A program made the translations under genes and the position numbers. From assembly GCA_030538425.1 (NCBI GenBank), contig JAUNTZ010000021.1:1-41794 (forward strand): 41,794 nt of DNA, read 5' to 3'. Each line of letters starts with the position of its first letter. Position 1 is the stretch's first letter. Below the pieces are notes generated by a model. The model made no database searches, was not told the origin of the DNA, and saw only the letters and a list, made by a program, of their open reading frames with translations. This DNA comes from Paracoccus sp. (in: a-proteobacteria) (GTDB lineage Bacteria; Pseudomonadota; Alphaproteobacteria; Rhodobacterales; Rhodobacteraceae). This document shows positions 1 to 41,794 of the stretch, piece by piece.

Positions 1-240
1 GCCTTCGCCTTCGCCTGAGCGTGAGCGTGACGGGTCGCTATCCGCGCGCTGCGCCGGTCAGGTTTGGGTCCGGGGCGGCTTTGGCAATCCACAGAGAGCG
101 CCCTGCCGGGCTGTCGGGCGCGTCCAACCGATCAGTGCGGGTCTTTCAACCGCGCGGCCTTATCAAAGGTAAATCGTCGGAACTGCTCTGGGCCTCACTG
201 GTTGAACTTGCAGACAGCTTGAACATGAAAGGAAAACGCC

Positions 241-321
241 ATGATGCGCGGAGGCTTGCTTTGGCTGCTGGGGATTCCCCTGCCGATTATCATTATTCTG
301 TTCCTGCTGGGTGTGTTCTGA
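241..321 (+). CDS. 26-residue hydrophobic membrane peptide
   Basis: This short ORF encodes MMRGGLLWLLGIPLPIIIIL followed by FLLGVF. It is essentially one transmembrane helix with a short basic start and a central Pro-Leu-Pro kink. A purine-rich ribosome site (GAAAGGAAAA) sits about 5 bases before the ATG, and a strong Rho-independent terminator follows about 50 bases after the stop. These flanks make a real short transcription unit likely. Tiny inner-membrane proteins of this kind are common but often unannotated in Rhodobacterales. I cannot assign a function. The next codon is also ATG, so translation may begin one residue later. Confidence 0.55.
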   Translation: MMRGGLLWLLGIPLPIIIILFLLGVF

Positions 322-366
322 TCGCATCCAAGCAGAAACGATCCGCGCCCAATTCGGGCCGGGATT

Positions 367-400
367 GAAAAACGCGCGCCGGAGCTGGCGCGCGTTTTTT
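367..400 (+). terminator. Rho-independent terminator
   Basis: A perfect 10-bp stem (AACGCGCGCC paired with GGCGCGCGTT) encloses a 6-base loop. It is preceded by an A-run and followed by a T-run, so it could act in both directions. On the plus strand it ends the short membrane-peptide transcript. On the minus strand it could also serve the acyl-CoA synthetase gene. Confidence 0.85.
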
Positions 401-488
401 AGATCTGAGGCGTGGGACGGTCACACTGCCCAAACGCGGCTATCGGCGTTACCGCGAGAGCGGCCCCCGCCAGCGCCCAAACCCTAGC

Positions 489-2369
489 TCAGACCCAATC
501 CCAAGGCCGGGTGAACTGGCCCAGCTTTTCGCGCACGGCCTGTTCGTTCACATCGCCATGGCGCGACAGCTTGGCGACCAGACCGCGCTTTTTGTCCTCG
601 ACCACCTCGGCGACCTGCGCGCCGGTTCCGGCAAGCGCCTCGTCATAGACCCGCTTGATCGCCAGACGGCGCAGGTCGGGCTTGAAGATCTTGCCCACGG
701 CGGTTTTCGGCAGCTCGGGCAGGACTTCCAGATATTTCGGCACGGCGGCGCGTTCGTGGATATGGGCGCTGGCATGGTCCATCAGCTCAGCCTCGGTCGC
801 CTGAGCGCCCGCCACCAGCTCGACATAGACGCAGGGCAGCTCACCGGCGAAGGCGTCGGGCTGGCCGATGGCACCGGCGAAGGCCACGTCGGGATGCGAG
901 GCCAGCGCGTCCTCGATCTCAGCCGGGTCGATATTGTGGCCGCCGCGGATGATCAGATCCTTGGCGCGGCCGGTGATCCACAGATAGCCATCCGCATCCA
1001 GCCGACCCAGATCGCCGGTGCGCAGGAACCGCCCCTCGGCAAAGAGGTCGCGGTTCTTGTCCTCTTCGGTATAGGTCGAGCCCTCGAACACGCCCGGATT
1101 GGCCACGCAGATCTCACCCACCTCATCGACCGCACATTCGCGGAACCCGTCCGGGCCAGTGGTCAGGATTCTGACATGCGTATAGGGCAGCGGAATGCCC
1201 ACCGAGCCCACCTTTTTCACCCCGTCGACCGGGTTGCAGGAGACCAGACAGGTCGCCTCGGTCAGCCCGTAGCCCTCGGCGATCTCAACCCCGGTCGCCG
1301 CCTTGAAGCGGTTATAGAGCTCAACCGGCAGCGGCGCCGAGCCGGAAATCGCGGTCTTGAGGCTGGACACATCCGCATCGACCTTGCGCTGCATCAGCGC
1401 GGCAATGGCGGTCGGCACGGTGATCAGGAAGGTGACCTGCCAGCGTTCGATCAACTTCCAGAAATTGTCGAACACACCGTCGCCGCGATAGCCCGCCGGG
1501 GTCGGCATGACCATATGTGCCCCCGAGGCGATGCAGGACATCAGGATCGGATAGGCGGCAAAGACATGGAACAGCGGCAGCGGGCAGATCAGCACGTCCT
1601 TTTCGGTGAAGAGCAGGCGCCCGCCCAGAAAACCGTTATAGATCATGCCGCTATATTTGTGCTGCGCGACCTTGGGCAGGCCGGTCGTGCCGCCGGTGTG
1701 GAAATAGGCGGCCACGCGGTCGGCCTGCACATCCTCAAATTGAAGCGCGTCATGCGGCTGGCTTGAGGCGGCGGCCTCAAAATCCAGAACGCGGGCGTGA
1801 TGCTTGACGGTGGTCTTGGGGCGCATCAGCGGCACGATGAACTTTTTCACGCCGGTCAGGTGGCGGTTGAGGTCGATCTCCAGCACGGTTTCGACATTGG
1901 GCGCCTGAGCCACGGCAGCAGCCGCCTTTTGCGCGACATCGGTCTTGGGAAATGACTTGAGCGTGACCAGAACCTTGGCATTGGTATTGCGCAGAATCCC
2001 GGCGATGCTGTCGGCATCCAGCAGCGGGTTGATCGGGTTCACGATCCCCGCCGTGGCCCCTGCGACCAGCACGACCGGGGTTTCGATCGTGTTGGGCAGC
2101 AGATAGGCCACGGTGTCGTTCGGGCCAACGCCAAGGCTGCGGAACAGGTTGGCGGTTTCGGTCACGCGCTGATGGAACTCGGCCCAGGTGCGGGTCACCG
2201 CATGGTCGCGCGGGCCCGACAGCAGCTGAAACGACACGGCAGGCCGGTCGGGAAAGGCGTCGCGCGTGCGGGTCAGGAAATCATAGATCGTCGTCGCGAC
2301 GTTGCGTTCCGAATATGGTTTCTCATTCTCGACCGCGTCGCGGTCCGCGATGGTGCTGAAGCGTGCCAT
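489..2369 (-). CDS. Long-chain acyl-CoA synthetase (AMP-binding, ANL superfamily)
   Basis: This enzyme activates a carboxylic acid, probably a fatty acid, to acyl-AMP and then acyl-CoA in the cytoplasm. At 626 residues it has the usual size for the family. The ATP/AMP signature TGGTTGLPK lies at residues 225-233. GYGLTEATC is the A5 motif, RTGDLG the A7 motif, and GRAKDLIIRGGHNI marks the hinge. TAVGKIFK near the C-terminus carries the catalytic lysine. There is no signal peptide. GGGGAGGA stands about 4 bases upstream of the ATG and fixes the start. The gene lies downstream of kbp on the same strand, but a terminator separates them, so it is probably transcribed alone. The exact acyl chain length cannot be read from sequence. 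Confidence 0.93.
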   Translation of the reverse strand: MARFSTIADRDAVENEKPYSERNVATTIYDFLTRTRDAFPDRPAVSFQLLSGPRDHAVTRTWAEFHQRVTETANLFRSLGVGPNDTVAYLLPNTIETPVVLVAGATAGIVNPINPLLDADSIAGILRNTNAKVLVTLKSFPKTDVAQKAAAAVAQAPNVETVLEIDLNRHLTGVKKFIVPLMRPKTTVKHHARVLDFEAAASSQPHDALQFEDVQADRVAAYFHTGGTTGLPKVAQHKYSGMIYNGFLGGRLLFTEKDVLICPLPLFHVFAAYPILMSCIASGAHMVMPTPAGYRGDGVFDNFWKLIERWQVTFLITVPTAIAALMQRKVDADVSSLKTAISGSAPLPVELYNRFKAATGVEIAEGYGLTEATCLVSCNPVDGVKKVGSVGIPLPYTHVRILTTGPDGFRECAVDEVGEICVANPGVFEGSTYTEEDKNRDLFAEGRFLRTGDLGRLDADGYLWITGRAKDLIIRGGHNIDPAEIEDALASHPDVAFAGAIGQPDAFAGELPCVYVELVAGAQATEAELMDHASAHIHERAAVPKYLEVLPELPKTAVGKIFKPDLRRLAIKRVYDEALAGTGAQVAEVVEDKKRGLVAKLSRHGDVNEQAVREKLGQFTRPWDWV

Positions 2370-2420
2370 TTATCCTCCCCGGTATCGGCCCATTCGGACT
2401 TGTTCCGGGCAGCATGGGAC

Positions 2421-2458
2421 AAAAAGAGATGGCGGGGCAAGCATTCTCGCCCCGCCAT
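2421..2458 (-). terminator. Rho-independent terminator after kbp
   Basis: A perfect 10-bp inverted repeat (ATGGCGGGGC / GCCCCGCCAT) has a 10-base loop. It is followed on the minus strand by a short T-rich run. It lies 30 bases past the kbp stop codon and separates kbp from the acyl-CoA synthetase gene. Confidence 0.8.
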
Positions 2459-2487
2459 TCCCTTGAACGCAGCGTCAACCCACCGCT

Positions 2488-3000
2488 TTAGCGCGGGATG
2501 CGCAGCTTCTGGCCCGGATAGATCTTGTCCGGATCGGTCAGCATGGGCTTGTTCGCCTCAAAGATGGCCATGTATTTGTTCGCGTCGCCCAGATATTTCT
2601 TGGCAATCGCCGACAGCGAGTCGCCTTTCTGCACGTCATGAAAGACCGGGCCGCTGGACGAGCTGACGCCCGCGGATTCCAGTTTCGGACGCTCGGCGCT
2701 GGCGGTCTGGGTGGCCTCAGCCTCATCGGGGAGGTTCGCCTCAACGCGGGCGATGCCCTCGATATTGCCGACGGCAAGGATCAGTTTTTCCAGCGTTTCG
2801 CGGTCCGTGCCACGGTTTTCAATCGTGACCGTATCGCCGTTCAGGCCCAGCTTGACCGAGCTGTCATTGAGGCCAAGCGCACGGACTTCTTTCGTCAGCG
2901 CCTCAACCTTGCGGGCGGTGTCGTCCTGCGCGGCCTCGGCTGCCGGCTGTTCGTCCAGAACCTTCTTGCCCGCACCCTTCACGAAATCCCAAAATGCCAT
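2488..3000 (-). CDS. kbp: BON-LysM protein Kbp (YgaU family, potassium-binding)
   Basis: This 170-residue protein has the Kbp/YgaU architecture. It opens with the amphipathic segment MAFWDFVKGAGKKVLD. A BON domain follows (about residues 30-90, with ILAVGNIEGIARVE), and a C-terminal LysM domain (about 118-170) ends in DKIYPGQKLRIPR. The last motif is almost identical to the C-terminus of E. coli Kbp. In E. coli this is a cytoplasmic K+-binding protein needed at high external potassium. The start was placed 12 codons inside the longest ORF, because AAGGAAAGGA lies just upstream and MAFWDFVK matches the family N-terminus. The linker is richer in Ser, Ala and Glu than in enterobacteria. The gene is transcribed divergently from the CAP-domain gene. 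Confidence 0.93.
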   Translation of the reverse strand: MAFWDFVKGAGKKVLDEQPAAEAAQDDTARKVEALTKEVRALGLNDSSVKLGLNGDTVTIENRGTDRETLEKLILAVGNIEGIARVEANLPDEAEATQTASAERPKLESAGVSSSSGPVFHDVQKGDSLSAIAKKYLGDANKYMAIFEANKPMLTDPDKIYPGQKLRIPR

Positions 3001-3036
3001 GTCAGAGTCCTTTCCTTGACGGCTTTGCCGCAACAA

Positions 3037-3165
3037 CGCACGGCCTGAGGCAAAGGTTCCCCAAGGTTAACGCATTGTAAAGCATAAAATTTTACGCATA
3101 TTCTACTTTGGGTTGTGTTTTAGCTGTGCTAGTCCCGTTTCAGGTTCTTTGGAACGGATGGACTG
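3037..3165. promoter_or_regulatory. AT-rich divergent promoter region between kbp and the CAP gene
   Basis: The spacer is clearly AT-richer than its surroundings and holds the palindrome TAAAATTTTA at 3085-3094. A CtrA-like sequence, TTAACGCATTGTAAA at 3067-3081, fits TTAA-N7-TTAA with one mismatch in the second half. Promoter elements for both genes should lie here. I cannot assign -35/-10 boxes with confidence. Confidence 0.4.
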
Positions 3166-3696
3166 ATGCGACTGATTGCTTTGACCTTTGCCTTTTTATG
3201 TCTGATTCCCCTGGCCGCGACGGCCGATTCCCGTATCAATGTGCGCAATGACCTGACCGTGGTGCAGGCCGCGCGTCCGGGCCAGCCGCATTGTGTGGCG
3301 ACCTCACGCGATGATGCGCGCCAGGCGCTTGAGGCGACCAATGCGCTGCGCAGGCAGCATGGGCTGCGACCTTTGCGGGTGAATGCGGCCCTTGCGGCGG
3401 CGGCTGCGGGACATGCCTGCGATATGGCCGCGCGGGGCCTGATGACGCATGAGGGGCGCGCGGGCGGCGGTCCCGCACAACGCGCCCGCGCGGCGGGTTT
3501 TCAGCCCCGGACGACCGCTGAGAATATCGCCGCCGGCCCCTTCACGCTGGAACGTGTGGTGGCCGAATGGAACCGCTCACCCGGGCATATGGGCAATATC
3601 CTGCTGCCGCAGATACGCGATTTCGGGATCGGCCGCGCGGTGGCGGAAGATGGCAAGACCGTGTTCTGGGCCGCCGTCTATGCCGCCCCGCGATAG
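3166..3696 (+). CDS. Secreted CAP (SCP/PR-1) domain protein
   Basis: The product is a 176-residue exported protein. Residues 1-20 form a classic signal peptide ending in ATA before DSRINV. The rest is a CAP domain with family landmarks: an HACDMAARGLMTHEG stretch holding the cavity histidines, AENIAAG, WNRSPGHMGNIL and the closing FGIGRAV...FWAAVYA strand. The bacterial CAP family (YkwD-like) is widespread and secreted, but its biochemical role is mostly unknown. The start follows a GGATGG ribosome site. The gene stands alone, divergent from kbp and convergent with the ABC exporter gene 17 bases downstream. Confidence 0.88.
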   Translation: MRLIALTFAFLCLIPLAATADSRINVRNDLTVVQAARPGQPHCVATSRDDARQALEATNALRRQHGLRPLRVNAALAAAAAGHACDMAARGLMTHEGRAGGGPAQRARAAGFQPRTTAENIAAGPFTLERVVAEWNRSPGHMGNILLPQIRDFGIGRAVAEDGKTVFWAAVYAAPR

Positions 3697-3713
3697 GGGC
3701 GGCGATGCGGGGC

Positions 3714-5495
3714 TTATTGCATCTGCCCATCGGTGAATTGCAGCCGTGCCAGCCGCGCATAAAGCCCGCCCTGCGCCACCAGTTCGTCATGGGTGCCTTG
3801 CGCCACGATGCGGCCCTGATCGAACACCACGATGCGGTCGGCCTTTTTCACCGTCGCCAGCCGGTGCGCCACAATGACCGTGGTGCGCCCCTGCGACAGC
3901 CGGTCAACGGCGGCCTGAACCGCGCGTTCCGATTCGGCATCAAGCGCGCTTGTCGCCTCATCCAGCAGCAGGATCGGCGCGTCGCGCAAGATCGCGCGGG
4001 CAATCGCGATGCGCTGTTTCTGCCCGCCCGACAGCATGACACCGCGTTCACCCACATTGCTGTCATAGCCCTGCGGCAGGGCGGCGATGAAGTCATGCGC
4101 ATGGGCCGCGCGGGCGGCGGCCTCGACCTCGGCATCGGTGGCGTCGGGGCGGCCAAAGCGGATATTCTCCCGCGCGCTTGCGGCAAAGATCACCGGCTCT
4201 TGCGGGACAAGGGCGATGGCCTGCCGGAAATCGGCGCGCGCCATGTCGCGCAGATCCACACCGTCGATCGTGACCCGGCCCGCCTGCGGGTCCCAGAACC
4301 GCTGGATCATCTGCACCACGGTCGTTTTGCCCGCCCCCGATGGCCCGACAAGCGCGACCGTCTCACCCGGCGCGATGCTCAGGCTGACACCATCCAGGGC
4401 AGAGACATCGGGCCGCGTGGGATAGTGGAAATGCACCGCCTCAAAGCCGATGGCGCCCTGCGCGGGCTGCACCATGGGCTTGGGCGCGGCGGGGTCGGTC
4501 ACGATATCGGTCGCGGCCAGCAATTCGGCCAGCCGTTCGGCCGCACCGGCGGCGCGCTGCAATTCGCCCCAGATCTCGGACAGCGCGCCGACCGAGCCTG
4601 CGACCATCACCGAATAGATCACGAACTGCACCAGCTCACCCACGCTCATCAGGCCGGAATGGACATCGCGCGCGCCGATCCACAAGACGCCGATCACGCC
4701 CGAAAACACCAGAAAAATCACGATCACGGTCATGACCGCGCGGGTGGTGATCCGCCTGCGGGCCGCGTCAAAGCTCAGCTCTGTGACGCGGGCGAAATCG
4801 GCGCGGGTCGCGGCCTCATGGGTGAAGGCCTGCACCGTCTGCGCCGACAGCAGCGCCTCGGATGCCGAGCCGGAGGAGGCCGCGATCCAGTCCTGATTTT
4901 CGCGCGACAGCACGCGCAACCGGCGGCCCAGAACCACGATGGGCAGGATCACCGCCGGGACCAGCAGCAGGACAAGCCCGGTCAGTTTGGCCGAGGTGAA
5001 CAACAGCATCACCAAACCGCCCAGCAAGATCAACAGGTTACGCAGGGCAATCGACACCGAAGAGCCGATCACCGACAAGATCAGCGTCGTGTCCGTCGTG
5101 ATCCGAGAGATGATCTCTCCGGTCATGACGCGCTCAAAAAAGGCGGGCGACAGGCCGATCACGCGCGAAAACACCGCCTTGCGCAGATCCGCGACCACCC
5201 GTTCGCCAAGCCGCGTGACCAGATAATAACGCAGCCCCGTGCCAAGTGCGAGCAAGCCCACAATCAACAGCGCCGCGCTGAAATATTCGTCCAGCAGCGC
5301 CGAGCCGTCGTCGAACCCGTCCACCACGCGGCGCACCGCGACCGGCAGAACCAGACTGATCGCGGCGGTCAGCGACAGGGCCAGCATCGCCAGCACCGCA
5401 AGGCCACGATGCGGGCGGATGAACGGCCAAAGTGCGGCAAGCGCCCCGATGCGTTTCGTCGTGGGGCGGTCGGTCAGCTGGGGATTGCGTGCCAT
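3714..5495 (-). CDS. ABC exporter, fused permease/ATPase (MsbA-like, subfamily B)
   Basis: This 593-residue half-transporter has an N-terminal six-helix membrane domain (about residues 20-310) and a C-terminal nucleotide-binding domain. The latter carries Walker A (GPSGAGKTT), the signature LSGGQKQR, Walker B with ILLLDEATSALD, and the H-loop AHRLAT. It should act as a homodimer exporting a lipid, peptide or drug. The substrate is unknown. The start was moved 18 codons into the ORF, where CCGGAGG precedes MARNPQL at good spacing. The longest ORF begins in sequence with no ribosome site. The mtnN-like gene upstream on the same strand ends 81 bases away, so co-transcription is possible. Confidence 0.92.
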   Translation of the reverse strand: MARNPQLTDRPTTKRIGALAALWPFIRPHRGLAVLAMLALSLTAAISLVLPVAVRRVVDGFDDGSALLDEYFSAALLIVGLLALGTGLRYYLVTRLGERVVADLRKAVFSRVIGLSPAFFERVMTGEIISRITTDTTLILSVIGSSVSIALRNLLILLGGLVMLLFTSAKLTGLVLLLVPAVILPIVVLGRRLRVLSRENQDWIAASSGSASEALLSAQTVQAFTHEAATRADFARVTELSFDAARRRITTRAVMTVIVIFLVFSGVIGVLWIGARDVHSGLMSVGELVQFVIYSVMVAGSVGALSEIWGELQRAAGAAERLAELLAATDIVTDPAAPKPMVQPAQGAIGFEAVHFHYPTRPDVSALDGVSLSIAPGETVALVGPSGAGKTTVVQMIQRFWDPQAGRVTIDGVDLRDMARADFRQAIALVPQEPVIFAASARENIRFGRPDATDAEVEAAARAAHAHDFIAALPQGYDSNVGERGVMLSGGQKQRIAIARAILRDAPILLLDEATSALDAESERAVQAAVDRLSQGRTTVIVAHRLATVKKADRIVVFDQGRIVAQGTHDELVAQGGLYARLARLQFTDGQMQ

Positions 5496-5576
5496 ATGGC
5501 CCTCCGGTCGGTGCGCGCTTGGTTTACGGAAAGCCTGCGCAAGGGGCAACCGTCCCGGCGCGGCGGATGGTCGCGG

Positions 5577-6209
5577 TCAGCGCAGCAGCCCCTTGGCCAA
5601 CGCCGCCGCCAAAAGATCGACCGCACCGGCCAGCCTTTCGTCGATGATATGCAGGTATTCGGTCCAGTCGCTGATCTGCGTGACCTCACCCACCCCGTCC
5701 GAGACGCCGCGCAGCCCGATCATCGGCAGGCCGAACCGCTGACAGGCCCGCAACACGGCATAGGATTCCATATCCACCATGTCCTGCGCGATGGCGCCGT
5801 AGCCCGCCCCACTGACCACATTCGCGCCGGTGGACAAACTGGCGACCGGCAGCCCCTCAATGCGCAGCGTGATCGGCAGCATCTCGGGCAGGTCCAGAAA
5901 CGGCACGACCCCGCGCGGAAAGCCGAAGGCGGATGCGTCCATGTCGCGCCAGCCGACCGCGCCGATCTGATAGACCCGCGCCTGTTCCAGCCGCGCCGAG
6001 CCCGCCGAGCCAAGCGAGACGACCAGATCGGGCAGCGCCCCCGCCGCGTCCAGCCGGGCAAGGGTCGTGGCGGTGGCGCAAGCCGCCTCAACCGGGCCGA
6101 TGCCGGTCATCAAGGGGGTGATGCGCGATTGCAGTGCGGGGCCGTATTCGGCCTTCGCCGCCATGACGAACAGGACGCGATGCGTTCCAATCAGGGTGAT
6201 GCCGTCCAT
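5577..6209 (-). CDS. mtnN: 5'-methylthioadenosine/S-adenosylhomocysteine nucleosidase-like protein
   Basis: The predicted enzyme hydrolyses the glycosidic bond of methylthioadenosine and S-adenosylhomocysteine, clearing methylation and polyamine by-products. The 210-residue protein keeps the purine nucleoside phosphorylase-type fold markers: Glu21 (AAKAEYGPAL, equivalent to the E. coli catalytic glutamate), the Gly-rich LVVSLGSAGSA strand, ribose-binding DMESYA with Glu148, and catalytic Asp171 in GVSDGVG. It is somewhat shorter than the 230-residue enterobacterial enzyme. The ribosome site (CGGA) is weak, so a start a few codons further in cannot be excluded. A related nucleoside phosphorylase function is the main alternative. 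Confidence 0.82.
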   Translation of the reverse strand: MDGITLIGTHRVLFVMAAKAEYGPALQSRITPLMTGIGPVEAACATATTLARLDAAGALPDLVVSLGSAGSARLEQARVYQIGAVGWRDMDASAFGFPRGVVPFLDLPEMLPITLRIEGLPVASLSTGANVVSGAGYGAIAQDMVDMESYAVLRACQRFGLPMIGLRGVSDGVGEVTQISDWTEYLHIIDERLAGAVDLLAAALAKGLLR

Positions 6210-6226
6210 CGCGCGTCCGGTTCAGG

Positions 6227-6312
6227 TGGTGCGGGCCGGGGGACTCGAACCCCCACGGCCTTGCGGCCCAAAGATTTTAAGTCTCATGCGTCTACCATTC
6301 CGCCACGCCCGC
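6227..6312 (-). tRNA. tRNA-Leu (anticodon UAA)
   Basis: The minus strand folds as a class II tRNA: acceptor GCGGGCG...GGCCCGC plus A, with CCA encoded. It has a D-arm, an anticodon loop CTTAAAA, a long variable arm (GGGCC/GGCC hairpin) and a perfect 5-bp T stem around TTCGAGT. The anticodon reads UAA, so it decodes UUA and UUG. Position 7 pairs G against G (7:66), and the anticodon stem has a G-U and a T-T pair at its outer end. It is therefore less regular than usual, although all identity features are present. Confidence 0.93.
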
Positions 6313-6347
6313 AGCCCGCCCTTGCTATGCGCTGTGGGCGGGGCTGG

Positions 6348-7268
6348 TCAATAGCTGCGGGTCGGTCGGTCGAACACCTTGCGCCCCATCAGTGAGCCGA
6401 CCAGATCGACCATCAGCTTGGCGGTCCGGCCTCGCTCATCCAGAAACGGGTTCAGCTCGACCAGATCAAGGCTGCTCACCAACCCGGATTCATGGAGCAA
6501 TTCGCAGACCAGATGCGCCTCGCGAAAGGTGGCGCCGCCGGGCACCGTGGTGCCGACGGCGGGCGCGATCGAGGGGTCAAGAAAATCAACATCCAGTGAG
6601 ACATGCAGCAAGCCCCCCGCCGCCTGCACCCGGTCCAGAAACGCGCGCAGAGGCGCCGCGATGCCCGCCTCATCCAGAACGCGCATGTCGTTCACGGTGA
6701 TCTCAGTTTCGGACAGCGCGGCATGTTCGGCCTCATCGACCGAGCGGATGCCGAACATGCAGATATTCTCACCCGGGATGGGGTCGGGAAAGGGCGGAAA
6801 GGGATCAAAGCCCGGCAGGCCAGAGGCATAAGCCATTGGTGTTCCGTGCAAATTACCCGATGTGGTGGTCTCAAGCGTGTGAAAATCGCTATGCGCATCC
6901 AGCCAGATCACAAACAGGGGCCGCCCCTGCGCGCGGGCGTAATCGGCCACGCCCGACAGCGTGCCCATAGCCAGCGAGTGATCGCCGCCCATGAAGATCG
7001 GCAGCCCGTCCGGCATGGCCTCGCGCGCGGCGCGGGCCAGCGCGGTGGTCCAGCCCATCGTCTCAGTCAGGTGGTGAATGGCGGTGTTCGGATGCGCAGC
7101 GGTGTCGATCTTGTCGCGGATCACGTCGCCCCGATCCTCGACGCTGTAGCCCATCGCCTGCAGCATCGCGCCAAGCCCGGCGACCCGGTAGGCGGCAGGC
7201 CCCATCAGACAGCCGGGGCGCCGCTGGCCTTCATCGACCGGAGCGCCGATCAGGATGCAATTGGTCAT
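6348..7268 (-). CDS. rocF: Arginase
   Basis: Arginase splits L-arginine into ornithine and urea with a binuclear manganese centre. The 306-residue protein shows the ureohydrolase metal motifs in order: GGDHS at 94-98, DAHSD at 124-128 and SLDVDFLDP with Asp226/Asp228. SLDLVELNP lies near residue 272. The NLHGTP loop after the second motif favours arginase over agmatinase. The start was placed at MTNCILIG, which follows AAAGGACA. The 29 upstream codons of the longest ORF are low-quality, Pro-rich sequence. The gene begins a short minus-strand group but lies beyond a tRNA, so it is probably monocistronic. It would feed ornithine/glutamate catabolism. Confidence 0.93.
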   Translation of the reverse strand: MTNCILIGAPVDEGQRRPGCLMGPAAYRVAGLGAMLQAMGYSVEDRGDVIRDKIDTAAHPNTAIHHLTETMGWTTALARAAREAMPDGLPIFMGGDHSLAMGTLSGVADYARAQGRPLFVIWLDAHSDFHTLETTTSGNLHGTPMAYASGLPGFDPFPPFPDPIPGENICMFGIRSVDEAEHAALSETEITVNDMRVLDEAGIAAPLRAFLDRVQAAGGLLHVSLDVDFLDPSIAPAVGTTVPGGATFREAHLVCELLHESGLVSSLDLVELNPFLDERGRTAKLMVDLVGSLMGRKVFDRPTRSY

Positions 7269-7348
7269 GGCCTGTCCTTTGCTGGTTTTGTCCGTTGTAG
7301 CGGCTTGGGGCGGAGGGGGGAAGTCTTGGAGACTGGCGCGCTCAGGCC

Positions 7349-8107
7349 TCACCACAGCCGCGCCAAAGCCGTTGCGATCAGGGCCAACCCGTTGAAGAAC
7401 AACAAGCCAAGCGCGGCTCGGCGAAGGGTGCTGCGCGCGATGGGTGGGGGGAGGCGGCGGGCGGCCCAGGTTCCCAAGGCCACGGCGGGCGCGGCACCTG
7501 CGGCGGCGATCAGGGTTGCGCCGTCAATGCCGGTCGAGACCGCCGAGATCAGCAGCCGCCATGCCTGCGTCGCGAAGAAAAAGCTCACCAGCGTCACCCG
7601 CACCGCGTCCTGGCTGATCGGCTGGCGGTAAAGCTGCCAGATCACCGGCGGGCCCGCGGTTGCGAACAGCCCGCCAAGGATGCCGCCCGCGCCGCCGGTT
7701 GCCAGAAAGCTGGCGGGGCCGGATCTTTGCGCCAAAGGCTCAGGCCGGCGGACCAGTTGCGCGGCGGCGATGGCAATCACGACCCCTAACAGAAGGCGCA
7801 ACCCGTCCAGCGACGCGCCCGACAGAAAGGACAGTAGCGCATAGCCCGCCACGCTGCCCGGTATCGCCGCGATCAGCAGCAGGCGCAGCGCGGGGCGGTC
7901 GATATGGGCGCGGTCTCGGGTCAGGACCATCACCGCGTTCATGATGACCAGAACGGAGGTGACCTGCGCCGCCTGCGCGACCGGCATCAGCCCGAACAAG
8001 GTGACGCTGCCCATCAGGAACAGGCCAAGCGCGAAGCCGACCAAGGTTTGCACATAGGCGGACGCGGCCACGATCACCCAGAACAGGATCAGCGTGGCGG
8101 GCTCCAT
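7349..8107 (-). CDS. TauE/SafE family membrane permease
   Basis: This 252-residue polytopic membrane protein has about seven to eight hydrophobic segments. It begins MEPATLILFWVIVAASAYVQ, followed by TLVGFALGLFLMG, which is the conserved first repeat of the TauE/SafE (DUF81) family. The repeat recurs near the middle (FLATGGAGGILGGLFATAGPP). Members move sulfonates, sulfite or other small organic anions across the inner membrane. The substrate here is unknown. The ORF can be extended upstream, but the metG stop codon lies one base before the ATG at 8107. Translational coupling to metG is therefore likely, and the extension is only metG in another frame. Confidence 0.85.
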   Translation of the reverse strand: MEPATLILFWVIVAASAYVQTLVGFALGLFLMGSVTLFGLMPVAQAAQVTSVLVIMNAVMVLTRDRAHIDRPALRLLLIAAIPGSVAGYALLSFLSGASLDGLRLLLGVVIAIAAAQLVRRPEPLAQRSGPASFLATGGAGGILGGLFATAGPPVIWQLYRQPISQDAVRVTLVSFFFATQAWRLLISAVSTGIDGATLIAAAGAAPAVALGTWAARRLPPPIARSTLRRAALGLLFFNGLALIATALARLW

Positions 8108-8108
8108 C

Positions 8109-9815
8109 TCAGGCACGCACGCCCTTGAAACGGTCCTGCCACGCGTCGCGCTGTTCGTCGGTGACCTTGTCGAAGAGGTTGTCGGGCACGGTGAAGGCGT
8201 GGCCGGGGGCAAGCGTTTCCAGCGCGGCCGCCACATCATCGGGCCAGGCATCATCCGCGCCCATCGCGTCCAGCATGGCGCGCGCGGCGAACGGAATGAA
8301 CGGCGCCGACAGAACCGCATAAAGCCGGATCAGGTTCAGCCCCAGCCGCACCTGCATCGCGGCCTGTTCGGGGTCGGTCTTGAAGGTCGCCCAGGGCGCG
8401 GCCTCTTGCAGATATTCGTTGCCCAGAACCCAGATTCCGCGCAGCTCGGCGGCGGATTTGCGCACCTCCATCCGGGACATCAGGTCCTCATAAGCGCGGA
8501 TGCGGGTGGTCAGCGCCTCAATCAGCGCGGTCTCTTGCGGGCCATAGGCGCCGCCCTCGGGGACGGTTTCGCCGAACTTGCTGCGGCAGAACTTGGTGAT
8601 ACGGCTGACGAAATTGCCCAGAACGTCGGCCAGATCCTTGTTCACCGATTGCTGGAAATTGTCCCAGGTGAACTCACTGTCGCCCGATTCGGGGGCGTGG
8701 GACAAAAGCCACCAGCGCCAGTAATCGGCGGGCAGCAGGCCAAGCGCATCATCCATGAACACGCCGCGCCCCTGTGAGGTGCTGAACTGACCGCCATCAT
8801 AGGTCAGATAGTTGAAGGATTTGATGTAATCGACCAGTTTCCACGGCTCGCCCGAGCCCATGATCGTGGCCGGGAAGGACAGGGTGTGGAAGGGCACGTT
8901 ATCCTTGCCCATGAATTGCGTGTAGGTCACGTCCTCGGCGCCCTTGTCGCGGCGCCACCAGCGTTCCCAGTCGCCGCCATTGGCATCAGCCCATTCGGCG
9001 GTCGCGGCAATATATTCGATGGGGGCGTCGAACCAGACATAGAACACCTTGCCCTCCATCCCCGGCCATTCGGCATCCCCGCGCCGCACCGGCACGCCCC
9101 AGTCGAGGTCGCGGGTGATGCCGCGATCCTGCAACCCGTCGCCATCAAACAGCCATTTGCGCGCAATCGAGGTAGTCAGGATCGGCCAATCGGTCTTGCT
9201 GTCGATCCATTCGGCAATCTGGTCGCGCATGGCGGATTGGCGCAGATAGAGGTGCTTGGTCTTGCGCACCTCCAGATCGGTGCTACCGGAAATCGCGCTG
9301 CGCGGGTTGATCAGATCGGTCGGGTCAAGCTGCTTGGTGCAGTTCTCACATTGGTCGCCCCGCGCCTTGTCATAGCCGCAATTCGGGCAAGTCCCCTCAA
9401 TATAGCGGTCGGGCAGAAAGCGGCCATCGGCGTTGGAATAGACCTGTTTTTCCGAAACCTCGCGGATCAGGCCCGCATCGGCCAGACGGCCCGCGAAATG
9501 CTGGGTCAGCCGGTGGTTCTGCGGGCTGGATGAGCGCCCATAGTGATCAAAGGACAGCCCGAAGCCTTCGGCCAGAGCCGCCTGTTCGGCATGCATCCGC
9601 GCGCAATATTCGGCAACCGGCTCACCGGTTTTCTTGGCCGCAAGCTCAGCCGGGGTGCCGTGTTCGTCGGTGGCGCAGATGAACATCACCTCATGCCCCC
9701 GCCCGCGCAAATAGCGTGCGAACAGGTCGGCGGGCAGTTGGCTGCCGACCAGATTGCCCAGATGCTTGATGCCGTTGATATAGGGAAGGGCCGAGGTGAT
9801 CAGATGCCGCGCCAT
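8109..9815 (-). CDS. metG: Methionyl-tRNA synthetase
   Basis: This class I synthetase charges tRNA-Met. The 568-residue protein starts [21 protein letters not shown], where HLGN is the HIGH motif at about residues 18-21. A zinc knuckle [17 protein letters not shown] sits near residue 145. The KMSKS loop is replaced by QFSTSQG, as in the metG subgroup without the classic lysines. The C-terminal anticodon-binding helical domain is present, but the EMAP-type dimerisation domain is absent. An ATG two codons earlier is in frame, but AAAGGAC is better spaced for the start chosen. The TauE/SafE gene follows with a one-base gap. Confidence 0.95.
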
Positions 9816-9993
9816 GGTCATGTCCTTTGGATAATGGCGCAGGTTTTAACCGCCACCAGACCAAAGGGAAAGGCCCCCAAAGCGCCAGGATCACGCCGAT
9901 ATGAACAAGCCCGCGAATCATCTGCCCCCGCTTTTTGACAGGGGCAGTCTGGCACAACAGTCTGAACGCCCGGTTAATGCCTCAGCGTCAGTC

Positions 9994-10599
9994 TCAGCGG
10001 CGGCGGTCGCGGCGGCTGCTCATCGGCTGGAAAGCGACGCCGACATGCGCCTCACAATAGGGTTTGCCGGGCTGGCTGGGCAGGCCGCAGAACCAGAACT
10101 TGTCCGTCGCGGGATCGCCAATGGGCCATTTGCAGGTCCGCTCGGTCAGCTCCATCAGCGAGAGCTTGCGGGCCTTTTTCTCAACCTCACGCACCGAAGC
10201 CAGCGCCTCGGGGCTGATTTCATTGGCCGAAGGCTGCGGCGGCAGGGGCTGGCCCGCGGGCACGATGGGGCGGCGGCCGACATAGGTCGGCGTCGCGGCC
10301 ACCGGCGCGGGCTGCGCCTCTGGCTCAGGCTCAGGGGCGGGTTCGGGCTCCGGCGCAGGCTCGGGCTTGGCCGCCTTGGCGCGGGTGGGTTTGGGCTTGG
10401 CCGCAGGGGCGGGTTCGGGCGTGGGGACGGGCTGCGCTTCGGGCACCTCTTCGGCGCGGTTCGACAGGCCCAGACGATGCACCTTGCCGATCACCGCGTT
10501 GCGCGTGACCGAGCCGAGTTCCTTGGCAATCTGGCTGGCCGACTGGCCCTCGGCCCACATCCGCTTGAGCGTTTCAACGCGTTCATCGGTCCACGACAT
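9994..10599 (-). CDS. gcrA: Cell-cycle regulator GcrA
   Basis: GcrA works with sigma-70 at promoters carrying CcrM-methylated GANTC sites and controls cell-cycle and division genes in alphaproteobacteria. This 201-residue protein begins MSWTDERVETLKRMWAEGQS, the DNA-binding helix-turn-helix, which continues to RNAVIGKVHRLGLSNR. It ends with the sigma-interacting domain CKWPIGDPATDKFWFCG...PYCEAH. The linker between them is an unusually long Pro-Glu-Pro-Ala repeat (about residues 55-110). The start sits behind GGAAAGG. Forty-three bases upstream of the ATG is a perfect TTAA-N7-TTAA site, the place where CtrA would control it. Confidence 0.95.
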   Translation of the reverse strand: MSWTDERVETLKRMWAEGQSASQIAKELGSVTRNAVIGKVHRLGLSNRAEEVPEAQPVPTPEPAPAAKPKPTRAKAAKPEPAPEPEPAPEPEPEAQPAPVAATPTYVGRRPIVPAGQPLPPQPSANEISPEALASVREVEKKARKLSLMELTERTCKWPIGDPATDKFWFCGLPSQPGKPYCEAHVGVAFQPMSSRRDRRR

Positions 10600-10641
10600 C
10601 GCAGCCTTTCCGGCGGGCCGCGCCCGCATCTTGCAAATCTG

Positions 10642-10656
10642 TTAAACCCTTTTTAA
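10642..10656. promoter_or_regulatory. CtrA box in the gcrA / ABC permease intergenic region
   Basis: TTAAACCCTTTTTAA fits the full CtrA recognition sequence TTAA-N7-TTAA exactly. It lies 43 bases before gcrA and 52 bases before the divergent ABC permease gene. In Caulobacter, CtrA represses gcrA transcription. The match and position suggest the same link here, although direct binding is inferred. Confidence 0.6.
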
Positions 10657-10707
10657 CGGGGATCGTGTAGAACTACCCTGTCGCGACCCTGTTTTCAAGG
10701 ACAAGCC

Positions 10708-11526
10708 ATGCCAAGCTCCACCCCGATCAGCCCGCAACAGATGGGCGCGCGGCGCTTTGGGCGGGTGAACTGGCTGGGCCTGCGCACCCTTGCCGCGCGG
10801 GAGATCCGGCGTTTCATGGCGGTCTGGCAACAGACGATTTTCGCGCCTCTGATGACGGCGGGGCTGTTCATCGTGGTCTTTGCCGTGGCGCTTGGCAGCC
10901 ACCGTGCCGATGTCATGGGCCTGCCATTCCTGCAATTTCTGGCGCCGGGCATATTGATGATGACGGTGATCCAGAACGCCTTCGCGAACACCTCCTCCAG
11001 CATGATTTCCGCGAAAATGCAGGGCAATATCGTCGATACGCTGATGCCGCCCTTGTCTGCGGGTGAGATTCTGGCGGGCTATCTGATCGGCGCGCTGACC
11101 CGGTCGTTGATCGTCGCCGCGGTGATCGGGCTGGGGATGGCGATTGTCGTGGGGCAGGGCGTCGCGCATCCGCTCTGGGCGCTTTGCTTTATCATTCTTG
11201 GGGCGGTGCTGATGGGCGGGCTTGGCCTTTTGGGTGCGATTGTCGCGCAAAAATTCGATCAGATGGCGGTGATGAGCAATTTCATCGTCACGCCCTTGTC
11301 GTTCCTCTCCGGCACCTTCTACTCGATCGAGGCGCTGCCGCCGGTCTTTTACGCGATCAGCCACGCGAATCCGATCTTTTATCTGATCGACGGGGCGCGT
11401 TACGCCTTTACCGGGGTCAGCGATGCCTCGCCCTGGCTGGGGCTGGCGGTCTGTCTGGCGGCTTCTATCGGGGTTTGCGGGCTGGCCTGGCACTGGCTGC
11501 GGACGGGATACCGGATGAAGCCGTGA
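10708..11526 (+). CDS. ABC-2 type transporter permease (orphan)
   Basis: This 272-residue inner-membrane protein has about six helices. It shows the ABC-2 membrane-protein pattern seen in YadH/NodJ-type permeases: LMTAGLFIVVFAVALG, the LAPGILMMTVIQNAFANTSSS region, and FIVTPLSFLSGTFYSIEALP followed by PIFYLIDGARYAFTG. Its partner ATPase would normally be adjacent and upstream. Here gcrA lies there on the other strand, so the ATPase must be elsewhere. CAAGGACAAGCC precedes the ATG. The 3' end overlaps the convergent DMT gene by about 62 bases. The substrate is unknown; polysaccharide or drug export is typical of the family. Confidence 0.88.
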   Translation: MPSSTPISPQQMGARRFGRVNWLGLRTLAAREIRRFMAVWQQTIFAPLMTAGLFIVVFAVALGSHRADVMGLPFLQFLAPGILMMTVIQNAFANTSSSMISAKMQGNIVDTLMPPLSAGEILAGYLIGALTRSLIVAAVIGLGMAIVVGQGVAHPLWALCFIILGAVLMGGLGLLGAIVAQKFDQMAVMSNFIVTPLSFLSGTFYSIEALPPVFYAISHANPIFYLIDGARYAFTGVSDASPWLGLAVCLAASIGVCGLAWHWLRTGYRMKP

Positions 11527-12400
11527 CGCCGCCGCGCACCCGGTCGCGCCAGACCAAGAGCAGCGCTCCGGCCAGCAGGACCGCCGCGCCGATCACGCTG
11601 ACCCGGTCGGGCAGGACGCCAAACACCCACAGATCGAACAGCGCCGCCCAGATCAGGGTGAGATAAAAGAACGGCACCACGAAACTGGCATCATCGCGCC
11701 GCATCGCCAGCAGGTTCAGCGCCTGACCGCAGGCCATGAGCAGCCCGATCCCGATCAGCGCGGCCCATTGTTGCGGGTTGGGCTGGCTCCACACCCAGAT
11801 CACGGCAAGGCAGGCGATGCCCGCGCCCATGGCGTTGTTCACCAGAAGGATTTGCAGGGGCTTTTCGCGCCCGGTCAGGCGTTTGATGAAAATCGCCTCC
11901 AGCCCCATCGCCATGGCCGCACCAAGCGCCAGCAGGGCGGCGGGCTGGATCGCGCCGGCCGGGCGCAACAGGATCACCGCTCCGCCAAGCGCGATGGCGG
12001 CGGCGGCCCAGCGGATCGGCCCGACCCTCTCGCCCAGCAGCGGAATCGCCAGCATCATGGTAAAGACCGGGCTGAGAAAACCGATTGCAGTGGCGTCGGG
12101 CAGGGGCATGGCGGCGACGGCGGCGAACATCAGCGTGATGCCGCCCCAACCGCATAGGGTCCGCGCCAGATGTGTGCGCCATGCGGGGCGGCTCACGCTC
12201 GGCCGCAGCGCCGCCGTCACCAAAGCCACGCCCAAAGCGGCAAAGACAAAGCGGCCAAAGCTGACCATCAGCGGATGGATCGGCTGGCCAAGCGCGCCGC
12301 TGCCGATTGCCTTGGCCAGCAACGTGGTCGAGGCAAAAAGCGCCGTCGCCGCGACCATCAGGGCCACGGTGACGCGCCGGTCGGGGGGTGCGCTGTCCAT
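11465..12400 (-). CDS. DMT superfamily (EamA) exporter
   Basis: This 311-residue protein has about ten transmembrane helices arranged as two EamA repeats. The first repeat includes LFASTTLLAKAIG and GWGGITLMFAAVAAMPLPDATAI. FLSPVFTMMLAIPLLGERVG ends it with the family GER motif. The second repeat ends in LLLVWRDRVRGG plus a basic tail. EamA proteins export amino acids or other metabolites. The specific substrate is unknown. The ribosome site is weak. Its C-terminal codons overlap the end of the convergent ABC permease gene. Confidence 0.86.
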   Translation of the reverse strand: MDSAPPDRRVTVALMVAATALFASTTLLAKAIGSGALGQPIHPLMVSFGRFVFAALGVALVTAALRPSVSRPAWRTHLARTLCGWGGITLMFAAVAAMPLPDATAIGFLSPVFTMMLAIPLLGERVGPIRWAAAAIALGGAVILLRPAGAIQPAALLALGAAMAMGLEAIFIKRLTGREKPLQILLVNNAMGAGIACLAVIWVWSQPNPQQWAALIGIGLLMACGQALNLLAMRRDDASFVVPFFYLTLIWAALFDLWVFGVLPDRVSVIGAAVLLAGALLLVWRDRVRGGVTASSGIPSAASARPARKPR

Positions 12401-12540
12401 GCCGCGACCCTGCGCGGGCGGGCTTTCCGGGTCAAGCAGGAAAGAGGTGGGCCCAAGGCCGCAACGCTGTCACCCCGCCGGCCCGCGCAGGTTCGCACCT
12501 TGAGAAAGCCGCGCGCAGACGCGACAAATCCCTTCAGCGA

Positions 12541-12936
12541 TCAGCGCCACGGCCCGTTGATCATCTCGATCCCGCGCGCGGTAATGTGCCAGTTAAACTC
12601 ACGGTCGAAATAGATATAGTGATGATGAGGTTCTGAGAGAAACAGTTCAATTCTTTTGAGATATGACGAGCCTTCAACCCTGAATAAGCCGTTGGTTCCG
12701 GCGACATCCTTGAAATAAGGATAGCTTTCCTGCGACCAGAGCATCTCATCGCAATACATGACCGATGAGACCCAGTCGAAAACGATGGCGGCGTTATCGT
12801 CCTCTGGAAACAAAAGCCGAAGATCGCCAACAAATTGCGGCGGCAACTGCCTGGCCACGCCTTTGAACAGCAATTTCAACGATGAATAGGACTCAAAATC
12901 CTGCTTCACGATAGAAACATCAACCGCCTTTGTCAT
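12541..12936 (-). CDS. AT-rich hypothetical protein, unknown function
   Basis: I do not recognise this 131-residue soluble protein. It starts MTKAVDVSIVKQDFESYSSL, has no signal peptide or membrane helix, and is rich in aromatic and acidic residues. A His-rich turn (SEPHHHYIYFDREFNWHITARG) lies near the C-terminus. Its DNA is much AT-richer than the neighbours (the 60 bases from 12601 are under 40 percent GC), and its codon use differs. Both suggest recent transfer. Small acidic orphan proteins of this kind are often toxin-immunity proteins, but no toxin gene adjoins it, so that is only a guess. The ATG was preferred to a TTG six codons upstream. Confidence 0.65.
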   Translation of the reverse strand: MTKAVDVSIVKQDFESYSSLKLLFKGVARQLPPQFVGDLRLLFPEDDNAAIVFDWVSSVMYCDEMLWSQESYPYFKDVAGTNGLFRVEGSSYLKRIELFLSEPHHHYIYFDREFNWHITARGIEMINGPWR

Positions 12937-13522
12937 ATCTGTTCGCCACCCCAATGCGCCGCCAAAGCTATCACCTCGGCTTGGCGCGTCAACATGGGCG
13001 GTTGAGGGCGGCGCCTCATGCGGTGGGGCTTTGCGCCCAAGGATAGGTTCGCATATGCCCCGGTCGCTCTATCCCGCCCGCAGGATATCCGCCGCAGCGC
13101 CCCGCACCGCGCCGCGCGGCCAGGTTCCCCCTGCGCGCAAAACCGCCGGGCCGATTCCAGGATGCGTCCTCTGGGTCGAACTGAGAGATGGCGCGATCAT
13201 CCCGCCGATTTGTGATCACAGGCATCGGCATCGCGCCGGAGACCGCGCCGACCAAGGCCGCGCGGCTCAAGATCCACAAGCTGGCCCGCTGCCCGCTCGG
13301 AGAAACCACCCGGCAATCTTGGCAGGTGCTTTCTTCTGTGCCCAAATACTCACCCCCCCTCCCCCCAAACCGCGATTTCCTCTTGCGCAAACCGCCGCGC
13401 AGGCGCATCACTTGCGCCATGAACAAGCGCCACGCCCTTCGACGTTGACCTTTCGCCCCTCCGGGCTTGGCTTTGGCCTGCGTTTTTGTTCCCATCCCCC
13501 AAACCCGCAAAGGAGATCCGCG
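12937..13522. other. Intergenic stretch without a supported gene, upstream of argD
   Basis: About 585 bases separate the AT-rich orphan gene from argD. ORFs exist in both directions, but none has a ribosome site, known motif or plausible composition. The plus-strand ORF running into argD is just a stop-free extension. A C-rich tract (CACCCCCCCTCCCCCC) near 13351-13366 follows CCCAAATACTC, which resembles an intergenic motif also found at 19117 and 20360. The argD promoter presumably lies in the last 150 bases. Decayed coding remnants are possible but not identifiable. Confidence 0.4.
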
Positions 13523-14698
13523 ATGATTGCCCATGTCCTGCCGACCTATAACCGCGCGCCGCTGGCCTTTGTCCGAGGCGAGGGCGCATGGGCGATCACG
13601 CAGGACGGCACGCGCTATCTCGACCTTGGCGCGGGTATTGCGGTGAACGCGCTGGGTCACGCCAACCCCGAACTTGTCGCCACGCTGACCGAACAGGCGG
13701 GGCGGATCTGGCATGTCTCTAACCTTTATCAGATCCCTGAACAGGAAAAGCTGGCCGATCTGCTGGTCGCGCATAGCTTTGCCGATACGGTTTTCTTTAC
13801 CAATTCCGGCACCGAGGCGGCCGAGCTCGCGATCAAGATGGTGCGCAAATATTGGGACCATGCAGGCCAGCCCGAGCGAATTGAGATCCTGACCTTCGAG
13901 GGCGCTTTTCATGGCCGCTCGACCGGCGCGATTGCGGCGGCGGGGTCTGAGAAAATGGTCAAGGGTTTCGGCCCGCTGATGCCCGGTTTCCGGCGATTGC
14001 CCTGGGGCGATCTGGACGCGCTGCGCGATGCGATCAGCCCGCGCACGGCGGCGGTGATGGTTGAGCCGATTCAGGGCGAGGGCGGCATCCGGGTGATCTC
14101 TGACGCGGATCTGCGCGCCATGCGCCAGATTTGCGACGATGCGGGCGCGCTTTTGGTGCTGGATGAGGTGCAATGCGGCATGGGCCGCACCGGGCGGCTG
14201 TTTCACCACGAATATGCGGGGATTACGCCGGATGTGATGATGGTCGCCAAGGGCATCGGCGGCGGCTTTCCCCTTGGCGCGGTTCTGGCGAGTGAGGCTG
14301 CGGCGGCGGGCATGGTCGCGGGCACGCATGGCTCAACCTATGGCGGCAACCCGCTGGCCTGTGCGGTGGGCGCCAAGGTGGCCCAGATCATCACCGCGCC
14401 GGGCTTTCTGGAGGAGGTGAACCGCAAGGCCGCGCTGCTGCGTCAGCGGCTTGAGGGACTGGTCGCCGCGCATCCCGACCTGTTTGAGGGGGTGCGCGGT
14501 GAGGGGCTGATGCTGGGTCTGAAATGCCGCACAGCGCCTGCCGATCTGGTTCGGGCGGGCTATGCCGAACATATCCTGACCGTGCCTGCCGCCGATAACA
14601 CGCTGCGCCTGCTGCCGCCGCTCAACATCACCGATGAGGAGATCGCCGAGGCGGTCGCGCGGCTGGAGCGCGCGGCGGGGCGGGTCGCTCAGGGCTGA
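13523..14698 (+). CDS. argD: Acetylornithine aminotransferase (class III, PLP)
   Basis: The enzyme transfers the amino group between N-acetylornithine and 2-oxoglutarate in arginine synthesis. It often also serves succinyl-diaminopimelate in lysine synthesis. The 391-residue protein starts MIAHVLPTYNRAPLAFVRGE. It has NSGTEAAELAIKMVRKYW, the GAFHGRS loop, the cofactor-binding LVLDEVQCGMGRTG and the PLP lysine in MVAKGIGGGFPLGA. The start is set by AAAGGAG 7 bases upstream. The in-frame extension of 164 codons upstream has no family similarity. argF, the usual partner, is not next to it. The gene is convergent with the HPr-kinase/PqqD fusion gene. Confidence 0.94.
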   Translation: MIAHVLPTYNRAPLAFVRGEGAWAITQDGTRYLDLGAGIAVNALGHANPELVATLTEQAGRIWHVSNLYQIPEQEKLADLLVAHSFADTVFFTNSGTEAAELAIKMVRKYWDHAGQPERIEILTFEGAFHGRSTGAIAAAGSEKMVKGFGPLMPGFRRLPWGDLDALRDAISPRTAAVMVEPIQGEGGIRVISDADLRAMRQICDDAGALLVLDEVQCGMGRTGRLFHHEYAGITPDVMMVAKGIGGGFPLGAVLASEAAAAGMVAGTHGSTYGGNPLACAVGAKVAQIITAPGFLEEVNRKAALLRQRLEGLVAAHPDLFEGVRGEGLMLGLKCRTAPADLVRAGYAEHILTVPAADNTLRLLPPLNITDEEIAEAVARLERAAGRVAQG

Positions 14699-14704
14699 GA
14701 TCAG

Positions 14705-14745
14705 CTCGCGGGCGGGGTGCGTGGTGCTGGTGGCCCGCCCGCGAG
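14705..14745. repeat. 12-bp inverted repeat after argD
   Basis: CTCGCGGGCGGG pairs perfectly with CCCGCCCGCGAG across a 17-base loop, just past the argD stop codon. No T-run follows, so it may protect or pause the transcript rather than end it. It lies between the convergent argD and HprK/PqqD genes. Confidence 0.5.
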
Positions 14746-14788
14746 AGGCCCTGCGGGTCTTGGCGCCCGCTTGGACGATCCGCGCGCC

Positions 14789-16000
14789 TTATGCCATGGC
14801 GCGGATCAAACCTTCGTCCTGTAATGTGCCCAGCAGGGCGGTCACGTCCCCGGTCAGGCGGGCATAGTCCTGATCGGGAAACGCCTCGGCCAGAACCTCG
14901 ACCAGATCATGCGCATTGCCGGGAATTTCCAGCAAAGCCCAGATGGCTGCGGCGACGGTGTTCAGCCGAAACAGCGTTGCGCCGCCATGCTGCCACAGGA
15001 AAAGCGCCTCACCCTGCCGGCGCAGCGCGACCTTTGGGGCGCGGGTGAAAACGGTGGCCGGATCGGCAGGGGCCGCGTCTTGAAGGGGCTCTTCAAGCGG
15101 GGGCAGGGCCGCGCGGATCTCGACGGCGGTGTTCACGCCCTCATGCCCGACAAAAGCCCGGCGCAAAAGCGCGACTGCGTCCTCAAGGTCGCTATAGACC
15201 AGTCGCAGGCAGATCAGCCGCTCGGCCAAGTCCCGCGCATGAGCGTAACCCTGACCGGCGGTCGCGAACTCACCCATGTTTTGCGTCAGCAGATGGTGGA
15301 TGGTTTCCTCTTGCGAGACCTCATGCAAGGCGGCAGGCGCGTCTGCGCGGCGGTCCAGCACGATCAGCGCGGCCAGCGGCGCCCGGCGGCCATGCGCGGC
15401 GACAGTCGGTGCGCAGACATAGCAATATTCATCGTCATGCGGCCCGCGATAGGTGCCGACATGGGCGCGAAATACGCCCGAAACGGTCGCGGGCAAAGGC
15501 AGGCGCAGGCGCGGTGCAGCGCCAAGCGCCATCCCGTTGCCGTCGGCATCCAAAGGCAGGATATCGTCGCAATAGGTGATCAGGTCGGTCTCAGCCGTGA
15601 TCCGCGCCATCAGCGTGGATTTGCCCGCATGGGCGTGGCCGGTCAGCGCGATCAGCCGCCCGCCAGTCTCAAACGCGCCGCAATGAAGCACAGGCAGGCC
15701 GGGGCGGGCGTCGAAGAAGGCCTCGGAAATATCGGCCAGAACGGCGCAGACCGCGCTGGCTGCGGGCAGGTTTTGGAACGGTTCGTCCAGCCAGGGGGAG
15801 GCGACGGTGAATGTCGCGCCGTCCCGGGTGACGGTTGAGACGGGTTCTGCGCGCGCCTTTGTCGTTTTCTGGTGGGGCCAGCCATGAAGCACCCGACGCA
15901 GACCTTCGCCGACCTGTGCGGCGCGTTCCAGTCGGACGGGACCGGAGAGGCCCTCGAACTGAAGGAACTGGGTGTTGGTGATCTGGGCGGCAAAGCTCAT
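14789..16000 (-). CDS. HPr-kinase-like / PqqD-like fusion protein
   Basis: This 403-residue protein joins two modules. The central part resembles HprK-type kinases, with an unusual P-loop GHAHAGKST at 121-129, Asp145-Asp146 in ITYCDDILPLD, and the APRLRLPLP strand typical of HprK-related proteins. Residues about 322-402 form a PqqD-like peptide-recognition domain (FRLNTVAAAIWALLEI, then a winged-helix-like tail ending in LQDEGLIRAMA). In known peptide systems PqqD-type domains hold a precursor peptide, and HprK-like kinases can phosphorylate serine (HPr, some lasso peptides). The gene begins 34 bases after the Arg-rich peptide gene behind AAGGAG, so the two form an operon and the peptide is the likely substrate. 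Related HprK-like and PqqD genes occur next to each other elsewhere; here they are fused. The activity itself is inferred. Confidence 0.75.
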   Translation of the reverse strand: MSFAAQITNTQFLQFEGLSGPVRLERAAQVGEGLRRVLHGWPHQKTTKARAEPVSTVTRDGATFTVASPWLDEPFQNLPAASAVCAVLADISEAFFDARPGLPVLHCGAFETGGRLIALTGHAHAGKSTLMARITAETDLITYCDDILPLDADGNGMALGAAPRLRLPLPATVSGVFRAHVGTYRGPHDDEYCYVCAPTVAAHGRRAPLAALIVLDRRADAPAALHEVSQEETIHHLLTQNMGEFATAGQGYAHARDLAERLICLRLVYSDLEDAVALLRRAFVGHEGVNTAVEIRAALPPLEEPLQDAAPADPATVFTRAPKVALRRQGEALFLWQHGGATLFRLNTVAAAIWALLEIPGNAHDLVEVLAEAFPDQDYARLTGDVTALLGTLQDEGLIRAMA

Positions 16001-16034
16001 GGCTGGCTCCTTTTTTGGCGTTGGTCAGCGGCTT

Positions 16035-16283
16035 TTACCGGCGACGACGCGGACGCGAGGGGCGCGAGATCTTGCGGCGCGGACGGCGACGCTGTTGCAC
16101 CGGCGCGCGGCGGCGCGGGCGCGACGGGCGCGAGACCTTGCGGCGGCGGCGCGGGGCGGCCTCGGCGGTATCGACCCCGATCAATGCGGGTGCGACATAG
16201 GCCGCGCCTGCGGCCAGGCCGATCTTGGCAAGCAAACCACGGCGGGAGATTTGCGGCGCGTCATTGTTGTCTTTATCGCTCAT
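16035..16283 (-). CDS. Tat-signal, arginine/serine/proline-rich peptide (putative modification substrate)
   Basis: The 82-residue product starts MSDKDNNDAPQISRRGLLAK. It carries a twin-arginine signal with SRRGLLA, a hydrophobic stretch and a likely cut after DTAEA. The remaining 40 residues hold 20 Arg, 2 Lys, 7 Pro and 4 Ser, with no Cys and no acidic residue. The core has two repeats 22 residues apart, RRKVSRPSRPRRR and RRKISRPSRPRRR, also visible as a DNA repeat with 66-base spacing. All four serines lie in the two SRPSRP units. The start is behind GAGGAC; an ATG 10 codons upstream sits inside a hairpin and is less likely. It is followed by the HprK/PqqD fusion gene. It resembles a protamine-like or antimicrobial cationic peptide, and the fusion protein suggests serine phosphorylation before export. 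Function is unknown. Confidence 0.72.
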   Translation of the reverse strand: MSDKDNNDAPQISRRGLLAKIGLAAGAAYVAPALIGVDTAEAAPRRRRKVSRPSRPRRRAPVQQRRRPRRKISRPSRPRRRR

Positions 16284-16309
16284 TTTTTTCTTGTCCTCGT
16301 TGTGATGCT

Positions 16310-16331
16310 GCATGGTCCGTTGCGACCATGC
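16310..16331. repeat. 8-bp inverted repeat in the leader of the Arg-rich peptide gene
   Basis: GCATGGTC pairs perfectly with GACCATGC across a 6-base loop, 27 bases before the chosen start codon. It covers an alternative upstream ATG and stands just ahead of the ribosome site. It could be an operator or a leader hairpin. A second small repeat (GCCGGG/CCCGGC) lies at 16351-16367. Confidence 0.45.
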
Positions 16332-16436
16332 AGGGATTACGGAACAAGGCGCCGGGCTATTCCCGGCAATGGTGCAAAAAATTTGGGCCGTTGCGCGGTG
16401 GGTATTTTTGTGATGAAGAAACAATGGGTTGTGATG

Positions 16437-16470
16437 TGAAAAAAGGCGGCGCTTTGGGGGCGCCGCCTTT
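16437..16470 (-). terminator. Rho-independent terminator of the TRAP operon
   Basis: An 11-bp perfect stem (AAAGGCGGCGC / GCGCCGCCTTT) with a 7-base loop is followed on the minus strand by six T. It begins 24 bases past the TRAP permease stop codon. It shows that the Arg-rich peptide gene downstream is a separate transcription unit. Confidence 0.88.
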
Positions 16471-16493
16471 GTTTTTGGGGTTTTGCGGCCCGG

Positions 16494-18536
16494 TCAGGCC
16501 GGGGCGGGGGCCGCGCGATGGCGGTTCTGCGCCCAGTTCAGGCCCAGTATGCCAAGCAGGCCGATCGTGCCGATGATCTCGACCGTGAGGTCAGGCCAGA
16601 ACAGCGCCACGATCAGCGGCACGCAGAGGATGCGCCACAGCCAGTTCATCGGCCCGAACAGCCAGCCATCCAGAACCGCCGCAAAGGCCACCAACCCCAA
16701 TATCGCGATGAACCCCGTGAACAGCACATAAGGCAGCGGGCCGCCCATGATGATTTCCGGGTTGAACACGAAAAAGCAGGGAATGAGATACAGGCCCTTG
16801 GCATATTTCCACGCCTGAAAGCTGGTCTTCATCGGGTCCGCCTTCGCCAATGCCGCCCCCGCAAAGGCGGCAAGCGCAATGGGCGGTGTGACGTTACTGT
16901 CCTGCGAATACCAGAACACGACCAGATGCGCGATCAGCAGCGGAATGCCGAACTCGGTCTCAAGCGCGGGGCCGACCAGAACGATCAGCACGATATAGGA
17001 GGCCGTCACCGGCAGGCCCAAGCCGATGATCAGTGAGGCAATCAGGATCAGCAACAGCGCCAGAACAAGGTTGCCGCCCGACCATGACAGCATCAGCGAT
17101 GAGAATTTCAGGCCAAGCCCGGTCAGACCGACCACGCCCACGATAATGCCCGCCGCCGCACAGGCGACCGAGACCGAGACCGCGTTGCGCGCGCCCAGCT
17201 CCAGCGATTCCCAGATGACCAGAAAACCGCGCATGAGCGACTGTTTGATCCGCTCGCCGGTCAGCGGCCCGTCCTTGAACAGGTGCCAGACCCCGCGCAT
17301 CGCCGCGACCGCCACGACGGAGACGATGGCCCAGAAGCCCACCCGCATCGGTGAAATGTTCTGGAACAGCATGAACATCAGCACGCCCAGCGGTAGCAGG
17401 AACTGCCAGCCGTCTTTAAGCACATCGCGCACTTTAGGCAGGTCTTTGGCGGGCAGCCCCGCCATGCCCGCCTTCATCGCGGCCAGATGAACGAAGAGGT
17501 AAACGGTGCCAAGGTAAAGGATGGCCGGGAAGACCGAGACCTTGACGATCTCGACATAAGGCACGTTGGTATATTGTGAGATGAGAAAGGCGCCTGCGCC
17601 CATCAGAGGCGGGGTGATCTGACCGCCGGTTGAGGCGGCGGCCTCGATCCCGCCCGCCTGTTCGGGCTTGTAGCCAAGCCGCTTCATCAGCGGGATGGTC
17701 AGCGCGCCGGTGGTCACCACGTTCGCAATGGCCGAGCCGGAAATCGACCCCATCCCCGCCGAGGCGATGACGGCGGCCTTGGCCGGACCGCCCGCCTTGC
17801 GCCCGGTCAGCGCGAAGGCGATGTCGATAAAGAACTTACCCGCGCCGGTCTTTTCCAGAAACGCGCCGAACAGCACGAACATGAACACGAATGTCGCGGC
17901 CACGCCCAAGGGCAGGCCAAAGATCCCCTCTTGGCCAAGGTAAAGCAGGCCGACCAGACGTTCCACATCTGCGCCGCGATGGCCAAGGATGCCGGGCATC
18001 CATTCGCCCAGCCATGGCAGCGCGCCCCTTGGCCCGGCCAATGCGTAAACGATCATGACGGCGGCGATGATGGTCATGGCCTTGCCCACCGCGCGGCGGC
18101 TGGCCTCAAGCAGAACCACGATGCAGATGATGCCCATGATGATATCGGTCTGCGACCACCAGCCCGCGCGTGAGACAATCGCATCCAGATTGATGAAGAT
18201 ATAGGCCGCGCTGGCCACCCCCGCCGCAATCAGCGACAGATCGACGAGCCAGGCCAGCACGCCGCGCGGGCGCGTCCCGGTCAGCGGATAAAGCAGAAAG
18301 ATCAGCGCAAAGACAAAGCCCAGATGCGCCGAGCGCTGATAGAACAGCCCCAGCGGGCGCACCCCTGCCGCATAAAGCTGGAACAGCGACAGGCCCACCG
18401 CCAGCAGGGCAATCGCCCATAGCGCGATGCGCGGTTGTATCGCGTCCGCTGCGGCGGCGTCCTTGGCCATCGCGGCGGCCCGCGCCTCGGCTTCGGCCTG
18501 AGCGATCTCCATATCGCTTTTGGCGGTTTCTGACAT
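16494..18536 (-). CDS. TRAP transporter fused permease (4TM/12TM, TAXI type)
   Basis: This 680-residue inner-membrane protein fuses the small (DctQ-like) and large (DctM-like) TRAP subunits, as is usual with TAXI binding proteins. A cytoplasmic, Ala- and charge-rich N-terminus leads into about 16-18 helices. The large-subunit signatures GSISGSAIANVVTTGALTIP, ASTGGQITPPLMGAGAFLIS and SQDSNVTPPIALAAFAGAALA are all clear. It uses the sodium gradient to import an organic solute delivered by the periplasmic TAXI protein. GAGGAGGAA precedes the start. The DUF1850 gene is 58 bases upstream and the TAXI gene lies before that. The solute is not evident. Confidence 0.94.
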   Translation of the reverse strand: MSETAKSDMEIAQAEAEARAAAMAKDAAAADAIQPRIALWAIALLAVGLSLFQLYAAGVRPLGLFYQRSAHLGFVFALIFLLYPLTGTRPRGVLAWLVDLSLIAAGVASAAYIFINLDAIVSRAGWWSQTDIIMGIICIVVLLEASRRAVGKAMTIIAAVMIVYALAGPRGALPWLGEWMPGILGHRGADVERLVGLLYLGQEGIFGLPLGVAATFVFMFVLFGAFLEKTGAGKFFIDIAFALTGRKAGGPAKAAVIASAGMGSISGSAIANVVTTGALTIPLMKRLGYKPEQAGGIEAAASTGGQITPPLMGAGAFLISQYTNVPYVEIVKVSVFPAILYLGTVYLFVHLAAMKAGMAGLPAKDLPKVRDVLKDGWQFLLPLGVLMFMLFQNISPMRVGFWAIVSVVAVAAMRGVWHLFKDGPLTGERIKQSLMRGFLVIWESLELGARNAVSVSVACAAAGIIVGVVGLTGLGLKFSSLMLSWSGGNLVLALLLILIASLIIGLGLPVTASYIVLIVLVGPALETEFGIPLLIAHLVVFWYSQDSNVTPPIALAAFAGAALAKADPMKTSFQAWKYAKGLYLIPCFFVFNPEIIMGGPLPYVLFTGFIAILGLVAFAAVLDGWLFGPMNWLWRILCVPLIVALFWPDLTVEIIGTIGLLGILGLNWAQNRHRAAPAPA

Positions 18537-18594
18537 GGAACGGCTTCCTCCTCGTTGGCGCCCGCTTTGGCACGGGTCGGGTCGTTTTTATGTT

Positions 18595-19119
18595 TTATCG
18601 GTCCTGGGTGACGCTCTGTCTATGCGTTTCGTCCACCAGAACCAGATTGATCCTTGATGCATGGGGGGCGAGCCGCCAGATCGGCACCACCCCCGCCGCG
18701 CCGCGCAATTCCTGCGCGACATGGGGGGCGGCAACGCGTAGGGACAGGCGGTTGCCGGGCAGGGTCTCGTCGATCTGGTCGATCAGATAGCCGCCCGCGA
18801 CCGCGCGGGGCTGGCCGCGACCGGGGATCTCACCCAGACCGGCCGCGTAATCATGCAGGAAACTGGCCGCCAGTGTCAGCCGCCCGGCGCGGTTCTCGAA
18901 ACAGTCAGCGACCGCGCCGCCGGTGACCGAGTGGAACCAGTGCAGGCAGATGCGCGCGCCTTGGGGCATGGCCAGCGCGGCAAGCCTTTCGCCCTCCATG
19001 ACCACCTCAAGCCGCGGGGCGGGCAGATCGACCTGCCACGCCGCCGCCCCCTGCGCCATGCCCAAGCCAAGACCAAGCGCGACGGCGAACGCGCGGCCCG
19101 GCCTGTCTTTTGTCGGCAA
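18595..19119 (-). CDS. DUF1850 protein of the TAXI-TRAP system
   Basis: DUF1850 proteins are encoded between TAXI binding proteins and fused TRAP permeases and are thought to be exported accessory factors. The family core is visible from LEVVMEGERLAALAMPQGAR through LHWFHSVTGGAVADCFE to RLAPHASRINLVLVDE. I place the start at a TTG (residue sequence MPTKDRPGRAFAVALGLGLG as initiator Met), giving a 174-residue protein with a signal peptide ending in GAAA. The longer ORF starts at an ATG overlapping the TAXI stop codon. It would read through a strong terminator and a G-rich intergenic motif, so it is probably accidental. An ATG inside the signal region is another option. Confidence 0.72.
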   Translation of the reverse strand: MPTKDRPGRAFAVALGLGLGMAQGAAAWQVDLPAPRLEVVMEGERLAALAMPQGARICLHWFHSVTGGAVADCFENRAGRLTLAASFLHDYAAGLGEIPGRGQPRAVAGGYLIDQIDETLPGNRLSLRVAAPHVAQELRGAAGVVPIWRLAPHASRINLVLVDETHRQSVTQDR

Positions 19120-19189
19120 ATATCCTCGGGGGGAGGCCCGCAGGGCCGGGGGGCAGACGGCCCCCTTCCGCCGCGCAAGGCAGGCGCAG

Positions 19190-19218
19190 AAAAAAGCCGC
19201 GCCCGGACAGGCGCGGCT
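19190..19218 (-). terminator. Internal terminator after the TAXI binding-protein gene
   Basis: AGCCGCGCC and GGCGCGGCT form a perfect 9-bp stem with a 6-base loop, followed on the minus strand by six T. It lies about 24 bases after the TAXI stop codon and before the DUF1850 start. Partial termination here would give more binding protein than permease, as is common in transporter operons. Confidence 0.85.
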
Positions 19219-19241
19219 GATATTGGCGGCAATCCGGCGCA

Positions 19242-20210
19242 TCAGGGGCGCTGATGGTCCTGAATCTCGGCGCCGATCTCTTCCAGATAGCGGATCGTGC
19301 CGGGATGGAACGGGATCGGGGTCGAGGTGGTCGAGAACTCAACCGTCATGTCCTTGGCCGCCGGATGGGTCGAGATCAGGAAATCCGTGTTCTCATACAT
19401 CATCTTGGTGATCTCATAAGCCAGCTCTTCGGGCATATCCTCATTCACGATCAGCACGTTGGGCGTGGCGATGGTGGCCACATCCTCAGCCACGCCGTCA
19501 TAGGTGCCCGCCACCAGCGTATAGGCGGCAAAGGTCGGCTCGACCTCAAGCGCGGCGTTGATCTGATCCTCGGTCAGATTGACGAACTGGATGGTCCGGG
19601 TCGCGGCCAGGTTCATGATCGAGGAAGTGGGCGGCCCCACGCTCCAGAAACCGGCGACGACATCGCCATCGCGCAGCGCATCGGCAGTTTCGTTGAAGTT
19701 CAGCCGCTCGGGCGTGATGTCACTATAGGTGATGCCGTTCGCCTCAAGGATCTGGCGGGCGCTGATCTCGGTGCCCGAACCCGGCGCGCCGACCGAGATG
19801 CGCTTGCCGCGCAGATCGTCAAGCGAGCTGATGCCGGTGCCCTCGACCGTCACAAGCTGCACCGCATTGGGATAGATCGAGGCCAGCGCGCGCAGATTGG
19901 TGACCGGGCGGCCTTCAAAATCATTGGTGCCGTTATAGGCCTGATAAACCGTGTCGGCCAAGGCGAAGGCGATGTCGCTGTTGTCGCGCGCGATCAGGGC
20001 GACATTCTCGACCGAGGCGCCGGTGACCTCGGCAGAGGCGGAATAGCCCTCGATATTGCGGTTGATCAGCTCAGCCAGACCGCCGCCCAGCGGAAAGTAA
20101 ACCCCGCCCGTGCCGCCGGTCGCGATGGACAGTTCCTCGGCGCTTGCCGCGACAGGTGCGGCGATGGCCGCGACGGCGGCGAGTGCCGCCATCTTGCGAA
20201 TTGCGTTCAT
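19242..20210 (-). CDS. TAXI family TRAP solute-binding protein
   Basis: This periplasmic receptor captures the solute for the fused TRAP permease encoded downstream. The 322-residue precursor has a signal peptide (MNAIRKMAALAAVAAIAAPV, ending AASA) and then the family N-terminus ELSIATGGTGGVYFPLGGGLAE. Further landmarks are DDLRGKRISVGAPGSGTEISA and the VGPPTSSIMNLA region. The start is preceded by GGGAGA at proper spacing. The 98 upstream codons of the longest ORF overlap the promoter region and lack similarity. It is the first gene of the operon TAXI-DUF1850-permease and is followed by its own terminator. The family commonly binds small carboxylates or glutamate, but the ligand is unknown. 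Confidence 0.94.
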   Translation of the reverse strand: MNAIRKMAALAAVAAIAAPVAASAEELSIATGGTGGVYFPLGGGLAELINRNIEGYSASAEVTGASVENVALIARDNSDIAFALADTVYQAYNGTNDFEGRPVTNLRALASIYPNAVQLVTVEGTGISSLDDLRGKRISVGAPGSGTEISARQILEANGITYSDITPERLNFNETADALRDGDVVAGFWSVGPPTSSIMNLAATRTIQFVNLTEDQINAALEVEPTFAAYTLVAGTYDGVAEDVATIATPNVLIVNEDMPEELAYEITKMMYENTDFLISTHPAAKDMTVEFSTTSTPIPFHPGTIRYLEEIGAEIQDHQRP

Positions 20211-20499
20211 GTTGTTTTCTCCCTGTTTTGCCACGGTCGCGCTGTGCAGCGCTTGCGGCATCAGGGGAACGATAGCCAGCCGGTGCCCATGGCGCAACCC
20301 GCAGGCGGCGCGGGGTCGGTTGTATAAAAGAGCAAGGCGCGGGTTGCGATTGCGGGTGCCTCCGGCGGGGATATTGGGGGACAGAAGACGAGGGGGGCCT
20401 GTTTGGTTCGCGAAGGCGGCTCCGGTCGGGCTGCGATTTCTTCGGGCGCGCGGCTTTGCGGTGGGGTGGTTTGGCTGAAGCCGCGCTTCCGGTGCAGCG

Positions 20500-21060
20500 C
20501 GCAAGCGGGATCATTGCCGTCACGCGCTTTTTTGCAGGAATGCGGCAAGGCCCGCGCCTTTATACAGGACAGCACACTCGGTTTTGAGTGAAGCTGCGCT
20601 CGGCGCTCGCCGGATCACTCCGTTAGGCGCGGTTGAGTAAGGGCTCGGCGATACCTGGCCCTTTGGGGCCAGATGTGCGGGCGGTTTGGGTGACGCCCTC
20701 GTGTAGCGTGCAGGCCGGGTCGTTACTGTCACGTGTTTTTGCGCAGGAATGCGGCAGAGCCGCGCCTTTATGAGCGGACGGCGCGCCGGGCTTTGGGTGG
20801 CTTGACGCAGAGATGCGGCAAGGCTCGCGCCTTATGAACAGGCGCCGCGCGGGGCTTGGGGGAAGTCGCGCCTGGTGGCGGGCATGGGCCGGATCGTTGC
20901 CGTCAGGCGCGCTTACGCGGGGACGAGACCTTTGCCCTTTACGGGGGCGAGGCTTCGCTCGGCCTTTTGGCGCGATTTGGTGAAGCTGCGCTATGCGCAG
21001 GCCGGGTCGCATTCATCAGCCGCGCTTGCGGGGGCGGATTGAGAGACCTGCGGCCTTGTC
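20500..21060. repeat. Degenerate tandem repeats between the TAXI gene and accA
   Basis: The 880-base gap between these genes has no supported gene. Its right part holds at least four decayed copies of one sequence, starting near 20501, 20710, 20805 and 20884. The shared core is GCnGGrTCrTTnCyGTCACG, a T-rich patch, GCAGGAATGCGGCAAGGC and CGCGCCTTTAT. A second shared piece, TGAAGCYGCGCT, recurs between them (about 20475, 20588 and 20981). Copies differ by many substitutions and indels. The source gene was not identified. Minus-strand ORFs here merely read through the copies. The promoter of the TAXI operon must lie in the left part (20211-20480). Confidence 0.6.
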
Positions 21061-21094
21061 ACGCAGCTTCCCGGCAGCGGTGCAAGCGCCCGCC

Positions 21095-22051
21095 TCAGGC
21101 GAGGCCGCGTTGACCCATGTTGAGGAACTTCTCGCGCCGCGTGCGGATCAGGGTTGCGGCGTCCTTGCCGGAGAGCTCATCCAGCATCGCCGCGATGGCC
21201 TCACCCACCGCGCCAATCGCCGCCTGCGAGTCGCGCTGGGCGCCGCCGGTCGGCTCGGTGATGATGCGGTCGATCACGCCCAGACGGTGCAGATCTTGCG
21301 CGGTCAGGCGCAGCGCCTCGGCGGCCTCGCGCATCTTTTCGGCGTCTTTCCACAGGATCGAGGCGCAACCCTCGGGCGAGATCACCGAATAGATCGAATG
21401 CTCCAGCATCGCGATGCGGTTCGCCGTCGCGAAGGCCACCGCCCCGCCCGAGCCGCCCTCGCCGATAATCACCGACACAAGCGGCACACCGATTTGCAGA
21501 CATTTCTCGGTCGAACGCGCAATCGCCTCGCTTTGGCCGCGTTCCTCGGCGCCCTTGCCGGGATAGGCGCCGGGCGTGTCCACAAGCGTAATCACCGGCA
21601 GGCGGAAACGGTCGGCCATATCCATCAGCCGGATCGCCTTGCGATAGCCCTCGGGTCGGGCCATGCCGAAATTATGGGTGATGCGCGACTTGGTGTCATG
21701 GCCCTTTTCATGGCCGATCACAACGCAGGGCTGGTCGTTGAACCGTGCCAGCCCGCCCATGACCGCGTGATCGTCACCGAAGGCGCGGTCGCCCGCAAGC
21801 GGCGTGTATTCGGAAAACAGCGCGTCGATATAGGCGCGGCAATGCGGGCGCTGGGGGTGGCGGGCCACAAGGGTTTTGCGCCACGGGTCAAGATTCGCAT
21901 AAAGGTCGCGCAGCAGGGTGCTGGCCTTGGCGTCAAGCTGGGCCGCCTCTTTTTCGACATCGACGCCCTCGCCGCTGCGGGCCATGGCGCGTAGCTCGGC
22001 CGCTTTGCCTTCGATGTCGGCCAGAGGCTTTTCAAAATCGAGATAGGTCAT
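21095..22051 (-). CDS. accA: Acetyl-CoA carboxylase carboxyltransferase, alpha subunit
   Basis: AccA with AccD moves the carboxyl group from biotin carboxyl carrier protein to acetyl-CoA, the first step of fatty-acid synthesis. The 318-residue protein has the family N-terminus [20 protein letters not shown]. It has the crotonase-fold core, including [20 protein letters not shown] and [13 protein letters not shown], and ends with the C-terminal helices. Length and motifs match the family. GGAG stands about 8 bases before the ATG. It is divergent from the sppA gene. accD is elsewhere, as usual. Confidence 0.95.
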
Positions 22052-22134
22052 GCGGGTCTCCGTCGGTTCGCGCCTTATATGCGTTGGACAGGCGGCGATT
22101 GCAACGCGGCAGACAAGCCCCTATCTGTTTGGGC

Positions 22135-22932
22135 ATGAAAATACCGTTCCTTCACCGCGCCCCCCGGGTGGCCGTGCTGCGCCTGCATGGCGTCATTGCC
22201 GCGCATGGCCGGGGCGCGCTATCCGATGCAGCACTTGCGCCCATGATCGAGCGTGCTTTTGCCCGCCGCCGCAACCTGCGCGCGGTGGCGATGGTCATCA
22301 ACTCACCCGGCGGCTCGCCGGTGCAGTCGAGCCTGATTGCCAGCCGCATCCGCCGTCTGGCCGACCGCCATGAGATCCCCGTTCACGCCTTTGTCGAGGA
22401 CGTGGCGGGCTCGGGCGGCTATTGGCTGGCGACGGCTGCGGATCAGATCTGGTGCGATCCGGCCTCGATTCTCGGCTCGATCGGTGTCGTCTCGGCGGGG
22501 TTCGGCTTTCATGAGCTGCTGGAGCGGCACGGGGTCGAGCGGCGGCTTTATACCGCCGGTCAGTCGAAATCGCTGCTGGATCCGTTCAAGCCCGAGCGCC
22601 CCGAGGATGTCGCCCGCCTGCGCGCCATTCTGGAACCCATGCATGTGATCTTCAAAGAGCAGGTGCGGACCCGGCGCGGGGCGCGACTGGCGAAAGATCG
22701 CGACCTTTTCACCGGCGATATCTGGATCGGGCAACAGGCCGTCGATCTTGGCTTGGCGGATGGCATCGCCCATCTGCAACCCAAGATGCGCGCGCTTTAT
22801 GGCGATGATATCCGCTTCAGCGTTTACGGCGTCCGCCAGCCCTTCCTGCGCCGTCTGGGCCTGTCCGCCGAGGCGGTGATCGACGCCGCCGAAGAGGCCG
22901 CGGCATTCGCCCGTTTCGGAGCGCAAAGATGA
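22135..22932 (+). CDS. sppA: Signal-peptide peptidase SppA-like protease (S49)
   Basis: S49 proteases degrade cleaved signal peptides at the inner membrane with a Ser/Lys dyad. This short, single-domain form has 265 residues. It shows VAVLRLHGVIA, the oxyanion INSPGGSPVQS loop, the nucleophile in GSGGYWLATAADQI and the lysine in GQSKSLLDPF. The N-terminus MKIPFLHRAPRV has no obvious membrane anchor, unlike E. coli SppA. The start was moved 17 codons into the ORF, because family members begin at this MKIPF-type position. The ribosome site is weak. The stop overlaps the start of the next small gene (ATGA), so the cluster is co-translated. Confidence 0.88.
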   Translation: MKIPFLHRAPRVAVLRLHGVIAAHGRGALSDAALAPMIERAFARRRNLRAVAMVINSPGGSPVQSSLIASRIRRLADRHEIPVHAFVEDVAGSGGYWLATAADQIWCDPASILGSIGVVSAGFGFHELLERHGVERRLYTAGQSKSLLDPFKPERPEDVARLRAILEPMHVIFKEQVRTRRGARLAKDRDLFTGDIWIGQQAVDLGLADGIAHLQPKMRALYGDDIRFSVYGVRQPFLRRLGLSAEAVIDAAEEAAAFARFGAQR

Positions 22933-23048
22933 GCATCAAGACCGTTCTTTTCGTCATTTTCTTCATCTGCCTGCTGGCCTTTCTGGCCGGGCCAAAGTTT
23001 CGCGGCGTGATGGCCCGCCTGCTGGGATGGAAGCGCAATGGGCGCTGA
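22929..23048 (+). CDS. 39-residue single-helix membrane protein
   Basis: This ORF begins at the ATGA overlap with the sppA stop codon and encodes MSIKTVLFVIFFICLLAFLA followed by a basic tail ending in GWKRNGR. It has one clear transmembrane segment with a positive C-terminus. It overlaps the start of the Ca/Na antiporter gene by 11 bases. Tight coupling on both sides and membrane-like composition argue for a real gene, perhaps a small partner of SppA or the antiporter. I know no function. Confidence 0.65.
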   Translation: MSIKTVLFVIFFICLLAFLAGPKFRGVMARLLGWKRNGR

Positions 23049-23991
23049 GAGCTATGCTTTCGCCGCCGATCTGGGCCTGATCGTCGCGGGGCTGGTCCTG
23101 CTGGTTCTGGGCGGGGAACAGCTTGTGCGCGGCGCGGTGGCGCTGGCGCTGCGGTTGGGCATCGCGCCGGTGATCGTGGGGCTGACGGTGGTGGCCTTCG
23201 GCACCTCTGCGCCCGAGATGATCGTGTCGGTCAACGCGGCGCTGCGGGGCTCACCCGGTATCGCGTTGGGCAATGTGGTCGGCTCGAATATCGCGAATGT
23301 GCTGGTTATTCTGGGGCTGACCGCGCTGATCGCGCCAATTGCGACGCAGGGGCGCGGGTTCCGGTCAAGCTGGTTCTATATGGTCGCGGCCTCGGTGCTG
23401 CTGATCGTGCTGTGCCTGCTTGGCCCGCTGCATTTCTGGCATGGCGTGGTGCTGCTGGCGGGCATGGCTTTGGTGTTGTCGGCGCAGATCGGCCAAGCGC
23501 GGCGCTATGGCAGTGATGATGCGCCCGAGGACGGGGCAGGCCGGATCAGCGGCGCGCGCATCGCGCTGTTGCTGGCGGTGGGTCTTGTCCTTTTGCCGCT
23601 GGGCGCGCGGCTGCTGGTGAGTGGCGCGACCGATATCGCGCGCGGCTTTGGCATCAGCGAGGCGGTGATCGGGCTGACGCTGGTCGCGCTTGGCACCTCA
23701 TTGCCGGAACTGGCGGCCTCGGTCGTGGCGGCGCGGCGCGGACAGTCAGGAATTGCGCTGGGCAATGTGATCGGCTCGAACATTTTCAACATTCTGGCGA
23801 TCATGGGCATCACCTCATTCTTCGGCCCGCTGCATGTCCCGCCTGAGATGATGCGCTTTGACCTGTGGCTGATGCTGGCCTGCGCCGTCGTCATCGCGCC
23901 CTTCCTGTTCACGGGCCGCCGGATCGGACGGGTCGCGGGCGGCGCGCTGCTGGCGGCTTACGCGATCTATGTCGGGTATCTGCTGATATGA
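23038..23991 (+). CDS. Calcium/sodium antiporter (CaCA family, YrbG-like)
   Basis: This 317-residue inner-membrane exchanger has about ten helices. Both alpha repeats are clear: FGTSAPEMIVSVNAALRG followed by GIALGNVVGSNIANVLVILG, and LGTSLPELAASVVAARRG followed by GIALGNVIGSNIFNILAIMG. These carry the acidic and Asn residues that bind Ca/Na in this family. Length matches YrbG. It lies in a cluster with overlapping stop and start codons (sppA, small protein, antiporter, SDR), so all four are probably made from one transcript. The ion used was not tested. Confidence 0.92.
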   Translation: MGAESYAFAADLGLIVAGLVLLVLGGEQLVRGAVALALRLGIAPVIVGLTVVAFGTSAPEMIVSVNAALRGSPGIALGNVVGSNIANVLVILGLTALIAPIATQGRGFRSSWFYMVAASVLLIVLCLLGPLHFWHGVVLLAGMALVLSAQIGQARRYGSDDAPEDGAGRISGARIALLLAVGLVLLPLGARLLVSGATDIARGFGISEAVIGLTLVALGTSLPELAASVVAARRGQSGIALGNVIGSNIFNILAIMGITSFFGPLHVPPEMMRFDLWLMLACAVVIAPFLFTGRRIGRVAGGALLAAYAIYVGYLLI

Positions 23992-24761
23992 GCGTGGCTT
24001 TGGTGACCGGGGCCGCGCGGCGGCTGGGGCGCGCGATGGCGCTGGAGCTGGCGGCGCAGGGCCATGATGTGGCGATCCACTATCACGGCTCAAAGGATGA
24101 GGCCGAACGGACCGCCGCCGATTGTCGCAAGGCGGGGGTGCGGGCGGCGATCTTCAACGCCAACCTGCTGGATCTGGACCAGACCGAGATGCTGATGGCG
24201 CGGGTCGTGGACGGGCTGGGGCAGGTCTCGGTTCTGGTGAACAATGCCTCGATCTTTGATTACGACAATATGCGCACGGCCAGCCGGGAAAGCTGGGACC
24301 GTCATATCGGCTCAAACCTGCGCGCGCCCTTTGTTCTGTCGCAGGCATTCGCGCTGCAAGCCCCCAAGGCCGACCGCAGCGGGGATGAGCCGGTCGCGGG
24401 CGGGCTGATCGTCAATATGGTCGATCAGCGCGTGCTGAAACCCACGCCCGAATTCATCACCTATTCGCTGGCAAAGGCCGCGCTTTGGGATCTGACCCGG
24501 ACCATGGCGCAGGCTCTGGCCCCCGATATTCGGGTGAACGCGATTGGTCCCGGCCCGACCATGCAGGGCGCGCGCCAGTCCGCCGATCATTTCGCCCGCC
24601 AACGCGCCGCCACCATTCTGGAACGCGGCGCGGATGGCGCGGATATCCGCGCGGCGCTGGCCTATCTGCTTTCAGCGCGGGCGGTGACGGGGCAGTTGAT
24701 CTGCGTTGACGGGGGGCAGCATCTGGGCTGGAAAACCCCCGATATTCTGGGGGTCGAGTAG
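23988..24761 (+). CDS. SDR oxidoreductase, pteridine-reductase/FolM-like
   Basis: This 257-residue NAD(P)H-dependent short-chain reductase starts MSVALVTGAARRLGRAMALE. The ARRLG motif, with Arg replacing the middle Gly of the usual TGxxxGxG, is typical of pteridine reductases and FolM and suggests NADPH. The active site fits that subgroup: NMVDQRVLKPTPEFITYSLAKAAL has Asp where most SDRs have Ser, plus Tyr and Lys. VNAIGPGPT follows. FolM reduces dihydromonapterin or dihydrofolate. Substrate assignment here is by motif only. The start overlaps the antiporter stop (ATGA). It is the last gene of the cluster. Confidence 0.85.
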   Translation: MSVALVTGAARRLGRAMALELAAQGHDVAIHYHGSKDEAERTAADCRKAGVRAAIFNANLLDLDQTEMLMARVVDGLGQVSVLVNNASIFDYDNMRTASRESWDRHIGSNLRAPFVLSQAFALQAPKADRSGDEPVAGGLIVNMVDQRVLKPTPEFITYSLAKAALWDLTRTMAQALAPDIRVNAIGPGPTMQGARQSADHFARQRAATILERGADGADIRAALAYLLSARAVTGQLICVDGGQHLGWKTPDILGVE

Positions 24762-24787
24762 GTCTTGCACGACAAGCCCGCGTCAAT

Positions 24788-24997
24788 TTGTCCACCGTTC
24801 ACACGAAGTTAACGAAACCGTCATGAATCTGGCAGGGTTTTCATAGGCTTGTCGCAAGCTCATAAAATAATGTGGAATATCAACGGGATAATTTATTGCC
24901 TAAAAATTGGGCAAATGAAGGAAACCCCTTGATTTGCGCGCTGCGGACATGGCCCAAGGAACTCACCCACAGAGTTATCCACAGATTCCGTGGATAG
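24788..24997. promoter_or_regulatory. DnaA-box and GANTC cluster upstream of uvrC (possible origin or DnaA-controlled promoter)
   Basis: The roughly 300-base gap holds a perfect DnaA box TTATCCACA (24975-24983). Three weaker ones are TTGTCCACC (24788), TGTGGAATA (24871, reverse) and CGTGGATAG (24989, reverse). Between them is an AT-rich patch (about 24845-24910) in an otherwise GC-rich genome. GANTC sites, the targets of CcrM methylation, occur at 24825, 24984, 25042 and 25076; about one would be expected by chance. This is the layout of an alphaproteobacterial origin or of a cell-cycle-controlled promoter. No gene is supported in the gap. Confidence 0.45.
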
Positions 24998-25060
24998 GAT
25001 CGGGGTTGCAGCCGCGCCCCAAAACTTGCAGCCCAAGGGCAGAATCACCTTCTGAATGAC

Positions 25061-26932
25061 ATGACCGACCGCAGCGATTCCCCCGACCAACCAAAGCCCG
25101 CAGGCCGCGCGGTCATTGCGGGCTATCTGCGCCATCTGGAGACCAGCCCCGGCGTTTACCGGATGCTGGATGCGCAGGGCGCGGTTCTGTATGTCGGCAA
25201 GGCGCGCAACCTGCGCGCGCGGGTCTCGAACTATGCGCGCGAGACCGGCCACACCGCCCGCATCGCCCGCATGATCCGCGAGACATGCAGCATGATGTTC
25301 CTGACCACACGCTCGGAAACCGAGGCGCTGTTGCTGGAACAGAATCTCATCAAGCAGTTGAAGCCGCGCTATAACGTGCTGCTGCGCGACGACAAATCCC
25401 TGCCGAATATCCTTGTGGCCAAGTCGCACCCTTTCCCGCAGATCAAGAAGCATCGCGGCGCGAAGTCCGAAAAGGGCGACTATTACGGCCCTTTCGCCAG
25501 TGCGGGGGCGGTGAACCGCACGTTGAACCAGTTGCAGCGCGTGTTCCTGCTGCGCAACTGCACCGATGCGGTGTTCGAATCGCGGACGCGGCCTTGCCTG
25601 CTCTATCAGATCAAGCGGTGCAGCGCGCCCTGTGTGGGCCGGGTGAGCGAGGCCGAATATGGCGCCCTTGTCGCGGATGCCGAGCAGTTCCTGCGCGGCA
25701 AGACCACCGCGATTCAGGCCAGCCTTGCCGCCGAGATGGCGGCCGCATCCGAGGCGATGGAATACGAACGCGCCGCCGCCCTGCGCGACCGCATCGCGGC
25801 GCTTACCTCGGTGCAGTCGGTGCAGGCGATCAATCCTCGCGCGGTGCCCGAGGCGGACATCATCGCGCTCCATATGGAAAGCGGGCAGGCCTGCGTTCAG
25901 GTGTTTTTCATTCGCGGCAACCAGAACTGGGGCAACCGCGATTTCTATCCGCGTCTGGGCGGGGCCGAATCGCCCGATGAGGTGATGGAGGCGTTTCTGG
26001 CCCAGTTCTACGACAACAAGGTGCCGCCGCCGCTGATCCTGCTGAGCCACGGGATCGAGGATGTCGAACCGATGGTCGAATTGCTGTCCGACCGGGCGGG
26101 CCGCAAGGTCACGCTGAGCGTCCCGCAGCGGGGCGAAAAGGCCGATCTGGTTGAGAACGCGCTGCGCAATGCGCGCGAATCGCTGGCCCGCCGCATGTCC
26201 GAAAGCGCGGCTCAGGCGCGGCTGCTGGAGGGGCTGGCCGAGGCCTTCGATCTGCCCGGCCCGCCCCGCCGGATCGAGGTTTACGACAACAGCCATATTC
26301 AGGGCAGCAACGCCGTGGGCGGCATGATCGTGGCCGGACCCGAGGGGTTCATCAAAAGCCAGTATCGCAAGTTCAACATCAAGGGCACCGAGATCACGCC
26401 GGGCGACGATTTCGGCATGATGAAAGAGGTTCTGACCCGCCGCTTTACCCGCCTGCTGAAGGAAGACCCCGACCGGCAGGGCGAGACATGGCCGGACCTG
26501 TTGTTGATCGACGGCGGCGCGGGGCAGGTCTCGGCGGTGGCGGAGATCATGGCTGAACTGGGGCTGGATGATGTGCCGGTGGTGGGGGTGGCCAAGGGCG
26601 TGGACCGCGACCACGGCAAAGAGGAATTCCACCGCCCCGGCACCCGCCCCTTCGCGCTGCGCATGAACGATCCGGTCCTCTATTTCGTGCAGCGCCTGCG
26701 CGACGAGGCCCACCGCTGGGCCATCGGCACCCACCGCGCGCGGCGCGCCAAGGCGCTGACCGCCTCGCCTCTGGATGAGGTCGCAGGCATCGGCGCGGCC
26801 CGCAAACGCGCGCTGCTGGCGCATTTCGGCTCGGCCAAGGCGGTGAGCCGCGCGGCTGTGGCGGATTTGATGGCGGTGGACGGCATCAGCGAGGCACTGG
26901 CGCAGGCGATTTATGATCGGTTTAATGGGTAG
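25061..26932 (+). CDS. uvrC: Excinuclease ABC subunit C
   Basis: UvrC makes both incisions in nucleotide excision repair with UvrA and UvrB. The 623-residue protein has the GIY-YIG nuclease ([20 protein letters not shown], about residues 28-50) and a UVR domain ([18 protein letters not shown]). The RNase-H-like nuclease follows with [18 protein letters not shown] and [17 protein letters not shown]-terminal helix-hairpin-helix pair ends in [18 protein letters not shown]. Length is normal. The ribosome site is weak, and no better start is seen. The upstream gap carries DnaA boxes. Decayed copies of its last 35-50 bases are found three times just downstream. Confidence 0.95.
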
Positions 26933-26969
26933 GGGTGGGGGCTGAGGAGAATTGGGAAGTGTTGAGTCG

Positions 26970-27529
26970 GCCCGAACGCTCGCTCATAACGAAGCTGCCT
27001 CGTGCAGCTATGCAATGCCCGGGCTTGATCTCATGCAGACAGACTGCCCATGAATTGGGTCAGCGTGGCGCAGGCGTTTTATGCTGGGTTCGATGGGTGG
27101 GTGTAAAAGGGTGAAGGCGAAGGCAAGGGCGCGGCGTTAGTGGATTGGGCAGTGGGGAGAGCTTGATCCGGGCCGAACCTGGGTCGCATGGCGGGGCTCC
27201 TTCGAACAGCAATGCGATGCCTGTCAGCACACGCGGCCCCGATCTCATCAAAGCAGACCGGCTCGTGCCAAGCGCATCATTGCGGCGCGGGCGGTTTATT
27301 GTCGGTAATGGGTGGTCATATCGGGCGCTTGGGTGAAGGTGGAGGCATGGGCGCGGATCTGGCGGCGGGGCGGTCTTGATCCAGTCCGAATGCATTTTCC
27401 ATAGCGAAGCTGTCTCGCGCAGCAATGCGATGCCTGTCAGCATAGGCGGCCCCGATCTCACCAAATCATACCGCCCGGGCGAACCGCATCAGCGTGGCGC
27501 GGGCGGTTTATTGTCGGTTTGATGGGCGG
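26970..27529. repeat. Three degenerate tandem copies of the uvrC 3' end and its downstream spacer
   Basis: The 638 bases between uvrC and the hydrolase gene contain no supported gene. The uvrC end at 26898-26932 recurs at 27066-27100 (29 of 35 identical), 27293-27315 plus indel (about 27 of 35) and 27495-27529 (28 of 35). Read in the uvrC frame, the copies give SVAQAFYAGFDG, AARAVYCR and ISVARAVYCRFDG, against [15 protein letters not shown] in UvrC. The spacers between them are also related: GCAGCAATGCGATGCCTGTCAG is shared with small changes by the copies near 27210 and 27420. Spacing is 227 and 202 bases. Confidence 0.75.
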
Positions 27530-27570
27530 GCTGTGTTAGGCTCGCGCTCGGGCGCTGCGGAGTTTGTTCC

Positions 27571-28485
27571 ATGATGAAATTGATTGCTGCGGCGATGTTC
27601 ACTCTGACGGCGGGCGGGGCGTTGGCCGATCCGCAACAGACCATGCGTGAAGATGGCAGCGTGATTGACTGGGCGCTTGATTTGTCTGACGGCGCGCCTG
27701 AGGGGTTGATCGTTCTTGCGCAGGGCTCGGGCTGTCAGCCCACAGCGCAGAGCGCCAATCTGGATGCGATCCGCGCGGCTTTTCCGGGGTTTGCCGCGCT
27801 GCGGGTTGAGAAATACGGGGTCGCCCCCGACGACAATCCGACCGATGACCACAGCGATTGCAGCCCGGCCTATTACGAAGGCTTTACCAGTTCCGGGCGG
27901 TTGGAGGATTATCTGGCGGCGCTGGCCCGGCTTGAGAGCGCGGATTGGTGGAATGGCCGGCTGATCGTGGCGGGCGGCTCATCCGGGGGTGAGATGGTCG
28001 CGCGAATCGCGGCGCGGCGCAAGATTGATGCCGGTGTGATGATCTCATCGGCGCGCGGGGTCAGCTTTGGCGAGATGGTCCGCGCCTCGATCATGGCCGA
28101 GATGGCGCGTCACAACGTCCCGCCCGAAGAATGGCCGCCCGTGGATGAGGTGTTCGAGCGCGCCCGCGCCAATCCCGACAGCGGCGAGATCTGGGCCGGG
28201 CATGGGGCGCGGTTCTGGGCCGATGCGATAGATTATCGCGCGATGGACGATCTGCTGGCCAGCGATGCGCCGTTGCTGCTGATACAGGGTGGGCGTGATG
28301 CGGGCACACCGGTCGCGCAGGCGCGCGCGGTTGCCGATGGCTTTGCCGAGGCCGGGCGCGGCAACCTGACTTATTGGGAATATCCCGCGCTGGATCATGG
28401 GTTGGCCGATCCCGAGGGACGGTCGCATCTGGCGGAGGTGCTGGCGATGGCGGCGTTTTGGGTGGCGGCTCAGCCCGCCAGATAA
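27571..28485 (+). CDS. Secreted alpha/beta hydrolase
   Basis: This 304-residue protein has a signal peptide ([19 protein letters not shown]). An alpha/beta-hydrolase fold follows: nucleophile Ser in [12 protein letters not shown], acid in [11 protein letters not shown] and His in PALDHGLAD. Early Cys residues ([17 protein letters not shown]) may form a disulfide in the periplasm. It could be an esterase, lipase or dienelactone hydrolase-like enzyme; the substrate is unknown. A second ATG follows the first. The ribosome site is poor. The gene lies just after the uvrC-tail repeats, whose last copy ends about 40 bases before its start. Its stop overlaps the end of ruvX by 16 bases, in convergent orientation. 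Confidence 0.8.
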
Positions 28486-28940
28486 CGCAGCCGGTCCAGC
28501 GCGCCTTGCAGGATATAGCCCGCCGCGACCTGGTCGATGACCTCGGCGCGGCGGCGGCGGGAGGTGTCGGCTTCCAGCAAGGCGCGCTCGGCGGCGACGG
28601 TGGAGAGGCGCTCATCCCAGAAGGTGATGGGCAGATCGGTCAGGCGCGACAGGTTGCGGGCGAAGGCGCGGGTGGATTGGGCGCGTGGGCCCTCGCTGCC
28701 ATCCATGTTGCGCGGCAGGCCAAGGACCAGACCGGCAAGGCCGCGCTCAGCAACAATCGCCAGCAAGGCCTTCGCGTCCAGCGTGAACTTTTCACGCCGG
28801 ATCACGGTGATCGGCGAGGCCACCTGACGCAGCCCGTCGCTGACTGCCACGCCGATGGTCTTGGTGCCCAGATCAAGCCCGGCAATCGCGCCCGCGCGGG
28901 GCAGGGCGGCGGCGAAATCGGCGATATCCTCAAGGATCAC
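28470..28940 (-). CDS. ruvX: Putative Holliday junction resolvase RuvX (YqgF)
   Basis: RuvX/YqgF is an RNase-H-fold nuclease linked to pre-16S rRNA 5' processing and proposed to resolve Holliday junctions. The 156-residue protein has [17 protein letters not shown] with the catalytic Asp, [17 protein letters not shown] and [15 protein letters not shown]. It starts with GTG, because the ccmI stop overlaps it (GTGA), so the two genes are translationally coupled. The short N-terminal extension before the RNase-H strand is a little longer than in E. coli. Confidence 0.93.
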
Positions 28941-30208
28941 GGCGCGGCGCCCTCGGGCACGCTCAGCCCGGCCTGCGCTGCGGCGCGGTTGATCGTGGCC
29001 AGCATCTCGGGATGGGTTGCGAAACGCTGCTGCGCCTCATCAAGGATCAGCTGCGCCTGCCCGGTATTGCCCAGAACGGCATGGGCCGAGATCAGCCGCG
29101 CCCATTCTTCGGGACTGCCGCCCTCAGTTGCAAGGCGCTCTTCAAGCCGCCGGACCATGCCGCCGATCATCGCGCTGCGCTCTGATTCGCTCATATCGGC
29201 GGCTGCGGCCATCATCTCGGCATCGGGACCGGCCATGGCTGCGCCCCCTTCGGCGGGCGGCACATAGTTCGGACGTCCGGCCAGCCAGGCCAGATCCTGA
29301 ATGACCGGGCGGATATCGCGATTCCAGGGCGCGTCATCGGGCCCCTCGGCCAGAAGCCCGGCCCAGATCGGGAAGGCGCGGTCCTCGCGCCCGTTTTGCG
29401 CATGAAGCAGACCCGCAACATAGCGCGCCTGCGGGTTTGACGGATCAAGCCGCAGCGCCATGGCCGCGTGACGCTCAGCCTCCGGGGTCACGACGCCGCC
29501 TGCCGCGTCCAGCATCAGGACCGAGAGCATCGCGTGATCCTCGGCACTGGCTTCGGCGCCGGTGACCTCAACCAGATGGGCCTGAGCGGTGCGGGCGGCG
29601 ACCGAATTGCCAAGCCGCGCCTCATGGAAGGCCAGCAGGCGCAGCCCTTGAGGATCGTCCGGGTTGCGGGTGACGGCCTCGCGCAGCTGTTCGATCAACG
29701 TGGCATATTGCGGGTCCTCGGGCAGGCGCGGCATGGCGCCCGCCTCGGCGCGGGCGGCGGTGACTTGCGCCTCAGCCTCAGCCTCAGCCTGAGTGGGTCG
29801 GGCGTCATAGCTGGCCTGAGCGGCGGCAAGCCGCGCGGCAAGGGGCTGATCGGGCATCGAGGGCACGCCGACCCAAGCATAAACACCGATGGCCGCAGCC
29901 ACCGTCACCGCCAGAACCGCGCTTGCGGCCAGCATATGCCGCCCGCCGCTGGCCGTGCCGCCAGAGGCGCTCAGCTTGCGGTCGGCGTCCAGCACCTTGC
30001 GCCCGATCTCAGTGCGCAGCCGCGCGGCATCATCGGCGGTGATGATCCCGCGCGCCAGGTCGCGTTCCACCTCGGCCAGCTGGTCGCGATAGACTTGCAG
30101 GTCATAGGCGGCGGCAGGCTGCATCTGGACCTCACCCGCCCGCCGGAACGGTGCCATGATGGCCAGCACAACAACCGCCGTCACAGCGGCAAGGATCAGC
30201 CAGAACAT
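28937..30208 (-). CDS. ccmI: Cytochrome c maturation protein CcmI
   Basis: CcmI holds apocytochrome c for heme ligation by the CcmFH complex in the periplasm. The 423-residue protein has the family two-helix N-terminus, [20 protein letters not shown] and a second helix near [17 protein letters not shown] heptad-rich loop ([19 protein letters not shown]) lies between them. TPR-like repeats follow to about residue 260, then a less conserved C-terminal domain. This is the fused CcmI form of alphaproteobacteria. AAGGGGG precedes the ATG. It leads ruvX with overlapping stop and start codons. The other ccm genes are not in the window. Confidence 0.93.
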
Positions 30209-30417
30209 GATGCCCCCTTATCGTTCGGCGCGTCTTGGCGGCCTGTCTATCGGGTTTGGCGCCGCAGCGTAACCCCGCCGGACAATCGGTCGCACAAGCG
30301 CGGAACCCTCTGTCCGCGCCGGGGTTATATCAGCGGAACCCCGATCAGGGCTTTTCCGCGGCATCACGACGTGGAACAACAGGCCCGAATGAAACGCCGC
30401 CAGAACAGGAGACTGAC

Positions 30418-31017
30418 ATGGCCTTCACGCTTCCCGACCTTCCTTATGCCCATGATGCGCTTGCCGATGCAGGCATGTCGAAAGAGACGCTGGAATACCA
30501 CCATGACAAGCACCACAAAGCCTATGTGGACAAGCTGAATGAGCTTATCGAAGGCACCGAGTGGGAAGGCAAGTCGCTGGAAGACATCGTCAAAGGCACC
30601 TATGAAAAGGGTGCGGTGGCGCAAAGCGGCATCTTCAACAACGCCTCGCAGCACTGGAACCATGCGCAGTTCTGGGAAATGATGGGCCCCGACAACAACG
30701 CCATGCCGTCCGAGCTGGAGGCCGCGATCAAGGACTCCTTCGGTTCGGTCGATGATTTCAAGAAGAAATTCGCCGAGGCGGGCGGTGGCCAGTTCGGTTC
30801 CGGCTGGGCCTGGCTGGTCAAGAACGCCGATGGCGGGCTTGAGGTGACCAAGACCGAGAACGGCGTGAACCCGCTGTGCTTTGGTCAGACCGCGCTTCTG
30901 GGCTGCGATGTGTGGGAGCACTCCTACTATATCGACTTCCGCAACGCGCGCCCGAAATATCTGGAGAACTTCCTCGACAAGCTGGTGAACTGGGAAAACG
31001 TCGCCAGCCGGATGTGA
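30418..31017 (+). CDS. sodB: Superoxide dismutase (Fe type)
   Basis: This cytoplasmic enzyme removes superoxide. The 199-residue protein starts MAFTLPDLPYAHDALADAGM behind AGGAGA. Metal ligands are visible: His in EYHHDKHHKAY, His in SQHWNHAQFW, and Asp and His in DVWEHSYYIDFRNARPKYLE. GGQFGSGWAWLV and the Gln of NNASQHWNH fit the iron type, though metal use can be cambialistic. The 60 upstream codons of the longest ORF cover the promoter region and are not coding. A strong terminator follows 25 bases after the stop. It is monocistronic, divergent from ccmI. Confidence 0.95.
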   Translation: MAFTLPDLPYAHDALADAGMSKETLEYHHDKHHKAYVDKLNELIEGTEWEGKSLEDIVKGTYEKGAVAQSGIFNNASQHWNHAQFWEMMGPDNNAMPSELEAAIKDSFGSVDDFKKKFAEAGGGQFGSGWAWLVKNADGGLEVTKTENGVNPLCFGQTALLGCDVWEHSYYIDFRNARPKYLENFLDKLVNWENVASRM

Positions 31018-31042
31018 TCCGGGTTTGATTGTTGTGACGAGG

Positions 31043-31073
31043 GCCCGCCTCTGTGAAGGGGCGGGTCTTTTTG
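31043..31073 (+). terminator. sodB terminator
   Basis: CCCGCC and GGCGGG pair across a 10-base loop, with wobble extension, followed by TCTTTTTGTTT. It begins about 26 bases after the sodB stop codon. Confidence 0.85.
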
Positions 31074-31111
31074 TTTGGTGGGGCGTCGTCAACAAGACGC
31101 GGACAGTTGCG

Positions 31112-31240
31112 ACAACAGCGCAATCGGCACACTCATCGCCAGCCCCTCCGCGAGGGCGCGGTGCGTTCGGCTCACTAACACGATGCAGGCGGCCGGCCTG
31201 CACCACAGCGCAATCCCGACGCTCACCGCCAGCCCCTCGA
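31112..31240. repeat. Degenerate 39-base direct repeat downstream of sodB
   Basis: The 333 bases between sodB and rarD hold no supported gene. Two copies of a 39-base sequence (31112-31150 and 31202-31240), 90 bases apart, agree at 31 of 39 positions. Their shared core is ACAGCGCAATC and CGCCAGCCCCTC. The source is unknown. It resembles, in style, the repeats after uvrC and serS. Confidence 0.55.
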
Positions 31241-31350
31241 ACACCATCACGATAACGTGAGCCCACCCTTCGCCTCATCGCCCCCGCCGCGCGCCATTGC
31301 GCCCGGTGCCGATCCGGTCGATGCTGGCGGCCTCAAGCCAAGGGGCGGCC

Positions 31351-32250
31351 ATGACCGAGACCGAAAAAGGCGTTCTGGCGATGATCGGCGTCTGCACGGT
31401 CTGGGGCCTGTCACCGATTTTCTACGGCTGGCTCAGCCATGTGCCGGCGGGTGAGGTGCTGGCGCATCGGACCTTGTGGTCGGTCGCGCTGTTTGCGCTT
31501 TATCTCGGGATGCGCGGGCGGCTGGGAGAGCTTAGCGCAGCCGTCACCGGGCCGCAGGCGGGGCGCTTGATGCTGGCCGCGCTGCTGATTTCAATGAACT
31601 GGGGTGTGTTCATCTGGTCGGTGCAGGCGAACCGGGTCGTTGAATCCTCGATCGGCTATTACATCTTTCCGCTTGTATCGGTCGCGCTTGGCATCGCCGT
31701 TCTGGGTGAGCGTGTCAGTCGCGCGCAGGGCTTCGCGCTGATGCTGGCTGCGGCTGCGGTGGTGGTGCTGACCCTTGGGCTGGGCGCGGCGCCATGGGTC
31801 TCGCTGGCTCTGGCCTTTTCTTTCGGGTTTTACGGTCTGGTCAAGAAAAGGCTTGAGACAGGCGCGGTCATCTCGGTTGCCGCCGAGGTCGTGCTGCTGG
31901 CGCCCTTTGCCGCGCTGTGGCTGGCTTTTGTGCATGTCAGCGCCGCCACCGGCGGGTTTTTCGGGCGTGACCTTGGAACAAGCCTGCTGCTGATCGCCTC
32001 GGGGGCGATTACCGCAATTCCGCTGATCCTCTTCGCCTATGGTGCAAGGCGGATCAGCATGACCAGTTCGGGCCTGTTGTTCTATCTCAACCCGACGCTT
32101 CAGTTTCTGGTCGCGGTGATGTGGTTCGGCCAGCCGGTCACGCGCTGGCATGTGATTGTCTATGCGATGATCTGGACCGCGCTTGCCATCTACACCACCA
32201 CGCTTTGGCGCGCCCGTCGCGCGACTTCACCTGACAGCGAGCGCGGATAG
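31351..32250 (+). CDS. rarD: RarD family DMT transporter
   Basis: This 299-residue protein has about ten membrane helices and the RarD hallmarks GVLAMIGVCTVWGLSPIFYG and VPAGEVLAHRTLWS. Further landmarks are LISMNWGVFIWSVQANRVVE, SSIGYYIFPLVSVALG and the GERVS element. RarD proteins are EamA-type exporters first linked to chloramphenicol sensitivity; the substrate is unknown. AAGGGG precedes the start at MTETEKG, 18 codons inside the longest ORF. It is followed after 62 bases by the YfgM-like gene on the same strand. Confidence 0.92.
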   Translation: MTETEKGVLAMIGVCTVWGLSPIFYGWLSHVPAGEVLAHRTLWSVALFALYLGMRGRLGELSAAVTGPQAGRLMLAALLISMNWGVFIWSVQANRVVESSIGYYIFPLVSVALGIAVLGERVSRAQGFALMLAAAAVVVLTLGLGAAPWVSLALAFSFGFYGLVKKRLETGAVISVAAEVVLLAPFAALWLAFVHVSAATGGFFGRDLGTSLLLIASGAITAIPLILFAYGARRISMTSSGLLFYLNPTLQFLVAVMWFGQPVTRWHVIVYAMIWTALAIYTTTLWRARRATSPDSERG

Positions 32251-32312
32251 CCGGTTCTTGTTCCCAAGCCCGCATTCGCTATAAGGGATGCCAAGGCAAG
32301 AAGCAGGATAAC

Positions 32313-33017
32313 ATGAGCCACGATTCCGACCGTTTCATCAGCGAAGTCACCGAAGAAATGCGCCGCGAGCGTATGGGCACGTTCCTGCGCAAATATGGCT
32401 GGATCGGGATCCTGCTGGTGCTTGTCGTCGTGGGCGGCACCGCCTGGCGCGAATATAGCAATATCCGGGCGAATAATGCGGCGCAGGCTTGGGGCGATGC
32501 GGTGCTGTCGGCGATGGAACAGCCGGAGCCGGAGGCGGCGCTGATGGCGGTCGATCCGCAGGGCTCGGACACGCGCGCGGCGCTGTCGGGCCTGTTGGCG
32601 GCCAGTGTCGCGGTGCAGCGCGATGCGGATGCCGATGTGGCACCGATGCTGGATGCTGCGGCGCAAAGCGCGGGGTCTGACCCGGTTTTGCAGGATCTGG
32701 CCCGGCTCAAGGCGGTGATTGCCGCGGGCGGCGCCATGGCGCCCGATCAGCGTGACGCGGTGCTGGCGGAGCTGGCCGCGCAGGGGCGGCCCTTCCGGCT
32801 TCTGGCGCTTGAACAACAGGCCATCGCGCTGATCGAGGCGGGGCGCGAAGAGGATGCGCTGACCCTGATCCGCCAGATTCAGGCCGAGGCCGATGTCAGC
32901 AGTGGTCTGCGCCGTCGCCTGTCCGAGATGATGATTTCGCTGGGCGGGCCGATGGATGAGGCGATCTCGGGCATGGCCGGTCTGCCGCAGACTGCGACGA
33001 TGCCGCCCCTGCGCTAA
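32313..33017 (+). CDS. YfgM-like TPR membrane protein
   Basis: This 234-residue protein has a short cytoplasmic start (MSHDSDRFISEVTEEMRRER) and one membrane helix at about residues 30-48. A periplasmic TPR_21 domain, rich in Ala and Asp with helical repeats, follows. E. coli YfgM has this form, links the SecYEG translocon to periplasmic chaperones, and is encoded next to bamB and der. The same order is found here (yfgM-like, bamB, der), which supports the call despite weak sequence conservation. AGGA stands before the ATG. It ends 38 bases before bamB. Confidence 0.85.
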   Translation: MSHDSDRFISEVTEEMRRERMGTFLRKYGWIGILLVLVVVGGTAWREYSNIRANNAAQAWGDAVLSAMEQPEPEAALMAVDPQGSDTRAALSGLLAASVAVQRDADADVAPMLDAAAQSAGSDPVLQDLARLKAVIAAGGAMAPDQRDAVLAELAAQGRPFRLLALEQQAIALIEAGREEDALTLIRQIQAEADVSSGLRRRLSEMMISLGGPMDEAISGMAGLPQTATMPPLR

Positions 33018-33055
33018 GGCGCATCCAACCGGCCCCGCGATACGAGGAGATGCCG

Positions 33056-34390
33056 ATGACGACCCGCAAACTGCCCCGCCCCCTGCTTGGCCTTCTGGCC
33101 GCGCCGCTGTTGCTGGCGGCATGTCAGGATCCCGAGGTGATCCTGCCGGGCGCGCGTCTTGATGCGCGCGCGGTCACGTCGCCGGACGGGCCGCAGGTCG
33201 AGCAGAATTTTGCCGTGCAGGCCGGGCCGGTCGCGCTGCCGCCCGCGCGGGCGAATGCCGAATGGACCCATCGCGGCGGCAATGCGCAGCATTTGCCGGG
33301 CCATGTCGCGCTTGGCGCGGGCAACCGGCTGCTCTGGGCCGCCGATATCGGGCCGGGCGACGGGCGCCAGCATCGTATCGCCGCCGATCCTGTGGTGGGC
33401 GGGGGCCGCGTCTTTACGCTGGACAGCCGCGCGGGCGTGGTGGCCACCGGGCTGAACGGCGGCACCCTTTGGCGCACCGATATCACGCCTGCGGGTGAGA
33501 CCTCGGCCTCGGTCTCGGGCGGGGGGCTGGCTTTTGCGAATGGGCAGGTCTTTGCCAGCTCGGGCTTTGGCGAGTTGGTCGCGCTTGATGCGGCAACGGG
33601 CCGGGTTCAGTGGCGACAGCGGGTCAACGCGCCCATCGGCGGCGCGCCCACGGTGTCGGATGGCGTGGTCTATGTGACAGGGCGCAACGCGATTGGCTGG
33701 GCGGTCACCGCGTCGGATGGCAAGCTCTTGTGGCAGGCCGATGGCACCCCGCAGCCGACCGGCCATATGGCGGCCTCGGCCCCGGCGGTGGACGGTGATC
33801 TGGTCGTCTTCCCCTTCGCCTCGGGCCAGCTTCTGGCGGTGGACCGCGCAACCGGCGTCCAGAGGTGGAGCGCGCAGGTCGCAGGCACCCGCGTGGGCCG
33901 CGCCATCTCCTATATCCGCGACATGACGGGCGAGCCGGTGATTGCGGGCAATACCGTCTATGGCGGCACCTCATCGGGGCGCATCAACGCCTTTGACCGC
34001 GAGGGCGGCTTTCAGCTCTGGTCCGCGCGCGAAGGCGCGATGAGCGCGGTTGTCCCGGTCGGCAATTCGGTCTTTGCGGTCAATGACGCGAACCAGCTTG
34101 TCCGCATCGACGCCTCAACCGGCGGCGTTGTCTGGCAGCGTGATCTGCCATGGTTCCGCACCGACAACCCGCGCCGTCAGGATGCGATCTGGGCGCATTA
34201 CGGCCCGGTTCTCGCGGGCGGGCGGCTGATCGTGGCCTCATCGGACGGCTATCTGCGCATGTTCGACCCCTCATCGGGGCAGTTGATCGGGCAGGCCGAG
34301 ATCCCCGGCGGGGCCGCGACCGCGCCGGTCGTGGCGGGCCAGACCCTTTATCTTGTGAACCGTAACGGTCAATTGCTGGCGTATCGCTGA
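33056..34390 (+). CDS. bamB: Outer membrane assembly lipoprotein BamB
   Basis: BamB is the beta-propeller lipoprotein of the BAM complex, which folds outer-membrane proteins. The 444-residue precursor has a lipoprotein signal ending LLLAAC, so Cys is near residue 20. Repeated PQQ-type propeller blades follow, with [42 protein letters not shown] and [14 protein letters not shown]. The second of two in-frame ATG codons was chosen, because GAGGAG directly abuts the first. The stop overlaps the der start (TGATG), so the two are coupled. Confidence 0.94.
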
Positions 34391-35871
34391 TGTCTTTCAC
34401 CCTTGCCATCGTTGGCCGCCCGAATGTCGGCAAATCCACGCTCTTCAACCGTCTGGTCGGCAAGAAACTGGCCCTTGTGGACGATCAGCCCGGCGTCACC
34501 CGCGACCTGCGCGAGGGGCAGGGGCGTCTGGGCGATCTGCGCTTTATTGTGGTCGATTCCGCCGGTCTGGAAATGGCTGAGGATGACAGCCTGCAAGGCC
34601 GGATGCGCCGTCTGACCGAACGGGCGGTGGATGAGGCCGATGTGGCGCTGTTCGTGATCGACGCGCGGGCCGGGCTGACCGCCGCCGACGAATATTTCGC
34701 CGATATCCTGCGCCGCCGCGCGAAACACGTCATTCTGGCCGCCAACAAGGCCGAGGGGCGGGCGGGCGAATCCGGCGCGCTTGAGGCTTATAGCCTTGGT
34801 CTGGGTGAGCCTTTGCGCATCTCTGCCGAACATGGCGAGGGGATGGAGGATCTGTATCAGGCGCTCAAACCGCTTGCCGATGGCTTTGCCGCCGAGAATA
34901 TCCTGCAAGAACCCGTGGTCGATGTCGATCTGGTCGAGGATGCGGAATATGATGAGGATGAGACCCCCGACTGGCTGCCGAGTGAGGCCCGCCCGCTGCA
35001 ACTGGCGGTGATCGGGCGGCCCAATGCGGGCAAATCGACGCTCATCAACAAGATCATCGGTGAGGACCGGCTGCTGACCGGACCCGAAGCGGGCATCACC
35101 CGCGACGCGATTTCCGTGCGGACTGAGTTCATGGGCACGCCGATGCGGATTTTCGACACGGCGGGGATGCGCAAACGCGCCCGTGTGACCGAAAAGCTGG
35201 AAAAGCTGTCGGTGGCGGACGGGCTGCGCGCGGTGCGCTTTGCCGAGGTGGTTGTGGTGCTGCTGGATGTGGGCATCCCCTTTGAACAGCAAGACCTGCG
35301 CATCGCGGATTTCGCGGAAACCGAGGGCCGCGCCGTGGTGGTCGCCGCGAATAAATGGGACTTGGAAGAGGACAAGCCCGAAAAGCTCAAAGAGCTGCGC
35401 GAGGCGTTCGAACGTCTGCTGCCGCAGCTCAAGGGGGCGCCTTTGGTGACGGTCTCGGCGCGGACGGGCAAGGGGCTGGACCGGCTGCATAACGCGATCA
35501 TGAAGGCCTATGCGGTGTGGAACCGCCGTGTCTCGACCTCAAAGCTCAACAACTGGCTGTCGGCCATGACCGAGGCGCATCCGCCGCCCGCGCCCGGTGG
35601 CCGCCGCATCCGGCTGCGCTATATCACGCAGGTCAAGACGCGCCCGCCGGCCTTTGTGGTCAAGGCGACCCATACCGACAAGATCCCCGACAGCTATCAG
35701 CGCTATCTGATTAACGGGCTGCGGCTGGATTTCGATATGCCCGGAACGCCGATCCGTCTGTTCCTGCGCGATCAGGGCAATCAGAACCCCTACCGGCACA
35801 AGGCTGACAAGATCCGCCAGTCGGGCGCGCTGTCCAAGCACAAGAACCGGCAGAAGCCCAAAGGCGCTTAG
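34390..35871 (+). CDS. der: Ribosome-assembly GTPase Der (EngA)
   Basis: Der is an essential GTPase for 50S subunit maturation. The 493-residue protein carries two GTPase domains, with G1 motifs GRPNVGKST (residues 9-17) and GRPNAGKST (about 209-217), and the usual DSAG/DTAG and NK(W/A) elements. A C-terminal KH-like domain runs from [19 protein letters not shown] to GNQNPYRHK. An acidic linker ([14 protein letters not shown]) separates the G domains. It begins at the bamB stop codon (TGATG). Its stop directly abuts the end of the convergent membrane-protein gene. Confidence 0.96.
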
Positions 35872-36642
35872 TCAGGTGGTCACATCGACCAGAACAAAGG
35901 TCATGGCGGCAATCGCCATCACCGCCGCGATCGAGATCATCGGACTGGTCTCCAGCATCGCGGCGGCGACGCCCAGAAAGGCGAAGATCAGCGTGATCGT
36001 ATAGGCGCCGTTGCCCTGGATCTGCAATTGCAGCACGCCACCCGCCGCGCAGGCAAACAGCAGCACAAGCGAGGCCGCCGTCACGACCGAGGCCCCGCCA
36101 TCGACCAGCAACATGCCAAGCGCGCTAAAGGCGACCATCGTCACCCATGCGCTGAACACGCCGATCATGGGCGAGTTGTGGATACGCCGCCCCCGCGCTG
36201 CGCTGCGCAGGGCGACGGTGATCAGCCCCGCCAGCATGGCCAGACTGCCCAGAACCGCGCTGACCGGCTGGCTCTCAATCATCCAGGGCCAAACCGCGCC
36301 GATCAACAGCGCCCCGATCAGCGGCATTTCCTCATTGAACTGTTCTGCCTCGTCGCGCCCGATCCGCTGGAGCGCGAAAATCGCGTGGCTCAGCACCGAC
36401 AGCCAGACCGCGACCAGCAACATCCACAAGGCGGCATGGCGCGGCTGGAGGAACAGCGACAGCAAGGATTGATCCTGCGTCAGCGATTGCTGGACATAGA
36501 CCGATACCGGATCAGACAGACCGGTCGTTCCGCCCGCGGCCCCAAGCCCGCCATCCGCGATGGGCTGCAACGCATAGGCGATGCTGCTGCCGACAAACAC
36601 AGCCGCAGCAAGAAAGAGCATATGAGGCAGCAGGCGGTTCAT
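35872..36642 (-). CDS. Polytopic inner-membrane protein, unknown function
   Basis: I do not recognise a family for this 256-residue protein. It has about seven to eight predicted helices. It begins with a signal-anchor-like helix (MNRLLPHMLFLAAAVFVGSS) and a longer polar, periplasmic-looking segment. A cytoplasmic loop RIGRDEAEQFNEEMPL and helices through the rest follow, ending FVLVDVTT. The gene is real in composition and runs between der and the serS-tail repeats, ending exactly where der ends. No ribosome site stands out. Confidence 0.75.
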   Translation of the reverse strand: MNRLLPHMLFLAAAVFVGSSIAYALQPIADGGLGAAGGTTGLSDPVSVYVQQSLTQDQSLLSLFLQPRHAALWMLLVAVWLSVLSHAIFALQRIGRDEAEQFNEEMPLIGALLIGAVWPWMIESQPVSAVLGSLAMLAGLITVALRSAARGRRIHNSPMIGVFSAWVTMVAFSALGMLLVDGGASVVTAASLVLLFACAAGGVLQLQIQGNGAYTITLIFAFLGVAAAMLETSPMISIAAVMAIAAMTFVLVDVTT

Positions 36643-36730
36643 GCTGATTAACGCAAATCAGCGATGCCGGTTTCGCGGTGAGCGATACCTTTTTCGAGAT
36701 GAGGCGATGCCCGCCATAACGGGCGGGCGG

Positions 36731-37074
36731 CGCTCACGCCGATGTGCCTCGTGCGGTCAGCGGGTCTTAGGGGGCAGCGCCGGGGGCAGGGTGGCCGAGC
36801 CGTCTGCTTCCTGCCCGTTTTCCAGAACCGCAATCAGCGTGCGCCAGAGCCGTTCAGCGTCGACGAACTCAGGCTTGGCACTCGCCTCGGGTGGCGCTCA
36901 GGCCAATATGCCTTCCGCCGTCAACCGGGTCTTGCCGCGCAAATAGGGATGGAGCGCCTCGGGCAGCTTAACTCCACCATCCTCCCCTTACCCATTCTCC
37001 AGAACCGCAATCAGCCTCCGCCCGGCCCGTTCAGCGTGGACGAACTCGGCCTTGGCGCTCGCATCGGGCGGCCC
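36731..37074. repeat. Two degenerate tandem copies of the serS 3' end
   Basis: The 432 bases between serS and the membrane-protein gene hold two decayed copies of the last roughly 180 bases of serS. The near copy (about 36895-37072) matches serS 43 of 46 at 36921-36966, with a 177-base offset. The far copy (about 36731-36894) is shorter and more worn. Read in the serS frame, they give RLIAVLENG, stop, then [20 protein letters not shown] for one, and [19 protein letters not shown] for the other. The functional serS tail reads [20 protein letters not shown]. Both copies share a deletion of about 9 bases and a 2-base gap relative to serS. No gene is supported here. Confidence 0.85.
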
Positions 37075-38367
37075 TCAGACCAGCATGCCCTCGGCGCTCA
37101 ACCGGGTCTTGCCGCGCAGATAGGGGTGCAGCGCCTCGGGCAGGGTGACCGAGCCGTCCTCTTCCTGCCCATTCTCCAGAACCGCGATCAGCGTGCGCCC
37201 GACCGCAAGCCCCGACCCGTTCAGCGTGTGGACGAATTCGGGCTTGGCGCCGGTCTCGGGGCGGTGGCGGGCGTTCATCCGCCGGGCCTGATAATCGCCG
37301 CAATAGCTGACCGAGGAGATCTCTCGGTAAGTGTTCTGGCCGGGCAGCCAGACCTCAAGGTCATGGGTGATCCGCGCGCCCGCGCCCATGTCGCCCGCGC
37401 AGAGAACCACGGTGCGATAGGGCAGACCCAAAGCCTCAAGCACCGATTCGGCGCAGCGGGTCATGCGGGCATGTTCGGCCAGACCGTTCTCGGCATCGGT
37501 GATTGAGACCATCTCAACCTTTTCGAACTGGTGCTGGCGCAGCATCCCCGCCGTGTCACGCCCCGCGCTACCCGCCTCGGAACGGAAACATTGGCTATGG
37601 GCGACATAGCGGCGCGGCAATTCGCCCGGCTCAAGGATCTGGCCGTTGACCAGATTGGTCAGCGTGACCTCGGATGTGGGGATCAGCCAGAAGCCCTCAC
37701 GCGTCTGATAGCTGTCCTCACCGAATTTGGGCAACTGCCCGGTGCCGATCATCATCTCGGGCAGGACCAGAACCGGCGTCCAGGTCTCAGTCAACCCGTT
37801 CTGTTCGGTGTGGTGGTCCAGCATGAATTGCGCAAGCGCGCGCTGAATCCGCGCCACGCCGCCGCGCAGCACGACAAAGCGTGAGCCCGAGAGCCGCGCC
37901 GCTGCCTCAAAATCCATGCCGGGCCGGACGCCTGCGATCTCAAAATGTTCGCGCGGGTCAAAGCTGAAATTGCGCGGGCCGCCATGGCGGCGGATCTCGA
38001 CATTATCGGCCTCATCGACGCCATCGGGGATCTGGTCCAAGGGCAGGTTCGGGATGCCCAGCAAAAGGTCACGCAATTCGGCGTCCAACGCCCCCGCCTC
38101 GGCCTGCATCCGCGCGACATCGGCCTTTTTCTCAGCGACAAGGCTGCGCAGGCGGGCGAATTCGTCCTCATCCCCGCGCGCCTTGGCCGCGCCCACCTCT
38201 TTGCTGGCGCGGTTCTGCTCGGCCTGCGCATCCTCGGCGGCCTTGATCCGGGCGCGGCGGGTTTCGTCCAGCGACAGGATCTGCGCCGAGACCGGCGCCA
38301 CGCCACGGCGGGCAAGGGCTGCGTCGAAACCTTCGGGGTTCTCGCGAATGGCGCGAATGTCGTGCAT
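37075..38367 (-). CDS. serS: Seryl-tRNA synthetase
   Basis: This class II enzyme charges tRNA-Ser. The 430-residue protein has the N-terminal coiled-coil arm (about residues 30-100, [18 protein letters not shown] and following). Motif 2 is [20 protein letters not shown] and motif 3 ends [17 protein letters not shown]. The start was placed at [14 protein letters not shown] behind CAGGAG; the upstream ATG, nine codons earlier, lacks a ribosome site. The 3' end is odd: two decayed copies of its last 59 or so codons lie immediately downstream on the same strand. Confidence 0.96.
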
Positions 38368-38427
38368 GGCGGCGCTCCTGTAAATTTGAGACACCGCCTA
38401 GCCTATCGCGCCGCGCAAGGGAAGTTC

Positions 38428-38760
38428 CTAAACCTTGGCGCAGAACAGCCGGTAAAGCACCGCCATCACCTCAGTCACGCGATGATCGGCCAGCGAATAG
38501 ACCCGCGCCTTGCCATCGCGGCGGCAGGCAACAAGCCCCTCGGCCCGCAGCCGGGCCAGTTGCTGCGAGACTGCCGCCTGCCGCTGATCCAGCAGCGCCT
38601 CAAGCTGGCCCACGGATTTTTCGCCGCCCGCCAGATGGCACAGGATCATCATCCGGCCCTCATGCGCGAGCGCTTTCAGAAAGGTGGTCGCCTCAACCGC
38701 CGCATCGGCGATCTGCGCGGGATTTGCGGCGGATTTGTCGAAAACAACGGCATCGGTCAC
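38428..38760 (-). CDS. soxR: SoxR/SqrR-type ArsR regulator
   Basis: This 110-residue ArsR-family repressor has a winged helix-turn-helix (about residues 45-95, SVGQLEALLDQRQAAVSQQL). Cysteines are at 41, 79 and 107. Cys41 and Cys107 match the pair that forms a polysulfide bridge in Rhodobacter capsulatus SqrR and in sox-operon SoxR proteins. Repression should therefore lift when reactive sulfur appears. It begins with GTG; AAGGAACA lies just before, and the soxS stop is two bases upstream. soxS and soxR form a unit divergent from soxXYZA. The name soxR follows its place in the sox cluster; sqrR is the alternative label. Confidence 0.9.
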   Translation of the reverse strand: MTDAVVFDKSAANPAQIADAAVEATTFLKALAHEGRMMILCHLAGGEKSVGQLEALLDQRQAAVSQQLARLRAEGLVACRRDGKARVYSLADHRVTEVMAVLYRLFCAKV

Positions 38761-38762
38761 GG

Positions 38763-39215
38763 TTACTGTTCCTTGTCACTGGCCGCAAAGCTGACACCCG
38801 CGCGTTCCAGCATGGCGCCGATCTGCGGCCAAAAGAAATTGTCGCCCGGATAGCCCTCGATCCGGCCCTGCTCGACCCCGTCTTGCAGCAGGATGAAGGT
38901 CGGCGTGAATTGCGGGCGGCGGGCCAAGGCCAGCCCGTCGGGATAGGGCCCGGCCAGGTTCACCCGCAAAAGCGGCGCGGCCTGACCCTCGGGCGTGTGG
39001 TCATAGGCCGGGAAGATCTGTTCGTCCCATTGGCGGCAGAAATAGCAGCCGGCCTGTTCGACCATCAGGATCTGGGTGCCTGAAATATCGCCCGCCTGCG
39101 CATGCTGGCCGGGCTGCGCCGACAGGGCCGCAGGATCTGCCGCCAGAGATGCGGTGGCAAACAAGCTGGCAAGCGCGAGAGCAGGCAAAATGGCAAGTCG
39201 GGTGGGGCGGGACAT
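38763..39215 (-). CDS. soxS: Periplasmic thioredoxin-like protein SoxS
   Basis: SoxS keeps the sulfur carrier SoxYZ in an active, reduced state in the periplasm. The 150-residue protein has a signal peptide (MSRPTRLAILPALALASLFA, cleaved near SLAA). A thioredoxin-type fold follows with a CYFC motif (Cys57, Cys60) after QILMVEQAG and a cis-Pro site in RPQFTPTFIL. The start lies 20 codons inside the longest ORF, which otherwise reads into the sox promoter. It is followed by soxR at a two-base gap. In Paracoccus, soxV and soxW lie between soxS and soxX. Here they are absent and soxX is divergent. Confidence 0.92.
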   Translation of the reverse strand: MSRPTRLAILPALALASLFATASLAADPAALSAQPGQHAQAGDISGTQILMVEQAGCYFCRQWDEQIFPAYDHTPEGQAAPLLRVNLAGPYPDGLALARRPQFTPTFILLQDGVEQGRIEGYPGDNFFWPQIGAMLERAGVSFAASDKEQ

Positions 39216-39401
39216 ATCTTGTTCTTTATATCTGTCGAATGGTTGACAAATAATGTCGCCACCCCGTTTGCGCAAGAAAACGCCCCTTTTGCGCCTGCCT
39301 TAGGGCCAGTTTCCCGAAAAACCCCACATATTCAGAAAAACTATTGCGACAATCCGCCGCAGGTCGTAGGCTGTTCGTCGAAGAGGGTTCGGGGGAACGC
39401 C
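39216..39401. promoter_or_regulatory. Divergent soxS / soxX promoter region
   Basis: The 186-base spacer is AT-richer than the flanks and must hold both sox promoters and the SoxR operator. TGTCGAATGGTTGACA (39234-39249) is an imperfect inverted repeat that contains TTGACA. ATTCAGAAAAACTATT near 39330 is a loose match to an ATTC-N8-GAAT type SqrR operator. I see no convincing full promoter for either gene, so these sites are only candidates. Confidence 0.4.
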
Positions 39402-39911
39402 ATGACGATACGACAGGCCATTCATGCAGCCGCATTTCTGGGGGTCTCGGGCCTTGCTGTGGGCCTTGGCGCCGCCATGGCTGAGACCGCGCCCGAGGAT
39501 GTGGTCTGGTCGGAGGATGGCGCGATTGCCCAGTCGCTGACCGGCGTTCCGGGCGATCCGGTTGAGGGGCGGCGGATCATGTCGGTGGCCGCGCTTGGCA
39601 ATTGCGTGGCCTGTCACGCCAATGGTGAGATGGAGGACGACGTGCCCTTCCACGGCGACATCGCCCCCGCGCTGGACGGCGTGGCCGACCGCTGGGATGA
39701 GGCGCATCTGCGCGGGATTCTAGCCGATGCGAAACGCACCTTCCCAGACAGTTTCATGCCGGGTTTCTACAAGACCGGCCCGTTCATTCGGGTGGGCGTG
39801 GGCTATACCGGCAACGCGCCCGAAAAGCCCAGCGATATCGGCCCGATTCTGACCGGCCAGCAGGTTGAGGATATCGTGGCCTATCTGATGACGCTGACCT
39901 ATCAGGATTGA
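39402..39911 (+). CDS. soxX: Sulfur-oxidising cytochrome c subunit SoxX
   Basis: SoxX is the monoheme partner of SoxA; SoxAX joins thiosulfate to SoxYZ in the periplasm. The 169-residue precursor has a signal peptide (MTIRQAIHAAAFLGVSGLAV, cleaved near AAMA). The heme site is CVACH at 68-72, and Met119 in DSFMPGFYKTG is the likely axial ligand. The start is behind GGGGGAA; the 100 codons upstream in the longest ORF read through the promoter. It leads soxY, Z, A and B on one strand. Confidence 0.95.
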   Translation: MTIRQAIHAAAFLGVSGLAVGLGAAMAETAPEDVVWSEDGAIAQSLTGVPGDPVEGRRIMSVAALGNCVACHANGEMEDDVPFHGDIAPALDGVADRWDEAHLRGILADAKRTFPDSFMPGFYKTGPFIRVGVGYTGNAPEKPSDIGPILTGQQVEDIVAYLMTLTYQD

Positions 39912-39966
39912 CCCCGCGCCGCAGGAAACCCATGTGGCATAGCAGGACTGACCCAAGGAGATCGAG

Positions 39967-40401
39967 ATGAACCTGACCAGACGCAAGACAATGGCCGTGG
40001 GTGCCGGTGCTGCGGCGCTGGCGCTTTTGCCGGTCGGCGCGCTTTACGCCGCCGATCTGTCCGAGGCCGCGCAGGCTTTGGTTGACGAATTCACCGCAGG
40101 CGGTGAGATCACCGAAGGCGGCGTGACCCTGACCGCCCCTGAAATCGCGGAAAACGGCAATACCGTGCCGATCTCGGTCGAGGCTGAGGGCGCGGCTGAG
40201 ATCATGGTGCTGGCGCTGGGCAACCCGGTGCCGGGCGTGGCGAAGTTCAGCTTTGGCCCGCTTGCGGCCTCGCAAAAGGCATCGACCCGCATCCGGCTGG
40301 CCGAAACGCAGGATCTGCTGGCGCTGGCCAAGTTTGAGGACGGCACCGTCCGTCAGGCCCGGCAAGAGGTCAAGGTCACCATTGGCGGCTGCGGCGGCTA
40401 A
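39967..40401 (+). CDS. soxY: Thiosulfate carrier SoxY
   Basis: SoxY carries sulfur intermediates on a C-terminal Cys during the Sox cycle. The 144-residue precursor has a Tat signal (MNLTRRKTMAVGAGAAALAL), in line with export as a folded SoxYZ pair. The C-terminus ends IGGCGG, so the carrier Cys is residue 142. AAGGAG stands 6 bases before the ATG. soxZ begins 22 bases later. Confidence 0.96.
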   Translation: MNLTRRKTMAVGAGAAALALLPVGALYAADLSEAAQALVDEFTAGGEITEGGVTLTAPEIAENGNTVPISVEAEGAAEIMVLALGNPVPGVAKFSFGPLAASQKASTRIRLAETQDLLALAKFEDGTVRQARQEVKVTIGGCGG

Positions 40402-40422
40402 GGTCAGGAAAGGAAACAGAAT

Positions 40423-40752
40423 ATGGCACAGAATGTCAGACCCCGCGTCCGCGTCCCGGCCACGGCTTCGGCCGGTGAGTCGATCAATATCAAGACGCTG
40501 ATCTCTCACCAGATGGAATCCGGTCAGCGCCGCGATGCCGATGGCAACACCATTCCGCGTTCGATCATCAACCGCTTTACCGCCGAATTCAACGGCGAGA
40601 TGGTTCTGGACATGACCCTGGAACCCGCCATCTCGACCAACCCGTATATCGAGTTCGACGCCACGGTCCCCGAAACGGGTGAGTTCGTCTTTACCTGGTA
40701 TGACGATGACGGCGACGTTTACGAAGATAAACATCAGGTCGAAGTGGCCTGA
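40423..40752 (+). CDS. soxZ: Sulfur carrier partner SoxZ
   Basis: SoxZ pairs with SoxY in the periplasm and has no signal of its own, so it is carried out by the SoxY Tat signal. The 109-residue protein starts MAQNVRPRVRVPATASAGES and includes INIKTLISHQMESGQRRDADG, with a closing Ig-like strand EFVFTWYDDDGDVYEDKHQ. The ribosome site is AGGAAAGGAA. It lies between soxY and soxA. Confidence 0.96.
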   Translation: MAQNVRPRVRVPATASAGESINIKTLISHQMESGQRRDADGNTIPRSIINRFTAEFNGEMVLDMTLEPAISTNPYIEFDATVPETGEFVFTWYDDDGDVYEDKHQVEVA

Positions 40753-40828
40753 GACCAAACGGCTGCGCGGTGCCCTCGCGCAGCCATGACGACATGCCAG
40801 ACGACACACCCAAGGGGGGGATCACGCC

Positions 40829-41689
40829 ATGACGCGCTTGCAGCGCCTTTCGACTGCGGTTGCCGCAATCTGTTTTGCCGCGCTGGCCGCGCCCGCTTTG
40901 GCTGATCCGGCCGATGCCGAACTGGTGATCAACGGTGAGTTGGAGCTGAACACCGAGGCGCCCGCCCCCGATCATCTGAGCGACCGGCTGCGCACGATCT
41001 ATTCCGGCTGGCGGTTCCGCGATACCGAAACCCGCGCCATGCAGATGGACGATTTCGACAATTCCATGTTCCTGACCGTCGATGCGGGGCTTGCGCTTTG
41101 GGACCAGCCCGACGGGACTGAGGGCAAATCCTGCGCCGATTGCCATAATGACATTGAGGATTCGATGCGCGGGCTGCGGGCCGAACTGCCGCGCGTGAAT
41201 GCTGATGGCGAATTGTGGTCGATGGAGAATTACATCAACGATTGCCGCACCAACCGCATGGGGGCCGAGGCCTGGGGCTGGAACAGCACCGAAATGAAAC
41301 AAATGACCGCCGCCATTTCGCTGCAATCGCGCGGGATGCCCGTTGCGGTTCAGATCGACGGTGAGGCCGCGCCGTTCTGGGAACGCGGGCGTGAGATGTA
41401 TTACACCCGTTTCGGCCAGCTGGAAATGTCCTGCGCGAATTGTCATGAGGACAATTACGGGCGCTATATCCGCTCTGACCACCTGTCGCAGGGTCAGACC
41501 AACGGCTTTCCGCTTTATCGGCTGAAGGATCAGGGGCCGGTTTCGATCCATCAGCGGTTCCGCGGCTGCGTGCGCGACACGCGCGGCGAAACCTTTGCCG
41601 CCGGCAGTCAGGAGTTCCGCGAGCTGGAACTTTACGTCGCCTCACGCGGGCTTGGCCTGCCGATCGAGTCGCCCGCCGTCCGTCACTGA
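40829..41689 (+). CDS. soxA: Diheme cytochrome c SoxA
   Basis: SoxA, with SoxX, oxidatively couples thiosulfate to SoxY. The 286-residue precursor has a signal peptide (MTRLQRLSTAVAAICFAALA, cleaved near APALA). It has two heme sites, CADCH at 102-106 and CANCH at 202-206, so it is the diheme form. Cys139 in INDCRTNRMGAEAW is a likely axial ligand. Cys247 in RFRGCVRDTRGETF is the active-site cysteine that becomes a persulfide. AAGGGGGG is upstream of the ATG. A strong hairpin stands between it and soxB. Confidence 0.95.
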   Translation: MTRLQRLSTAVAAICFAALAAPALADPADAELVINGELELNTEAPAPDHLSDRLRTIYSGWRFRDTETRAMQMDDFDNSMFLTVDAGLALWDQPDGTEGKSCADCHNDIEDSMRGLRAELPRVNADGELWSMENYINDCRTNRMGAEAWGWNSTEMKQMTAAISLQSRGMPVAVQIDGEAAPFWERGREMYYTRFGQLEMSCANCHEDNYGRYIRSDHLSQGQTNGFPLYRLKDQGPVSIHQRFRGCVRDTRGETFAAGSQEFRELELYVASRGLGLPIESPAVRH

Positions 41690-41695
41690 ATCCCG

Positions 41696-41732
41696 CCGCC
41701 GTGCCGGGCGCATCCCGGCGCGGCGGATTTTT
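41696..41732 (+). terminator. Strong hairpin between soxA and soxB
   Basis: CCGCCGTGCCGGG pairs with CCCGGCGCGGCGG over 13 bp (one G-T pair) with a 5-base loop, then ATTTTTC. It has terminator form but lies inside the sox operon. It may partly stop transcription so that soxXYZA transcripts exceed soxB, or protect the 3' end of that transcript. Confidence 0.7.
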
Positions 41733-41776
41733 CATCCCGAATGCGTTCACATATCTGAATATCAAGAGGTGACCCG

Positions 41777-41794
41777 ATGATCTCACGCCGCGAG
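41777..41794 (+). CDS. soxB: SoxB, 5' end only (partial)
   Basis: The window ends six codons into this gene. The peptide MISRRE matches the start of the Tat signal in SoxB, the manganese-dependent thiosulfohydrolase that removes sulfate from SoxYZ. AAGAGGTG precedes the ATG. The position right after soxA fits the usual sox order. Most of the gene is outside the window. Confidence 0.8.

Follow-up and report, generated by a model that had tools for sequence, protein, structure and literature searches.

A Tat signal with a built-in leader motif and a fused HprK-like kinase-RRE protein suggest a phospho-RiPP-like export module in Pseudomonadota

Linear Polyphosphorylated Peptides (LPPs) of Bacillota are, going by the available text of PMC13381572 (Nat Commun 2026), the closest known system to the gene pair described here. 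In the LPP system the kinase LppK phosphorylates Ser of its precursor and places several phosphates on one Ser. The LPP leaders carry a YxxPxVL motif, and exchange of its Tyr or Pro for Ala weakens binding by LppB, whose residue D70 hydrogen-bonds the leader Tyr. According to the same text, lasso RREs mostly recognise [Y/W]xxPx[L/V/I/A/F/Y], paeninodin-type phosphorylated lasso peptides combine a WxxP/YxxP leader with an RRE and a Ser-acting HprK-like kinase, and an NTP transferase is encoded in LPP clusters as well as in those of paeninodin type (PMC13381572). Tat signals, for their part, are bound through their hydrophobic and C regions by the Tat redox-enzyme maturation proteins (REMPs); one of them, DmsD, lowers membrane binding, as stated in the available part of PMC3316669. 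Our literature search, which left out most subscription papers and preprints, found no paper on the module described below, and an earlier description is possible. Judged by title and the start of the abstract, the relevant literature consisted of PMC13381572 and papers on lasso peptides and RREs only. The main text of PMC13381572 contains none of the terms 'Tat', 'twin-arginine', 'Proteobacteria' and 'Pseudomonadota', and the available text of PMC12710340 contains YxxP and neither 'kinase' nor 'HPr'.

The window analyzed here is a stretch of 41,794 nucleotides from a Paracoccus sp. (contig JAUNTZ010000021.1), and the two genes of interest lie on its minus strand. The peptide gene (16035-16283, ATG at 16283) encodes 82 amino acids, comprising a Tat signal (residues 1-42) and a 40-aa Arg/Ser/Pro core, and is followed after 34 bases by the gene for a 403-aa fusion protein (14789-16000). 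Both open reading frames and their spacing agree with the two-gene unit given in an earlier note on this DNA. The neighbors of the pair, named by reading, are an aminotransferase-like gene on the opposite strand and an upstream TRAP-transporter-like gene. Just past the latter, and separating it from the pair, lies a terminator-like inverted repeat (16442-16470, without assigned strand and listed on the plus strand) that is T-rich on both sides by reading. The upstream terminator of the earlier note thus exists as a stem of 13 pairs, but it is statistically weak, since the count of terminator-like sites is barely above that in shuffled sequence (3 versus 2.0 +/- 1.5). No SpI peptidase, NTP transferase or MsbA-like transporter was recognised by reading among the window neighbors, and a lasso or macrolactam cyclase and a B2 peptidase are absent next to the precursor gene, again as judged by reading. 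Interpretation as a plain lasso cluster was rejected, since no cyclase is recognisable.

The 403-aa protein is predicted to be an HprK-like kinase joined to a PqqD-type RRE. For the C-terminal part, the assignment made in the earlier note holds: residues 340-399 (14804-14983, minus strand) match Pfam PqqD PF05402 with an E value of 5.6e-10 and 39.8 bits, over the cut-off of 23.4. For the kinase part the single sequence gives little, as Pfam returned no HprK match for the window fusion alone and NCBIfam HprK_rel_A (TIGR04352) matched it at E 2.5e-8 with 33.4 bits, much lower than the curated cut-off of 200 bits. By sequence, the window fusion is a relative of the HprK_rel_A equivalog and not a member of it. 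Since single-sequence searches were weak or empty for the HprK part, a family profile was built from an alignment of 31 fusions (A2). In a search against the PDB its best matches were the RREs TbiB1 (5v1u, 1.9e-8), LppB (9x8z, 1.3e-5) and TfuB1 (6jx3, 1.7e-5), followed by the HPr kinase 3tqf (5e-5), the RRE PbaB1 (9x90, 1.2e-4) and further HPr kinases (among them 1jb1, 1.5e-3). All four RREs bind lasso or LPP leaders, and the matches to 3tqf and 1jb1 cover profile positions of about 94-154, the P-loop region. The HprK-like domain proposed earlier is therefore borne out by the family profile, while the single sequence remains weak.

The P-loop GHAHAGKST (residues 121-129; 15614-15640, minus strand) and the Asp pair D145-D146 (15563-15568, minus strand) are where the earlier note had placed them. 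Identical in 31/31 fusions are H106, GKS126-128, D145, D146, R164, R166, Y192, R217, Y269 and W354, and the alignment with 3tqf reveals the HprK-type signature, a His before the P-loop, the GKS, and the Asp-Asp after it. In the RRE domain D385, an Asp in 30/31 fusions, aligns with D70 of LppB (tag residues subtracted). L389, a Leu in 17/31 fusions, aligns with F74 of LppB, which divides the pocket there, and hence the leader pocket is not identical to that of LppB.

The export signal of the window peptide can be recognised by reading from its SRRxxL motif, the hydrophobic region and an AxA site, but profile support falls short: TIGR01409 scores 16.2 bits, just below its cut-off of 16.7, and a Pfam search returned no match to the signal. 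The Tat signal claimed earlier is thus clear by eye and not confirmed by these profiles. The twin-arginine motif SRRGLL (residues 13-18; 16230-16247, minus strand) is followed in the hydrophobic region by YVAPAL (residues 29-34; 16182-16199, minus strand), a putative RRE-binding motif of YxxPxL type whose Tyr lies at RR+14, counted from the second Arg. We aligned 52 leaders, 44 of main peptides and 8 of second clients (see below), and RR is present in 52/52. A Tyr at +14, a Pro at +17 and a hydrophobic residue at +19 were found in 51/52, although the invariance of Tyr and Pro is partly by construction, as an RR...Y..P pattern served to select the peptides. What does not depend on that selection is that each readable fusion has a Tat-YxxP peptide beside it and that RR and Tyr are a fixed distance apart. 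Exceptions in spacing are L073 and the P. marcusii peptide of L176 (loci and genomes of relatives are given by L and G numbers), which have three extra residues ahead of the Tyr. As a control we used ordinary Tat signals (PF10518, seven genomes), of which 23 of 24 were readable. Among these a Tyr at +14 occurs in 0/23 and an aromatic-x-x-Pro elsewhere in the region in 2/23, whereas Pro at +17 is found in 7/23 and is thus not special.

The new observation is a YxxPx[hydrophobic] motif at fixed spacing inside a Tat signal. The window leader YVAPAL fits the [Y/W]xxPx[hydrophobic] leader type; the extended LPP leader YxxPxVLxHQxIxFETxxS is not found, and the window reads YVAPALIGVDTAEA instead. 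Compared at the level of sequence, the motif resembles the one bound by lasso and LPP RREs, and the export signal probably doubles as a tag that marks proteins for modification before export.

Cleavage after AEA (site assigned by reading) would leave a mature part of 40 aa with 20 Arg, 2 Lys, 7 Pro and 4 Ser. It contains two SRPSRP copies 22 residues apart (residues 51-56, 16116-16133; residues 73-78, 16050-16067; both minus strand), which we propose as modification sites; these counts are the same as in the earlier note. When the mature peptide was shuffled 200,000 times, two such copies appeared once. In the 44 main cores, a Ser/Thr is followed by another three residues further on with a frequency of 0.62 versus 0.30 in shuffles, while lags 1, 2, 4, 5, 7 and 8 fall below expectation. 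Across 51 cores we counted 154 copies of the tripeptide [ST][RK]P, with 16 expected, and at least two copies are present in 21/51, non-class peptides (YSRPSYSRP) among them. A recurrent Ser motif is thus found across relatives in the form of Ser/Thr tripeptide repeats, SRP being one of them. The other core positions drift in composition between Arg/Pro, Gly, Ala and Glu. That Ser/Thr are held in register amid this drift argues for selection without proving it, and the period of three could also stem from growth of a DNA repeat alone, without selection on Ser. Judged from the sequences, Ser/Thr repeats are the commonest feature shared by the cores. Some cores are poor in these residues, such as those of L081 (one), L078 (four) and the window (four), and a peptide unlinked to the kinase in G456 has a Pro/Gly-rich core with few Ser/Thr. 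As LppK loads several phosphates on one Ser in the available account of that system (PMC13381572), repeats are not required for activity.

Core charge follows clade. It is basic in 13/14 rows of one clade and acidic in 15/16 rows of the other, and mapped on the kinase tree it requires 3 changes versus 11.3 in shuffles (0/200 as low). The Ser-repeat peptides of the acidic clade carry the same leader as those of the basic clade and go with the same kinase. Arg-richness was dropped as the conserved core feature and Ser/Thr spacing took its place; Arg-rich cores are limited to one clade. Several acidic-clade peptides (among L053, L062, L044 and L054) have a two-Cys loop at the C-terminal end, for example CxAxGGxWDxxNxVCV, and several basic-clade peptides (L070, L025) have a short hydrophobic C-terminal tail (MPLWMLQLLGLI, WVRTIFGG). 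Neither kind of end is seen in the window peptide.

The fusion was searched for in four draws of genomes, and in the family, class and phylum draws the kinase counts are lower bounds, since scoring was limited to four candidates at most in each genome. The first draw of 61 genomes contained it in 3/37 genomes of the window's genus (own included) and in G051 of another family. Among 394 genomes of the family, at least 28 (own included) have a full-length fusion in one frame; in addition, G183 has a fusion in two frames with the peptide present, and G427 the kinase part only. In the class draw, matches with E no higher than 1e-20 come from at least 37/385 genomes. Full-length fusions account for five of them (G000, G051, G655, G586, G744); most of the others are kinase genes lacking a fused RRE, and several of these adjoin a separate RRE-like gene. 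With a limit of E 1e-25, the phylum draw yields at least 8/398 genomes, of which four belong to other classes and seven have a full-length fusion. On plasmids (PLSDB) the fusion is found in four from Paracoccus (three of P. marcusii) and two from Shinella, annotated as 'PqqD family protein'. Viral contigs gave no match, and a broader contig search nothing useful, with one short match to the P-loop region in a Lachnoclostridium MAG. The patchy occurrence within genus and family marks the fusion pair as an accessory module.

Pairing of the two genes is conserved. Overall there are at least 39 full-length one-frame fusions, counting G001 at a contig edge and excluding G427 (no RRE, no peptide) and G183 (two frames). 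The neighborhood is readable in 38, and a Tat-type YxxP peptide lies directly upstream on the same strand in 38/38; the filter used for neighborhoods, a tail with Ser+Thr of at least 12%, had missed the Arg-rich peptides of the window and G024, which were added from direct reading. At split-type loci with a separate kinase the picture differs. The non-fusion matches of the class draw come from 32 genomes, and 25 loci (L075-L099) were examined by pattern. A peptide was found in 9/25 (L075, L077-L084), and the other 16 showed none by this pattern within the fetched flanks; hence a peptide is not obligatory for the wider group of HprK_rel_A-like kinases. A profile of the leader (A3), applied to 76 chosen genomes, matched at E 1e-8 or better in 35/37 kinase-bearing and 0/39 kinase-lacking genomes (Fisher 1.2e-19), of which only the 0/39 side is independent because A3 contains peptides of most kinase-bearing genomes tested. 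The two kinase-bearing genomes without a match are G001 and G427, the latter lacking RRE and peptide alike. Weak matches in kinase-lacking genomes are those of G032 (1.6e-5, 421-aa frame) and G063 (2e-4, 352-aa frame). In the phylum draw of 398 Pseudomonadota genomes, 8 have the kinase, 9 the leader and 8 both (p 6e-16), and six of the eight shared genomes are outside A3. The ninth leader match, in G861, is weak (7.5e-7) and lies within an 893-aa frame. In G456, which is of the split type, the peptide is located about 40 kb from the kinase. The gene pair is thus conserved, both in gene order and in co-occurrence across genomes.

How does the pair compare with the known systems? With LPPs, as far as the available text of PMC13381572 describes them, it shares a lasso/LPP-type RRE, an HprK-like kinase, a YxxP leader motif and the lack of a macrocyclase. 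In contrast to LPPs, RRE and kinase are fused, a Tat signal serves as the leader, the cores consist mostly of Ser/Thr tripeptide repeats, the hosts are Pseudomonadota, no SpI peptidase or MsbA-like exporter was recognised by reading beside the pair, and additional clients, either S8 subtilases or PepSY-like proteins, occur in some relatives. The module would seem to work like an LPP system, yet it fails or leaves open parts of the LPP definition. Paeninodin-type clusters share leader motif, RRE and kinase type as given in the same text, but the window locus has no recognised lasso cyclase or leader peptidase. The HPr-rel-A system (NCBIfam TIGR04352/TIGR04353) is similar in that 31/31 fusions of A2 match HprK_rel_A at E 0.01 or better and in that kinase genes with an adjoining separate PqqD gene exist in the same class. 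It differs in that the window protein reaches 33 versus 200 bits, is fused and has a Tat-YxxP peptide. An analogy can be drawn to TorD and DmsD (PMC3316669, available part), as the Tat hydrophobic region would be bound before export. Here, however, modification of the client is presumably covalent. TorD and DmsD are not known to share a fold with the fusion.

In some relatives the leader is found on further proteins. An S8 subtilase of about 440-480 aa with the same leader is encoded in 7/17 basic-clade loci (L154-L157, L027, L175, L176); L172 and L174 have an S8 gene whose leader was not flagged by pattern, and no S8 gene is nearby in eight of the 17, the window included. One more S8 subtilase with the leader, unlinked, occurs in G086 (L158). 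Pfam confirmed S8 in all four proteins tested (L154, L155, L156, L158). The linker after the signal is mostly rich in Ser/Gly/Arg, and in L157 rich in Asp/Arg with few Ser. Most of these subtilases end in a conserved C-terminal tripeptide containing Ser, SGE (FSVSGE, FLTSGE; L154:2662-3996, L155:3099-4514, L156:2520-3836, L157:2688-4130, L158:2154-3536, L174:1707-2972, L176:1203-2468); the one at L027:103-1458 ends in SGN, and that of Shinella (L175) has no such end. In the acidic clade, a second Tat-YxxP Ser-rich protein follows the kinase in 8/17 loci (L054, L056, L058, L060, L062, L167, L173, L039). Such second clients combine the Tat-YxxP signal with a Ser-rich linker and a PepSY-like C-terminal domain (L060:5226-5801, L062:2632-3189, L056:5502-6038, L054:5673-6449, L167:3913-4416); of four tested with Pfam PepSY, L062 is over the cut-off, L054 and L056 are below it, and L060 has no match. 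The same leader on these proteins indicates that the kinase probably serves several exported clients. A second Tat-YxxP peptide with SRP repeats (L070:2524-2979, L159:2273-2722) is nearby in G192 and unlinked in G444, and hence one kinase may serve several similar peptides in some genomes.

Regulatory genes are linked to the module in some relatives, ECF sigma or two-component genes. Sigma-factor genes are near L155 and L158 (Pfam) and on annotated plasmids, anti-sigma genes were noted by reading only, and a response-regulator-like gene adjoins the second client in L054, L056, L060 and L062 (Pfam-tested in L060). On the P. marcusii CP157 plasmid (L174, about 3044-3420), the signal and the Ser repeat of the peptide are not in the same frame and the annotation lists no gene at this place, and in P. 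marcusii strain KGP (L176) the peptide is in one frame (WP_330447804); the P. marcusii fusion has the accession WP_330447805.

Taken from sequence comparison, the likely role of the pair is that of a phospho-RiPP-like export module in which the RRE would hold the Tat signal while Ser is phosphorylated by the kinase on the cytoplasmic side, before the product leaves through Tat. The fused RRE would bind YxxPx[hydrophobic] in the Tat hydrophobic region and so place the core with its Ser/Thr-x-x repeats within reach of the HprK-like active site, where one or more serines would be phosphorylated with ATP. Binding of the leader is suggested by the order of the PDB matches, D385 in 30/31 fusions, the pairing in 38/38 and the Tyr at +14 in 51/52 versus 0/23. 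The kinase reading draws on the invariant H106, GKS and DD (31/31) together with the activity of LppK on precursor Ser (PMC13381572, available text). The bound signal would be hidden from Tat and the RRE would act as a proofreading clamp, and REMPs, DmsD in particular, set a precedent for binding that delays export (PMC3316669, available part). Once modified, the peptide would come free of the RRE, pass through Tat and be cleaved at the AxA site. A point against this scheme is that an RRE bound within the hydrophobic region would have to compete with Tat targeting. The earlier note's idea of binding and modification before Tat export is retained as the likeliest logic, with the YxxPx[hydrophobic] recognition motif added and phosphorylation as the presumed modification. 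Given LppK as described in PMC13381572, single-site and multi-site phosphate chemistry both appear possible.

If the kinase did not modify its client at all, the fusion might be a Tat proofreading chaperone like the REMPs, with the RRE holding the Tat hydrophobic region and the P-loop domain as an ATP-driven release switch. The binding of Tat hydrophobic and C regions by REMPs and the effect of DmsD on membrane binding (PMC3316669, available part) speak for such a chaperone, as does the presence of a protease and PepSY-like proteins among the clients of relatives. We nevertheless consider it unlikely, because Ser/Thr repeats are the commonest trait of the cores and the HprK catalytic residues are invariant. 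To our knowledge none of the clients is a redox-cofactor protein, which also counts against a chaperone. Moreover, the related LppK is a real kinase in the available text of PMC13381572. A Ser-linked modification other than simple multi-site phosphorylation, that is, a phosphate chain on one Ser or a glycosyl or nucleotidyl group attached later by another enzyme, is rather unlikely; it would be in line with the multi-phosphate Ser made by LppK, with the NTP transferase of LPP and paeninodin-type clusters (PMC13381572, available text) and with a gene at L062:5296-6168, close to the peptide, that by reading encodes an RmlA-like sugar nucleotidyltransferase. However, no NTP transferase was recognised in the other neighborhoods on reading of partial translations, and an array of many Ser/Thr better fits multi-site use.

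The earlier note had favored a phospho-switchable peptide of cationic, protamine-like or antimicrobial character. The window core, with 22/40 basic residues, and the basic cores of its clade fit this proposal, but as a general function it does not hold, since core charge is not conserved and the acidic sister clade has the same leader and kinase. The neighborhoods, where read, contain no recurrent exporter or immunity gene beside the fusions, and protease and PepSY-like proteins bear the same leader in some relatives; we regard this function as very improbable. As the product, a polymer or regulator rich in phospho-serine, located in the envelope or secreted, is more likely than an antimicrobial peptide. 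Chance adjacency of the kinase to a low-complexity Tat protein with which it has nothing to do is hardly credible: GC-rich low complexity is all that favors it, and both the co-occurrence and the tracking of peptide charge along the kinase tree oppose it.

Returning to the phospho-RiPP-like export module, its broadest form would see Tat signals with an RRE docking motif as dual-purpose leaders, through which the fused RRE-kinase phosphorylates Ser/Thr-repeat segments of several exported proteins (peptide, subtilase, PepSY-like) before export, a proposal for and against which we see the chances as evenly balanced. If true, it would give Pseudomonadota a general way of phosphorylating envelope proteins in the cytoplasm, with Tat proofreading by a RiPP domain, and would link two normally separate fields, RiPP leader recognition and Tat proofreading. 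It would also predict from sequence alone which exported proteins are serine-phosphorylated before export, and would give a role to 'hypothetical' Ser-repeat Tat peptides and 'PqqD family' proteins of the phylum. The leader motif, with Tyr at RR+14 and Pro at RR+17, makes the idea directly testable.

Several loci outside the module deserve mention. Distant kinase-like matches lie beside proteins with a signal-like start and SGASRNDS repeats (L068:5468-6990, G105) or SGGG repeats (L066:1397-2849, G101), possibly a wider theme of kinase and Ser repeats. The window's genome has another PqqD-like protein (L019:8974-10959, G000:C71) between methyltransferase-like and nucleotidyltransferase-like genes (by reading), perhaps another RRE-dependent cluster. 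Finally, the relative G051, which also has the Tat fusion, harbors a lasso-like cluster (L016:2828-7173, G051:C6) with a cyclase, a PqqD, a 400-aa kinase-like gene and a precursor whose YHRPVL is an instance of the known motif.
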